From positions 1 through 40,805 of the forward strand of contig CADCIH010000020.1 of assembly GCA_902801465.1 (NCBI GenBank): DNA of 40,805 nt, written 5' to 3'. This stretch comes from an uncultured Bacteroidia bacterium. GTDB lineage: Bacteria > Bacteroidota > Bacteroidia > Bacteroidales > F082. Shown here one piece after another: positions 1 through 40,805 of this stretch (position 1 is its first letter; every line of letters begins with the position of its first letter). Made by a program: the position numbers and the translations under genes. A model generated the notes under the pieces. It was not told the origin of the DNA. It saw only the letters and a list, made by a program, of their open reading frames with translations, and ran no database searches.

Positions 1-922
1 CTGCGACATTTCTGTTGTGCAAGAAATATGTACAATAAAATGAATTTTGTCGCTTTGCAAGCAAAATCCCACTAAACCCTATAGGTTGCGGATTTGAGGG
101 TTTAAAGAAAAGGCCGATGTATAGGCCGATGGTAAGAATGGTATGAAAGATGTTGTTGAACATGATCGTGCTAGTGGTGAGATCGGCGATGGTGCTGATG
201 TCGTTGATCGTTTCTGGATTCGAGAAAACGGACTTGCCCATAGCGATGAGGACAATTTGCATGATCATGGAAAGGACATAAGAGATACCGATCATGCAAC
301 CCAAAGTCTTGGCGGTCTTATGGGTCTTGAACAGCAGGTTGCCTAACATAAAGACTCCCACGTTGAAGATGATTCCGATGATGAAGCTGTAGGTATAACC
401 CGAACCGAACATGTTCATAAGCACATCGAAACCTTCTGCGTCAGTGATGTCTTCACCGGCCATTTCGCTGATCTCGACGAAGAAATCATTCATGACATTC
501 CCGAATCCCAAGCTCCTGATGTAATGTGTGAATCCTCCAAGGGGAAGCAGCGTCAACAAGGAGTCGATGCCCCATGAAGCGAGGAGGATGACCACAGGGG
601 TCAGAAGACAGAAGAGCAAGTAGCTGAAAAACTTCTCCAAATTGGAGACGGGCAACATGGCGAAACGAACTCCCTCACGAGAGAGGTTGATGTCGCCGAA
701 AGCCTTGGCGGGGACCAGAATGATGCCCAACATCACGAGGATATACATGGTCATCCAACGGGGCAGGGTGGGCATGGTGAAGCCAAAGATCAACGTGAGG
801 AGCCAACCCACGAGGGGAATGCCACATAGAATGGCGAGGGTGAGGCCGAAGTTGCGGAAGTATCTCTTGCCATCGAAAGCAAGGAGATTTCCGAAACGGT
901 GGAGATCGAATGTGTTATTCAT
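1..922 (-). CDS. ABC-2-like permease, second copy (runs to window edge)
   Basis: Polytopic membrane protein, probably the permease partner of the ATPase encoded at 1671-2495. It begins MNNTFDLHRF, almost the same as the neighbour at 928-1656 (MNNRFDLKRF), and shares the internal motifs FAMLP-x-x-N-x-EKF and DSLLTLLP-x-GGF, so the two are tandem paralogues. Several hydrophobic helices are visible. The start ATG lies 5 nt after the neighbour's stop. By comparison with the 242-residue paralogue, whose end is only slightly beyond the last helix, the protein should end near position 70-110, but the frame stays open to the left edge. Either the C-terminus is longer here or a frameshift lies near 100-110, where another frame stops at once. 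The substrate is unknown. Confidence 0.75.
   Translation of the reverse strand, partial: MNNTFDLHRFGNLLAFDGKRYFRNFGLTLAILCGIPLVGWLLTLIFGFTMPTLPRWMTMYILVMLGIILVPAKAFGDINLSREGVRFAMLPVSNLEKFFSYLLFCLLTPVVILLASWGIDSLLTLLPLGGFTHYIRSLGFGNVMNDFFVEISEMAGEDITDAEGFDVLMNMFGSGYTYSFIIGIIFNVGVFMLGNLLFKTHKTAKTLGCMIGISYVLSMIMQIVLIAMGKSVFSNPETINDISTIADLTTSTIMFNNIFHTILTIGLYIGLFFKPSNPQPIGFSGILLAKRQNSFYCTYFLHNRNVA
73..104. terminator. weak inverted repeat near the expected end of the permease gene
   Basis: TAAACCCT at 73-80 pairs with AGGGTTTA at 97-104 across a 16-nt loop. It sits where the leftward permease operon would be expected to end. No T-run follows, so terminator function is only a guess. The reading frame of the permease is open across it. 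Confidence 0.25.
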
Positions 923-927
923 ATATA

Positions 928-1656
928 TTAATATTTTTGGTTCTTGATTCTACGATAGGTAAGCAAATTAAGGCAGGTGGTGAGGACAAGCAGGAAAGCG
1001 ATGCCAAACCAATAGGCGGCAATTGGGCTCGCGATCTGGTCCGCGAGGTATTCCAGACCATTCCAAATGAAATCAATCTGGATAATCAGTGTCAACACAA
1101 AGAGGATCAGGAGAATCCAAGCGAAGGTCTTGCCGGTCTTGCGTTTCTTGAAGATCATGTTGCCCAGCATGAAGAGCGCTGATTCGGTGAGGAAAAGCAT
1201 GGCCGCAAAAAGAAGATTATGGAAAAGGTGATCCATTTCAAAAGGGATGACAAATTCCTTGAAACCACCAAAGGGGAGAAGGGTCAGAAGTGAGTCTACC
1301 GCCCAAGCGCCAAGACCGCAAAAGAGGGGGGTGACAATGGAACAATAGAGCACCATGCTCAAGAACTTCTCGGAATTGGTGGCGGGCAGCATGGCGAAAC
1401 TGACACCGTCGCGCGACAGGTTGGCTTTGCCGTACATGTTGGCGGGAACGGTCATCACCGTAGCGATGATGAAAGCGGCGATGAAGCCGGCACGGGCCCC
1501 GGGATCGATCTCAACCTCAAACACCAAGGAGGTGATCCAGATCAGGACGGGAAGGCTGGCCCATACGATCAAGGTGACACCGAACCGACGGAGGTAGAGC
1601 TTCCAATCCTCGGCAACGACCTGACCGAAACGTTTTAAATCAAATCTGTTATTCAT
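928..1656 (-). CDS. ABC-2-like permease, first copy
   Basis: A 242-residue inner-membrane protein with about six hydrophobic helices, a short basic N-terminus and a basic C-terminal end (RRIKNQKY). The position directly after an ABC ATPase gene (14 nt gap) and before a paralogue suggests that the two permeases, as a homo- or heterodimer, form the membrane part of an exporter. The motifs FAMLP-x-x-N-x-EKF and DSLLTLLP recur in the second copy. No periplasmic binding protein is present, which fits export rather than import. I cannot name the substrate; Bacteroidetes systems of this layout are mostly uncharacterised. Confidence 0.8.
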   Translation of the reverse strand: MNNRFDLKRFGQVVAEDWKLYLRRFGVTLIVWASLPVLIWITSLVFEVEIDPGARAGFIAAFIIATVMTVPANMYGKANLSRDGVSFAMLPATNSEKFLSMVLYCSIVTPLFCGLGAWAVDSLLTLLPFGGFKEFVIPFEMDHLFHNLLFAAMLFLTESALFMLGNMIFKKRKTGKTFAWILLILFVLTLIIQIDFIWNGLEYLADQIASPIAAYWFGIAFLLVLTTCLNLLTYRRIKNQKY

Positions 1657-1670
1657 GACTTAGCCCTTTC

Positions 1671-2495
1671 TTAACCAAAGATTTTCTTGATGGTTTCCTT
1701 GTTCTTCATCACGGTGTTGAAGAGAATCTCCACGCTGACCTTGCTGTCGACACCTTCGGGGTTGAGAGTGACGTTGACGTAGCCGCCAGGAATCATCTCG
1801 CTGTAAAGGGCATCGTCGTCCTTCACGGTGCCGTAGTCGAAATAAAGCTTCTCAGTGATGGTGCGGAAGGTGGCCTTCAACAGCACCTCGTCGTGGTCGA
1901 GGATGATGATGGGATCGATAAGGTTCTCCACGTCCTTCACCTGATGGGTGGAGATGATGATGGTGCGGTTCTCGTTGGCATGCTTGGCGATGACCTGACG
2001 GAACAGGGTCTTGGAGGGGATGTCCAAACCGTTGGTGGGCTCATCAAGGAGCAGGTAGTCGGTGTTGAGGGCCAAGGCAGTGGCGATCAAACATTTCTTT
2101 TGCTGGCCGAAGGAAAGCTCGCCGTACTTGCGGGTGGGATCGACTTCCATCTCCTTGCAGAGTTCCATGAACTGGGCCTCGTTGCAGTTGGGGTAGAAGG
2201 GGGCAAGCTCCTTTAAATTATTAATAGGTGTTCCCTCGGGGATGGCGAAGTCCTCGGAGATGAAATAGACCTTCTGAAGGGTCTCGGGCCAACGGTTGAA
2301 TGGGGCGACCTCATCCACCATGCATTCGCCGGCGGTGGGTTTCTGCAACCCGCTGATGAGCTTCAACAGGGTGGTCTTACCCACACCGTTTTCACCCAAT
2401 AATCCGTAAATGTTGCCTTTTTCAAAGTTCAGGCTGATGTTCTTGAAGACGGGCTGATACTTGTAGCCGAAGTCTAAGTTCTTGATTTCAATCAT
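1671..2495 (-). CDS. ABC transporter ATP-binding protein
   Basis: Cytoplasmic ATPase of an ABC exporter, 274 residues. Walker A is GENGVGKT (residues 34-41), the signature is LSFGQQKK, Walker B is YLLLDEPTNGLD and the switch His is in STHQVKD. All the catalytic residues are therefore present. A C-terminal extension of about 70 residues follows the nucleotide-binding domain, as in regulated exporters of the YtrB/NatA kind. It is the first gene of a leftward operon with two paralogous permeases and has its own two-element promoter at 2550-2580. Related operons often carry a GntR-type regulator in front; none is present here. Confidence 0.93.
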   Translation of the reverse strand: MIEIKNLDFGYKYQPVFKNISLNFEKGNIYGLLGENGVGKTTLLKLISGLQKPTAGECMVDEVAPFNRWPETLQKVYFISEDFAIPEGTPINNLKELAPFYPNCNEAQFMELCKEMEVDPTRKYGELSFGQQKKCLIATALALNTDYLLLDEPTNGLDIPSKTLFRQVIAKHANENRTIIISTHQVKDVENLIDPIIILDHDEVLLKATFRTITEKLYFDYGTVKDDDALYSEMIPGGYVNVTLNPEGVDSKVSVEILFNTVMKNKETIKKIFG

Positions 2496-2520
2496 TTTAA
2501 ATTGGTTTTTTATTGTGATT

Positions 2521-2544
2521 TATTAGTGTATTAGTGAATTAGTA
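2521..2544. repeat. three 8-bp tandem repeats in the ABC operon leader
   Basis: TATTAGTG, TATTAGTG and AATTAGTA follow one another directly, between the -7 box (2550-2557) and the ATPase start (2495). They would lie in the 5' untranslated leader of the ABC transcript. Confidence 0.6.
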
Positions 2545-2549
2545 CACTG

Positions 2550-2580
2550 CAAAATTACAACAAAAAACATTGCTGTCAAG
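2550..2580 (-). promoter_or_regulatory. Bacteroidetes-type promoter for the ABC operon
   Basis: On the minus strand TAATTTTG (2557-2550) matches the TAnnTTTG -7 consensus. CTTG (2580-2577) lies 19 nt upstream and matches the TTG core of the -33 element. It lies 55 bp in front of the ATPase start, giving a leader of about 50 nt. Confidence 0.7.
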
Positions 2581-2613
2581 AAAAAAATGATTTTTTTTAA
2601 AAAAATTTTCTTC

Positions 2614-3675
2614 TTAATACTTTTTTCTGCCTTCTATCTTCTGATAATGGCACATCAAAATGCCCTCAGAATCTTTTCTGTGTAGGTGAAAAGCGCCTCC
2701 CAGACAGTTTTTGTAAACCTTGCAATCGCTACAGATGCCCGTGCGCATCCAGCTGCGGTCGCGGAAAGGCTGGAAACGGTTTTCCCAGACATCGAGGAAA
2801 TCATCTTGATAGATATTGCCTTGTGCGAAGCGGCGGTCGATGTTGGGGCAGGCGGAGATGGAGCCATCCACTAGGATGGACCCTATGGTGATGCCGGCCC
2901 GGCAGAAGTAATACCAGTCGCGCACCTTGCGTTCGTAAGGTCCCACGTAGGCTTCGCAGCTGAACTTGGCGTCGATCTTGCCTTCCTTGCGTGTAGCGAC
3001 GATGAAGTCCATCAGTTGTTGAAACTGCTCGTTGTTGAGTTGTAGGTTGGGGTCGTTGGCGGCGCGACCGATGGGCTCGATGGTGAAGAAACGCCAAGCC
3101 TTTACGTGGTGCTCGATAAGCAGTTGCTTCAGTTCTTCTAGTTCATGTAGGTTCATCGGACTGACGCAGGTGACCACGTCGTAGGCGAGTTTCCGCTTCT
3201 CGTTGGCCACCAAATCGATGGCTTGGAGCGCATGGTCGAAGCTGCCTTGGCGTTTGCGGAAGGCGTCGTGGGTGTCGCGCAATCCGTCGAGACTGAAGGT
3301 GACGCTGCACAGTCCGGCGGACATCAGCTCTTTATGGCGAGCCTCGTCGTAGGCCCAGCCGTTGCTGACGATGCCCCAGGGGAAGCCATGTTGCCGTAGT
3401 TGCCGCCCACAGTCGGCAAGGTCCTTGCGTACCAAAGGCTCGCCTCCGGTGATGACGACCAGGATGGAGTTGCGCTTGAATCGGTTCTCAAGAGGTTGGA
3501 TGGCCTTCAAGAAATCCTCAAAGGGCATGTCGTGATACAACGACGATGCCGTGCAATCGGAACCGCAGTGCCGACAGTTGAGGTTGCATCGTTGGGTGCA
3601 TTCCCAGAAGAGATAGTCCAACTCGTGAAGCTGGGTCTCCTTCTTCCGGAAATAGTTATGGAAGGCCTGAAGCAT
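2614..3675 (-). CDS. radical SAM/SPASM enzyme of the rSAM/lipoprotein system
   Basis: A 353-residue radical SAM enzyme. The 4Fe-4S motif C-x3-C-x2-C is at Cys30, Cys34 and Cys37 within ECTQRCNLNCRHCGSDC. The GGEP motif of SAM binding follows (VITGGEPL). The C-terminal SPASM region has ISACPN, CSDCKVYKNC and a final Cys, enough ligands for auxiliary clusters. The pattern LFWECT-x-RCNL, FPWG-x-V-x-NG and YDVVTCV matches, from memory, the Bacteroidetes family TIGR04133, whose partner is a small lipoprotein (TIGR04134). The start lies 2 nt after the stop of such a lipoprotein gene, so the two must be co-translated. Inferred role: modification of a peptide in the neighbouring lipoprotein. The chemistry is unknown. 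Confidence 0.92.
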   Translation of the reverse strand: MLQAFHNYFRKKETQLHELDYLFWECTQRCNLNCRHCGSDCTASSLYHDMPFEDFLKAIQPLENRFKRNSILVVITGGEPLVRKDLADCGRQLRQHGFPWGIVSNGWAYDEARHKELMSAGLCSVTFSLDGLRDTHDAFRKRQGSFDHALQAIDLVANEKRKLAYDVVTCVSPMNLHELEELKQLLIEHHVKAWRFFTIEPIGRAANDPNLQLNNEQFQQLMDFIVATRKEGKIDAKFSCEAYVGPYERKVRDWYYFCRAGITIGSILVDGSISACPNIDRRFAQGNIYQDDFLDVWENRFQPFRDRSWMRTGICSDCKVYKNCLGGAFHLHRKDSEGILMCHYQKIEGRKKY

Positions 3676-3677
3676 GA

Positions 3678-3872
3678 TTATTCAGCCTCAGCCTCGATGG
3701 TGGCTTGTTGATCGACGTCTTGGACGGTGTCGTTGTCAACGACGTATTCCTCCTCGTCGTAGTCGTACTCCTCAACCGGATGAGGCGCACCGTAGCAAGC
3801 CTGCATCACGAACATCACGGTGGCGAAAGCCGAGGCTTTCAGCAGACCTCTGAAGAACTTGTAGGTTTTCAT
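3678..3872 (-). CDS. very short lipoprotein, candidate substrate of the radical SAM enzyme
   Basis: 64 residues. There is a basic N-terminus (MKTYKFFRGLLK), a hydrophobic stretch and a lipobox MQAC with the lipidation site at Cys26. The mature part begins CYGAPHP and continues as an acidic, Tyr- and Asp-rich tail of about 30 residues with YDYDEEEYVV and VDNDTVQDVD. A YGxP motif close to the N-terminus is, as I recall, the shared feature of radical-SAM-associated lipoproteins of Bacteroidetes, which usually continue into a beta-sandwich domain of about 100 residues. That domain is absent here. It is placed 5 nt after a membrane protein gene and 2 nt before the radical SAM gene. The substrate role is inferred from this linkage. 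Confidence 0.85.
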   Translation of the reverse strand: MKTYKFFRGLLKASAFATVMFVMQACYGAPHPVEEYDYDEEEYVVDNDTVQDVDQQATIEAEAE

Positions 3873-3877
3873 ATTGT

Positions 3878-4567
3878 TTATTTTTTAATGCTCAATAACA
3901 CGCCGAGGACCACACCCAGGAAGGCGGCAAACAGCACCTGAAGGGTCGGGGGCAGCAGGAAAGTGATGGTGTGGGCGGGATACCAAAACAGCGGGATGGT
4001 CTTGGCAAAGACGAAGCCATATTGGATATCCCAATTGATCTTCTTTGAAAGGGCCTCGCGGATTTTCAGGGGACTGCTGAAAAAGCCTTTAAGCGAGCCC
4101 CCGGTCTCGGCGATGTGGATGTCGGTGATTTTGTGGAAGGTCATGAACACCGGTGCGAACAGCGTGTTCATCAGCACGCTTACGCAAAGGGCTACGAAGA
4201 ACTTTCCCCAACTAAGGCTACCAGCGAACCATTCGGCAGCCTTGCCGTTGAGGTGGAAGCCGCCATCCAACAACTTGACGGTACCCGTCTTGAAGATAGT
4301 CATGGCCGAGGCAATGACTACACCCAACACGCCCCAAACCAAGAGTTTGGGCAATAACCCGAAACCTTTCTTGATATACACGCCTTCGCGGATGCGCAAG
4401 GCCAACATCTCGCCAAAAGTGCCGAGAAGGGCAAATTTGAAGAAACTCATCAACAGGCCGTGCTTGGCTGTGGTGGTGTTGAACCAGTCCCAAGCACCTG
4501 GGATGAAGGCGAAGCCGCAAACCACTGCGGCGACGATTAATATCGTGATGAGGTCGGCTTTTTTCAT
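3878..4567 (-). CDS. polytopic inner-membrane protein, function unknown
   Basis: 229 residues with about five hydrophobic helices. The chosen start (MKKADL) overlaps the stop of the upstream gene as ATGA; a longer open frame to 4645 only reads back into that gene. Conserved-looking stretches are FGEMLALRIREGVY, APVFMTFHKITD and a C-terminal IPLFWYPAHTITFLLP. The order of a His/Lys motif followed by a Trp-Pro-His helix recalls distant Mpv17/PMP22-type membrane proteins, but I would not assign it to that family. It is translationally coupled to the 107-residue protein upstream and is 5 nt before the radical SAM lipoprotein. Confidence 0.75.
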   Translation of the reverse strand: MKKADLITILIVAAVVCGFAFIPGAWDWFNTTTAKHGLLMSFFKFALLGTFGEMLALRIREGVYIKKGFGLLPKLLVWGVLGVVIASAMTIFKTGTVKLLDGGFHLNGKAAEWFAGSLSWGKFFVALCVSVLMNTLFAPVFMTFHKITDIHIAETGGSLKGFFSSPLKIREALSKKINWDIQYGFVFAKTIPLFWYPAHTITFLLPPTLQVLFAAFLGVVLGVLLSIKK

Positions 4568-4887
4568 GATTTTTCCTGATCGTATTTTCTTCTTTTGTCC
4601 AATTCCTTGTTCTGCCAGTATCGTCCTAGCAGACAGAGAACGCATACGCCAAAGATGATGCCTCCCAGCACGAAGCCGGTCTGGGAGGCGATCTCATAGT
4701 TGGTTTCCTTGTATTTGAAATAGGTCCACAGACCGTTCGCCAGAATGCCCATGTCGCCGATGATGCATATCAGGTAGCCCAGAATACGGGAGGTCCTATC
4801 GGTCTTCTTCAACAGTTTGTCGCCGAAAAAGGTGAAGAGCACCAGGATGGCGTAAATCAGGTAGATGGTGGAACGGCTGGTAATCAT
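4564..4887 (-). CDS. small membrane protein, function unknown
   Basis: 107 residues with three hydrophobic segments (about residues 7-21, 36-55 and 70-87), a Lys-rich loop (KLLKKTDRTSR) after the first and a charged C-terminal tail (NKELDKRRKYDQEKS) that should be cytoplasmic. I recognise no family. It starts 6 nt after the acyl-CoA synthetase stop and overlaps the next membrane protein gene by 4 nt, so it belongs to the same transcript. Confidence 0.7.
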   Translation of the reverse strand: MITSRSTIYLIYAILVLFTFFGDKLLKKTDRTSRILGYLICIIGDMGILANGLWTYFKYKETNYEIASQTGFVLGGIIFGVCVLCLLGRYWQNKELDKRRKYDQEKS

Positions 4888-4893
4888 AAGCGT

Positions 4894-6966
4894 TTATTTT
4901 TCGATTCTGATACGAGCGTCGACGGCTGTCACATAGCGCGGATTGCCGAGCAGCGGGTTGAGGTCCATTTCGGCGATCTCGGGAGCGGCTTGTACGAGGG
5001 CGCTCACACGGGCGATTTGGTCGGCGTAGAGGTCGAGGTTGACACCCTCTTGCCCACGGACACCTTGCAGGATCTTGTACCCCTTAAGCTGCTTGAGCAT
5101 TTCCTTTGCCTCGTCGGCAGTGATGGGAGCGAGGGCCGATTGGACGTCCTTCAGCACCTCGATGAAGATGCCTCCTAATCCGAAGAAGATCTGATGACCG
5201 AACTTCGGGTCCTTGATGGCGCCGATATAGACGTCAGTGCCGTCAAGCATGGGATACATCTCCACGGCGTAGGTGTCCTTGATGGCCATCAGGCGGTCGA
5301 ATTCCTTGCTTACGGTGTCCAGGTCTTTGACATTCAGGGTCACACCGCCCACGTCGCTCTTGTGCAGCGGGCCAACAACCTTCATCACAAGAGGCACATC
5401 CTTCGAGCAACCCACTTCTTTGGCGAAGGCGAGGGCGTCCTCTTTCTTGCTCACTTCGACGCTCTTCTTACGGCTGATTCCAGCGGCGTCGAGCAGCTCG
5501 TTGTAGTCGGCGATCTCAAGATAGCCGTCTTTGCAGCGGTCGATGGTCTTGCGGATGCGTGCCACATCGATCTTGGGCAGCTCCACATGTTCTGGCTGAG
5601 GCTTCGGGGTGTTATAGACTTTGCAGATGGCGTTGCCTAAGACGCATTCCTCGGGGAAGTTGATGCGTCCCTTGGCGATGAAGTCCTCGATTTCGTCCTT
5701 CACGTTGATGATGGAAGGCAGCACGGGGAAGATGGGCTTCTTGCAGGTCTTCATCTTCTCGTCGAGCAGGTCATAGACCTCCTTGTTGCTGAACAATCCA
5801 GGAGAGCCGAAGATGACCACGGAGAAGTCGATTTCGTCGTATTCGTTCTCGACGGTATCAATGATGTAGCCAAGCTGTTCGGCGGTGCCGGTGGCGAGGA
5901 AGTCGATGGGGTTGCCCACGGAGGAACCTCCGAAAAGCTTCTCAAGCAGGGCAGCGCTGGCGGGATGGTCTTTCAGCGGAGGGACTTCCATGCCGCCGTT
6001 GCTGAGCACGTCGGTAAGCATTACGGCGGGACCGCCGGCATGGGTGATGACGGCGCAGCGTTTGCCCTTGATCTCAGGATGCATGAACACGCCGCAGACG
6101 GTGGTCAGCTCTTGACGGTTATGGCAGCGGACGATGCCGGCTTTGCGGAACAAGGCATCTACAGCGGCATCGTTGGTGGCCAATGCGCCAGTATGCGATG
6201 AGGCGGCGCGTGAGCCTGCAGCGGAACCGCCGCTCTTAATGGCAGCGATATGGCAGCCTTTGTTGATCAGGCTGCGTGAGTGTTTCAGCAGACGCATCGG
6301 GTCGCCAATCTTCTCCATATAAAGCATGATGACACGTGAGGACTTCTCAGGGTCGAAGGTCTCGTCAAGATGTTCGAGGACGTCCTCGATGCCCAACTGG
6401 GCGCTATTGCCCACCGCCCAAACGCTGTTGAACTTCAGGCCATTGCTCATGCCGTATTCCTTGATAAACACAGCAGTGGCACCTGATCCGGTGATGAAGT
6501 CCACACCCTTGGGATCCAATTTTGGAATCGGGGTGTCGAAGCATCCAGCATAGTTCACGTTGAGGAAGCCGGTGCAGTTGGGGCCGATGAGCGAACCGCC
6601 GACCGAGTTGATGGTGTCGACGATGTGCTTCTCAATGGCGGCGCCTTCGGCGTTCTCTTCCGAGAAGCCGGCGCTGATGATGATGAAGCCTTTGCAGCCC
6701 TTTTCCTTCGCCAGCACGTCAACAGTCTGGGCGCAGAACTTGGCGGCGATGCAGAGCAGTGCGCAATCGACCTGTGGCAGGTCGTCCACCTTGGCGTAGC
6801 ATTTCACACCTTGCACCTCGGTCTCTTTTGGGTTGACGGCATAGATTTGGCCTTTGAAGGGACTCTCCAAAAGGTTTTTCAGCGACTTGCCGCCAGGTTT
6901 ATGAATGTCAGACGAAGCACCGCAAATCACGATGCTTTTGGGATTTAGTAATTCTTTTGCAATCAT
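4894..6966 (-). CDS. ADP-forming acetyl/acyl-CoA synthetase (fused alpha-beta)
   Basis: 690 residues, the usual length of the single-chain form. The N-terminal CoA-binding Rossmann domain (about 1-130) opens with PKSIVICGASSD. A succinyl-CoA-ligase-like domain follows, with the phospho-accepting His258 in ASSHTGALA, and a C-terminal ATP-grasp domain (about 470-690) contains DVPLVMKVVGP, HKSDVGGV and the closing AEMDLNPLL. The enzyme converts acyl-CoA, ADP and phosphate to acid, CoA and ATP, a route to ATP from acetyl-CoA or other acyl-CoAs in anaerobes. The acyl specificity cannot be read from the sequence. It is 10 nt after the Nudix gene and 6 nt before the small membrane protein gene, so all are probably on one transcript. 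Confidence 0.92.
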   Translation of the reverse strand: MIAKELLNPKSIVICGASSDIHKPGGKSLKNLLESPFKGQIYAVNPKETEVQGVKCYAKVDDLPQVDCALLCIAAKFCAQTVDVLAKEKGCKGFIIISAGFSEENAEGAAIEKHIVDTINSVGGSLIGPNCTGFLNVNYAGCFDTPIPKLDPKGVDFITGSGATAVFIKEYGMSNGLKFNSVWAVGNSAQLGIEDVLEHLDETFDPEKSSRVIMLYMEKIGDPMRLLKHSRSLINKGCHIAAIKSGGSAAGSRAASSHTGALATNDAAVDALFRKAGIVRCHNRQELTTVCGVFMHPEIKGKRCAVITHAGGPAVMLTDVLSNGGMEVPPLKDHPASAALLEKLFGGSSVGNPIDFLATGTAEQLGYIIDTVENEYDEIDFSVVIFGSPGLFSNKEVYDLLDEKMKTCKKPIFPVLPSIINVKDEIEDFIAKGRINFPEECVLGNAICKVYNTPKPQPEHVELPKIDVARIRKTIDRCKDGYLEIADYNELLDAAGISRKKSVEVSKKEDALAFAKEVGCSKDVPLVMKVVGPLHKSDVGGVTLNVKDLDTVSKEFDRLMAIKDTYAVEMYPMLDGTDVYIGAIKDPKFGHQIFFGLGGIFIEVLKDVQSALAPITADEAKEMLKQLKGYKILQGVRGQEGVNLDLYADQIARVSALVQAAPEIAEMDLNPLLGNPRYVTAVDARIRIEK

Positions 6967-6976
6967 ATTGTGGTAT

Positions 6977-7555
6977 TTAAAGATTATTATCCGTTTTCCG
7001 TTTTACCTCCCGTTCGGTCGGTGAGCCCTTCGGGGTTCCGTTTTCCGTTTTACACTTCAAATGTAGCGAAGTCAACCGTTCCTCACAATCCAAAAGCAGT
7101 TGATAGTGTATCTTGTTGAACTTCCCTTCATTGCATAAGCCCTCGATCTCCTCGCGGCTCAGCCAATGCACGGATTCCACCTCTTCCTTCTGTAGGCGCA
7201 GCATCTCGATGGGGACGTTGCTCTTAAGCATGTAAAGGAGGGTGAACTTGTATCCGTAGCGGCGGATTCTCAAGAGCTTCAACTCGCTTTGGGTGACACA
7301 GAGACCTAGCTCTTCCTTCAGTTCGCGTTGCATGGAGATGGTGAAGTCCATCTCGCCCGATTTCACGTGTCCGGCGGTGGTGGCGTAGTAGCCTCCTTTC
7401 GACTCTGAGACCTTCTGGATCAGGTACTTGCCTTCGTTGTTGTGGATAAACACGGCCACGATGGGAATCATCAGACCCTGGGGAATCATTTTTCCCCGTT
7501 CCACTGTCTGTCCGGTGTACCTTAAATCGTTGTCGTATAGATCCAGTAACTCCAT
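6977..7555 (-). CDS. Nudix hydrolase
   Basis: 192 residues. The Nudix box runs from Gly62 to Leu85 (GHVKSGE...RELKEELGL). It has eight residues between the first Glu and the Arg instead of the usual seven, a one-residue insertion. The family cleaves nucleoside diphosphates linked to another group; the N-terminus (LLDLYDNDLRYTGQTVERG) resembles the isopentenyl-diphosphate-isomerase-like subgroup. The last 26 or so residues are encoded by a repeat-like sequence (6990-7053) and are probably not part of the fold. It is the first gene of the leftward operon, with a -7 box at 7574-7581. Confidence 0.87.
   Translation of the reverse strand: MELLDLYDNDLRYTGQTVERGKMIPQGLMIPIVAVFIHNNEGKYLIQKVSESKGGYYATTAGHVKSGEMDFTISMQRELKEELGLCVTQSELKLLRIRRYGYKFTLLYMLKSNVPIEMLRLQKEEVESVHWLSREEIEGLCNEGKFNKIHYQLLLDCEERLTSLHLKCKTENGTPKGSPTEREVKRKTDNNL
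6990..7053. repeat. 17-bp direct repeats around a GC-rich core
   Basis: TCCGTTTTCCGTTTTAC occurs at 6990-7006 and again, identical, at 7037-7053. Between them lies a 30-bp core with CCC-TTCG-GGG, a three-pair stem on a stable tetraloop. It covers the 3' end of the Nudix gene and is translated as its C-terminal tail (TENGTPKGSPTEREVKRKT). Confidence 0.7.
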
Positions 7556-7573
7556 GCACGTTTCTTAATACGG

Positions 7574-7581
7574 CAAAAATA
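7574..7581 (-). promoter_or_regulatory. -7 promoter box for the Nudix/acyl-CoA synthetase operon
   Basis: TATTTTTG on the minus strand, 19 bp upstream of the Nudix start. No convincing -33 element was found. It is divergent from the MFS promoter box at 7615-7622. Confidence 0.5.
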
Positions 7582-7614
7582 CGAAAAACTCCTTTATAAT
7601 AAAGACTTCTTTGT

Positions 7615-7622
7615 TAATTTTG
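7615..7622 (+). promoter_or_regulatory. -7 promoter box for the MFS gene
   Basis: TAATTTTG, 23 bp before the MFS start. The TTT at 7593-7595 lies 19 nt upstream and is a weak candidate -33 element. Confidence 0.5.
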
Positions 7623-7645
7623 CAGCCCGAAAACGAAAACTTATC

Positions 7646-8839
7646 ATGGAAGAAAAGCTTTTTAATAAGAATTATCTCTGCTTATGTGCGGCTAACTTCT
7701 TGTTTTTCTTCTCGTTTTACCTCTTGCTGCCTGTGTTGCCCTTTTTCATTATTGAGCAATTTCAGGGGAGCAATGCCGTCATTGGCACGGTGATTTCGTG
7801 CTATACCTTGGCCACCTTGATAGTACGTCCGTTTTCGGGTTACATGATGGATACCTTCAAACGCAAACCCCTTTATATGCTGGCGTTGTCGCTTTTCACC
7901 GCCATCTTCATAGGCTATCCTTTCGCCGCCACCATCACAATGTTGATTGTCATTCGCGTTGCTCATGGTTTGGCTTTTGGCTTGACTTCAGTAGGTGGTA
8001 ACACCTTAGTCATTGACGTGGTGCCATCGGAGCATAGGGGAGAGGGCGTCGGTTATTATGGCGTGGCCAACAATATTGCCATGGCTGTGGGACCTATGGT
8101 AGGGCTATTTGTTTATGAGCATCTCAGCTTCAATGTCATTTTCATGGGTTGCATGGCGTGCAGTTTCTTGGCAACGCTGTTTGCCTCGCGCATCCAGACC
8201 AAGGTGCGGCCTCCTGTGAAACGGCCCCATATCTCACTTGACCGTTTTATCTTGATTAAGGGGCTGTTGGCGGGGATTTCTTTCTTGATGCTAGCCTTTG
8301 CCTATGGCCAGATTTCCAATTACATCGCCTTGTATGCCAAGGAGATGGGACTGACTATCAGCAGTGGCTTGTTTTTCACGGTGTATGCCGTGGGCCTGAT
8401 CGCTTCGCGTTTGTTTGCAGGCAGGATGGTTGACAAGGGCAAGGTCACCCATACCATTGCCTTGGGCCTTGGAATCACTGTCTTTGCCCTGCTGGGGCTA
8501 GGTCTTTGCCATTATGTCAACGCTATCGGCTCAACCTACACTGCCATTGCTTTTCTTTTGATTGCCTTGTGCTGCGGTTTGGGTTTCGGAGCTGCCTTCC
8601 CTTCGTTCAACGCTTTATTCATTAATCTGGGTACCAATGCCCAACGTGGCACTGCCACTTCAACCTATCTAACCTCCTGGGACCTCGGTCTGGGCATAGG
8701 AATCTTCTCCGGCGGCATGCTGGCGGAGCATTTCTCCTTTGCCACTGCCTATTTGGTGGCTTCAGGTTCGGTGCTCATATCCCTTGTGTTTTTCATTTTG
8801 GTGGTTGCCCCGCATTATCAAAGAAATAAGTTGCGTTGA
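7646..8839 (+). CDS. MFS transporter, probable drug/sugar efflux type
   Basis: 397 residues with twelve predicted helices, the usual size of the major facilitator superfamily. The loop between helices 2 and 3 has GYMMDTFKRKP, a form of MFS motif A, and the second half repeats it weakly as AGRMVDKGK. Helix 5 contains GYYGVANNIAMAVGPMVG, like motif C of drug:H+ antiporters, so export by proton antiport is likely. The substrate is unknown. The gene stands alone, facing away from the Nudix operon; the next gene has its own promoter overlapping the 3' end of this one. Confidence 0.88.
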   Translation: MEEKLFNKNYLCLCAANFLFFFSFYLLLPVLPFFIIEQFQGSNAVIGTVISCYTLATLIVRPFSGYMMDTFKRKPLYMLALSLFTAIFIGYPFAATITMLIVIRVAHGLAFGLTSVGGNTLVIDVVPSEHRGEGVGYYGVANNIAMAVGPMVGLFVYEHLSFNVIFMGCMACSFLATLFASRIQTKVRPPVKRPHISLDRFILIKGLLAGISFLMLAFAYGQISNYIALYAKEMGLTISSGLFFTVYAVGLIASRLFAGRMVDKGKVTHTIALGLGITVFALLGLGLCHYVNAIGSTYTAIAFLLIALCCGLGFGAAFPSFNALFINLGTNAQRGTATSTYLTSWDLGLGIGIFSGGMLAEHFSFATAYLVASGSVLISLVFFILVVAPHYQRNKLR

Positions 8840-8862
8840 TATGGTATTTTGTTTATTTTTGC
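8832..8862 (+). promoter_or_regulatory. promoter for the secreted endonuclease/phosphatase-fold gene
   Basis: TTG (8832-8834), a 20-nt spacer and TATTTTTG (8855-8862) fit the Bacteroidetes consensus. The -33 element lies inside the last codons of the MFS gene. Confidence 0.6.
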
Positions 8863-8881
8863 GATAACAAAACACCATCAG

Positions 8882-9868
8882 ATGAAAAAACACTTTCTTA
8901 TCACCCTGCTGTTTGCAGTCACCCTGCAAATGACCGCCCAGCAACTCCTTGTGGGCTCCTACAACATCCGATATAAAAACGCCAACGACAGCCTTCAAGG
9001 CAATGTTTGGACCAAACGTTGCCAAGTGATCTGCGACCAGGTGAACTTTATGGCACCTGATATCTTTGGGACACAAGAGGTGTTGTATGGACAACTCCAG
9101 GACATGAAAAAAGCCCTCGATGGCTATGACTATATAGGCATCGGTCGCGACGACGGCAAGCGCGGCGGTGAACATGAGGCCATCTTTTATAAAAAGGGGA
9201 AGATAAAACTCTTGGATCATGGGGATTTCTGGCTGAGCGAGAACCCAGAAAAACCTGGTTTGGGCTGGGATGCCGCTTGCATCCGCATCTGCACCTGGGG
9301 TAAGTTCAGCGTGGTGCGGCCAGACGACGGTCGCCGCCGTGGACTTTTTAACCGAGGACCCCGACCCAAGGAAACGAAGTTCTATTTCTTCAACCTCCAC
9401 ATGGACCATGTGGGCATGGTGGCCCGCCGCGAAGCAGCCAAGCTGATTGTAGCCAAGGTAAAGGAGATAGCCCAAGGCGCTCCAGTGTTCATCACAGGCG
9501 ACTTCAACGTGGATCAATACAATGAGATTTATACCATCTTCACCGAGTCGGGCATTCTGAAAGACTCCTACGATGCCGCCCGCATTCGCTTCGCTGAGAA
9601 CGGCACCTTCAACGCTTTCAAGACGGAATACTATACCACCAGCCGCATCGATCACGTCTTCGTCTCCCCCGAGATGACAGTCGAATCGTACGGCGTACTC
9701 ACCAACAGCTACTGGACTCCCGATGAAACAGAAGAAACACTCAAATCATCCGACGCACCACAAGAGATCTCCTTTGACAATTACATTCGGAGAAATCCAT
9801 CGGATCACTATCCAGTGTTTGTAAAGGTAAGGTTATTAATGCACCCCATCGGGGTGCTACCTCGGTAG
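8882..9868 (+). CDS. secreted endonuclease/exonuclease/phosphatase-family protein
   Basis: 328 residues from the chosen ATG; the frame is open further up, but only this start gives a signal peptide (MKKHFLITLLFAVTLQMTAQ). The EEP fold is clear: SYNIRY at the N-terminus, FGTQEV with the metal-binding Glu, HMDHVG, GDFNVDQ with the catalytic Asp/Asn, and the final SDHYPVFVKV with the Asp-His pair. Secreted EEP proteins of gut Bacteroidetes cleave phosphodiester or phosphomonoester substrates outside the cytoplasm; the substrate here is unknown. The last nine residues (MHPIGVLPR) come from the palindromic repeat at 9841-9933; the normal family end would be close to VKV. Confidence 0.9.
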   Translation: MKKHFLITLLFAVTLQMTAQQLLVGSYNIRYKNANDSLQGNVWTKRCQVICDQVNFMAPDIFGTQEVLYGQLQDMKKALDGYDYIGIGRDDGKRGGEHEAIFYKKGKIKLLDHGDFWLSENPEKPGLGWDAACIRICTWGKFSVVRPDDGRRRGLFNRGPRPKETKFYFFNLHMDHVGMVARREAAKLIVAKVKEIAQGAPVFITGDFNVDQYNEIYTIFTESGILKDSYDAARIRFAENGTFNAFKTEYYTTSRIDHVFVSPEMTVESYGVLTNSYWTPDETEETLKSSDAPQEISFDNYIRRNPSDHYPVFVKVRLLMHPIGVLPR

Positions 9869-9933
9869 GAAAAAACGATAAATTTATATTATTGTTTCGT
9901 TTTTCCTACCGATATGGCTTCCCGATGGGAAGC
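9841..9933. repeat. composite palindromic element over convergent gene ends
   Basis: Three inverted repeats are nested. GCACCCC-ATC-GGGGTGC (9841-9857) and GCTTCCC-GAT-GGGAAGC (9917-9933) are perfect 7-bp hairpins. Between them CGGTAGGAAAAAACGA (9863-9878) pairs with TCGTTTTTCCTACCG (9897-9911) around an AT-rich loop. The central stem may serve as a two-way terminator for the convergent genes. Both genes are translated into the element. Confidence 0.8.
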
Positions 9934-10695
9934 TCTTCTTTGCCTCACCGCTTCAAACGTCACAATCGCTGTCGTTACTGACACATTAAGTGAGTCGGCG
10001 ATGCCGTTCATGGGGATGATGATGTTCTGGTCGGCGGCATCGACCCAGGCCTGCGAGATGCCTGTGGCTTCAGTGCCCATCACAAGGGCGGAGGCTTTTG
10101 TGAAGTCGGCATCGAGATAGTCGATGGAGGCTTTCAGGTAAGTGCAATAAATCGTGATCCCATTCTTTTTCAGCCATTGGATGCATTCGTCGGTGGAGCA
10201 GGCATATATCGGCACGCTGAAGATGCATCCGATGCTGGCGCGGATGGCGTTGGGGTTGTAGAGGTCGGTGGCAGGATCGGCCACGATGACGGCATCCACC
10301 CCGGCAGCATCGGCGGTGCGCATGACGGCACCCAGATTACCTGGCTTTTCCACCGTTTCCAATACGATGATCAAAGCGTTCTTTCGAGGTTTAAACTCGT
10401 TGATGTTCTTGTATTTAGGAATGGCGACTGCAAGTAATCCATCACTTCCTTCACGGTAGGCGATTTTGTCGAAAACCTCCTCGGTGACGGTCTCCATGAA
10501 CGAGGCTTGAATCTTCAAAGGCTCCCTTAGCAATGACTCGCAAACATAAAGCTGCTCGATCTCGAAACCACATTGCTGGGCCCTCTCAATCTCCCGCTGG
10601 CCTTCAATCAATATGCGGTTCTGCTCCCTACGTTCAGAGGCTTTCTGGAGTCGTACGAGATTCTTAATCTTTGGGTTGGATTTGCTGGTGATCAT
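9889..10695 (-). CDS. TrmH-family (SpoU) RNA 2'-O-methyltransferase
   Basis: 268 residues. The N-terminal substrate-binding domain (LIEGQREIERA) is followed by the SPOUT domain with its three motifs: VEKPGNLGAVMRTADA, VMGTEATGIS and IPMNGIADSLNVSVTTAI. The last carries the SAM-binding knot. The enzyme transfers a methyl group to a ribose 2'-OH in rRNA or tRNA; the target nucleotide is not evident. The start overlaps the end of the EamA gene by 32 nt, so the two are on one transcript. The final 14 residues (ASHREAISVGKTKQ) are encoded by the palindromic element at 9841-9933 and extend beyond the usual family end. Confidence 0.92.
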   Translation of the reverse strand: MITSKSNPKIKNLVRLQKASERREQNRILIEGQREIERAQQCGFEIEQLYVCESLLREPLKIQASFMETVTEEVFDKIAYREGSDGLLAVAIPKYKNINEFKPRKNALIIVLETVEKPGNLGAVMRTADAAGVDAVIVADPATDLYNPNAIRASIGCIFSVPIYACSTDECIQWLKKNGITIYCTYLKASIDYLDADFTKASALVMGTEATGISQAWVDAADQNIIIPMNGIADSLNVSVTTAIVTFEAVRQRRASHREAISVGKTKQ

Positions 10696-11581
10696 AGGAG
10701 TGGGATGTTTTTAGTTGAGAAAGTACCAAACCGAACACTACTACGGCGATGCCGATGATCTTGAATGCCGTCATGTCTTCAATGGCAAGAAGATAGCTGA
10801 AGATGGCGGTGAAGACGGGAATCAGGTTGGAATACACGTTGGCCTTTGAGGCACCCAGTTTGCTGAAGGTGAAGGCCCACAAGGCGTAGGCACCGGCGCT
10901 GCAGAAGATGCCCAAGCAGACCAATGGCAAGATGTAGCACCCTATGTTGGCGAAGTTGGAAGGCTCGAACCGTTCCATGATGAAGACCATGGGGATGAAA
11001 TAAATCATTCCGATGATGTTCTGCATCCAAGTGATAGTCAGTGGTTTGTATAACTTTGTGAGACGGATTAGCGCAATGGAATAGCCTACCGCCACGATGA
11101 CCGATCCGCAAAGGAAGAGGATGCCTTTGGGCGAGGCCGTGAACTCAAGATCCTTGTTGAGCAGCATGATGATGACTCCCGTGAAGGAGATGATGAATCC
11201 AACGATGTTCATAGGGGTGAGGCGCTCTTTGAGGAACACCCGCGCGGCGATTGGGGTGACCAGAGGAATCAAGGCGATGATGCCTGAGCCGATGACTGGA
11301 GAGGTGTTTTTCAGCCCATAGCCTTCGAAGATAAAGTAAAGGAAGGGCTCGAACATGGCAGCGATGGCGAACAGCCCAAGGTGCTTTCGCTGGATTTTTT
11401 CATTGATCCGAAACAAAAACAAAATGGTTGTGAGAAATATTGTCGCTATCACAAGGCGCAAGAAGATGGTTGCTGTGGGATTCAGGTTTTGATAGACCTG
11501 GGTGGACCACACGAACGACATGCCCCAGAAAACCATGGCGACGATGCCAGCGAGATGTACGATGAAGCCTTTGTTTTTCAT
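10664..11581 (-). CDS. EamA/DMT-family transporter
   Basis: 305 residues with ten predicted helices in two homologous EamA halves; each half begins with a helix rich in Gly and Trp (VAMVFWGMSFVW; LCGSVIVAVGYSIAL). Members of the drug/metabolite transporter superfamily export amino acids, nucleosides or other metabolites. I chose the start MKNKGF at 11581; seven further codons upstream lack a start context and would overlap the -7 box. The gene overlaps the methyltransferase gene by 32 nt. Confidence 0.88.
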   Translation of the reverse strand: MKNKGFIVHLAGIVAMVFWGMSFVWSTQVYQNLNPTATIFLRLVIATIFLTTILFLFRINEKIQRKHLGLFAIAAMFEPFLYFIFEGYGLKNTSPVIGSGIIALIPLVTPIAARVFLKERLTPMNIVGFIISFTGVIIMLLNKDLEFTASPKGILFLCGSVIVAVGYSIALIRLTKLYKPLTITWMQNIIGMIYFIPMVFIMERFEPSNFANIGCYILPLVCLGIFCSAGAYALWAFTFSKLGASKANVYSNLIPVFTAIFSYLLAIEDMTAFKIIGIAVVVFGLVLSQLKTSHSYDHQQIQPKD

Positions 11582-11589
11582 ATCGGCGG

Positions 11590-11597
11590 CAAAAATA
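11590..11597 (-). promoter_or_regulatory. -7 promoter box for the EamA/TrmH pair
   Basis: TATTTTTG on the minus strand, only 8 bp upstream of the EamA start. If used, the transcript would have almost no leader. No -33 element was recognised. Confidence 0.4.
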
Positions 11598-11649
11598 GGC
11601 ATTTTTCATCTTTTTCTGAGCGAAAGTCGAATTTTTGGCGAGATTGTTG

Positions 11650-11657
11650 TATGTTTG
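11650..11657 (+). promoter_or_regulatory. -7 promoter box for the tandem lipoproteins
   Basis: TATGTTTG, 46 bp before the first lipoprotein start. No -33 element was found at the expected spacing. Confidence 0.45.
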
Positions 11658-11703
11658 CATGCGTTTTTCAGATTAAATTGTATCATTATAAAACTATCTT
11701 ATC

Positions 11704-12201
11704 ATGAAAAAGTTAACAGTAATAACCCTGGCTATCCTGTCAGTGTTTGTCATGGCTTCCTGCCGCGGTCCCAAGGGCAATGCCAATGTGAAATCATCAA
11801 CCGTAACTGTAAGATCATCAGACTGGTATTGGGACAACACCTCATGGCGTGTCGATCTTGAATACAAGGCTATCAATGCCGACATCGACAACTATGGTGC
11901 CGTGCTTGTTTACATGGATAACAATAACACTTGGCGTCAGCTCCCGATGACCTTCTATTATACCGATGAGGTAAACGGGGAAACTGTTTATTGCTCTTCC
12001 TCCCTTGAAGTCTCCAGCTACAAAGAGGGTGTGAGCATTTTCTGGACCGAGAACGACTTCTATGACGGCTACCGTCCCGATGATCATGATTTCAAGATCG
12101 TAGCTATTGCCGCCAGTGAGTACCAACGTCGTTCCGATGTCGATTATAGCGACTACGAGGCTGTGAAGAGAGCCTTCCAAATCGAGGAGGATGTGAAATG
12201 A
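11704..12201 (+). CDS. lipoprotein, paralogue of the next gene
   Basis: 165 residues with a lipobox VMASC (lipidation at Cys20). A very short linker RGPKGNANV follows, then a conserved domain of about 130 residues with SSDWYWDNTSWRVDLEY, TWRQLPMTFYY, SIFWTENDFYDGYRP and VDYSDYEAVK. The domain is shared almost line by line with the protein at 12198-12758. The linker here has only one or two collagen-like Gly-x-y triplets, compared with about eight in the paralogue. Function unknown; probably an outer-membrane-anchored surface protein. The stop overlaps the next start as ATGA. Confidence 0.8.
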   Translation: MKKLTVITLAILSVFVMASCRGPKGNANVKSSTVTVRSSDWYWDNTSWRVDLEYKAINADIDNYGAVLVYMDNNNTWRQLPMTFYYTDEVNGETVYCSSSLEVSSYKEGVSIFWTENDFYDGYRPDDHDFKIVAIAASEYQRRSDVDYSDYEAVKRAFQIEEDVK

Positions 12202-12758
12202 AAAAGGTATTTGGTTTCGCAATAGCCTTGGTGGCATTAACCCTGATGGTTTCATGTGTAAAGGAAGGTCCCATGGGTCCGATGGGTCCTCAAGGTCCTA
12301 TGGGTCCACAGGGACCACAAGGCCCTGCAGGTCAGGATGGGAATGCCAATGTAGCTTCGAGCACCCTTACGGTATATCCAAACGATTGGTATTGGGATAA
12401 CGTTTCGTGGCGCGTCGATTTCGACTATCCGGCTGTTAATTCCGACATTTACAATAGCGGCGTGGTACTGGTGTATATGGAAACCGAAAACACCTGGCGT
12501 CAAATCCCCATGACCTTCTATTATTCAGAGACAAATGAAGAAGGGGAGACCTTCTACTATTCCTCGTCGCTCGAGACTTCGTTCTATGTAGGTGGTGTGA
12601 GCGTGTTCTGGACAGAAAGCGATTTCTATGACGGTTATCGTCCTGAGGAGCACCGCTTCCGCATCGTGGCTATCTCGGCGGGTTACTATAATGCCCACCC
12701 GGAGGTCGATTACAGCGATTACGAAGTAGTCAAGGAAACCTTTGAATTGGCTGATTGA
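12198..12758 (+). CDS. lipoprotein with collagen-like stalk
   Basis: 186 residues. The lipobox is LMVSC (Cys20). Residues 24-50 or so are a run of Gly-x-y triplets (Gly-Pro-Met, Gly-Pro-Gln, Gly-Pro-Ala, Gly-Gln-Asp), about eight in a row, a collagen-like sequence that could form a trimeric stalk. The C-terminal domain repeats that of the previous gene (NDWYWDNVSWRVDF, TWRQIPMTFYY, SVFWTESDFYDGYRP). A lipid anchor, stalk and head arrangement is inferred. It ends 12 bp before the stop of the convergent antiporter gene, leaving no room for a separate terminator. Confidence 0.82.
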   Translation: MKKVFGFAIALVALTLMVSCVKEGPMGPMGPQGPMGPQGPQGPAGQDGNANVASSTLTVYPNDWYWDNVSWRVDFDYPAVNSDIYNSGVVLVYMETENTWRQIPMTFYYSETNEEGETFYYSSSLETSFYVGGVSVFWTESDFYDGYRPEEHRFRIVAISAGYYNAHPEVDYSDYEVVKETFELAD

Positions 12759-12770
12759 TTCGGACCATGT

Positions 12771-13742
12771 TTATTGTGTCATGACTGTATAGGTCATGAA
12801 CCCTATAAAGGCAAGAAGCATCAAAAACCCTTCGAAACGGGAAAGCTTCTTGCCTTTTCCCGTAAATACGAAGAGCAACATCAATGCGTTGGCGCCAAAG
12901 AGGAAATACAAGGTATTGTTCATTTGTACGTCAAACTGAAGCGGTGTGATCAATCCGCTGATGCCGAGTACGACAAAGATGTTCAAGATGTTGGAACCCA
13001 GTACATTGCCGATGGCGATGCCAGAGTTCTTCTTGGTGGCTGCTACAATCGAGGTGATGAGCTCGGGTAGCGAAGTGGCCATGGCTACTACGGTCAAACC
13101 TATCATGGCATCACTCATGCCCCAGGCCTTGGCGATGGTCTGGGCGTTGTTGGAGACCAGCTCGCCTCCGATGTAAAGTCCAACGATGCCAAAAACAAGA
13201 TAAAGGATGGTCTTGCCCCATGGCATCGGAAGTTGGATGATTTCCACTTCGGTGTTGGTAGAGGAGCCGTCTTTCTTGCCGGTCGAGTCGTTCTTTTTCA
13301 TGGTAAGGACCAGATAGCATGCGGCAAGTGCCAATAGCAGCAAGCCTTCAATCCAATTGATGGTGAGGCTGCCCCAGGTGAAATTGGCAAAAATGAACAA
13401 AGCGGCAGTGGCCACAAAGCCCGCCGGGATGTCGCGTCTAATGGAGATGCGGTCCACGTCGATGGGATATATTACCGATGCCACACCGAGGATGAGCAGG
13501 ATGTTCATGATGTTGCTACCCACGATGTTGCCGATGGCCAAGCCAGAACTGCCTTTGATGCATGAAAACACATTAATGATCAGTTCGGGGAGGGAAGTGC
13601 CAAACGCCACGATGGTCAGGCCGATGATCAAAGGGGAGAGCTTGGCGCGGATACCTACGCTGGTGGCTCCGTCAACAAGCCAGTTCGCACCAAGGATCAA
13701 AGCGACAAATCCAACTATTAATAATAGGATTGAGAGTATCAT
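12771..13742 (-). CDS. CaCA-family calcium/sodium antiporter
   Basis: 323 residues, ten to eleven helices. The two alpha repeats that form the ion pathway are clear: GTSLPELIINV with GNIVGSNIMN in the first half, and ATSLPELITSIV with GNVLGSNILN in the second. Both Glu residues of the PE motifs are present. The family exchanges Ca2+ for Na+ (or K+) across the inner membrane; the YrbG-like form fits the length. A Lys/Asp/Ser-rich loop (KKNDSTGKKDGSS) links the halves. The start overlaps the YggS stop as ATGA, so the gene is co-translated after it. Confidence 0.92.
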   Translation of the reverse strand: MILSILLLIVGFVALILGANWLVDGATSVGIRAKLSPLIIGLTIVAFGTSLPELIINVFSCIKGSSGLAIGNIVGSNIMNILLILGVASVIYPIDVDRISIRRDIPAGFVATAALFIFANFTWGSLTINWIEGLLLLALAACYLVLTMKKNDSTGKKDGSSTNTEVEIIQLPMPWGKTILYLVFGIVGLYIGGELVSNNAQTIAKAWGMSDAMIGLTVVAMATSLPELITSIVAATKKNSGIAIGNVLGSNILNIFVVLGISGLITPLQFDVQMNNTLYFLFGANALMLLFVFTGKGKKLSRFEGFLMLLAFIGFMTYTVMTQ

Positions 13743-14410
13743 ACGTTGTAGTGTCTGGGTCCGAAAATCTTGCTTCCAATCCTCACAAGAGTTGCTCCTT
13801 CCTCGATGGCAATCGGATAATCTTCCGACATGCCCATGGAGATTTCCTTGAACTGTGGTTGGCCGGCAAAATAATCCTGTTTCAGGGTGTCGAAAATCGC
13901 TTTCAGATGCTTGAACTCCTTTCGGACTTCCACCTCGTCGTCGGTGAAGGTGGCCATGCCCATCACGCCGCAGATGCGGATGTTTTCCATGTTTTTGAAG
14001 GTGTCGGATTCTAGCAATTGTCGCGCTTCCTCCAAGTCAAGTCCGAACTTGGTCTCCTCTTGGGCGATGTGGAACTGCAAAAGGCAGTCCGCCACGCGCT
14101 CGTGCTTCTTGGCTTCCTTGTTGACAGCCTCCAGCAGATTGGCGGAGTCGATGCTGTGGATGAGGGTGACAAAGGGGATGATATATTTGATTTTGTTGGT
14201 CTGAAGATGACCGATGAAATGCCATTGGATGTCCTTGGGGAGCGCTTCGTGCTTGTCGCGCAGTTCTTGTGGATAGTTCTCTCCAAAGGTGCGATGGCCG
14301 GCGTCATAAGCTTCTTGAATATCGCTGATAGGCTTGGTTTTCGAAACCGCCACCAAGGTAACATGTTCAGGAATGGTAGCCTTGATTCTTTCCAGATTTT
14401 CCTTGATCAT
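13739..14410 (-). CDS. YggS/PROSC-family pyridoxal-phosphate homeostasis protein
   Basis: 223 residues, a single TIM barrel. Lys24 in VAVSKTKP is the PLP Schiff-base residue. The family patterns FGENYPQEL, WHFIGHLQTNK, GVMGMAT and the phosphate-binding end SMGMSEDYPIAI...ATLVRIGS are present. The protein buffers cytoplasmic pyridoxal phosphate and has no known catalytic activity. It is the first gene of a two-gene leftward operon with the CaCA antiporter (4-nt overlap); a -7 box lies at 14432-14439, divergent from that of ffh. Confidence 0.93.
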   Translation of the reverse strand: MIKENLERIKATIPEHVTLVAVSKTKPISDIQEAYDAGHRTFGENYPQELRDKHEALPKDIQWHFIGHLQTNKIKYIIPFVTLIHSIDSANLLEAVNKEAKKHERVADCLLQFHIAQEETKFGLDLEEARQLLESDTFKNMENIRICGVMGMATFTDDEVEVRKEFKHLKAIFDTLKQDYFAGQPQFKEISMGMSEDYPIAIEEGATLVRIGSKIFGPRHYNV

Positions 14411-14431
14411 AGCCGTTAGTTATTAGTGGTG

Positions 14432-14439
14432 CAAAAATA
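14432..14439 (-). promoter_or_regulatory. -7 promoter box for yggS/antiporter
   Basis: TATTTTTG on the minus strand, 21 bp in front of the YggS start. No clear -33 element; the upstream DNA is an AT-rich repeat. Confidence 0.45.
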
Positions 14440-14441
14440 GT

Positions 14442-14476
14442 CATAATTCATAATTCTTAATTCATAATTCCTAATT
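14442..14476. repeat. AATTCATAATTC-type short repeats upstream of ffh
   Basis: A run of AATTC-containing units (ATAATTC, TTAATTC, CTAATT) between the divergent yggS and ffh promoter boxes. On the other strand it reads as GAATTA(A/T)GAATT units, like the run at 15849-15881 on the far side of ffh. Confidence 0.5.
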
Positions 14477-14482
14477 ATTTTG

Positions 14483-14490
14483 TACCTTTG
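14483..14490 (+). promoter_or_regulatory. -7 promoter box for ffh
   Basis: TACCTTTG, an exact TAnnTTTG match, 19 bp before the ffh ATG. No -33 element was recognised. Confidence 0.55.
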
Positions 14491-14509
14491 CACCCAAATT
14501 TTTGAAGAT

Positions 14510-15841
14510 ATGTTTGAAGGCTTAACTGAAAAATTAGAACGTTCGTTCAAGATCCTTAAGGGACAAGGATATATCACTGAAGTCAACGTGGCTGACACCA
14601 TGAAGGAAATCCGCCGTGCATTGCTTGACGCTGACGTCAGTTTCAAGATTGCCAAGGATGTCACCAACAAAATCAAGGAAAAGGCTCTGGGTCAGCAGAT
14701 TTTGACCTCGGTGAAGCCGGGTGAGATGATGGTGAAGATCGTCCACGACGAGCTGGCCGAGCTGATGGGTGGTCAAGAGGTGGAGGTCAACCTGAAAGGT
14801 CAGCCTGCCATCATCCTAATCGCCGGTCTGCAAGGTTCCGGTAAGACTACCTTCTCAGCTAAACTGGCTTATTACCTGAAACGCAAGAAGAGCAAGCAGG
14901 TGCTTCTAGTGGCCGGCGACGTGTATCGTCCCGCCGCTATCGACCAATTGAAGGTGTTGGGACAGCAGGTGGAAGTGGAGGTGTATAGCGAGGAAGGCAA
15001 CAAGAACCCCGTTGAGATTGCCCAGCACGCCATTGAGCACGCCAAGGCCCAGAACAAGAACGTGGTCATCATCGATACCGCCGGTCGTCTGGCCGTTGAC
15101 GAGGAGATGATGGACGAGATCAGCCGTATCAAGGAGACAGTGCGTCCGCATGAGACCCTCTTCGTGGTCGATGCCATGACCGGTCAGGATGCCGTGAACA
15201 CCGCCAAGGCCTTCAATGACCGCCTAGACTTCGACGGCGTGGTGCTGACCAAATTGGACGGCGACACCCGCGGTGGTGCGGCCCTTACAATCCGCACGGT
15301 GGTCGAAAAACCCATCAAGTTCGTCGGTATCGGCGAAAAGATGGATGCACTCGACGTGTTTTACCCGAAACGTATGGCCGACCGTATCCTCGGCATGGGT
15401 GATATCGTCTCACTGGTGGAACGCGCCCAGGAGCAGTTCGACGAGGAAGAGGCCAAGCGTTTGCAGCGTAAACTGGCCAAGAACGAATTCAACTACAACG
15501 ACTTCCTGAAGCAGATCCAGCAAATCAAGAAGATGGGTAACATCAAGGACCTGGCAAGCATGATTCCGGGCATGGATAAGGCGCTCAAGGGTGAAGAGAT
15601 CGACGACGACGCCTTCAAGAGCATCGAAGCCATCATCTACTCGATGACACCCGAAGAACGTGAAAATCCCTCGGTCCTCAACGGCAGCCGCCGCAAACGT
15701 ATCGCGGCAGGCAGCGGCACCTCCATCGTGGAAGTCAACCGTCTCATCAAACAGTTTGAGGAGACTGCCAAGATGATGCGCATGATGACTACCGGCGGCG
15801 GCAAGAAACTGATGCGTATGGCTGCTGGGAGGAGGAAGTGA
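14510..15841 (+). CDS. ffh: signal recognition particle protein Ffh
   Basis: 443 residues. The N domain is followed by the GTPase (G) domain with the P-loop GLQGSGKTT, DTAGR (G3) and TKLDGD (G4), and by the Met-rich M domain with the RNA-binding motif SRRKRIAAGSGT and a MMRMM tail. It binds 4.5S RNA and signal sequences of nascent membrane proteins and hands them to FtsY. The start MFEGLTEKL fits the family; the frame is open for ten more codons, which would run through the promoter box. It heads a rightward run with folD (46 nt gap) and the two-component genes. Confidence 0.97.
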   Translation: MFEGLTEKLERSFKILKGQGYITEVNVADTMKEIRRALLDADVSFKIAKDVTNKIKEKALGQQILTSVKPGEMMVKIVHDELAELMGGQEVEVNLKGQPAIILIAGLQGSGKTTFSAKLAYYLKRKKSKQVLLVAGDVYRPAAIDQLKVLGQQVEVEVYSEEGNKNPVEIAQHAIEHAKAQNKNVVIIDTAGRLAVDEEMMDEISRIKETVRPHETLFVVDAMTGQDAVNTAKAFNDRLDFDGVVLTKLDGDTRGGAALTIRTVVEKPIKFVGIGEKMDALDVFYPKRMADRILGMGDIVSLVERAQEQFDEEEAKRLQRKLAKNEFNYNDFLKQIQQIKKMGNIKDLASMIPGMDKALKGEEIDDDAFKSIEAIIYSMTPEERENPSVLNGSRRKRIAAGSGTSIVEVNRLIKQFEETAKMMRMMTTGGGKKLMRMAAGRRK

Positions 15842-15848
15842 GAAGTGA

Positions 15849-15881
15849 GAATTAAGAATTTTGAATTAAGAATTAAGAATT
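15849..15881. repeat. GAATTAAGAATT repeats between ffh and folD
   Basis: GAATTAAGAATT at 15849-15860 and GAATTAAGAATTAAGAATT at 15863-15881 fill most of the 46-bp gap between ffh and folD. Confidence 0.65.
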
Positions 15882-15887
15882 ATAGAG

Positions 15888-16775
15888 ATGGATAATAAGA
15901 TTATAGATGGGAAAGTGATTTCCGAACAAATCAAAAAAGAAATCGCGGCAGAAGTCGCCGACATGCTCGATCATGGCAAACCTGCTCCGCATCTCGCGGC
16001 AGTCATCGTGGGTGAAGACGGCGCTAGCAAGACTTACGTGGCCTCCAAAGAGAAGGCCTGCCACTCGGTGGGTATGACCTCCTCAGTGTATCGCCTGCCT
16101 GCTACGACAAGCGAAGAAGAATTACTTAAAACCGTAGAGTTTTTGAATAACGACCCCGAGATTGACGGGTACATCATCCAGCTGCCTCTGCCGAAGCATA
16201 TCGACGAGGACAAGATCATCAATGCCATCAAACCCTCGAAGGATGTGGATGGATTCACCAGCATTAACGTGGGTCGTCTCCAGTTGGGTCTGCCATGCTT
16301 CATCCCGGCTACGCCCAATGGCATCATGGAACTCATCAAGCGTTCTGGCATCGAGACCGTTGGCAAGGACGTGGTGGTGCTGGGCCGCTCCAACATCGTG
16401 GGTACGCCCATGGCCATCCTGATGTCGCGTAAGGGCATCGACTCCACGGTGACCCTTTGCCATAGCCGTACCAAGAACCTAGCTGAGATCTGCCGTAGGG
16501 CCGACATCCTCGTGGCCGCCATCGGCAAGCAGGGCTTTGTGACTGCCGACATGGTGAAGCCGGGCGCTACCGTCATCGACGTGGGCATCCACCGTATTGA
16601 TGATCCCGAGAGTCCCAAGGGTTACAAGATCCTTGGCGATGTGGACTACGATGAGGTGTACAAAGTGGCCGGAAAGATCACTCCTGTCCCCGGTGGCGTG
16701 GGCCCGATGACCATCGTGTCGCTGCTCCAAAATACCCTTAAAGCCGCCAAGGGCGAAATCTATCCCAAGGAATAA
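15888..16775 (+). CDS. folD: bifunctional methylenetetrahydrofolate dehydrogenase/cyclohydrolase FolD
   Basis: 295 residues. It interconverts 5,10-methylene-, 5,10-methenyl- and 10-formyl-tetrahydrofolate with NADP. The catalytic Tyr50 and Lys54 (YVASK), Gln98 (QLPLP) and Asp121 (KDVDGF) are at the same positions as in the E. coli enzyme. The family signature reads PATPNG in place of the usual PCTP. The dinucleotide-binding motif VVLGRSNIVGTP and the closing PGGVGPMT are intact. It follows ffh and is 9 nt before the sensor kinase gene. Confidence 0.97.
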   Translation: MDNKIIDGKVISEQIKKEIAAEVADMLDHGKPAPHLAAVIVGEDGASKTYVASKEKACHSVGMTSSVYRLPATTSEEELLKTVEFLNNDPEIDGYIIQLPLPKHIDEDKIINAIKPSKDVDGFTSINVGRLQLGLPCFIPATPNGIMELIKRSGIETVGKDVVVLGRSNIVGTPMAILMSRKGIDSTVTLCHSRTKNLAEICRRADILVAAIGKQGFVTADMVKPGATVIDVGIHRIDDPESPKGYKILGDVDYDEVYKVAGKITPVPGGVGPMTIVSLLQNTLKAAKGEIYPKE

Positions 16776-16784
16776 CCCTTGACT

Positions 16785-18689
16785 ATGAAAAGGCTGTTGC
16801 TTCTGGGATGCTTGATGATCCTTGCTTGGGCGTCGCCTGCACAGGATCTGGACAGCCTTTATCAGGTGTTTGAGAACAGCAGGGGAGAAGCCTCCTACCA
16901 GGCCGCCGTGGCCATCGATGAGGTGATTGGCAGGGAACCGAACTTCGATCAAGATACCGACAAGGACGAGATCAAGCTGAAGCTGCTCCGCACGATGATC
17001 CTTTATTTTTTCGGAAACGACGACTTCCAGCATGTGGTCACCTATTCCGAGATAGGCATCGGGCATTATCAGAAGATAGGCGACCTCTTCAACGAGGCAG
17101 GCTGTTACATGACCTTAGCCAATGCCTATCAACGGTTGGGACAGTTCGACAAAGCCATCGAGTGTTACAACCATTGCAGCGACTTGATGGATGAGATTGG
17201 CGGTGACATGGCCGAGGTGAACAAGCGTTACGTGATGAACAACATCGCGGAGATCCATTTGACCATGGGCGAATACGACAATGCAGAGGAGCTCTACCAC
17301 AAATGTATCGACATGCTAGGCGAGGTCCAAGAACAAGATACGGCCTCCAACCTCGATCTGGCCACCTATTACCAGAATCTTTCGGAGGTCTATATCGCCC
17401 AGGGCAAGTTGGATGAAGCCATCGGGTTGGCCGAACAGTCACTCGGTCTCTCGCGACGTTACCAGGACATTCCCAACAAGATTATCAATCGTTTGATGAC
17501 CCTCTCCAAGGCATACCTTAGTGTCGGTCGTGAAAAAGAGAGCAAGGCCCTGCTCGACGAGGCCCTGCAGTTGGCTGAGGCGAACGACGAGCTCTTCCTC
17601 CAGGCGGTCCTTTGCCTGCAACAGGGCAACTACGACAAGGCTATCGCCATGGCTGAGGAGAACCATTACGATGGTGTGCTTCAGGAGGCTTTGGAGGAGG
17701 GTTATCAGGACCTCCGCAAGAGCAATCCTGCCAAGGCCTTGGAATACCTGGAGCGCAGCGTGGTGATGAAGGACTCCATCTTTAATGAGAACCAGCAGCA
17801 GCTCATCCGCGACTATCAGGTGCGTTATGCCATGCAGGAGAAGGAGCATGAGTTGGAGATGCAACAGGAGAAAACCAAGAAGACCCGTTTGCTCGCCATG
17901 GGCTTGGTGATTCTTGCCGTCGTGTTGTTTGTCCTCTTCTTGATTTGGTGGCGTTTGGCCCAGATGCGCAAGAGACGCAATAGGGAGCTGGTGCGCTTGA
18001 ACGAGACCAAGGACCGTTTGATTTCCATCGTGTCACATGATGTGAGAACGCCGGTGTCGGCCATCTGCAATGTGTTGGGGCAGCTCTGTTCCCATTACGA
18101 CAGTTTCGGTGAGACCGACCGCAAGGCCAGTCTGGTGATGCTGAAATCCACTTCCGATGCACTGAACGACCGTTTGTTCAACATCCTTCAATGGGTGAAG
18201 GGTGTGCTGGAACATGGCACGGTGACCCCAGGCAGCTTCAAGGTGTACGAGGTCGTTGACGAGTGCATCCGCAGTCAGGCTTCCACTTTCGAGATGAAGT
18301 CGCTGAAGGTGAGCAACGAGGTGTCGCCAGAGTTGACCGCTTACGATGATGTCGGCGTGGTGAGCCTGGTGCTTCAAAACCTTCTTTCCAATGCGGTGAA
18401 GTTCTCCTATCCGAATGGTGAGATTTGTATCAAGGCCGAGGAGAAAGACGCGAAAGTTTGGATTTCGGTGAGCGATAATGGCATGGGCATCAGCGAGAAG
18501 AAGCTGGAGAAGATATTTCATTTCCTAGCCACCTCTGAGGTGGGTACTGGGGGAGAGCGAGGTGCTGGCATCGGTCTCTTTGTTAGCAAACAGCTGTTGG
18601 ACAAGACCGGTGGTGAGATTCGCATCGAGAGTGTCAAAGACGAGGGCACCACGGTGCGGTTTAGTGTGAATAGAAGGAGGGAGGCATGA
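16785..18689 (+). CDS. TPR-containing sensor histidine kinase
   Basis: 634 residues. Signal peptide (MKRLLLLGCLMILAWASPAQ), then a periplasmic region of about 340 residues with several TPR repeats (for example ANAYQRLGQFDKAIECY, IAEIHLTMGEYDNAEELY, LSEVYIAQGKLDEAIGL), a coiled-coil-like stretch, one membrane helix at about 370-392, and the kinase. His418 in SHDVRTP is the phosphorylation site; the N box NLLSNAVKFS, G1 SDNGMGIS and G2 GAGIGLFVSKQL are present. TPR sensors are common in Bacteroidetes; the signal is unknown. An ATG at 16785 was preferred over a TTG two codons upstream. It overlaps the response regulator by ATGA. Confidence 0.93.
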   Translation: MKRLLLLGCLMILAWASPAQDLDSLYQVFENSRGEASYQAAVAIDEVIGREPNFDQDTDKDEIKLKLLRTMILYFFGNDDFQHVVTYSEIGIGHYQKIGDLFNEAGCYMTLANAYQRLGQFDKAIECYNHCSDLMDEIGGDMAEVNKRYVMNNIAEIHLTMGEYDNAEELYHKCIDMLGEVQEQDTASNLDLATYYQNLSEVYIAQGKLDEAIGLAEQSLGLSRRYQDIPNKIINRLMTLSKAYLSVGREKESKALLDEALQLAEANDELFLQAVLCLQQGNYDKAIAMAEENHYDGVLQEALEEGYQDLRKSNPAKALEYLERSVVMKDSIFNENQQQLIRDYQVRYAMQEKEHELEMQQEKTKKTRLLAMGLVILAVVLFVLFLIWWRLAQMRKRRNRELVRLNETKDRLISIVSHDVRTPVSAICNVLGQLCSHYDSFGETDRKASLVMLKSTSDALNDRLFNILQWVKGVLEHGTVTPGSFKVYEVVDECIRSQASTFEMKSLKVSNEVSPELTAYDDVGVVSLVLQNLLSNAVKFSYPNGEICIKAEEKDAKVWISVSDNGMGISEKKLEKIFHFLATSEVGTGGERGAGIGLFVSKQLLDKTGGEIRIESVKDEGTTVRFSVNRRREA

Positions 18690-19336
18690 GTAGTGGGAAA
18701 CAAAATATCAGGATTCTGTTGGTCGAGGACCAGCCACTCTGCCGCTTGGGCGTGCGCATGTCGTTGACCAACTCCGACTTTGGCTGTGTGCTAGAGGGCG
18801 AGGTGGAGACGGTGCGTGAGGCCTTGGCTTTCCTTGAGCAGCGAGGGGGTGACATCGACTTGATTTTGTTGGACTATGCTTTGCCTGATGGAACGGGCAA
18901 GGACGTAATCGATGCCGTCAAGCGTATGGATCTCGAGGTGAAGATCGTGATGCTGTCTGGTGAGGCCGGAGGTGCCACGGTGCAGCAGCTCTTGGACAGC
19001 GGCATCAATGGCTTCATGAGCAAGAGTGTCCGTCCTGAGGAGATTGCCACGGTGTTGGCTTCGGTGATTCAGGGGCACGACTTTGCCACCATGGATACGG
19101 CCCATCTCCATCAGGACGTGAAGTCCGACATGGACATTTTGGGCACGCTCACCCGTCGTGAGATGGACATCATCAGTCTTTGTGCGGCGGGCAAGACCGC
19201 CAAGCAGATTGCCGAGGAGCTGAACATCAGTGCCCACACGGTGGAGAACCACAAGGACAAGATATTCAGCAAACTCGGTGTGAAGTCCACCTCAGAGTTG
19301 ATTCTTTATGCTTTCCGGGTGGGGTTAGTTAGTTAG
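18686..19336 (+). CDS. NarL/LuxR-type response regulator
   Basis: 216 residues. The receiver domain has the acidic pair Glu14-Asp15, the phospho-acceptor Asp63 in LILLDYALPDG, and a conserved Lys in FMSKSVRP. The C-terminal LuxR-type helix-turn-helix reads LTRREMDIISL, GKTAKQIAEELNIS, AHTVENHKDKIFSKLGV. It is the partner of the kinase it overlaps by 4 nt. Targets are unknown. The stop codon lies inside the end of the opposite-strand nuclease gene (8-bp overlap). Confidence 0.95.
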   Translation: MSSGKQNIRILLVEDQPLCRLGVRMSLTNSDFGCVLEGEVETVREALAFLEQRGGDIDLILLDYALPDGTGKDVIDAVKRMDLEVKIVMLSGEAGGATVQQLLDSGINGFMSKSVRPEEIATVLASVIQGHDFATMDTAHLHQDVKSDMDILGTLTRREMDIISLCAAGKTAKQIAEELNISAHTVENHKDKIFSKLGVKSTSELILYAFRVGLVS

Positions 19337-20198
19337 TTAATTTCTGGATTTCATCCTCCGACAAGCCTGTGATTTTCATTATGGTGGTTAGGTCCAGCCC
19401 CGTTGATTTCATGTTGCACACAATTTCAGCAATTTTTTCCTCGCGACCTTCCTCGCGACCTTCCTCACGTCCTTCTTCACGTGCTGTCTCACGTTCGCTG
19501 TAGCGGTCCCACATTGCCTTTTGGCTCCGCTCATAGGCCAGCAACTGTGCGTCATTTAAGTTGGCCATGGCGGCAGCATCGTAAAGTTTCTTGAAGATGC
19601 CTTCACGGAGCGTTTCCGGATAGTCGTCTGTGTAACATAGGTTTTGCAAGGCATAAAGCCAGAGGTCTCGAAATGAGTTGCTCCGAGGCGTCATGTTTTT
19701 CAGCTTTGGCATTTCCAAGTAGATAAGCGTCAGCTTGTCATAAAACACATGTTGGTCTACCACATCCACTAGTTGAATTACATGGTAGTAACTGTCCTCG
19801 GGGTATTCCTTATTGGGAAACCTGAAATTCATCACACCCACCATATAGACATTGTTAAGACGGAAATCCCATTCTTCGCCTTTCTCTGCTTGGTCTCTGA
19901 TGGGCTTGGCCGCATAGAAAAGGCTGCGGTCCTTGAAATAGCTCTTGCGTGCATTCTGCATCTCAACGATGAAGTTGCTACCGTCCTGCGTCTCACAATA
20001 CACATCGAAATAGCAGTTGCGGCGATCTTTGTTATCGCCCAGCTGTTCGATGTTTTTGTACGTCAAATCCGTGATGATGCCTTCTCTATCGAAGATCATC
20101 GCATTTAGAAAACTGATGAGGAGTTCCTTGTTCTCCTCGGTACCAAACAGCTTTTTGAAGCCGTAATCGGTGTAGGGGTTCATAAATCTTTCGCTCAT
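19329..20198 (-). CDS. Rpn/PD-(D/E)XK nuclease family protein (transposase-like)
   Basis: 289 residues. The N-terminus MNPYTDYGFKKLFG, the nuclease core YFDVYCETQDGSNFIVEMQNA (Asp, then Glu-x-Gln) and the following SLFYAAKPIRDQ are typical of the PDDEXK_2 family, often annotated as a transposase and related to Rpn recombination-promoting nucleases. A REEG repeat (12-nt units at 19439-19486) makes a charged helical linker to a C-terminal segment with KITGLSEDEIQKL. No terminal inverted repeats were found, so it does not look like a complete mobile element. It has its own promoter at 20260-20290. Confidence 0.9.
   Translation of the reverse strand: MSERFMNPYTDYGFKKLFGTEENKELLISFLNAMIFDREGIITDLTYKNIEQLGDNKDRRNCYFDVYCETQDGSNFIVEMQNARKSYFKDRSLFYAAKPIRDQAEKGEEWDFRLNNVYMVGVMNFRFPNKEYPEDSYYHVIQLVDVVDQHVFYDKLTLIYLEMPKLKNMTPRSNSFRDLWLYALQNLCYTDDYPETLREGIFKKLYDAAAMANLNDAQLLAYERSQKAMWDRYSERETAREEGREEGREEGREEKIAEIVCNMKSTGLDLTTIMKITGLSEDEIQKLTN
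19439..19486. repeat. 12-nt tandem repeat coding for REEG
   Basis: Units CCTCGCGACCTT (19439-19450, 19451-19462), CCTCACGTCCTT (19463-19474) and a degenerate fourth unit. The unit is a multiple of three, so gain or loss of copies only changes the length of the charged linker in the nuclease. Confidence 0.75.
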
Positions 20199-20228
20199 AA
20201 TTAATAAATTAGTTGAATTAATAAATTA
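20199..20228. repeat. 13-bp direct repeat in the nuclease gene leader
   Basis: AATTAATAAATTA at 20199-20211 and 20216-20228, directly upstream of the nuclease start codon and inside its leader. Confidence 0.55.
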
Positions 20229-20259
20229 TTTTGGTTCAGTTGCATCTATTATTGATTTG

Positions 20260-20290
20260 CAAAAATAGTAATATAAATTCATTTGTCAAG
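20260..20290 (-). promoter_or_regulatory. promoter for the Rpn-type nuclease gene
   Basis: On the minus strand CTTG (20290-20287), a 19-nt spacer and TATTTTTG (20267-20260) make a full Bacteroidetes-type promoter, 62 bp upstream of the start. Confidence 0.7.
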
Positions 20291-20385
20291 AGGAGTGTAG
20301 CCTCACTGTCCAATAAATCTTATTTTGTTGATAACTTCTGATGGATATAGGAAAAACTACCCATAGCCACTTCTTTTATATAAGG

Positions 20386-20393
20386 TAGTTTTG
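20386..20393 (+). promoter_or_regulatory. -7 promoter box for the giant T9SS protein
   Basis: TAGTTTTG, 48 bp in front of the chosen ATG. The -33 element is not convincing. Confidence 0.5.
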
Positions 20394-20441
20394 CAGCGGT
20401 GAAAACTGGAAATACAAGTGAAAAAGCAAAACTATAAAATC

Positions 20442-23400
20442 ATGAAAACAAAATCTTTACTTCTGTTATTGATGCTGGCTCTCGGACTGCCTTGGGCGAC
20501 GAGGGCGCAGGAAACATTGACTGTGTATGACGGAACAGCATACTGTTCATCGGTACCTGTTTATAGTTATTTTACTCATTATGGAGTTGGTAGTCAGTAT
20601 ATTGTATCGTCAGACGACCTTTCGGTTCTATCCAACGGAACCATTTCGAAACTTACTTATTATTGCAGATCGCAAAGTGTCTCATGGGGTAATGCCTTGT
20701 TTAAAGTGTATCTTGGAGAGACGGAATCCGAAGCGTTTACGGGTTCAAATGCGATGGCTTGGGCTGATATGACAGAGGTCTATAGCGGCAGCCTGTCGGT
20801 AAGTGGAGGTGTTATGGAGATTACATTCACCACGCCTTATTTATATCAAGGCGATAACCTGGTGATTGGTGTGAACCAGACCACGACAGGCACGCAAGGC
20901 GGGTATGAATCGTGGTACGGCGTGGATGATAGTGGCAATAGGGCTTTATATTCGATATCTGGCTCTTTTAATGTTGAATCAAAATTGCCCAAAACAACCA
21001 TAACCTATACAGCGGGCATTGCACCGACTTGCCCGAAACCAAGAAATCTGACAGCGACACTCACTGATGGCAATGGCGCTATAGCCACCCTCAACTGGAC
21101 AGAGAAGGGCTCGGCAACCACATGGGTTTTGCAATGTGGCGCCGATGTAAATTTCGGAACAGGAACCTATTCTGAATATACCGTAACAACAAATCCTACC
21201 AAAGACTTGACGGGTCTAACTCCGGAAACAACGTATTATGCCCGAGTGAAATCCGAGTGTGACGAAGACGACCAAAGTGCCTGGAGTGCAACATGCCATT
21301 TCACGCCGTCTAATAAAATCAATCTTCTTTTAAATGATGGCACACAAACAAGCTCTTATGTGCCAATGGTTTCTCCAAATGGTTACGGAAGCCAATTCAT
21401 CATACCTGCCGAGGGGCTAAGTGATGCGGCTTACGGGCAACTTACGCAACTGGCTTTTTATGCTACTGCGTCAACAGCATCGTGGGGGACTACCTATTAT
21501 GAACTTTTCTTGATGGAGACGCCCGATTCATATTTTACAGGTAATGTAAAATACCCGGAAAGTGAAATGACTAAAGTTTACACGGGAACACTCTTGGTCA
21601 ATGATGGTTTGATGACTATCAATTTCGATACGCCATATTATTATGAAGGCGACAACCTTGTGGTGTATATCAAGGAAGATTACAATGGAGCCTATGCCTA
21701 TTGTAATTGGTATGGCGTGACGACCACCAACAATCAAGCTTTGTCGGGCACGTTTGGAACGACACTTTATAAATTCTTGCCGAAAATGACGGTGTCCTAT
21801 TTGGCGGGAGAGACTCCGGCTCATCCGAGACCGAAATATTTCAAAACCACGAATATCACTTCTACCTCAGCCACCTTCACTTGGACCAACGGCGGGAGTG
21901 AAACGACGTGGCAGATCGCCTATATAGATGATGAAGATGCTGATCCCGATGACATTCCTGTAACAAATGTCGTTGATGTCACAACGAATCCCTACACTTT
22001 GAGCGGACTTGTCGGCGGGACAGACTATTACGCCTACATTCGTGCTGTTGTCGGGAACGAACACAGCGACTGGAGCAAGGTGTGCAGCCTTACGCCAAGC
22101 TGCGATAGTCCATATAATTTCGGTCCAAACTATGTAACCGTCAATTCAGCAAGACTGACCTGGATAAACGGTGGCACCGAATCGGAATGGCAGATTGTTT
22201 ATGCTGCTGAAGACGAAAACTTTGACCCGGATTTAGCCACGCCGATTGACGTCACAACGAAGCCATACCTTTTGACGGGATTAACCACAGATGTACATTA
22301 TTACGCCCGTATTCGCGCAAAATGTGATATTGGCGATTACAGCGACTGGAGCGAGGTCTGCCAGATTTATCCTACTTGTATCGAGCCTTCGACTTTAAAT
22401 GCTACAATATTAAGTGCGACATCAGTTAAATTAAGTTGGTCCCCGGGAGGTAATCAATCGTCATGGCAGATTGCCTATACCGACAACGCAACAACCCTTC
22501 CTGATGATGCAACCATTGTGAATGTCAGTGCCTATCCGCCATATACACTCACTGGCTTGACAACTAATGTGACCTATTATGCTTACGTGCGCTCCGATTG
22601 CGGCACCGAGCACTACAGCGACTGGTCGGCGGTTTGCGCTTTTACGCCGACTTATGTCCTTACCGTTAACGATGGCACAAAGACCAATTCATATGTGCCT
22701 GTTTATGGCTATTGGGTTGACAAATATTCAAAAAGCCAGTTTATCATTCCTGCCAATTCATTGGAAAGCATCACAAATAGCAATATTGACAAACTTGTTT
22801 TTTATTGCTCGAACACTTCAATTAACTGGGGTGTGGCTGAATTTGATGTTTGCATGAAAGAAACAACACAAACGGATTTTGCTGAGGCCACTCTTGACTG
22901 GACAGGTATGGAAACGGTTTACTCAGGCAGTTTGACGGTGGCAAATGGCATGATGGAGATACAATTCGCCGATGCGTTTAATTATCAGGATGGGAATCTC
23001 TTGATAGGTATAAAAGAGACCAAAAGTGGAACAGACATGACAAGCAATTGGTATGGTGTAAGTACCACCAGTAATACGGCTGTCGGCGGTTATGAAAACA
23101 CAAGAGCATTAGGTCTATATCAGTTTCTGCCTAAAACCACGTTGTATTACACTCCAGGCACTGCTCCGACATGCATAAAACCGACGGGGCTCATCATCAA
23201 CGAGTCTTTCAACTCCGCCGTTTTGACTTGGACGGCGGGTGCCGATGAGACGCATTGGAATGTGCAGTACAAGGCCGCTTCAGCTACTGATTGGAATGCG
23301 CTTATCGCTGTTGAGGACACTCCCGAATGCCTCCTCGCTGGATTGACTCCAGCCACTACATATCAAGTGAGAGTGCAATCCGATTGCGGTAGTGGCGATG

Positions 23401-26400
23401 TGAGTGGTTGGGTAACAGGCAGTTTCGCCACCACATGCGGTGCTTTCAATTTGCCGTATGAACATCATTTCGATGACGATGCCCCTGGTGCTACAGCTGG
23501 TTTGCCGGGTTGTTGGACTCGTATCAATGATTCACAAACGACGACTTACCAGAACTATCCGCGTATTCTTGCCGATGAGGCTGGCCAGATGCATTCGCAT
23601 TCATCGCCCAACTATTTGCTTTTCTATCAGCTTGGAGATTATACCGCTTTGAATCAAATTGCCGTCTTGCCTGAGATGAATGCACCAGTCAACACGTTGA
23701 TCCTTCATTTTTTTGCGAAGTTGAATGATGGAAATTCCAATCAAAAATTGGTCATTGGCGTGATGAGCGACCCTAACGATGCCGCCACTTTTGTGAAATA
23801 CCAAGATGTAACCATTGCATCGTCAACTTATGCTGAATATATGGTAGACTTTAAAGATTACGAAGGGCAAGGCACCTACATTGCCATCAAATGTGAAAGA
23901 GGCGACGAGACTCGCTATTTCATTGATGACATCAGCATTAATATGGATCAGACATGCAGGGTGCCAGTGGCGCTCCAGATCAGCAATATCACAGCTCAAA
24001 CAGCCGTCTTTACCTGGACTCCAGGCAGTGAGACCACAGCATGGCAAGTCCAATACAAGAAGACCACCGACGCCGAGTGGAGCGAGCCCGTTGCAGTAAA
24101 CGGAACGCCGTCATATACTTTCAGCAACCTCGATGCGACAACAACCTATCAGGCACAGGTGCGTACTGACTGCGGCAGCGACAACTACAGCGACTGGGTT
24201 GATGCCGAAAACTTCACTACCGACTGCGGTTTCATGTCTCTTCCTTATAGCCACGACTTCGAAGATGACACCGCAGGTGCCACTGCACCTGTTTGCTGGC
24301 ATTTTCATGGAAGTTATTATCCTCGTGTCGATGATGACCAATATAACTATGGTCATGCACATTTAGGCCAAAACTGCCTGATGATATACCAAAACTCAGA
24401 CAATACCCCCAACTATGTCGTGCTTCCTGAAATCAACACAGCAGAGACACCCATCAATACCTTGCAGGTGTCGTTCTGGGGCAAGAGATTCGGTAATGAG
24501 GTCTATCAATACTACTATTTTGACTATCTCTCCCTTGGCGTGATGACCGACCCTGACGACGTGTCGACTTTCCAAAACGTTTCCGGAGCCTCCACCAATA
24601 TCAGCAATCTCGAAGAGTACAAGCATTTTGAACTCTATCTTGATAACTATACTGGTGAAGGGACCTATCTCGCCATACGTTACAATGGCTCGCCGTTGTA
24701 TTACATCGACGATATCGAAGTCTCAGTTGCCCCGACATGCCGCCAGCCTCTCGATCTGAGTACGCAATACACCAATGCGCATGAAGCGGAAATAAGATGG
24801 AAGACACGCGACCTCAGACAATGCAACTATCAGGTTTCTTATAGCACCGACGAGACTTTCGACCCTGAAAACGGCACCATCGTGGATGTGGAATTTGAGA
24901 ATACATTGGTTAACGCGGGCACTGAATACAGAGATTATTATCTGACTTGCCTCAACGCTAACACCACCTACTACTATTACGTGCGAGCCAACTGCGGCAA
25001 CGGCGACTTCAGCGAGTGGAGCGACGATTATGCAAGCTTGACTACCGATGAGGCTTGTCCGGAACCTTATGATTTTGGAACGACACTAGTCAAAAACACT
25101 TATGCCATTATACATTGGTATGGCGATTTGGATGCCAATTGGGAATTCCGTTATAAGAAAACCGCTGATGATGAATGGATTACACCGGCAACTTTTGATC
25201 TTGCAAGTGGAGAAGGTAATGAACTCCTATATCGTCTAGAGAATTTGGAGACTAACGTGGAATATGTTGTTCAACTGCGCCTACATTGTGGCATGTACAC
25301 TTGCCCTGCGGTCGACGATGGGTACAGTGAATGGGTAACAACTTCTTTTACCACCAGCGAGGGATGCCAAACGCCAAGCGGTTGGATGTGTATGACCCAC
25401 ATGGGCACGAGTGCGACACTTGAATGGAATCAGACAGGCGAGGAAAATTATTGGCAGATCCGGTATAGATTGTCAACCGAAAATGAATATCCGGTAGGAA
25501 ATATCGTTCTAACAGATTATATGCCAGAAGCCAAGAAGCAACGCTGGACCATCACCGGCTTGCAGGCTAATTCGATGTATTACTGGCAGGTGAGAGCTTA
25601 TTGCGATGAAAATGATCAAAGTGCATGGTCAGCTGAGAAATATTTCTTCACTGGCGGTGAGAAAGTCACGGTCGACAAGGCACATCCTTTCTATGAGGAT
25701 TTTGAAAGCGTCTTAGGAATGCCCGACGGCTGGATGCGTTGCAATCAATACAATTACAACCTGGATTACTACTATCCATGGAGTTTCACGTTGGCCGAAG
25801 GCCCGTCGTGGGATGAACGCCCTGGCAACCACGGCATTTACAACAACAGCGATGATTATCATGGCAGTACCTCGGTGTTGACGCCTGAGATGCACATCGA
25901 CGAGAATGCCTATTCTGCCAAACTGAGCTTCTGGGACTACTGCGATTATGCTCCCAGTGCCATCAGTGGACAAAACATCAGTTATGGTTCCATGCAGGTC
26001 ATGGTTTCGTCTGACCATGGCGAAAACTTTGATTATGTCTGGTGGAGCTTCGGTCCGAAACGCTATTGGCATCAATTCTTTGTTGATTTGGATGAATATA
26101 TCGGTAAGGATATTATTATCCGCTTCGACTATTGGTGGGCGAACAACAACCCGAACTTCGACTGGTATATCGACGATGTCAAGGTCCAGGTGTTCGACAA
26201 TGCCTTCGGAAGCGGCTCCGATGTAACTACGGGCAATTGGGACGACCCAGATATGTGGGGCAACGGTACACCGAGTGGTGATGACGACGTCATCATCAAC
26301 GCCAACGTGACCATCCCCGACGGCGTTGTGGCACAAGCCAACAATATTGTGATCAATACCGATACAATCAATACTGGTAGCAGGGCGCAGAAATTCGGCA

Positions 26401-27590
26401 AACTCATCATCGCCAATGGCGGACAACTCATCACCAACAATGCTGTCGAAGCGACGGCCCAGAAGACCGTCTCGGCCTGGACGACCAATCCTGCAGGCGG
26501 CTGGTATTTCATCGCCTCACCGGTTGATGGCACGCTTAAGCCAAAAGATGTGGACAATATGCTCACGGATGAGACCACAGAGCCTTATTCATACGACCTC
26601 TATCGACTGAACGGCACTCAATGGGAGAACTATCATGCCCACAACACCAACGAGCAACCCTTCTACCTGCAAAACGGCAACGGTTACCTCTATGCCAACG
26701 CGAATAATACTACGCTTGAGTTCACGGGTGATATCAGGTTGTATAACCAGACAAGCAATACCGTGCCGGTATCAGAAGGCTGGAACCTCATCGGCAATCC
26801 TTATACCTTCGCTGCCTATCCGAATGCCAGCTATTATGTGTTGAATGACGAACGAACAGCATTGAATCCCCAAACCAAGTCAGCGGGCGTGGCCGTGCCG
26901 CCTTGCGAGGGTATCATCGTGAAAGCCCTCAGCGATGGGACGGTCGCCTTCAGCAAGGAGGCACCTGTCGGACAGGCAGGCGGCGGCAACCTGCAAATTG
27001 CCCTTGCTCAAACCAATACACGCGGCGCCGATAGGATCGACAACGCCATCGTCAGCTTCAACGAAGGCGATGAGCTTCCTAAGTTCTATTTTGGCGAAAG
27101 CCTTGCCAACATTACCATTCCTCAAAATGGCGAGGACTATTCCATCGTCAGCGCCGAAGCCCAAGGTGAATTGCCGCTGAACTTCAAGACCAATGAAAAC
27201 GGAAGTTACACACTTCGCTTCAGCTCCCTCAATACGGAATTCAGCTATCTCCATCTAATCGATAACCTCACAGGCAACGATGTCGACCTGCTGGAGACGC
27301 CGAGTTACACCTTCGACGCCCGCCAAACCGACTACGCCTCAAGGTTCAAACTCGTCTTTGTTAAAGACAATGCCGACATGGGCGATGACTTCGCCTTTGT
27401 CAGTAACGGAGAAATCATCGTCAACGGCACAGGCACCGTCCAAGTAATCGACATCTTGGGACGCCAGATGTTCAGCCATGAGGTCAATTCCGAATTCCGA
27501 ATTCCGAATTTCGAATTCCCCACTGGCGTTTATGTCTTGCGGTTGATTAATGGAGACAATGTAAAGAATCAAAAGATAATAATTAAATAA
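20442..27590 (+). CDS. giant modular surface protein with FN3 domains and T9SS sorting domain
   Basis: 2382 residues from the ATG giving MKTKSLLLLLMLALGLP; a GTG eight codons upstream is less likely. After the signal peptide come three copies of a module of about 165 residues (near 25-192, 294-456, 740-905) with the pattern DGT...SYVPV, SQFIIPA, WG and LPKTT. About nine fibronectin type III domains lie between and after them (SWSP/TWT-G, GLTP-x-TTYYARV). Three jelly-roll domains of the choice-of-anchor J kind (near 1000-1172, 1262-1432, 1745-1920) end in YIDDI. Then comes GNWDDPDMWGNGTPSGDD, a start seen in beta-helix domains, and a C-terminal type A sorting domain (VIDILGRQ, TGVYVLRL, KIIIK). 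An exported adhesin or matrix protein is likely. Confidence 0.92.
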   Translation: MKTKSLLLLLMLALGLPWATRAQETLTVYDGTAYCSSVPVYSYFTHYGVGSQYIVSSDDLSVLSNGTISKLTYYCRSQSVSWGNALFKVYLGETESEAFTGSNAMAWADMTEVYSGSLSVSGGVMEITFTTPYLYQGDNLVIGVNQTTTGTQGGYESWYGVDDSGNRALYSISGSFNVESKLPKTTITYTAGIAPTCPKPRNLTATLTDGNGAIATLNWTEKGSATTWVLQCGADVNFGTGTYSEYTVTTNPTKDLTGLTPETTYYARVKSECDEDDQSAWSATCHFTPSNKINLLLNDGTQTSSYVPMVSPNGYGSQFIIPAEGLSDAAYGQLTQLAFYATASTASWGTTYYELFLMETPDSYFTGNVKYPESEMTKVYTGTLLVNDGLMTINFDTPYYYEGDNLVVYIKEDYNGAYAYCNWYGVTTTNNQALSGTFGTTLYKFLPKMTVSYLAGETPAHPRPKYFKTTNITSTSATFTWTNGGSETTWQIAYIDDEDADPDDIPVTNVVDVTTNPYTLSGLVGGTDYYAYIRAVVGNEHSDWSKVCSLTPSCDSPYNFGPNYVTVNSARLTWINGGTESEWQIVYAAEDENFDPDLATPIDVTTKPYLLTGLTTDVHYYARIRAKCDIGDYSDWSEVCQIYPTCIEPSTLNATILSATSVKLSWSPGGNQSSWQIAYTDNATTLPDDATIVNVSAYPPYTLTGLTTNVTYYAYVRSDCGTEHYSDWSAVCAFTPTYVLTVNDGTKTNSYVPVYGYWVDKYSKSQFIIPANSLESITNSNIDKLVFYCSNTSINWGVAEFDVCMKETTQTDFAEATLDWTGMETVYSGSLTVANGMMEIQFADAFNYQDGNLLIGIKETKSGTDMTSNWYGVSTTSNTAVGGYENTRALGLYQFLPKTTLYYTPGTAPTCIKPTGLIINESFNSAVLTWTAGADETHWNVQYKAASATDWNALIAVEDTPECLLAGLTPATTYQVRVQSDCGSGDVSGWVTGSFATTCGAFNLPYEHHFDDDAPGATAGLPGCWTRINDSQTTTYQNYPRILADEAGQMHSHSSPNYLLFYQLGDYTALNQIAVLPEMNAPVNTLILHFFAKLNDGNSNQKLVIGVMSDPNDAATFVKYQDVTIASSTYAEYMVDFKDYEGQGTYIAIKCERGDETRYFIDDISINMDQTCRVPVALQISNITAQTAVFTWTPGSETTAWQVQYKKTTDAEWSEPVAVNGTPSYTFSNLDATTTYQAQVRTDCGSDNYSDWVDAENFTTDCGFMSLPYSHDFEDDTAGATAPVCWHFHGSYYPRVDDDQYNYGHAHLGQNCLMIYQNSDNTPNYVVLPEINTAETPINTLQVSFWGKRFGNEVYQYYYFDYLSLGVMTDPDDVSTFQNVSGASTNISNLEEYKHFELYLDNYTGEGTYLAIRYNGSPLYYIDDIEVSVAPTCRQPLDLSTQYTNAHEAEIRWKTRDLRQCNYQVSYSTDETFDPENGTIVDVEFENTLVNAGTEYRDYYLTCLNANTTYYYYVRANCGNGDFSEWSDDYASLTTDEACPEPYDFGTTLVKNTYAIIHWYGDLDANWEFRYKKTADDEWITPATFDLASGEGNELLYRLENLETNVEYVVQLRLHCGMYTCPAVDDGYSEWVTTSFTTSEGCQTPSGWMCMTHMGTSATLEWNQTGEENYWQIRYRLSTENEYPVGNIVLTDYMPEAKKQRWTITGLQANSMYYWQVRAYCDENDQSAWSAEKYFFTGGEKVTVDKAHPFYEDFESVLGMPDGWMRCNQYNYNLDYYYPWSFTLAEGPSWDERPGNHGIYNNSDDYHGSTSVLTPEMHIDENAYSAKLSFWDYCDYAPSAISGQNISYGSMQVMVSSDHGENFDYVWWSFGPKRYWHQFFVDLDEYIGKDIIIRFDYWWANNNPNFDWYIDDVKVQVFDNAFGSGSDVTTGNWDDPDMWGNGTPSGDDDVIINANVTIPDGVVAQANNIVINTDTINTGSRAQKFGKLIIANGGQLITNNAVEATAQKTVSAWTTNPAGGWYFIASPVDGTLKPKDVDNMLTDETTEPYSYDLYRLNGTQWENYHAHNTNEQPFYLQNGNGYLYANANNTTLEFTGDIRLYNQTSNTVPVSEGWNLIGNPYTFAAYPNASYYVLNDERTALNPQTKSAGVAVPPCEGIIVKALSDGTVAFSKEAPVGQAGGGNLQIALAQTNTRGADRIDNAIVSFNEGDELPKFYFGESLANITIPQNGEDYSIVSAEAQGELPLNFKTNENGSYTLRFSSLNTEFSYLHLIDNLTGNDVDLLETPSYTFDARQTDYASRFKLVFVKDNADMGDDFAFVSNGEIIVNGTGTVQVIDILGRQMFSHEVNSEFRIPNFEFPTGVYVLRLINGDNVKNQKIIIK
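27486..27520 (+). repeat. five 7-nt tandem repeats inside the T9SS sorting domain
   Basis: AATTCCG three times, then AATTTCG and AATTCCC, without interruption, coding for NSEFRIPNFEF just before TGVYVLRL. A 7-nt unit is not a multiple of three, so a change in copy number shifts the frame. Confidence 0.85.
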
Positions 27591-27602
27591 AACTGTATAA
27601 AA

Positions 27603-27866
27603 ATGAAAAAATTATTGATTATCATCGCAATCGTCTTCGGTTTGAGTTTCGGCGCATTCGCCCAAGGTGGCTTGTTCCAATACGGTGCCGTCAGCGACGA
27701 GGAATATTACGGAGCAAGCAGTCGTGATGGCAGCACTCCGCTTTTGAGTCTGCCCGGTACCCACGGCGAGACCAACGACGTGCAGGCGCCCCTCAGCGAC
27801 GGCGCTTTGCTCCTCGTCGGCCTCGGCGCTGCCTACCTCGTGGGCAAGAAACGTAACGAAAAATAA
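27603..27866 (+). CDS. small secreted protein with sorting-tail-like C-terminus
   Basis: 87 residues: a signal peptide (MKKLLIIIAIVFGLSFGAFA), about 40 polar residues (GGLFQYGAVSDEEYYG...), then APLSDG, a hydrophobic helix ALLLVGLGAAYLV and the basic end GKKRNEK. The order short motif, helix, basic cluster is that of C-terminal protein-sorting signals (LPXTG or exosortase CTERM types); it resembles Bacteroidetes tails of the PID-CTERM kind as I remember them, but I cannot confirm membership. It starts 12 nt after the giant T9SS gene stop, so it is probably on the same transcript. Function unknown. Confidence 0.75.
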   Translation: MKKLLIIIAIVFGLSFGAFAQGGLFQYGAVSDEEYYGASSRDGSTPLLSLPGTHGETNDVQAPLSDGALLLVGLGAAYLVGKKRNEK

Positions 27867-27874
27867 AAAAATGT

Positions 27875-27882
27875 TATCTTTG
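27875..27882 (+). promoter_or_regulatory. -7 promoter box for the propeller/OmpA/SGNH genes
   Basis: TATCTTTG, 19 bp before the next start codon. No -33 match at the expected distance. A perfect inverted repeat overlaps its last base. Confidence 0.5.
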
Positions 27883-27900
27883 CAGGATAAATCATCCTGC
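27882..27900 (+). promoter_or_regulatory. perfect 7-bp inverted repeat between promoter box and start codon
   Basis: GCAGGAT (27882-27888), loop AAATC, ATCCTGC (27894-27900), ending 1 nt before the ATG at 27902. It could be an operator at the transcription start or an mRNA hairpin next to the start codon. Confidence 0.5.
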
Positions 27901-27901
27901 C

Positions 27902-28825
27902 ATGAGAAAAACATTGCTTTTGACGCTAGCCTTCCTCCTGACCGCTCCCTTCATGAGAGCCCAGGAAGAAGGCTATGCTGGTTATACGCCACTCTTCGCC
28001 CCGGAATTCAAGTCCTTGCTTCCCGAAGAAGTCAAGGAGACCTCGGGTCTCTTCTTCCATAACGGCCTCCTCTGGACGCATAACGACAGCGGTGGCAAAC
28101 CCATCCTTTATGGACTCGACACCACCAATTACGAAGTGGTGCAAAGGATTACGCTGATTAATGCCAAAAACAAGGACTGGGAAGATGTGTGCACCGACGG
28201 GGAGTACGTGTATGTGGGCGACTTCGGCAACAACAAAGGCAAAAGGAAAAACCTGCGAATCTATATTTTCCCGTTAAGGGATATTCCCAAGGAAGGGAAT
28301 GCTTCCATCACGGTCGACTCCATTCGCTTCAGCTTCGGCGACCAAACCGTGTTCGAACATAAAAAACAGGAACACGACTATGACTGTGAATCGATGTTCG
28401 CCACCGACGAAGCGCTCTTCCTGTTCAGCAAAGGCTGGGCCACAGGCACCACGCGGCTCTATAGGCTATCCAAACAGCCTGGCACTCAAGTGGCCGAAGT
28501 GGTCAACGGATTCGACTCCAAAGGGCTTATTACAGGAGCCGACTACGACCGCGAAAACCATGTCCTTGCCATTGTCGGCTATGTAAACAAGGTGTGGCTG
28601 CCGTTCCTGTACTTGATCTATGACTTCGACGATATGGGCACCAACCTGCCTAACCGCCGCTTCGAGCTTCACAACTATCTCGGCCATCAGACCGAAGGCA
28701 TCTGCTTCTACGAACCTGGCAAATGCTTCCTCACGGCCGAGACCTCGCCGACAACCACCTCACGGGTGTTTACCATCGACTTCCGCAAACGTATCGCCAA
28801 AGACCTTGAAAAAGCAGGGAAATGA
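27902..28825 (+). CDS. secreted beta-propeller-like protein, function unknown
   Basis: 307 residues with a signal peptide ending near MRAQ. The body carries ETSGLFFHNGLLWTHNDSGG, LYGLD, DWEDVCTDGEYVYVGDFGNN, LITGADYD and TEGICFYEPGKCFLTAE, a series of short beta-strand blocks typical of a propeller related to SMP-30/esterase-like or SdiA-regulated families. No T9SS sorting domain or lipobox is present, so a periplasmic location is likely. No catalytic residues can be named. The stop overlaps the start of the OmpA-family gene (ATGA), which suggests a joint role, possibly in the cell envelope. Confidence 0.75.
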   Translation: MRKTLLLTLAFLLTAPFMRAQEEGYAGYTPLFAPEFKSLLPEEVKETSGLFFHNGLLWTHNDSGGKPILYGLDTTNYEVVQRITLINAKNKDWEDVCTDGEYVYVGDFGNNKGKRKNLRIYIFPLRDIPKEGNASITVDSIRFSFGDQTVFEHKKQEHDYDCESMFATDEALFLFSKGWATGTTRLYRLSKQPGTQVAEVVNGFDSKGLITGADYDRENHVLAIVGYVNKVWLPFLYLIYDFDDMGTNLPNRRFELHNYLGHQTEGICFYEPGKCFLTAETSPTTTSRVFTIDFRKRIAKDLEKAGK

Positions 28826-30489
28826 AACGGGTTCTGCTGGTCGTATGTCTTCTCCTCGTCGTGGCGCTGGGCTTCTCCCAACGCCCCAAAAAGGCCGTGA
28901 AGGCATACGAAACGGCACAGAAGGCCTTTGTGGAACGTGACTACGAGACAGCCTACCAACAAGTGCTTAAAGCGGTGGAAAAAGACGCCGACTTTGCCGA
29001 GGCATGGCTGCTTCAAGGGGAGATCGGCATGGAGACCCACGACTATGAGCTGGCAATGGAAGGCTATGAACAGTCGTTGAAAGCCGACTCAATGCTTTTC
29101 CCACCTGCCGCACTCACGTTGGCCAGACTCTATGACCGACAAATGAGGTATCAAGAAGAGATACGACTCCTTCAATGGTTCCAGAAAAAAGCCGCTGGAA
29201 ACAAGGTAAATGATGAAAAATCAACAGAAATGTTGAAAAATGCTATTTTTAGAAAAGAAGCGGTGGAGCATCCGGTGGATTTCAATCCGAAGAACCTTGG
29301 AGATGGCGTGAATACCGCCAATGATGAATATGTCAACGCCCTTGAAATCACTGGAACAGAATTGCTTTTCACCCGGCGTTATGCCGTTGAAGGGGCGGCT
29401 TTCCAGAAAGAAGGATTGTTTCTTGTCCGTGCCGTCGACGGCCAGTGGTATCCTGCAACGAAACTGCAAATCCATCCAGAAATGGATGAACAAATGGGTG
29501 CCGCTTTTCTCTCCTATAAGGGCGACGAGTTGTATTTCACCGTTTGTGGCATCGATAGGCATCATCCTGGCTGTGACCTTTACTGCTCAAAACGCAATGC
29601 CAATGGTTCTTGGACCAGTCCTATTAAAATGGGCGGAAATATCAATACGGAGGCTTGGGACTCCCAGCCATGCCTGAGTCTCGACGGGAAAGAGCTTTTT
29701 TTCTCTTCCAGGCGTGGCGGCAATGCCGACCTGTATCATTGTTTTCGTGATGAAAATGGTTACTGGTCAGAGCCCGAGAACCTCGGCCCGGTGATTAATA
29801 CCAAAGGTACGGAGATGGCACCTTTCCTACATCCGGATGGCAAAACGCTTTACTTCTCATCGGATACCCACACGGGCATGGGCGGCTATGACCTCTTTGT
29901 GAGCCGCCGCAATGAAAAAGGGGAGTGGTCGGAACCAATTAATCTAGGCTATCCCATCAACACTCCTGGCGATGAGATCAACTTCATCGTGGCAGCCGAC
30001 GGACACACTGCATTAATCTCCTCCATCCGTGAAGGGGGCTGCGGCGGGTATGACGTCTATTCCTTCCAACTGAAGGACGATGACCTAAAACCGGAACCGA
30101 TTAATGTTTACGACTATATGGTGGATGACTTGACTGTCGGTACCGTCGTTCAACTGGTGAATATCCAATTCGAGTTTGGTAGCGCCGCCCTTACGGAGAA
30201 TTCCGAAGAAGGCGTTGTGATGCTTAAGGCCTTCCTTGAAAGCCATCCCGAACTTGATGTGGAACTGGCCGGCCATACCGATAACGTGGGCTCCGACGCC
30301 TACAATTTCAAGCTCTCACAGGAACGCGCCGAAGTGGTGCGTCAGGCCTTAATCGATAAAGGCGTTGCCTCGGAACGCCTCACAGCCAAAGGCTATGGCT
30401 CCACGATACCCAGATACCCCAATGATACCGATGAGCATCGTGCGCTCAACCGTCGAACCGAGATGATTGTTAAAGAAGTAAGAAGATAG
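28822..30489 (+). CDS. OmpA-family protein with TPR and PD40 propeller (PorE-like)
   Basis: 555 residues: signal peptide (MKRVLLVVCLLLVVALGFSQ), TPR-like helices (about 24-120), a PD40/WD40-like propeller (about 160-415) with repeats such as SQPCLSLDGKELFFSSRRGG and MAPFLHPDGKTLYFSSD, and a C-terminal OmpA peptidoglycan-binding domain (about 445-553) with Asp487 and Arg502 in GHTDNVG and QERAEVVR. PorE of the type IX secretion system has this order but also a carboxypeptidase-regulatory-like domain between propeller and OmpA, and is a lipoprotein. Here that domain is missing and no lipobox Cys is seen. It may be a paralogue rather than PorE itself. Confidence 0.88.
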   Translation: MKRVLLVVCLLLVVALGFSQRPKKAVKAYETAQKAFVERDYETAYQQVLKAVEKDADFAEAWLLQGEIGMETHDYELAMEGYEQSLKADSMLFPPAALTLARLYDRQMRYQEEIRLLQWFQKKAAGNKVNDEKSTEMLKNAIFRKEAVEHPVDFNPKNLGDGVNTANDEYVNALEITGTELLFTRRYAVEGAAFQKEGLFLVRAVDGQWYPATKLQIHPEMDEQMGAAFLSYKGDELYFTVCGIDRHHPGCDLYCSKRNANGSWTSPIKMGGNINTEAWDSQPCLSLDGKELFFSSRRGGNADLYHCFRDENGYWSEPENLGPVINTKGTEMAPFLHPDGKTLYFSSDTHTGMGGYDLFVSRRNEKGEWSEPINLGYPINTPGDEINFIVAADGHTALISSIREGGCGGYDVYSFQLKDDDLKPEPINVYDYMVDDLTVGTVVQLVNIQFEFGSAALTENSEEGVVMLKAFLESHPELDVELAGHTDNVGSDAYNFKLSQERAEVVRQALIDKGVASERLTAKGYGSTIPRYPNDTDEHRALNRRTEMIVKEVRR

Positions 30490-30497
30490 AAGTAAGA

Positions 30498-31217
30498 ATG
30501 AAAACGATAAAGCATCTTTTGTTAGTCATGGCTTCCATGTTTTTGTTGGCCTCTTGTGGCAAGGATCCAATGCCCAAGGACATCCGTTTTTCGGTTTTGG
30601 GCGACAGCTATTCCACCTTTGAGGGTTATGTCGATCCCGAATCAAACGATGTGTGGTATTGTCCCCCGCCATACAATAACATCGACGTGACGAGTGTTGA
30701 GGATATGTGGTGGCATAAGGTGGCTACGACCATGGGGTGGACACTCGAAAAGAACAATTCGTTTTCTGGATCGTTGATTAGCAATTTCTGGGGTTACAAT
30801 TCCGGCCCTTACTATGCCCCGCATTCCTTCATCCGTCGTATGGACGATTTGGGTGATCCGGACGTGATTTTCGTCTTTGGAGGCACCAACGACGTTTGGA
30901 ACGGTGCTTATTCTGGCGAGTTTGTCTATTACGGCTGGACCGAAGGACAGCTCGAACAATACAGACCGGCGTTGGCCTATCTGTTCGATCATTTGGTAGG
31001 GCGTTATCCCGAAGCCAAAATCTATTTCTTGGTTGACATGGATTTTTCCACTGACGACAATCAGCAGTTTGTGTTATCGGCACAAATCATCGCGCGTCGT
31101 TATGGAATCTGCTGCATTGATTTGTACGACATCCAAAAAGATTGGGCACATCCCAATGCGCAAGGGATGTCTGACATTGCCGCTCAAGTGGTGGCAGTTT
31201 TACGACAGTCTTATTAA
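30498..31217 (+). CDS. SGNH/GDSL-family hydrolase lipoprotein
   Basis: 239 residues. Lipobox LLASC (Cys20). The SGNH blocks are clear: GDSYST with the catalytic Ser37, the Gly in NNSFSGS, GGTND with the oxyanion Asn, and the closing WAHPNAQG with the His of the dyad or triad. The family removes acyl groups from carbohydrates, lipids or peptidoglycan; the substrate here is unknown. It follows the OmpA gene by 8 nt. The last 4 nt (TTAA) also form the end of the opposite-strand rhomboid gene. Confidence 0.9.
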   Translation: MKTIKHLLLVMASMFLLASCGKDPMPKDIRFSVLGDSYSTFEGYVDPESNDVWYCPPPYNNIDVTSVEDMWWHKVATTMGWTLEKNNSFSGSLISNFWGYNSGPYYAPHSFIRRMDDLGDPDVIFVFGGTNDVWNGAYSGEFVYYGWTEGQLEQYRPALAYLFDHLVGRYPEAKIYFLVDMDFSTDDNQQFVLSAQIIARRYGICCIDLYDIQKDWAHPNAQGMSDIAAQVVAVLRQSY

Positions 31218-31915
31218 TGTCTGAACCGGTATTCCACCTTTAAGTCTTCGTCGGAGGGCGTAGGCACGTCCCAATAGGGCTTTTCACCCTCATCGGGTCC
31301 GTCGTTGTCATCGTCATCATCATCCCAATGATGCTCTTCTTTCTGAGGTCCTTCCTTTTTGAATGCAAGAGCGAGCAGCACGCCTACGATGGCGCCGCCG
31401 AGGTGACCTTCCCAGGAGATGTTCTGCGGTCGGGCAAGGGCGGGGATCATTCCCCAGATGAAGCTTCCGTACAAAAACACCATGATGAGTGAGATGACGA
31501 TGAGCATGCGGTTGCCCCTGATGAAGCCGCTCACGATGAGGAAGAGGTTGAGTGCGTAGATGAGTCCGCTGGCGCCCACGTGGACGGAGTGTGGGCTGCC
31601 GATGCACCATGTGAGCAATCCGCTACCAAGCCAACCAATGAGCATGACACGGTTGGCCAGGGTGGGGTAGCAGTAATACAGCACTGTGCCTAAGACCAGC
31701 ATCGCCGAGGTGTTGGTGAGCAGGTGCTCCCAGTCGCCATGCAAGAAGGGCATGGTCAAAATACCCAACAGTCCTTGGGTGGTGCGGGGGACAAGTCCCC
31801 AAGGACCGAGGTCAATAGAAAAAGCCATCTCGGCCATTTTGACGACCCACATCAGGGTCACCAGTAAGGCCGGGATGGCTAAGCTGCCGAAAAACTTCTT
31901 TCGGTCTTGATTCAT
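31214..31915 (-). CDS. rhomboid-family intramembrane serine protease
   Basis: 233 residues with six hydrophobic helices. The catalytic dyad is Ser116 in GASGLIY and His171 in WEGHLGG; GDWEHLLTNTSAMLVLG supplies the oxyanion-side His and Asn. The C-terminal tail after the last helix is very acidic (DDDDDDNDGPDEG) and should be cytoplasmic. It cleaves membrane-anchored proteins within the bilayer; the substrate is unknown. The start overlaps the gcvT stop by one base (TAATG), so it is the second gene of that operon. Confidence 0.92.
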   Translation of the reverse strand: MNQDRKKFFGSLAIPALLVTLMWVVKMAEMAFSIDLGPWGLVPRTTQGLLGILTMPFLHGDWEHLLTNTSAMLVLGTVLYYCYPTLANRVMLIGWLGSGLLTWCIGSPHSVHVGASGLIYALNLFLIVSGFIRGNRMLIVISLIMVFLYGSFIWGMIPALARPQNISWEGHLGGAIVGVLLALAFKKEGPQKEEHHWDDDDDDNDGPDEGEKPYWDVPTPSDEDLKVEYRFRH

Positions 31916-33030
31916 TAGGCCAGGAACGGCATCTTCACCACAACAGCCTTGATGAGTTTGTTGCGGATCTTGATGTAGAGCTCAGTGTCCTTCTTGCTGA
32001 AAGCCTTCTGCACCAGAGCAGTGCCGATGTTCTTGCCAGTTGAGGGCGACGGGCTGCCTGAGCGGACCATGCCGATGACGTTGCCTTCGGCGTCGCAAAC
32101 CTCGTAGCCGTTGCGCGGGATGCCACGGTCGATCATCTCGAAGCCCACGATCTTCTGGCTCACGCCATTGGCTTTCTGGGCGGCGAAGATCTCACGATTG
32201 AGGAAGTCGTTGCCGTCAACGAACTTGGTGATCCAGCCAAGGCCGGCCTCGATGGGGCTGATGGTGTCGTCGATCTCGTGTCCGTAGAGGCAGAAGCCTT
32301 TTTCCAGACGGAGGGTGTCGCGGCAACCCAGACCTGCGGGCATGATGCCGAACTCCTTGCCAGCCTCGAACACGGCGTTCCAGACCTCGATGGCGTGAGC
32401 GACGGGGATGTAGATCTCGCAGCCGCCGGCACCAGTGTAACCTGTAGTGGAGAAGATGACATCGTCAACACCGGCGAAGTTGATGATCTGGAAGGTGTAG
32501 TATTCCATGTCAACGACGTTGGCCTTGGTGAGTTTCTGCATGGCCTTCAGGGCGTTGGGTCCCTGGACGGCGAGTTGAGCCCATTGTTCGCTTTCGTTCA
32601 TGAACTCTTCACCGAGCTTCATGCCGAACTTCTCGGCGATCTGGCTCATCCAGTTCCAGTCCTTGTCGATGTTGGCGGCGTTGGGCACCATGAAGTAATG
32701 GTCGTCGGCAATGCGATAGACGAGCATGTCGTCAACGATGCCGCCTTTGCCGTTCGGGAGGCAGGTGTATTGCACCTTGCCGTCGCTCAAAGCGGCCACG
32801 TCGTTCACCGTGCAGTATTGCATGAACTGCTTGGCCATCGGACCTTTGGCGCGGAACTCGCCCATGTGGCTCACGTCGAACACGCCGACGTTGTTGCGCA
32901 CATTGTGATGTTCCTCAATCAGGCCTGAATACTGGATAGGCATGTCGTAACCCGCAAATTCAGCCATCTTGGCTCCCAGGTCGTGATGGATCTGGTTGTA
33001 AGGGGTCTTTTTCAATTCTGTGTTTTCCAT
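31915..33030 (-). CDS. gcvT: aminomethyltransferase, glycine cleavage T protein
   Basis: 371 residues, the usual length. It transfers the methylene group from the lipoyl H protein to tetrahydrofolate and releases ammonia. Recognised stretches are LGAKMAEFAGYDMPIQY, FDVSHMGEF, TGYTGAGGCEIY, the folate-binding AGLGCRDTLRLEKGFCLYGHEI and SPIEAGLGW. The other glycine-cleavage genes are not in the window. It is followed by a coupled rhomboid gene. The leader (33031-33076) has two inverted repeats and a -7 box. Links to folD at 15888 are metabolic only. Confidence 0.96.
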   Translation of the reverse strand: MENTELKKTPYNQIHHDLGAKMAEFAGYDMPIQYSGLIEEHHNVRNNVGVFDVSHMGEFRAKGPMAKQFMQYCTVNDVAALSDGKVQYTCLPNGKGGIVDDMLVYRIADDHYFMVPNAANIDKDWNWMSQIAEKFGMKLGEEFMNESEQWAQLAVQGPNALKAMQKLTKANVVDMEYYTFQIINFAGVDDVIFSTTGYTGAGGCEIYIPVAHAIEVWNAVFEAGKEFGIMPAGLGCRDTLRLEKGFCLYGHEIDDTISPIEAGLGWITKFVDGNDFLNREIFAAQKANGVSQKIVGFEMIDRGIPRNGYEVCDAEGNVIGMVRSGSPSPSTGKNIGTALVQKAFSKKDTELYIKIRNKLIKAVVVKMPFLA

Positions 33031-33035
33031 AAAAT

Positions 33036-33066
33036 GATACGTATCTGAAATTAGTTTGTTTTCAGA
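33036..33066 (-). promoter_or_regulatory. two inverted repeats in the gcvT leader
   Basis: GATACGTATC (33036-33045) is a perfect 10-bp palindrome. Overlapping it, TCTGAAA (33044-33050) pairs with TTTCAGA (33060-33066) across 9 nt. Both lie between the -7 box and the gcvT start, so either may be an operator or a leader structure. Confidence 0.4.
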
Positions 33067-33068
33067 CG

Positions 33069-33076
33069 CAAAATTA
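33069..33076 (-). promoter_or_regulatory. -7 promoter box for gcvT
   Basis: TAATTTTG on the minus strand, 38 bp in front of gcvT and just after the end of the acyl-CoA ligase gene. The -33 element is not recognisable. Confidence 0.5.
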
Positions 33077-33086
33077 GAAAAAAATG

Positions 33087-34859
33087 TTAAACGAACATCG
33101 AATCGATGACATCTTTGTATTTTTCACCAACAATCTTGCGGCGAACCTTCAAAGTGGGGGTGAGGATGTCATTGCCAGAGTTCCATTCGTCGGCGATAAG
33201 CTCGAAACGCTTGACCTGTTCGGTCTCTCCGAAGAGCTTGTTGTATTTCTGCACTTCTTGGGCGATGCGGTCTCTGACCTGTTTCACCTTGATGATCTCG
33301 GCGGGTGAGGTGTATTCGACATCGTGTCTCTTGCACCATTCCTTAAGGAAGGCGAAATCGGGCACGATGAGTGCGGCGGCGTATTTCTGGCCTTCGCCGA
33401 ACACCACCACGTTCTCAAAGAATTTGCTCTCGGTGAACTTGTCCTCGATGACTTGAGGGTTGACGTATTTGCCCATGGAGGTCTTGAACAGACTCTTTAA
33501 GCGGCCGGTAATGAACACTTGTCCGAATTCGTTGATATGTCCGATGTCGCCCGTGTGGAGCCAACCTTCGGAGTCGATGATCTCCTTGGTGAGCTCTGGG
33601 TTCTTGTAATAGCCCATCATCACGTTGTGACCGCGGCAGCAAAGCTCGCCGTTGGCCATGATCTTGATCTCGACGCCGGGCAGTGCCTGACCCACCGAAC
33701 CGACCTCGCGGCCGTGGGGGTTGTTGTTGCTCACCGCGATGACGGGGGAGGTCTCGGTCATGCCATAGCCCTCGTAAACAGGCATCTTGATGGCGGAGAA
33801 GAACGAAGCGATCTTCTGTGAGATGCTGGCGGCACCCGACACTACGATGTCGAAGTTCTCGGCACCGATATTGGCGCGGATGGTCTTGAACACCAATTTG
33901 TCGGCGATGTTGAGCTTGCAGTTGTACCACCATGTGCGCTTGTCGTCCTCGATTTTGTAACGCTCAGCCAAACGGACGGCCCATCTGAAAATGGTTTTCT
34001 TGATGCCTTTCTGCTTGTCGCCTGCTTGGACGATCTTCTCATGGAATTTCTCAAGCACTCTTGGCACGGCGGTCATCATGCTTGGGTGGACTTCCTTCAT
34101 GTCATTGGCGATGGTGGCAAGACTTTCAGCGTAATACACCGACATGCCAAGATATTGGTACATATAGACCAACAGACGTTCGTAGGCGTGGCAGATGGGG
34201 AGGAAGCTGAAAGCGGTCTTCGACCACTTTGCCGGAGTGTTTTGGATGCCGTAGATCTGATGCATTATGTTGCTGTGCGAGAGCATCACGCCCTTCGGGG
34301 TGCCAGTGGTACCCGAGGTGTAAAGGATAGTGGCGCAGTGCTCTGGACGGACGGCGTCCATGCGTTTTTTGAGTTCCTCTTCATGGGGATGCTGCTCGCC
34401 CAGTTCAACGAGTTGGGCAAAGAAAGGATATTTCTGACGATCCTGGAACGTGTAGAGCAACTGGAGCTTGGGGATGTCAACCCGAACCTCTTCCACCTTG
34501 TTCATCACTGCCACACCTTCGAGGACCACCATCTTGGCGTCGCAGTTGTCGAGGATGTAACGATAGTCTTCCTTGCTGATGGTTGGATAGATCGGCACAT
34601 CGATGCCGCCCACCATGGTGATGGCCATGTCCAAGATGTTCCACTCGGGACGGTTGCCGCTGATGATGGCCACCTTGTCCTTGGGCTCAATGCCCAATTC
34701 GATGAGGGCGTATGCGACCTTGCGGGTTAGTTCTTGATACTCTTTTGGACTGTATTTGCGCCAGGTTCCGTTTTCTTTTCTGGCTAAGGCCACTTGCTGT
34801 TCGGGCCATTTCTCAGTGTAATAAGTGAGAATGTCAAAAATACGAGTTTCTTTGCACAT
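33087..34859 (-). CDS. long-chain fatty acid-CoA ligase (AMP-forming)
   Basis: 590 residues. It activates a fatty acid with ATP to acyl-AMP and then to acyl-CoA. The AMP-binding motifs are intact: the phosphate loop ILYTSGTTGTPKG, GYGMTETSPVIA, and WLHTGDIG followed by ITGRLKSLFKTSMGKYV with the C-terminal catalytic Lys region. The order and the length match the FAA1/long-chain group (COG1022). There is no signal peptide; a cytoplasmic, membrane-associated enzyme is expected. It has its own -7 box at 34890-34897 and stands alone between gcvT and the repeat array. Confidence 0.94.
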   Translation of the reverse strand: MCKETRIFDILTYYTEKWPEQQVALARKENGTWRKYSPKEYQELTRKVAYALIELGIEPKDKVAIISGNRPEWNILDMAITMVGGIDVPIYPTISKEDYRYILDNCDAKMVVLEGVAVMNKVEEVRVDIPKLQLLYTFQDRQKYPFFAQLVELGEQHPHEEELKKRMDAVRPEHCATILYTSGTTGTPKGVMLSHSNIMHQIYGIQNTPAKWSKTAFSFLPICHAYERLLVYMYQYLGMSVYYAESLATIANDMKEVHPSMMTAVPRVLEKFHEKIVQAGDKQKGIKKTIFRWAVRLAERYKIEDDKRTWWYNCKLNIADKLVFKTIRANIGAENFDIVVSGAASISQKIASFFSAIKMPVYEGYGMTETSPVIAVSNNNPHGREVGSVGQALPGVEIKIMANGELCCRGHNVMMGYYKNPELTKEIIDSEGWLHTGDIGHINEFGQVFITGRLKSLFKTSMGKYVNPQVIEDKFTESKFFENVVVFGEGQKYAAALIVPDFAFLKEWCKRHDVEYTSPAEIIKVKQVRDRIAQEVQKYNKLFGETEQVKRFELIADEWNSGNDILTPTLKVRRKIVGEKYKDVIDSMFV

Positions 34860-34889
34860 AATTTTCGCTTGCTTTTAAAAATGAAAGTG

Positions 34890-34897
34890 CAAAATTA
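34890..34897 (-). promoter_or_regulatory. -7 promoter box for the acyl-CoA ligase
   Basis: TAATTTTG on the minus strand, 30 bp upstream of the ligase start. The DNA at -33 is an A/T run without TTG. The GACGAAA array begins about 50 bp further upstream. Confidence 0.5.
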
Positions 34898-34947
34898 CGA
34901 AGCCTATTTTATAATAAAAATAATATTGTTATTTAATTCGCCCGGTT

Positions 34948-35043
34948 GTGACTAAAACAGGCTGTTTTGGGACGAAAACAGCCTGTTTTAGTGACGAAAA
35001 TAGGGTTGCCGGTGACGAAAACACCCAAAAACGGGGACGAAAT
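34948..35043. repeat. five G(T/G)GAC(G/T)AAA boxes at a 21-22 bp period
   Basis: GTGACTAAAA at 34948, GGGACGAAAA at 34969, GTGACGAAAA at 34991, GTGACGAAAA at 35012 and GGGACGAAAT at 35034, with steps of 21, 22, 21 and 22 bp. The last box touches the stop codon of the C25 peptidase gene. The sequences between boxes differ. Confidence 0.85.
34953..34990. repeat. 16-bp perfect inverted repeat within the box array
   Basis: TAAAACAGGCTGTTTT (34953-34968) and AAAACAGCCTGTTTTA (34975-34990) are exact inverse complements around GGGACG. In RNA it would be a strong hairpin downstream of the C25 gene, but no T-run follows, so it is not a standard terminator. Confidence 0.85.
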
Positions 35044-38000
35044 TAATCTACCAAAAGCCGTATGTTGCGTGCCTGTCCGTTGTTGATAACTTGAATGTCG
35101 TACACTCCTGGGGTCAACTTGGAGATGTTGATTTGGGACTCGTATGAGCCGTTGGCAAATCCCTTGTTTTCGGTGACCACTCTACCCAGCACATCGATGA
35201 TTCTCACCAACACATCGCCTTCCATATCCAAAGCTTTGAGGCGTACTTGACCGTTGGCAGGGTTGGGGTAAATCTCCACCGTGCTTTCGCTGTTCTCACT
35301 GATGCCTGTCGAATTCATCAGTCGGATAGTCAACGCCTGCGAAGCCTCACTTTGACCGCAGTCATTGCCTATGGTGTAGGTTAAGGTGGCATTTCCGAGG
35401 AACTCGTTGTTCCAAACGATGTTGACCATGTTGCCTCCCATGACCACGGTACCTGCTTCTTCAGGCTCCAGCGACCAGTCGATTTCGTATTCTGGGTTTG
35501 TAATATTGGCCCTATAGTCGGAGATAGTGATGGTTCGGAGGTCGATTAATGTATCGCCCGAAGGTATCTCTGGTGTGAGGTCTGAGAGATCCTCAATCAA
35601 GGAAATGGTGATGTCGCTGCTTTGTTGCAGGCTGTTTCCTGCAGCGGTTAGGCTGAGTACCACCTGGCCATTCTGCTTATCGGTGCTGCCGAAGGTGTAG
35701 GTGGGTTGTTCCAGGGTGGGGTCGTCGAAGGTGCCATCGCCGCTGGTGCTCCAAACAATCTCCTCGGGATACAGTACACAGCTGTTGGGGGTGAAAGGTT
35801 CATTGGAACAGCTCTCCGCATCATCGCCGGCATAGACGTAAAGCTCTTCCATCGGCGGGAACAAAAGGTGGTCGATCATGACGCAGTCTTCGCCTGCACT
35901 GCCTTGGGCGTTCTTCTTAAACGTGAACAAGATGACGTTTTGTCCTTCCTTGAGTTCGAATGTCTCTTGCTCCCAGTCGCTTTCACCGCTCCATGTTCCA
36001 ACGACATCAGAATTGACACTCAATTCCAATACATCGCCGGTCTCTGTCGAGGTCTTGTGGCTGAAAGTGAATGTCTCGGGCGTGGCGCATCTGAATCCGA
36101 TGCCCAGTTTCGCCGAGGCGCTGTTGTTGATTGTTGGGGAATGCAGGCAGTAGCCTTCGGTGGCGGTTTCATCTTCGGCGATATACCACTTTTTGCTTCC
36201 CGATCCCAGGTTCCATTGCAGATTGGGATTCAGGTCCTCATCGGCGAAATCCTCTGTGGTGTAGCCCAGGGAGGCGCGGTTTTCGAATTGTATTGTGCGT
36301 GATCCGCTTTGGGTCTCGAGGGCGTAATCGAGAATGTTGCCTTTGGAAGCGTCGTCGTGAATGTTTACTTGGAAGGTGACCTGAGCTGTCGCTCCGGCTT
36401 CAACGGCTTCCGTCGTCAAGATGTTTTCGGCAATATCCAGGAAAGGAGCCTTGATATTCAGGGTGTTGGTCATTTCGAGCGACTTGCTGTGCCCTGAGTT
36501 GGTGATGTCGAAAACCATCATCGTGGTCTCTCCTTGGAAGAAACGGTCGGTGGGTTGGCCTTCGGCATCGGTGAAACTCACGTTGGAGCAGCTGAGTACG
36601 GGGGCGTTGATCCTCAAACTGATGCTGTCGAGATAACTGTGAGTGCCGTTGTTCATCTCCAAGTATAGCCAAACAGTCTCCTGGTCGTCAAGTGTCTCGT
36701 CAAAATGAAGGGTAAAGGCGTTGTCGGCTTGGATGATGGCATCTGAGTCGATGGTCCCGAAGGAGGTCTGGCCTTGGATCACCTGCACCCTTTGGTCGGG
36801 GCATGAGATCGATGCTGTGATGTTGCCTATGCTCTCCGAACCCACGTTATGGATGTTGACGTTGAGGTCGCAGGTCTCGTTATAGTCGATGGTTTGGTTG
36901 TTGTTGCCATCGGGGTCGTTGATTTGTAGAGCATCGAAAATCAGGTAGGGTCCCTCGGCGGGAATGGTGGTCAGCAGATGCTCATACCGGTAGTAGTTCT
37001 GTTTTTTGATGGTCAGCTTAACCTGGGTTCCAGGGACCTGCGGGGTGATGGCGATGTTTTGGGTGTCGCCTGTGCCGTAATCGAATCCGATGATCTGGCC
37101 GTCGACGGTGAGGCAGATGGTGGCGCCTTCATCGACTTTGAGTTGGTATTGGCCGCTGCCGGCGATGAGCACGGGGAGCATCTCCACGTCAAGCTGTTGC
37201 GGCATCTCGCTATAAAGGTTCATGTAGGCGTCGCCATGTTGGTGGAAGAGGTAATAGGTGATTTCCTTCACGTAGTCGTCGGTCCATGACGACTGGCGAA
37301 GGAAGAACTTTCCGGCGGCGTTGCCAAAGGCGGGAAGAATGAAGTTGGTGGGGTGTTGGGTGCCGTAGGTGGGCATGAATTCCGGCCACATGTTGTCGTA
37401 AGCACCCCAAACATAAACGTCATTAACAAATGAATATGACACTTGTGTTGCTGCAATTAATCCAAGCGCACCGTGTTGATGACGGTGGAAAACCTCAGCT
37501 AAGCAGCCTTCGCCACTTGTTCCGCCGTAGTTGAACCTTCCTGTCAGGCAGTTGCACGACATCACATAGGTGAGGTCGGGGTTGACCAGGCGTTTGATAT
37601 AGCTGATGCTATAACTGGGTTCGCCCCACAGCTCCTCTGCGCCGTGGTCACGGTGTTGAAGGATGAAGGCTCCGCTGTTGATGGCTTCGTTTACTTTATT
37701 GCCCGTGCCGCTCCAGTCGGTGAGATGTGACATGTTGCTGGGAATGTAACCGCAGCCGTTGGGGCCGAAATAGTTCACCACGGTGTTGGTGTTTTCGTAT
37801 GTTGACCAGCGGCTTCCTGGATTACCTTGATAGATGGCGTTGATGCGAGCGGGGTGTTTCCCTAGTTCGTGTTCCCAGAAACCGTTGACGATCTCGGAGC
37901 ATAGCTGGAACCAACGTTCGAGTTGGAATCCCATGGCTGTGATGGGTTCATCATAGAAGCTGGGGTTGGTGGGAGGGGTGCGTTCGTAGTCGAGATCTTT

Positions 38001-39122
38001 TTTGATCATGTGGTACAGCTCCTCGTAATTGCGACCAGTGATACGTCCCAAGATGATGTTGGGCATGTGGTTGCTGCTGGTCACCGCATAGGCGTGGTCG
38101 CTGATATAGGGGTTGTAGCCATCACCGCCCGGGTGGTTGTTCATGGTAAACGACACCACGCCCTTGGTGGGGTCGGTGTCATGGTCGCCAAGAATCAGCA
38201 CTGCCGCAGGGGGCATGTCCCAGTTGTTGTAAGCATTGCGGATGAAGCTACGTATGTTGTTCCCGTTGTTGCCACCGCATTGGCTAACGGTAAAGATCTC
38301 GGTGGGGATGCCTTGCTCGGTCCTGAACTTCTTGATGCTGTCGGCCAGTTGCACAAAGTCCTCGTTGTCGGGTGTGATGATGATGTATTCGCAACCCGTC
38401 TCACGGTTCTCGTAGTGTTTGCGCAGTCTTTCGCCGTAATCCACTTCGGGCAGCACTTCTCTATTGAGGAGCATGTCGCTGAGGATCTGGTCCCATTCAG
38501 GAGTGCGGTAGCGAAGATCTCCGAAGGTGCCGTCGCCGCCCTCAGTGCTCAGTTCCAGCTCAAGGTCTTCATACACAATGAGTTCCTTGGTCACTGGATT
38601 GTATTGGAACGGCATCACGCCGACTTGGACCATTTCCACGCCGCGGACGGTCATCACCTCTGATATATTATAAGGTGTAGCGGGATAAAAAGCGTTGCGG
38701 CTGTAGATGTTCATATCCTTTTCATAAACCGCGGGCGAGTTGTCATCGTCGAGTTGTGGCTGTGGGGCAGGAATGAGATCGACATCCTTGATGGTCTTTG
38801 TCTTGGCGCTCACCATCTTGATGGAAGGTGTTGCTCCGTTGGGGATGGCTACGAAGGTGCTACCGCTGGGCAAATCTGGGGCGCCGGCCTCGTTGGCGAT
38901 GTGGATGCCGGATACGGTGATGAACTGGCCTTCCACTTCGGCACGGTCAGATGACTCAATGGTGATGGCACTGACGTTATGGTGAATGGTTGTGGTCGCA
39001 TTGTTGCGGGTGGCGAGGCTGAAACCGTCTTGACGGTTGTTGAATCTGTATTCAGTTTGAGCGTTCATGGCGAGTCCCACGAACAGCAACATGGCTAATA
39101 AGACTTTGCGCATTTTATTCAT
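35043..39122 (-). CDS. gingipain-like C25 cysteine peptidase with T9SS sorting domain
   Basis: 1359 residues from the start MNKMRKVLLAMLLFVG (a signal peptide); an upstream ATG would lie at the promoter. A prodomain-like region (about 20-235) precedes the caspase-like peptidase domain (about 245-620). The catalytic pair is His493 in LQHRDHGAEELWG and Cys525 in SCNCLTGRF; a second Cys two residues earlier is unusual. The remaining 700 residues are Ig-like beta domains with repeated SIGNITASI- and SGHSKSLEM-type strands, ending in the type A sorting domain (VEIYPNPANGQ, VLGRVV, PGVYDIQV). It should be secreted through the outer membrane and anchored. Specificity cannot be read off. Confidence 0.93.
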   Translation of the reverse strand: MNKMRKVLLAMLLFVGLAMNAQTEYRFNNRQDGFSLATRNNATTTIHHNVSAITIESSDRAEVEGQFITVSGIHIANEAGAPDLPSGSTFVAIPNGATPSIKMVSAKTKTIKDVDLIPAPQPQLDDDNSPAVYEKDMNIYSRNAFYPATPYNISEVMTVRGVEMVQVGVMPFQYNPVTKELIVYEDLELELSTEGGDGTFGDLRYRTPEWDQILSDMLLNREVLPEVDYGERLRKHYENRETGCEYIIITPDNEDFVQLADSIKKFRTEQGIPTEIFTVSQCGGNNGNNIRSFIRNAYNNWDMPPAAVLILGDHDTDPTKGVVSFTMNNHPGGDGYNPYISDHAYAVTSSNHMPNIILGRITGRNYEELYHMIKKDLDYERTPPTNPSFYDEPITAMGFQLERWFQLCSEIVNGFWEHELGKHPARINAIYQGNPGSRWSTYENTNTVVNYFGPNGCGYIPSNMSHLTDWSGTGNKVNEAINSGAFILQHRDHGAEELWGEPSYSISYIKRLVNPDLTYVMSCNCLTGRFNYGGTSGEGCLAEVFHRHQHGALGLIAATQVSYSFVNDVYVWGAYDNMWPEFMPTYGTQHPTNFILPAFGNAAGKFFLRQSSWTDDYVKEITYYLFHQHGDAYMNLYSEMPQQLDVEMLPVLIAGSGQYQLKVDEGATICLTVDGQIIGFDYGTGDTQNIAITPQVPGTQVKLTIKKQNYYRYEHLLTTIPAEGPYLIFDALQINDPDGNNNQTIDYNETCDLNVNIHNVGSESIGNITASISCPDQRVQVIQGQTSFGTIDSDAIIQADNAFTLHFDETLDDQETVWLYLEMNNGTHSYLDSISLRINAPVLSCSNVSFTDAEGQPTDRFFQGETTMMVFDITNSGHSKSLEMTNTLNIKAPFLDIAENILTTEAVEAGATAQVTFQVNIHDDASKGNILDYALETQSGSRTIQFENRASLGYTTEDFADEDLNPNLQWNLGSGSKKWYIAEDETATEGYCLHSPTINNSASAKLGIGFRCATPETFTFSHKTSTETGDVLELSVNSDVVGTWSGESDWEQETFELKEGQNVILFTFKKNAQGSAGEDCVMIDHLLFPPMEELYVYAGDDAESCSNEPFTPNSCVLYPEEIVWSTSGDGTFDDPTLEQPTYTFGSTDKQNGQVVLSLTAAGNSLQQSSDITISLIEDLSDLTPEIPSGDTLIDLRTITISDYRANITNPEYEIDWSLEPEEAGTVVMGGNMVNIVWNNEFLGNATLTYTIGNDCGQSEASQALTIRLMNSTGISENSESTVEIYPNPANGQVRLKALDMEGDVLVRIIDVLGRVVTENKGFANGSYESQINISKLTPGVYDIQVINNGQARNIRLLVD

Positions 39123-39140
39123 TTTATGAATTATAAACTG

Positions 39141-39148
39141 CAAAAATA
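39141..39148 (-). promoter_or_regulatory. -7 promoter box for the C25 peptidase
   Basis: TATTTTTG on the minus strand, 18 bp in front of the chosen ATG. It begins directly at the T-run of the pruA terminator. Confidence 0.45.
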
Positions 39149-39180
39149 AAAAAATCCGCCAAATAATTGACGGATTTTTT
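39149..39180 (-). terminator. terminator after pruA
   Basis: AAAAAATCCG (39149-39158 with flank) pairs with CGGATTTTTT (39171-39180), a 10-bp stem extended by CAA/TTG after one mismatch, with loop ATAA. Runs of A and T on both sides make it work in either direction. It lies 25 nt after the pruA stop. Confidence 0.8.
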
Positions 39181-39205
39181 AATAATTTTTAACAATTTTC
39201 TTCGC

Positions 39206-40805
39206 TTAGTCTTGGGCGAGGAAAGGATAGCCGTATGCGGCAGCAGGAACGAAGGTGTTCTTGATGGCGCGCGGGCTGGTCCAGCGAATGAGGTTCCACA
39301 GGCCGCCAGCCTTATCGTTGGTACCGCTGGCGCGGGCGCCACCGAAGGGCTGCATGCCGACCACGGCTCCCGTGGGCTTGTCGTTCACGTAGTAGTTGCC
39401 GGCTGCATGGCGCAACTTGTCGTTGGCAATCCTCTGAGCCTTCATGCAGTTGCCGAAGAAAGCACCGGTAAGGGCGTAAGGTGAGCTCTGGTCGCACACA
39501 TCCAGCATCTCCTCGAACTTGTTGTCGTCATAGACGTAGATGGTGATGATGGGTCCGAAGATCTCCTGAACCATGCTCTCGTAGTTCGGCACCTTGGCGA
39601 GGATGACGGTAGGCTCAACGAAGTAACCGACGCTCTTGTCGCAGTTGCCACCGAAGACGATCTCGGCATCGGCGCTGGCTTTGGCGCGGTCGATGTAGCC
39701 TTTGCAGTTGTCGAACGAGGCCTCGTCGATGACGGCGTTCACATAGTTGCTGAAGTCTTTCACGTCACCCATCTTGATGGTGCTCATCATGTCGCCCACG
39801 CGGTTCTTCACATCGTTCCACATCGAAGCGGGGATGTAGGCACGCGAGGCAGCGGAGCATTTTTGGCCTTGGTATTCGAAGGCACCGCGAACGATGGCCA
39901 CGGCCACCTCTTGCGGGTCGGCGCTGTTGTGGACGAAGATGAAGTCCTTGCCGCCGGTCTCACCCACGAGACGAGGATAGGCCTTGTACATGTCGAGGTT
40001 TTGTCCGGTGGTCTTCCACAGGCTCTTGAAGGTGGCGGTGCTGCCGGTGAAGTGGATGGCGTTGAAGTTCTTGTCCTTCAGGGCCACGTCGCTGATCACG
40101 CTGCCCTTGCCAGGCAGGAAGTTGACGACGCCGTTCGGAAGGCCGGCTTCCATGAAGATGCGCATGTCGGTGTAGTTCGACAGCAGGGCGGTCGTCGAGG
40201 GCTTCCAGATGGTGGTATTACCCATCAGGGCAGGAGTCATGTTCAGGTTGGAGGCGATGGAGGTGAAGTTGAATGGCGTGATGGCGAACACGAAGCCTTC
40301 CAAAGGACGGTATTCCACTCGGTTCAGCTGGTCGTTGGCCGAAGCGGGTTGCTCGGCGTAGAGCTTGCTGGCGTAGTGGTTGTTATAGCGGAAGAAGTCG
40401 ATGGTCTCGCAGGCGCTGTCGATTTCGGCTTGGAAGCAGTTCTTCGATTGGCCGAGCATGGTGGCGGCGTTGATGCGGGCGCGGTACTTGGTGGCCAACA
40501 TCTCGGCGATGCGTGCCATGATGGCGGCGCGCTCGTCCCAAGGGGTGTTCTCCCAGTCGTGTTTGGCGGCCTGGGCGGCGTCGATGGCCATGCGGACTTC
40601 CTTTTCGCCTACCTTATGGTAGCGTGCGATGACGTGCTTGTGGTCGTGAGGCATCACCACTTCGCCCATGTCGCCCGTGCGGACTTCCTGACCGTTGATG
40701 ATGGCAGGGATTTCAACGATTTCGTTGGATTGTCTTTCGAGTTCCTTCTGGAGTTCGATTCTCTCCGGACTGCCTGGCTTGTAGCTTTTTACAGGCTCGT
40801 TGTCC
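39206..40805 (-). CDS. pruA: delta-1-pyrroline-5-carboxylate dehydrogenase (5' end cut by window)
   Basis: About 533 codons are visible; the frame is open to the right edge (NEPVKSY, PGSPERIEL), so only a few N-terminal residues are missing. An internal Met at 40669 is too late to be the start. The enzyme oxidises glutamate-5-semialdehyde to glutamate with NAD+, the second step of proline degradation. The aldehyde dehydrogenase landmarks are TPFNFTSI, the catalytic Cys in YQGQKCSAASR, the Glu in LVGETGGKDF and EIFGPI. Length and pattern fit the single-function form. It ends 25 nt before a strong terminator. Confidence 0.95.
   Translation of the reverse strand, partial: DNEPVKSYKPGSPERIELQKELERQSNEIVEIPAIINGQEVRTGDMGEVVMPHDHKHVIARYHKVGEKEVRMAIDAAQAAKHDWENTPWDERAAIMARIAEMLATKYRARINAATMLGQSKNCFQAEIDSACETIDFFRYNNHYASKLYAEQPASANDQLNRVEYRPLEGFVFAITPFNFTSIASNLNMTPALMGNTTIWKPSTTALLSNYTDMRIFMEAGLPNGVVNFLPGKGSVISDVALKDKNFNAIHFTGSTATFKSLWKTTGQNLDMYKAYPRLVGETGGKDFIFVHNSADPQEVAVAIVRGAFEYQGQKCSAASRAYIPASMWNDVKNRVGDMMSTIKMGDVKDFSNYVNAVIDEASFDNCKGYIDRAKASADAEIVFGGNCDKSVGYFVEPTVILAKVPNYESMVQEIFGPIITIYVYDDNKFEEMLDVCDQSSPYALTGAFFGNCMKAQRIANDKLRHAAGNYYVNDKPTGAVVGMQPFGGARASGTNDKAGGLWNLIRWTSPRAIKNTFVPAAAYGYPFLAQD

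Follow-up and report, generated by a model that had tools for sequence, protein, structure and literature searches.

Radical SAM enzymes of the family TIGR04133 and adjoining lipoproteins of the family TIGR04134 form a known, uncharacterised pair. A YGxP motif near the lipobox Cys is presumably a feature of the TIGR04134 lipoproteins, and it is also observed in the relatives compared here. A search covering part of the literature found neither TIGR04133 nor TIGR04134 mentioned by accession. Two described chemistries bear on such a motif: three-residue cyclophanes provide a precedent for crosslinks made by radical enzymes, and the splicease PlpX/PlpY, whose PlpX component we take to be the family TIGR04103, acts on a Tyr-Gly target. 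PlpX belongs to IPR026482 (PMC11002830, cited from part of the text), and the part of PMC10533398 drawn on here reports that PlpXY excises tyramine at XYG, with a mass change of -135.0757 Da. The sites named in that part are MYG, LYG and an engineered GYG, a Cys before the Tyr not being among them. It also lists as modified an FtsZ splice tag that contains GYGLP, that is, a YGxP sequence, and as unmodified several shorter LYGLP or GYGLP tags elsewhere in FtsZ (PMC10533398). A precedent for the order of events is found among the DAG-RiPPs of Bacteroidota, where, in the excerpted text, the DybA/DybH precursor bears a lipoprotein signal peptide and undergoes cytosolic modification before it is lipidated (PMC12636315).

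In this study, we describe a pair of this kind in a window of 40,805 nucleotides, the whole stretch of DNA that was analysed, from an uncultured gut bacterium of the class Bacteroidia. The window pair is a minimal-substrate form of the TIGR04133/TIGR04134 pair, and it is real and conserved. As in that system, the enzyme scores above the TIGR04133 cut-off and adjoins a lipoprotein with YGxP near the lipobox Cys; the window lipoprotein differs in having neither the Ig-like domain nor a TIGR04134 match, and carries an acidic tail of 34 residues instead. With PlpX/PlpY the locus shares the XYG target, satisfied in the window by CYG, and PlpX relatives that score below the family cut-off are the nearest neighbours of TIGR04133 in our sample. 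Unlike PlpX, however, the window enzyme stays far under the TIGR04103 cut-off (102.6 bits against 725) and lacks one SPASM Cys; a PlpY-like gene did not stand out in the 22 largest clusters of neighbouring genes, and the substrate would be a lipoprotein rather than a peptide with a Nif11 or nitrile-hydratase-like leader. The DAG-RiPPs, also of Bacteroidota, likewise combine a lipobox precursor and a putative cytosolic modifying enzyme in one unit, with no obvious separate recognition protein nearby, as far as the consulted part of PMC12636315 describes them. Their enzyme, in contrast, belongs to the iron-dependent MNIOs and targets a Cys motif at the C-terminus, and the term "radical SAM" has 0 occurrences in the main text (PMC12636315).

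The gene pair and its flanks

Both genes lie on the minus strand. The lipoprotein, the putative substrate, is encoded by an ORF of 64 amino acids with an ATG start (positions 3678 to 3872), and two nucleotides (3676-3677) separate its stop from the ATG of the enzyme, a radical SAM/SPASM protein of 353 amino acids (2614 to 3675). This is the arrangement that an earlier note had reported from the letters of the DNA, and both ORFs were found where it placed them. On the same strand, a gene for a membrane protein of 229 amino acids lies 5 nt upstream of the pair (3878 to 4567) and marks its insertion point, while an ABC transporter ATPase gene, named by its NCBIfam match (1671 to 2495), forms the downstream boundary in pair-less loci. 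Because these ABC transporter and membrane genes are found around pair-less loci too, they are not counted as parts of the pair. A palindrome, AGTGTA-N12-TACACT, is located just upstream of the ABC transporter genes (2525-2548) and presumably resembles the operators of GntR/YtrA-type regulators; a loose pattern finds a similar palindrome in 10 of 58 loci checked, and a GntR-like gene, named by reading, occurs in 25 of the 52 loci of the enzyme clade to which the window belongs.

The enzyme matches TIGR04133 with 476.4 bits (NCBIfam; E 4.6e-143, cut-off 425) and, above the gathering scores of Pfam, PF04055 (E 1.7e-18) and PF13186 (E 2.2e-7). It was compared with 194 distinct enzymes from fetched loci (phmmer, E 1e-60 or better), which are not independent since the loci were chosen as best family matches. 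The radical SAM cluster motif CxxxCxxC, Cys30/34/37 (3565 to 3588, minus strand), was found as the earlier note had it and is present in 194 of 194 relatives, a count that reflects the exclusion of motif-less enzymes when the set was assembled, although none was reported. The SPASM end named in the same note is also there (2650 to 2904, minus strand; Cys258, 276, 315, 318, 324 and 342), in an atypical form: the last Cys of CX2CX5CX3C is replaced by Ala328 in the window, and it is Cys in 0 of 194 relatives, which have Gly, Ala or Ser. This replacement suggests that an auxiliary cluster is altered. A Cys is kept at the positions of Cys41 and Cys240 in all 194 relatives and at that of Cys170 in 193; these extra, near-invariant cysteines of TIGR04133-like enzymes are absent or rare in 10 PlpX-like enzymes. 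A structure model of moderate confidence (pLDDT 71.6, poor at the SPASM end) resembles many radical SAM enzymes, first SkfB, BlsE, SuiB, PqqE, DesII and anSME. By reading of the sequence, the enzyme N-terminus has no evident signal peptide.

Matches to TIGR04133 at E 1e-80 or better occur in 94 of 393 genomes of the order and 82 of 173 of the family. They fall into rough score bands, by which we define clade A (about 500-615 bits), clade B (about 440-490 bits, that of the window) and clade C (about 333-372 bits, under the cut-off), the bands of A and B touching each other. About 30 genomes of the same genus carry both a clade A and a clade B enzyme, and one enzyme (in G738) that scores between the bands is nearer to clade A (55% against 45% identity). 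Close relatives with named records come largely from uncultured Bacteroidales of ruminant guts. Two records titled Treponema (L316, L325) contain Bacteroidales-like clade B enzymes, either through a binning error or through transfer.

In the lipoprotein, all parts of which are again on the minus strand, a signal peptide (residues 1-25; 3798 to 3872) that is strongly conserved in the alignment A1 (n=23) ends in the lipobox VMQA-C26, whose Cys26 (3795 to 3797), the predicted lipid anchor, is invariant in that alignment. The motif Tyr27-Gly28-Ala29-Pro30 (3783 to 3794) follows directly and, by comparison of partner proteins, contains the predicted modification site at Tyr-Gly. An acidic tail (residues 31-64; 3681 to 3782) completes the mature protein of 39 residues and holds the element D48-T49-V50 (3723 to 3731), which conforms to D[TS][LIV]. 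The lipoprotein has no Pfam or NCBIfam match above cut-off. TIGR04134 was absent among its matches at E up to 1 (cut-off 39.8 bits), and a TIGR04134 search of its own genome at E 0.001 gave no match. EexN was considered as its identity and dismissed as a chance match (13.2 bits against a cut-off of 33). The assignment to the TIGR04133/TIGR04134 pair in the earlier note is thus borne out by the score of the enzyme, whereas the lipoprotein goes undetected by the TIGR04134 model. The companion claim, that canonical partners carry an additional domain of about 100 residues that the CYGAP protein of the window lacks, was supported, one such partner (L070) scoring 110.7 bits to TIGR04134.

Tyr-Gly in partner lipoproteins of different architecture

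A lipobox ORF with the strict YGxP motif lies within 2 kb upstream of 173 of the 194 enzymes. Another 13 adjoin a YG lipoprotein (10 without the Pro; in the other three, YGxP lies downstream or a contig edge cuts the partner), so that a YG lipoprotein stands beside 186 of 194 enzymes in total. Of the remainder, one has a partner reading CYAPAPY, two lie at a contig edge, and for five no candidate partner was found nearby; homologues of the enzyme therefore widely adjoin a YG(x)P lipoprotein, although not in every case. Because the 13 further YG lipoproteins include the 10 that are Pro-less, Tyr-Gly is more constant than Pro. The proposal of the earlier note that the window holds a minimal substrate stands in its main inference, the core being Tyr-Gly rather than YGxP.

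The partners comprise 121 medium, 41 short and 38 helical proteins, some labels being doubtful: the short ORFs of L174 (49 amino acids) and one of two in L161 (59 amino acids) have YGPP four places after the Cys and resemble cut medium forms, the L203 partner is possibly truncated, and L088 and L091 are doubtful as helical. Judged by sequence comparison, YG(x)P thus sits in unrelated scaffolds, namely an Ig-like domain, an acidic tail and a helical protein. In the helical partners the strict motif occurs once (n=15), twice (n=16) or three times (n=7), far from the Cys, and these partners stand mostly beside clade A enzymes of the same genus. Within the run of such loci from L087 to L119 (for example L097, L098 and L113), helical lipoproteins contain as many as three YGxP motifs, most of them YG[SP]P. 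When five other partners were scored against TIGR04134, L070 and L323 (51.1 bits) were above the cut-off, each with a domain past the motif; L137 (34.8 bits) and the clade C partner L202 (19.7 bits) were below it, and the helical L097 partner had no TIGR04134 or Pfam match at E 0.01. Weak CarboxypepD_reg matches, under the gathering score, were obtained for three of six partners scanned.

Over 235 motifs, the x of YGxP is Thr (92), Ser (62), Pro (21), Met (19), Val (17) or Ala (15) in 226 cases, and in one it is Gly. The occurrence of YGxP in the partners is not a chance match: shuffled mature sequences contain it on average in 0.4 of 39 short, 2.4 of 121 medium and 0.4 of 38 helical partners. 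The motif is found in 0 of 37 lipobox ORFs of enzyme-less loci, a small set, and in one of the 13 lipobox ORFs of the window, which is the lipoprotein itself. Lipobox ORFs from other parts of the enzyme loci serve as a weaker control: 20 of 166 have the motif, in a set that still includes tandem partners. Two loci (L124, L134) are tandem pairs of two enzymes and two lipoproteins in which the partner of the first enzyme reads KYGD, not YGxP. In L389, from the genome G738, a lipobox-free frame of 99 codons (about 4213-4512, minus strand) directly follows a clade A enzyme and contains two YGPP and a DSV; it is a possible non-lipoprotein substrate.

A third conserved gene, such as an RRE, a protease or a transporter, did not emerge from the 22 largest neighbour clusters: with antisense frames and presumed partner lipoproteins set aside, each same-strand family is confined to at most 14 of the 142 loci that lie outside the clade of the window. 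An ABC ATPase cluster is present in 36 of 52 loci inside the clade and 9 of 142 outside it.

Joint occurrence and the short form

Each of the 38 genomes of the genus that hold a clade B enzyme also gives a match to the lipoprotein profile A1, an agreement that is partly circular since some of these genomes supplied sequences for A1. In total 41 genomes match this profile, which also detects long forms sharing the signal peptide. Three of them lack a counted enzyme: in G776 a contig end interrupts the enzyme gene, and in G819 the contig stops just after the lipoproteins. The third, G779, has no clade B enzyme, and none was found at the locus itself, where a lipoprotein frame with a similar signal peptide is kept; CSGSP replaces CYGxP there, and D[TS][LIV] is missing. 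The sole case of a lipoprotein kept without the enzyme, in one genome, has thus lost the Tyr on comparison with its relatives.

The flanking membrane gene served as the anchor for fetching 20 enzyme-less loci. Of these, 16 hold both flanking genes, and only the membrane gene was found in the other four; neither gene of the pair was matched by tblastn in those 16. The flanks are less than 400 bp apart, with no N run seen, in 10 of the 16. The other loci with two flanks contain an N run (L366) or, in five cases, 0.5-2.8 kb or an extra gene between the flanks (an extra gene in L360, L368 and L369; 0.5-0.9 kb in L363 and L365). Also among the 16, a more distant ABC ATPase, of about 60% identity, is encoded in L373, L375 and L378. 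Because of the A1 genome counts and these enzyme-less loci with two flanks, the pair tends to be present or absent as a unit.

The enzyme clade of the window comprises 52 loci (phmmer above 600 bits): the window, 37 of the same genus, three of another family of the order and 11 named records. A short CYGxP lipoprotein, with 35-48 mature residues and the lipobox Cys preceding the Tyr, is encoded in 37 of them, of which seven also carry a medium lipoprotein; the other 15 have medium forms only. The window lipoprotein is therefore as small as the earlier note had it, without being the one-off that the note's "unusually small" implied. The 37 short tails average 33% Asp+Glu, with a net charge of -7 to -16, and D[TS][LIV] is found in 37 of 37 (shuffled mean 3.6, maximum 9 in 200 runs); since these tails are related, this recurrence reflects conservation and not 37 independent cases. 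The short lipoprotein is under purifying selection, with a dN/dS of 0.06-0.08 for the signal peptide plus CYGxP (0.06 in 25 close pairs) and of 0.27 for the tail in the same 25 pairs. As both the signal peptide and D[TS][LIV] are conserved, the enzyme may need more than the motif.

In a FastTree phylogeny of the 194 enzymes, in which the program flagged long branches and some partner labels are doubtful, the window lies among 12 all-short sequences (support 98) within the 52-locus clade (support 100). Short forms are also found in L283, L284 and L296, whose neighbours in the tree have medium partners only, and in L319, next to which stands the medium L323, so that the short form has apparently had about three origins. 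Parsimony for short versus not-short on this tree, with partner-less loci excluded, requires six changes.

Candidate reaction and its alternatives

These comparisons, which concern the pairing, its joint presence or absence, the constancy of YG across scaffolds and the loss of Tyr in one relative, suggest that the lipoprotein is probably the substrate of the radical SAM enzyme, modified at the Tyr of Tyr-Gly in the cytosol and then exported and lipidated. We infer the reaction itself, its order relative to export and its chemistry. Having no evident export signal, the enzyme should act before export: it would recognize the precursor in the cytosol with the signal peptide still attached and alter the Tyr of YG just past the lipobox Cys. 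The modified precursor would subsequently pass through Sec export, lipidation at Cys26 and cleavage. In the product, the altered YG site would directly adjoin the lipid anchor and be followed by an acidic tail of about 34 residues. Recognition would not depend on the Ig-like domain that other partners have.

The kinship with PlpX guides the choice of chemistry. A search of 296 genomes of the phylum gave 11 matches to TIGR04103 at E 1e-50, spread over nine genomes and all below the cut-off, and in the TIGR04133 search these places rank next after two true members (151-181 bits; the next match has 112). BLAST against the window enzyme gives 107-154 bits for 10 PlpX-like enzymes and 49-83 for 19 others; all of the former have one Cys that the window enzyme lacks. 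In a tree of 49 enzymes, the TIGR04133 and PlpX-like sequences lie on one side of a branch versus 16 others (95/90); this tree excludes L050, L059 and L061, and its 16 others are weak TIGR04133 matches with no characterised maturase among them. An earlier tree with seven PlpX-like sequences set TIGR04133 apart (95), with a weakly supported PlpX-like group (66) and L059 on a very long branch beside TIGR04133. Among curated models, TIGR04053 (127 bits), NirJ2, AhbD and MftC score the window enzyme slightly above TIGR04103. In L379 (genome G245; 815-2865), the best PlpX-like gene (417 bits to TIGR04103, below the cut-off) is preceded by two small DUF1843 ORFs, which read MPYGV and VLYGV close to the N-terminus; the three genes are a candidate splicease unit of Bacteroidota. 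These peptides resemble the window lipoprotein in being small, in having YG near the N-terminus and in adjoining a related radical SAM enzyme; they differ in that they are not lipoproteins and have no Pro after YGx.

Since the nearest relatives in the sample are PlpX-like, tyramine excision is the most interesting testable chemistry, and we tentatively regard excision from XYG, as carried out by PlpX, as the leading candidate, with odds well short of even. In the window and its relatives it could, on an equally tentative view, convert the lipid-anchored Cys to a reactive ketoamide at the membrane anchor, possibly a protease trap, and multi-copy helical partners would carry several such groups. 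A crosslink at the Tyr is given somewhat less weight than excision, and what is left goes to other changes at the Tyr or nearby. Such an intramolecular crosslink would start from the Tyr ring and reach, for example, the second residue after it, giving a three-residue cyclophane Y-G-x, with no excision. A beta-carbon is available at x in 234 of 235 motifs, and the peptide-crosslinking maturases SkfB and SuiB are among the top matches of the structure model; the spread of x over Thr, Ser, Pro, Met, Val and Ala is, however, large for a crosslink partner, and the nearest sampled relatives are PlpX-like, in a tree without a characterised cyclophane maturase. We consider a crosslink of this kind unlikely.

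It is also improbable, in our estimate, that YG(x)P is a binding or sorting element only and that the enzyme modifies another residue of the lipoprotein, for example in D[TS][LIV], or another molecule. The tripeptide is indeed widespread, occurring in 38 of 39 short, 36 of 38 helical and 96 of 121 medium partners, compared with 4 of 117 control lipobox ORFs no longer than 130 residues (3.5 when shuffled), and the G779 protein lacks it as well as the Tyr. In the medium partners, however, the D-T comes towards the end of the Ig-like domain, where its role may be structural, and 25 of 121 lack the strict form. The distance of the tripeptide from YG differs between classes. YG is the more constant of the two; multi-copy partners repeat it, although they often have several copies of D[TS][LIV] as well. 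Very little weight, finally, is left for the short lipoprotein as a decaying remnant, with the true substrate of the enzyme elsewhere in the genome. The own genome holds a single copy, no second partner was seen at the window locus, and the tails vary in length and sequence, all of which would fit decay; against it stand the low dN/dS of tail and signal peptide alike, the D[TS][LIV] retained in every short tail, the prevalence of the short form in the clade and its apparent separate origins.

Modification of the lipoprotein at Tyr-Gly hence remains the reading that we favour. With the putative substrate cut to 39 residues, YG constant and one natural case of Tyr loss, the question narrows to a single short peptide and a few testable mass shifts. 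If excision were true, gut Bacteroidales would bear lipoproteins with an electrophilic backbone group that would escape ordinary proteomics.
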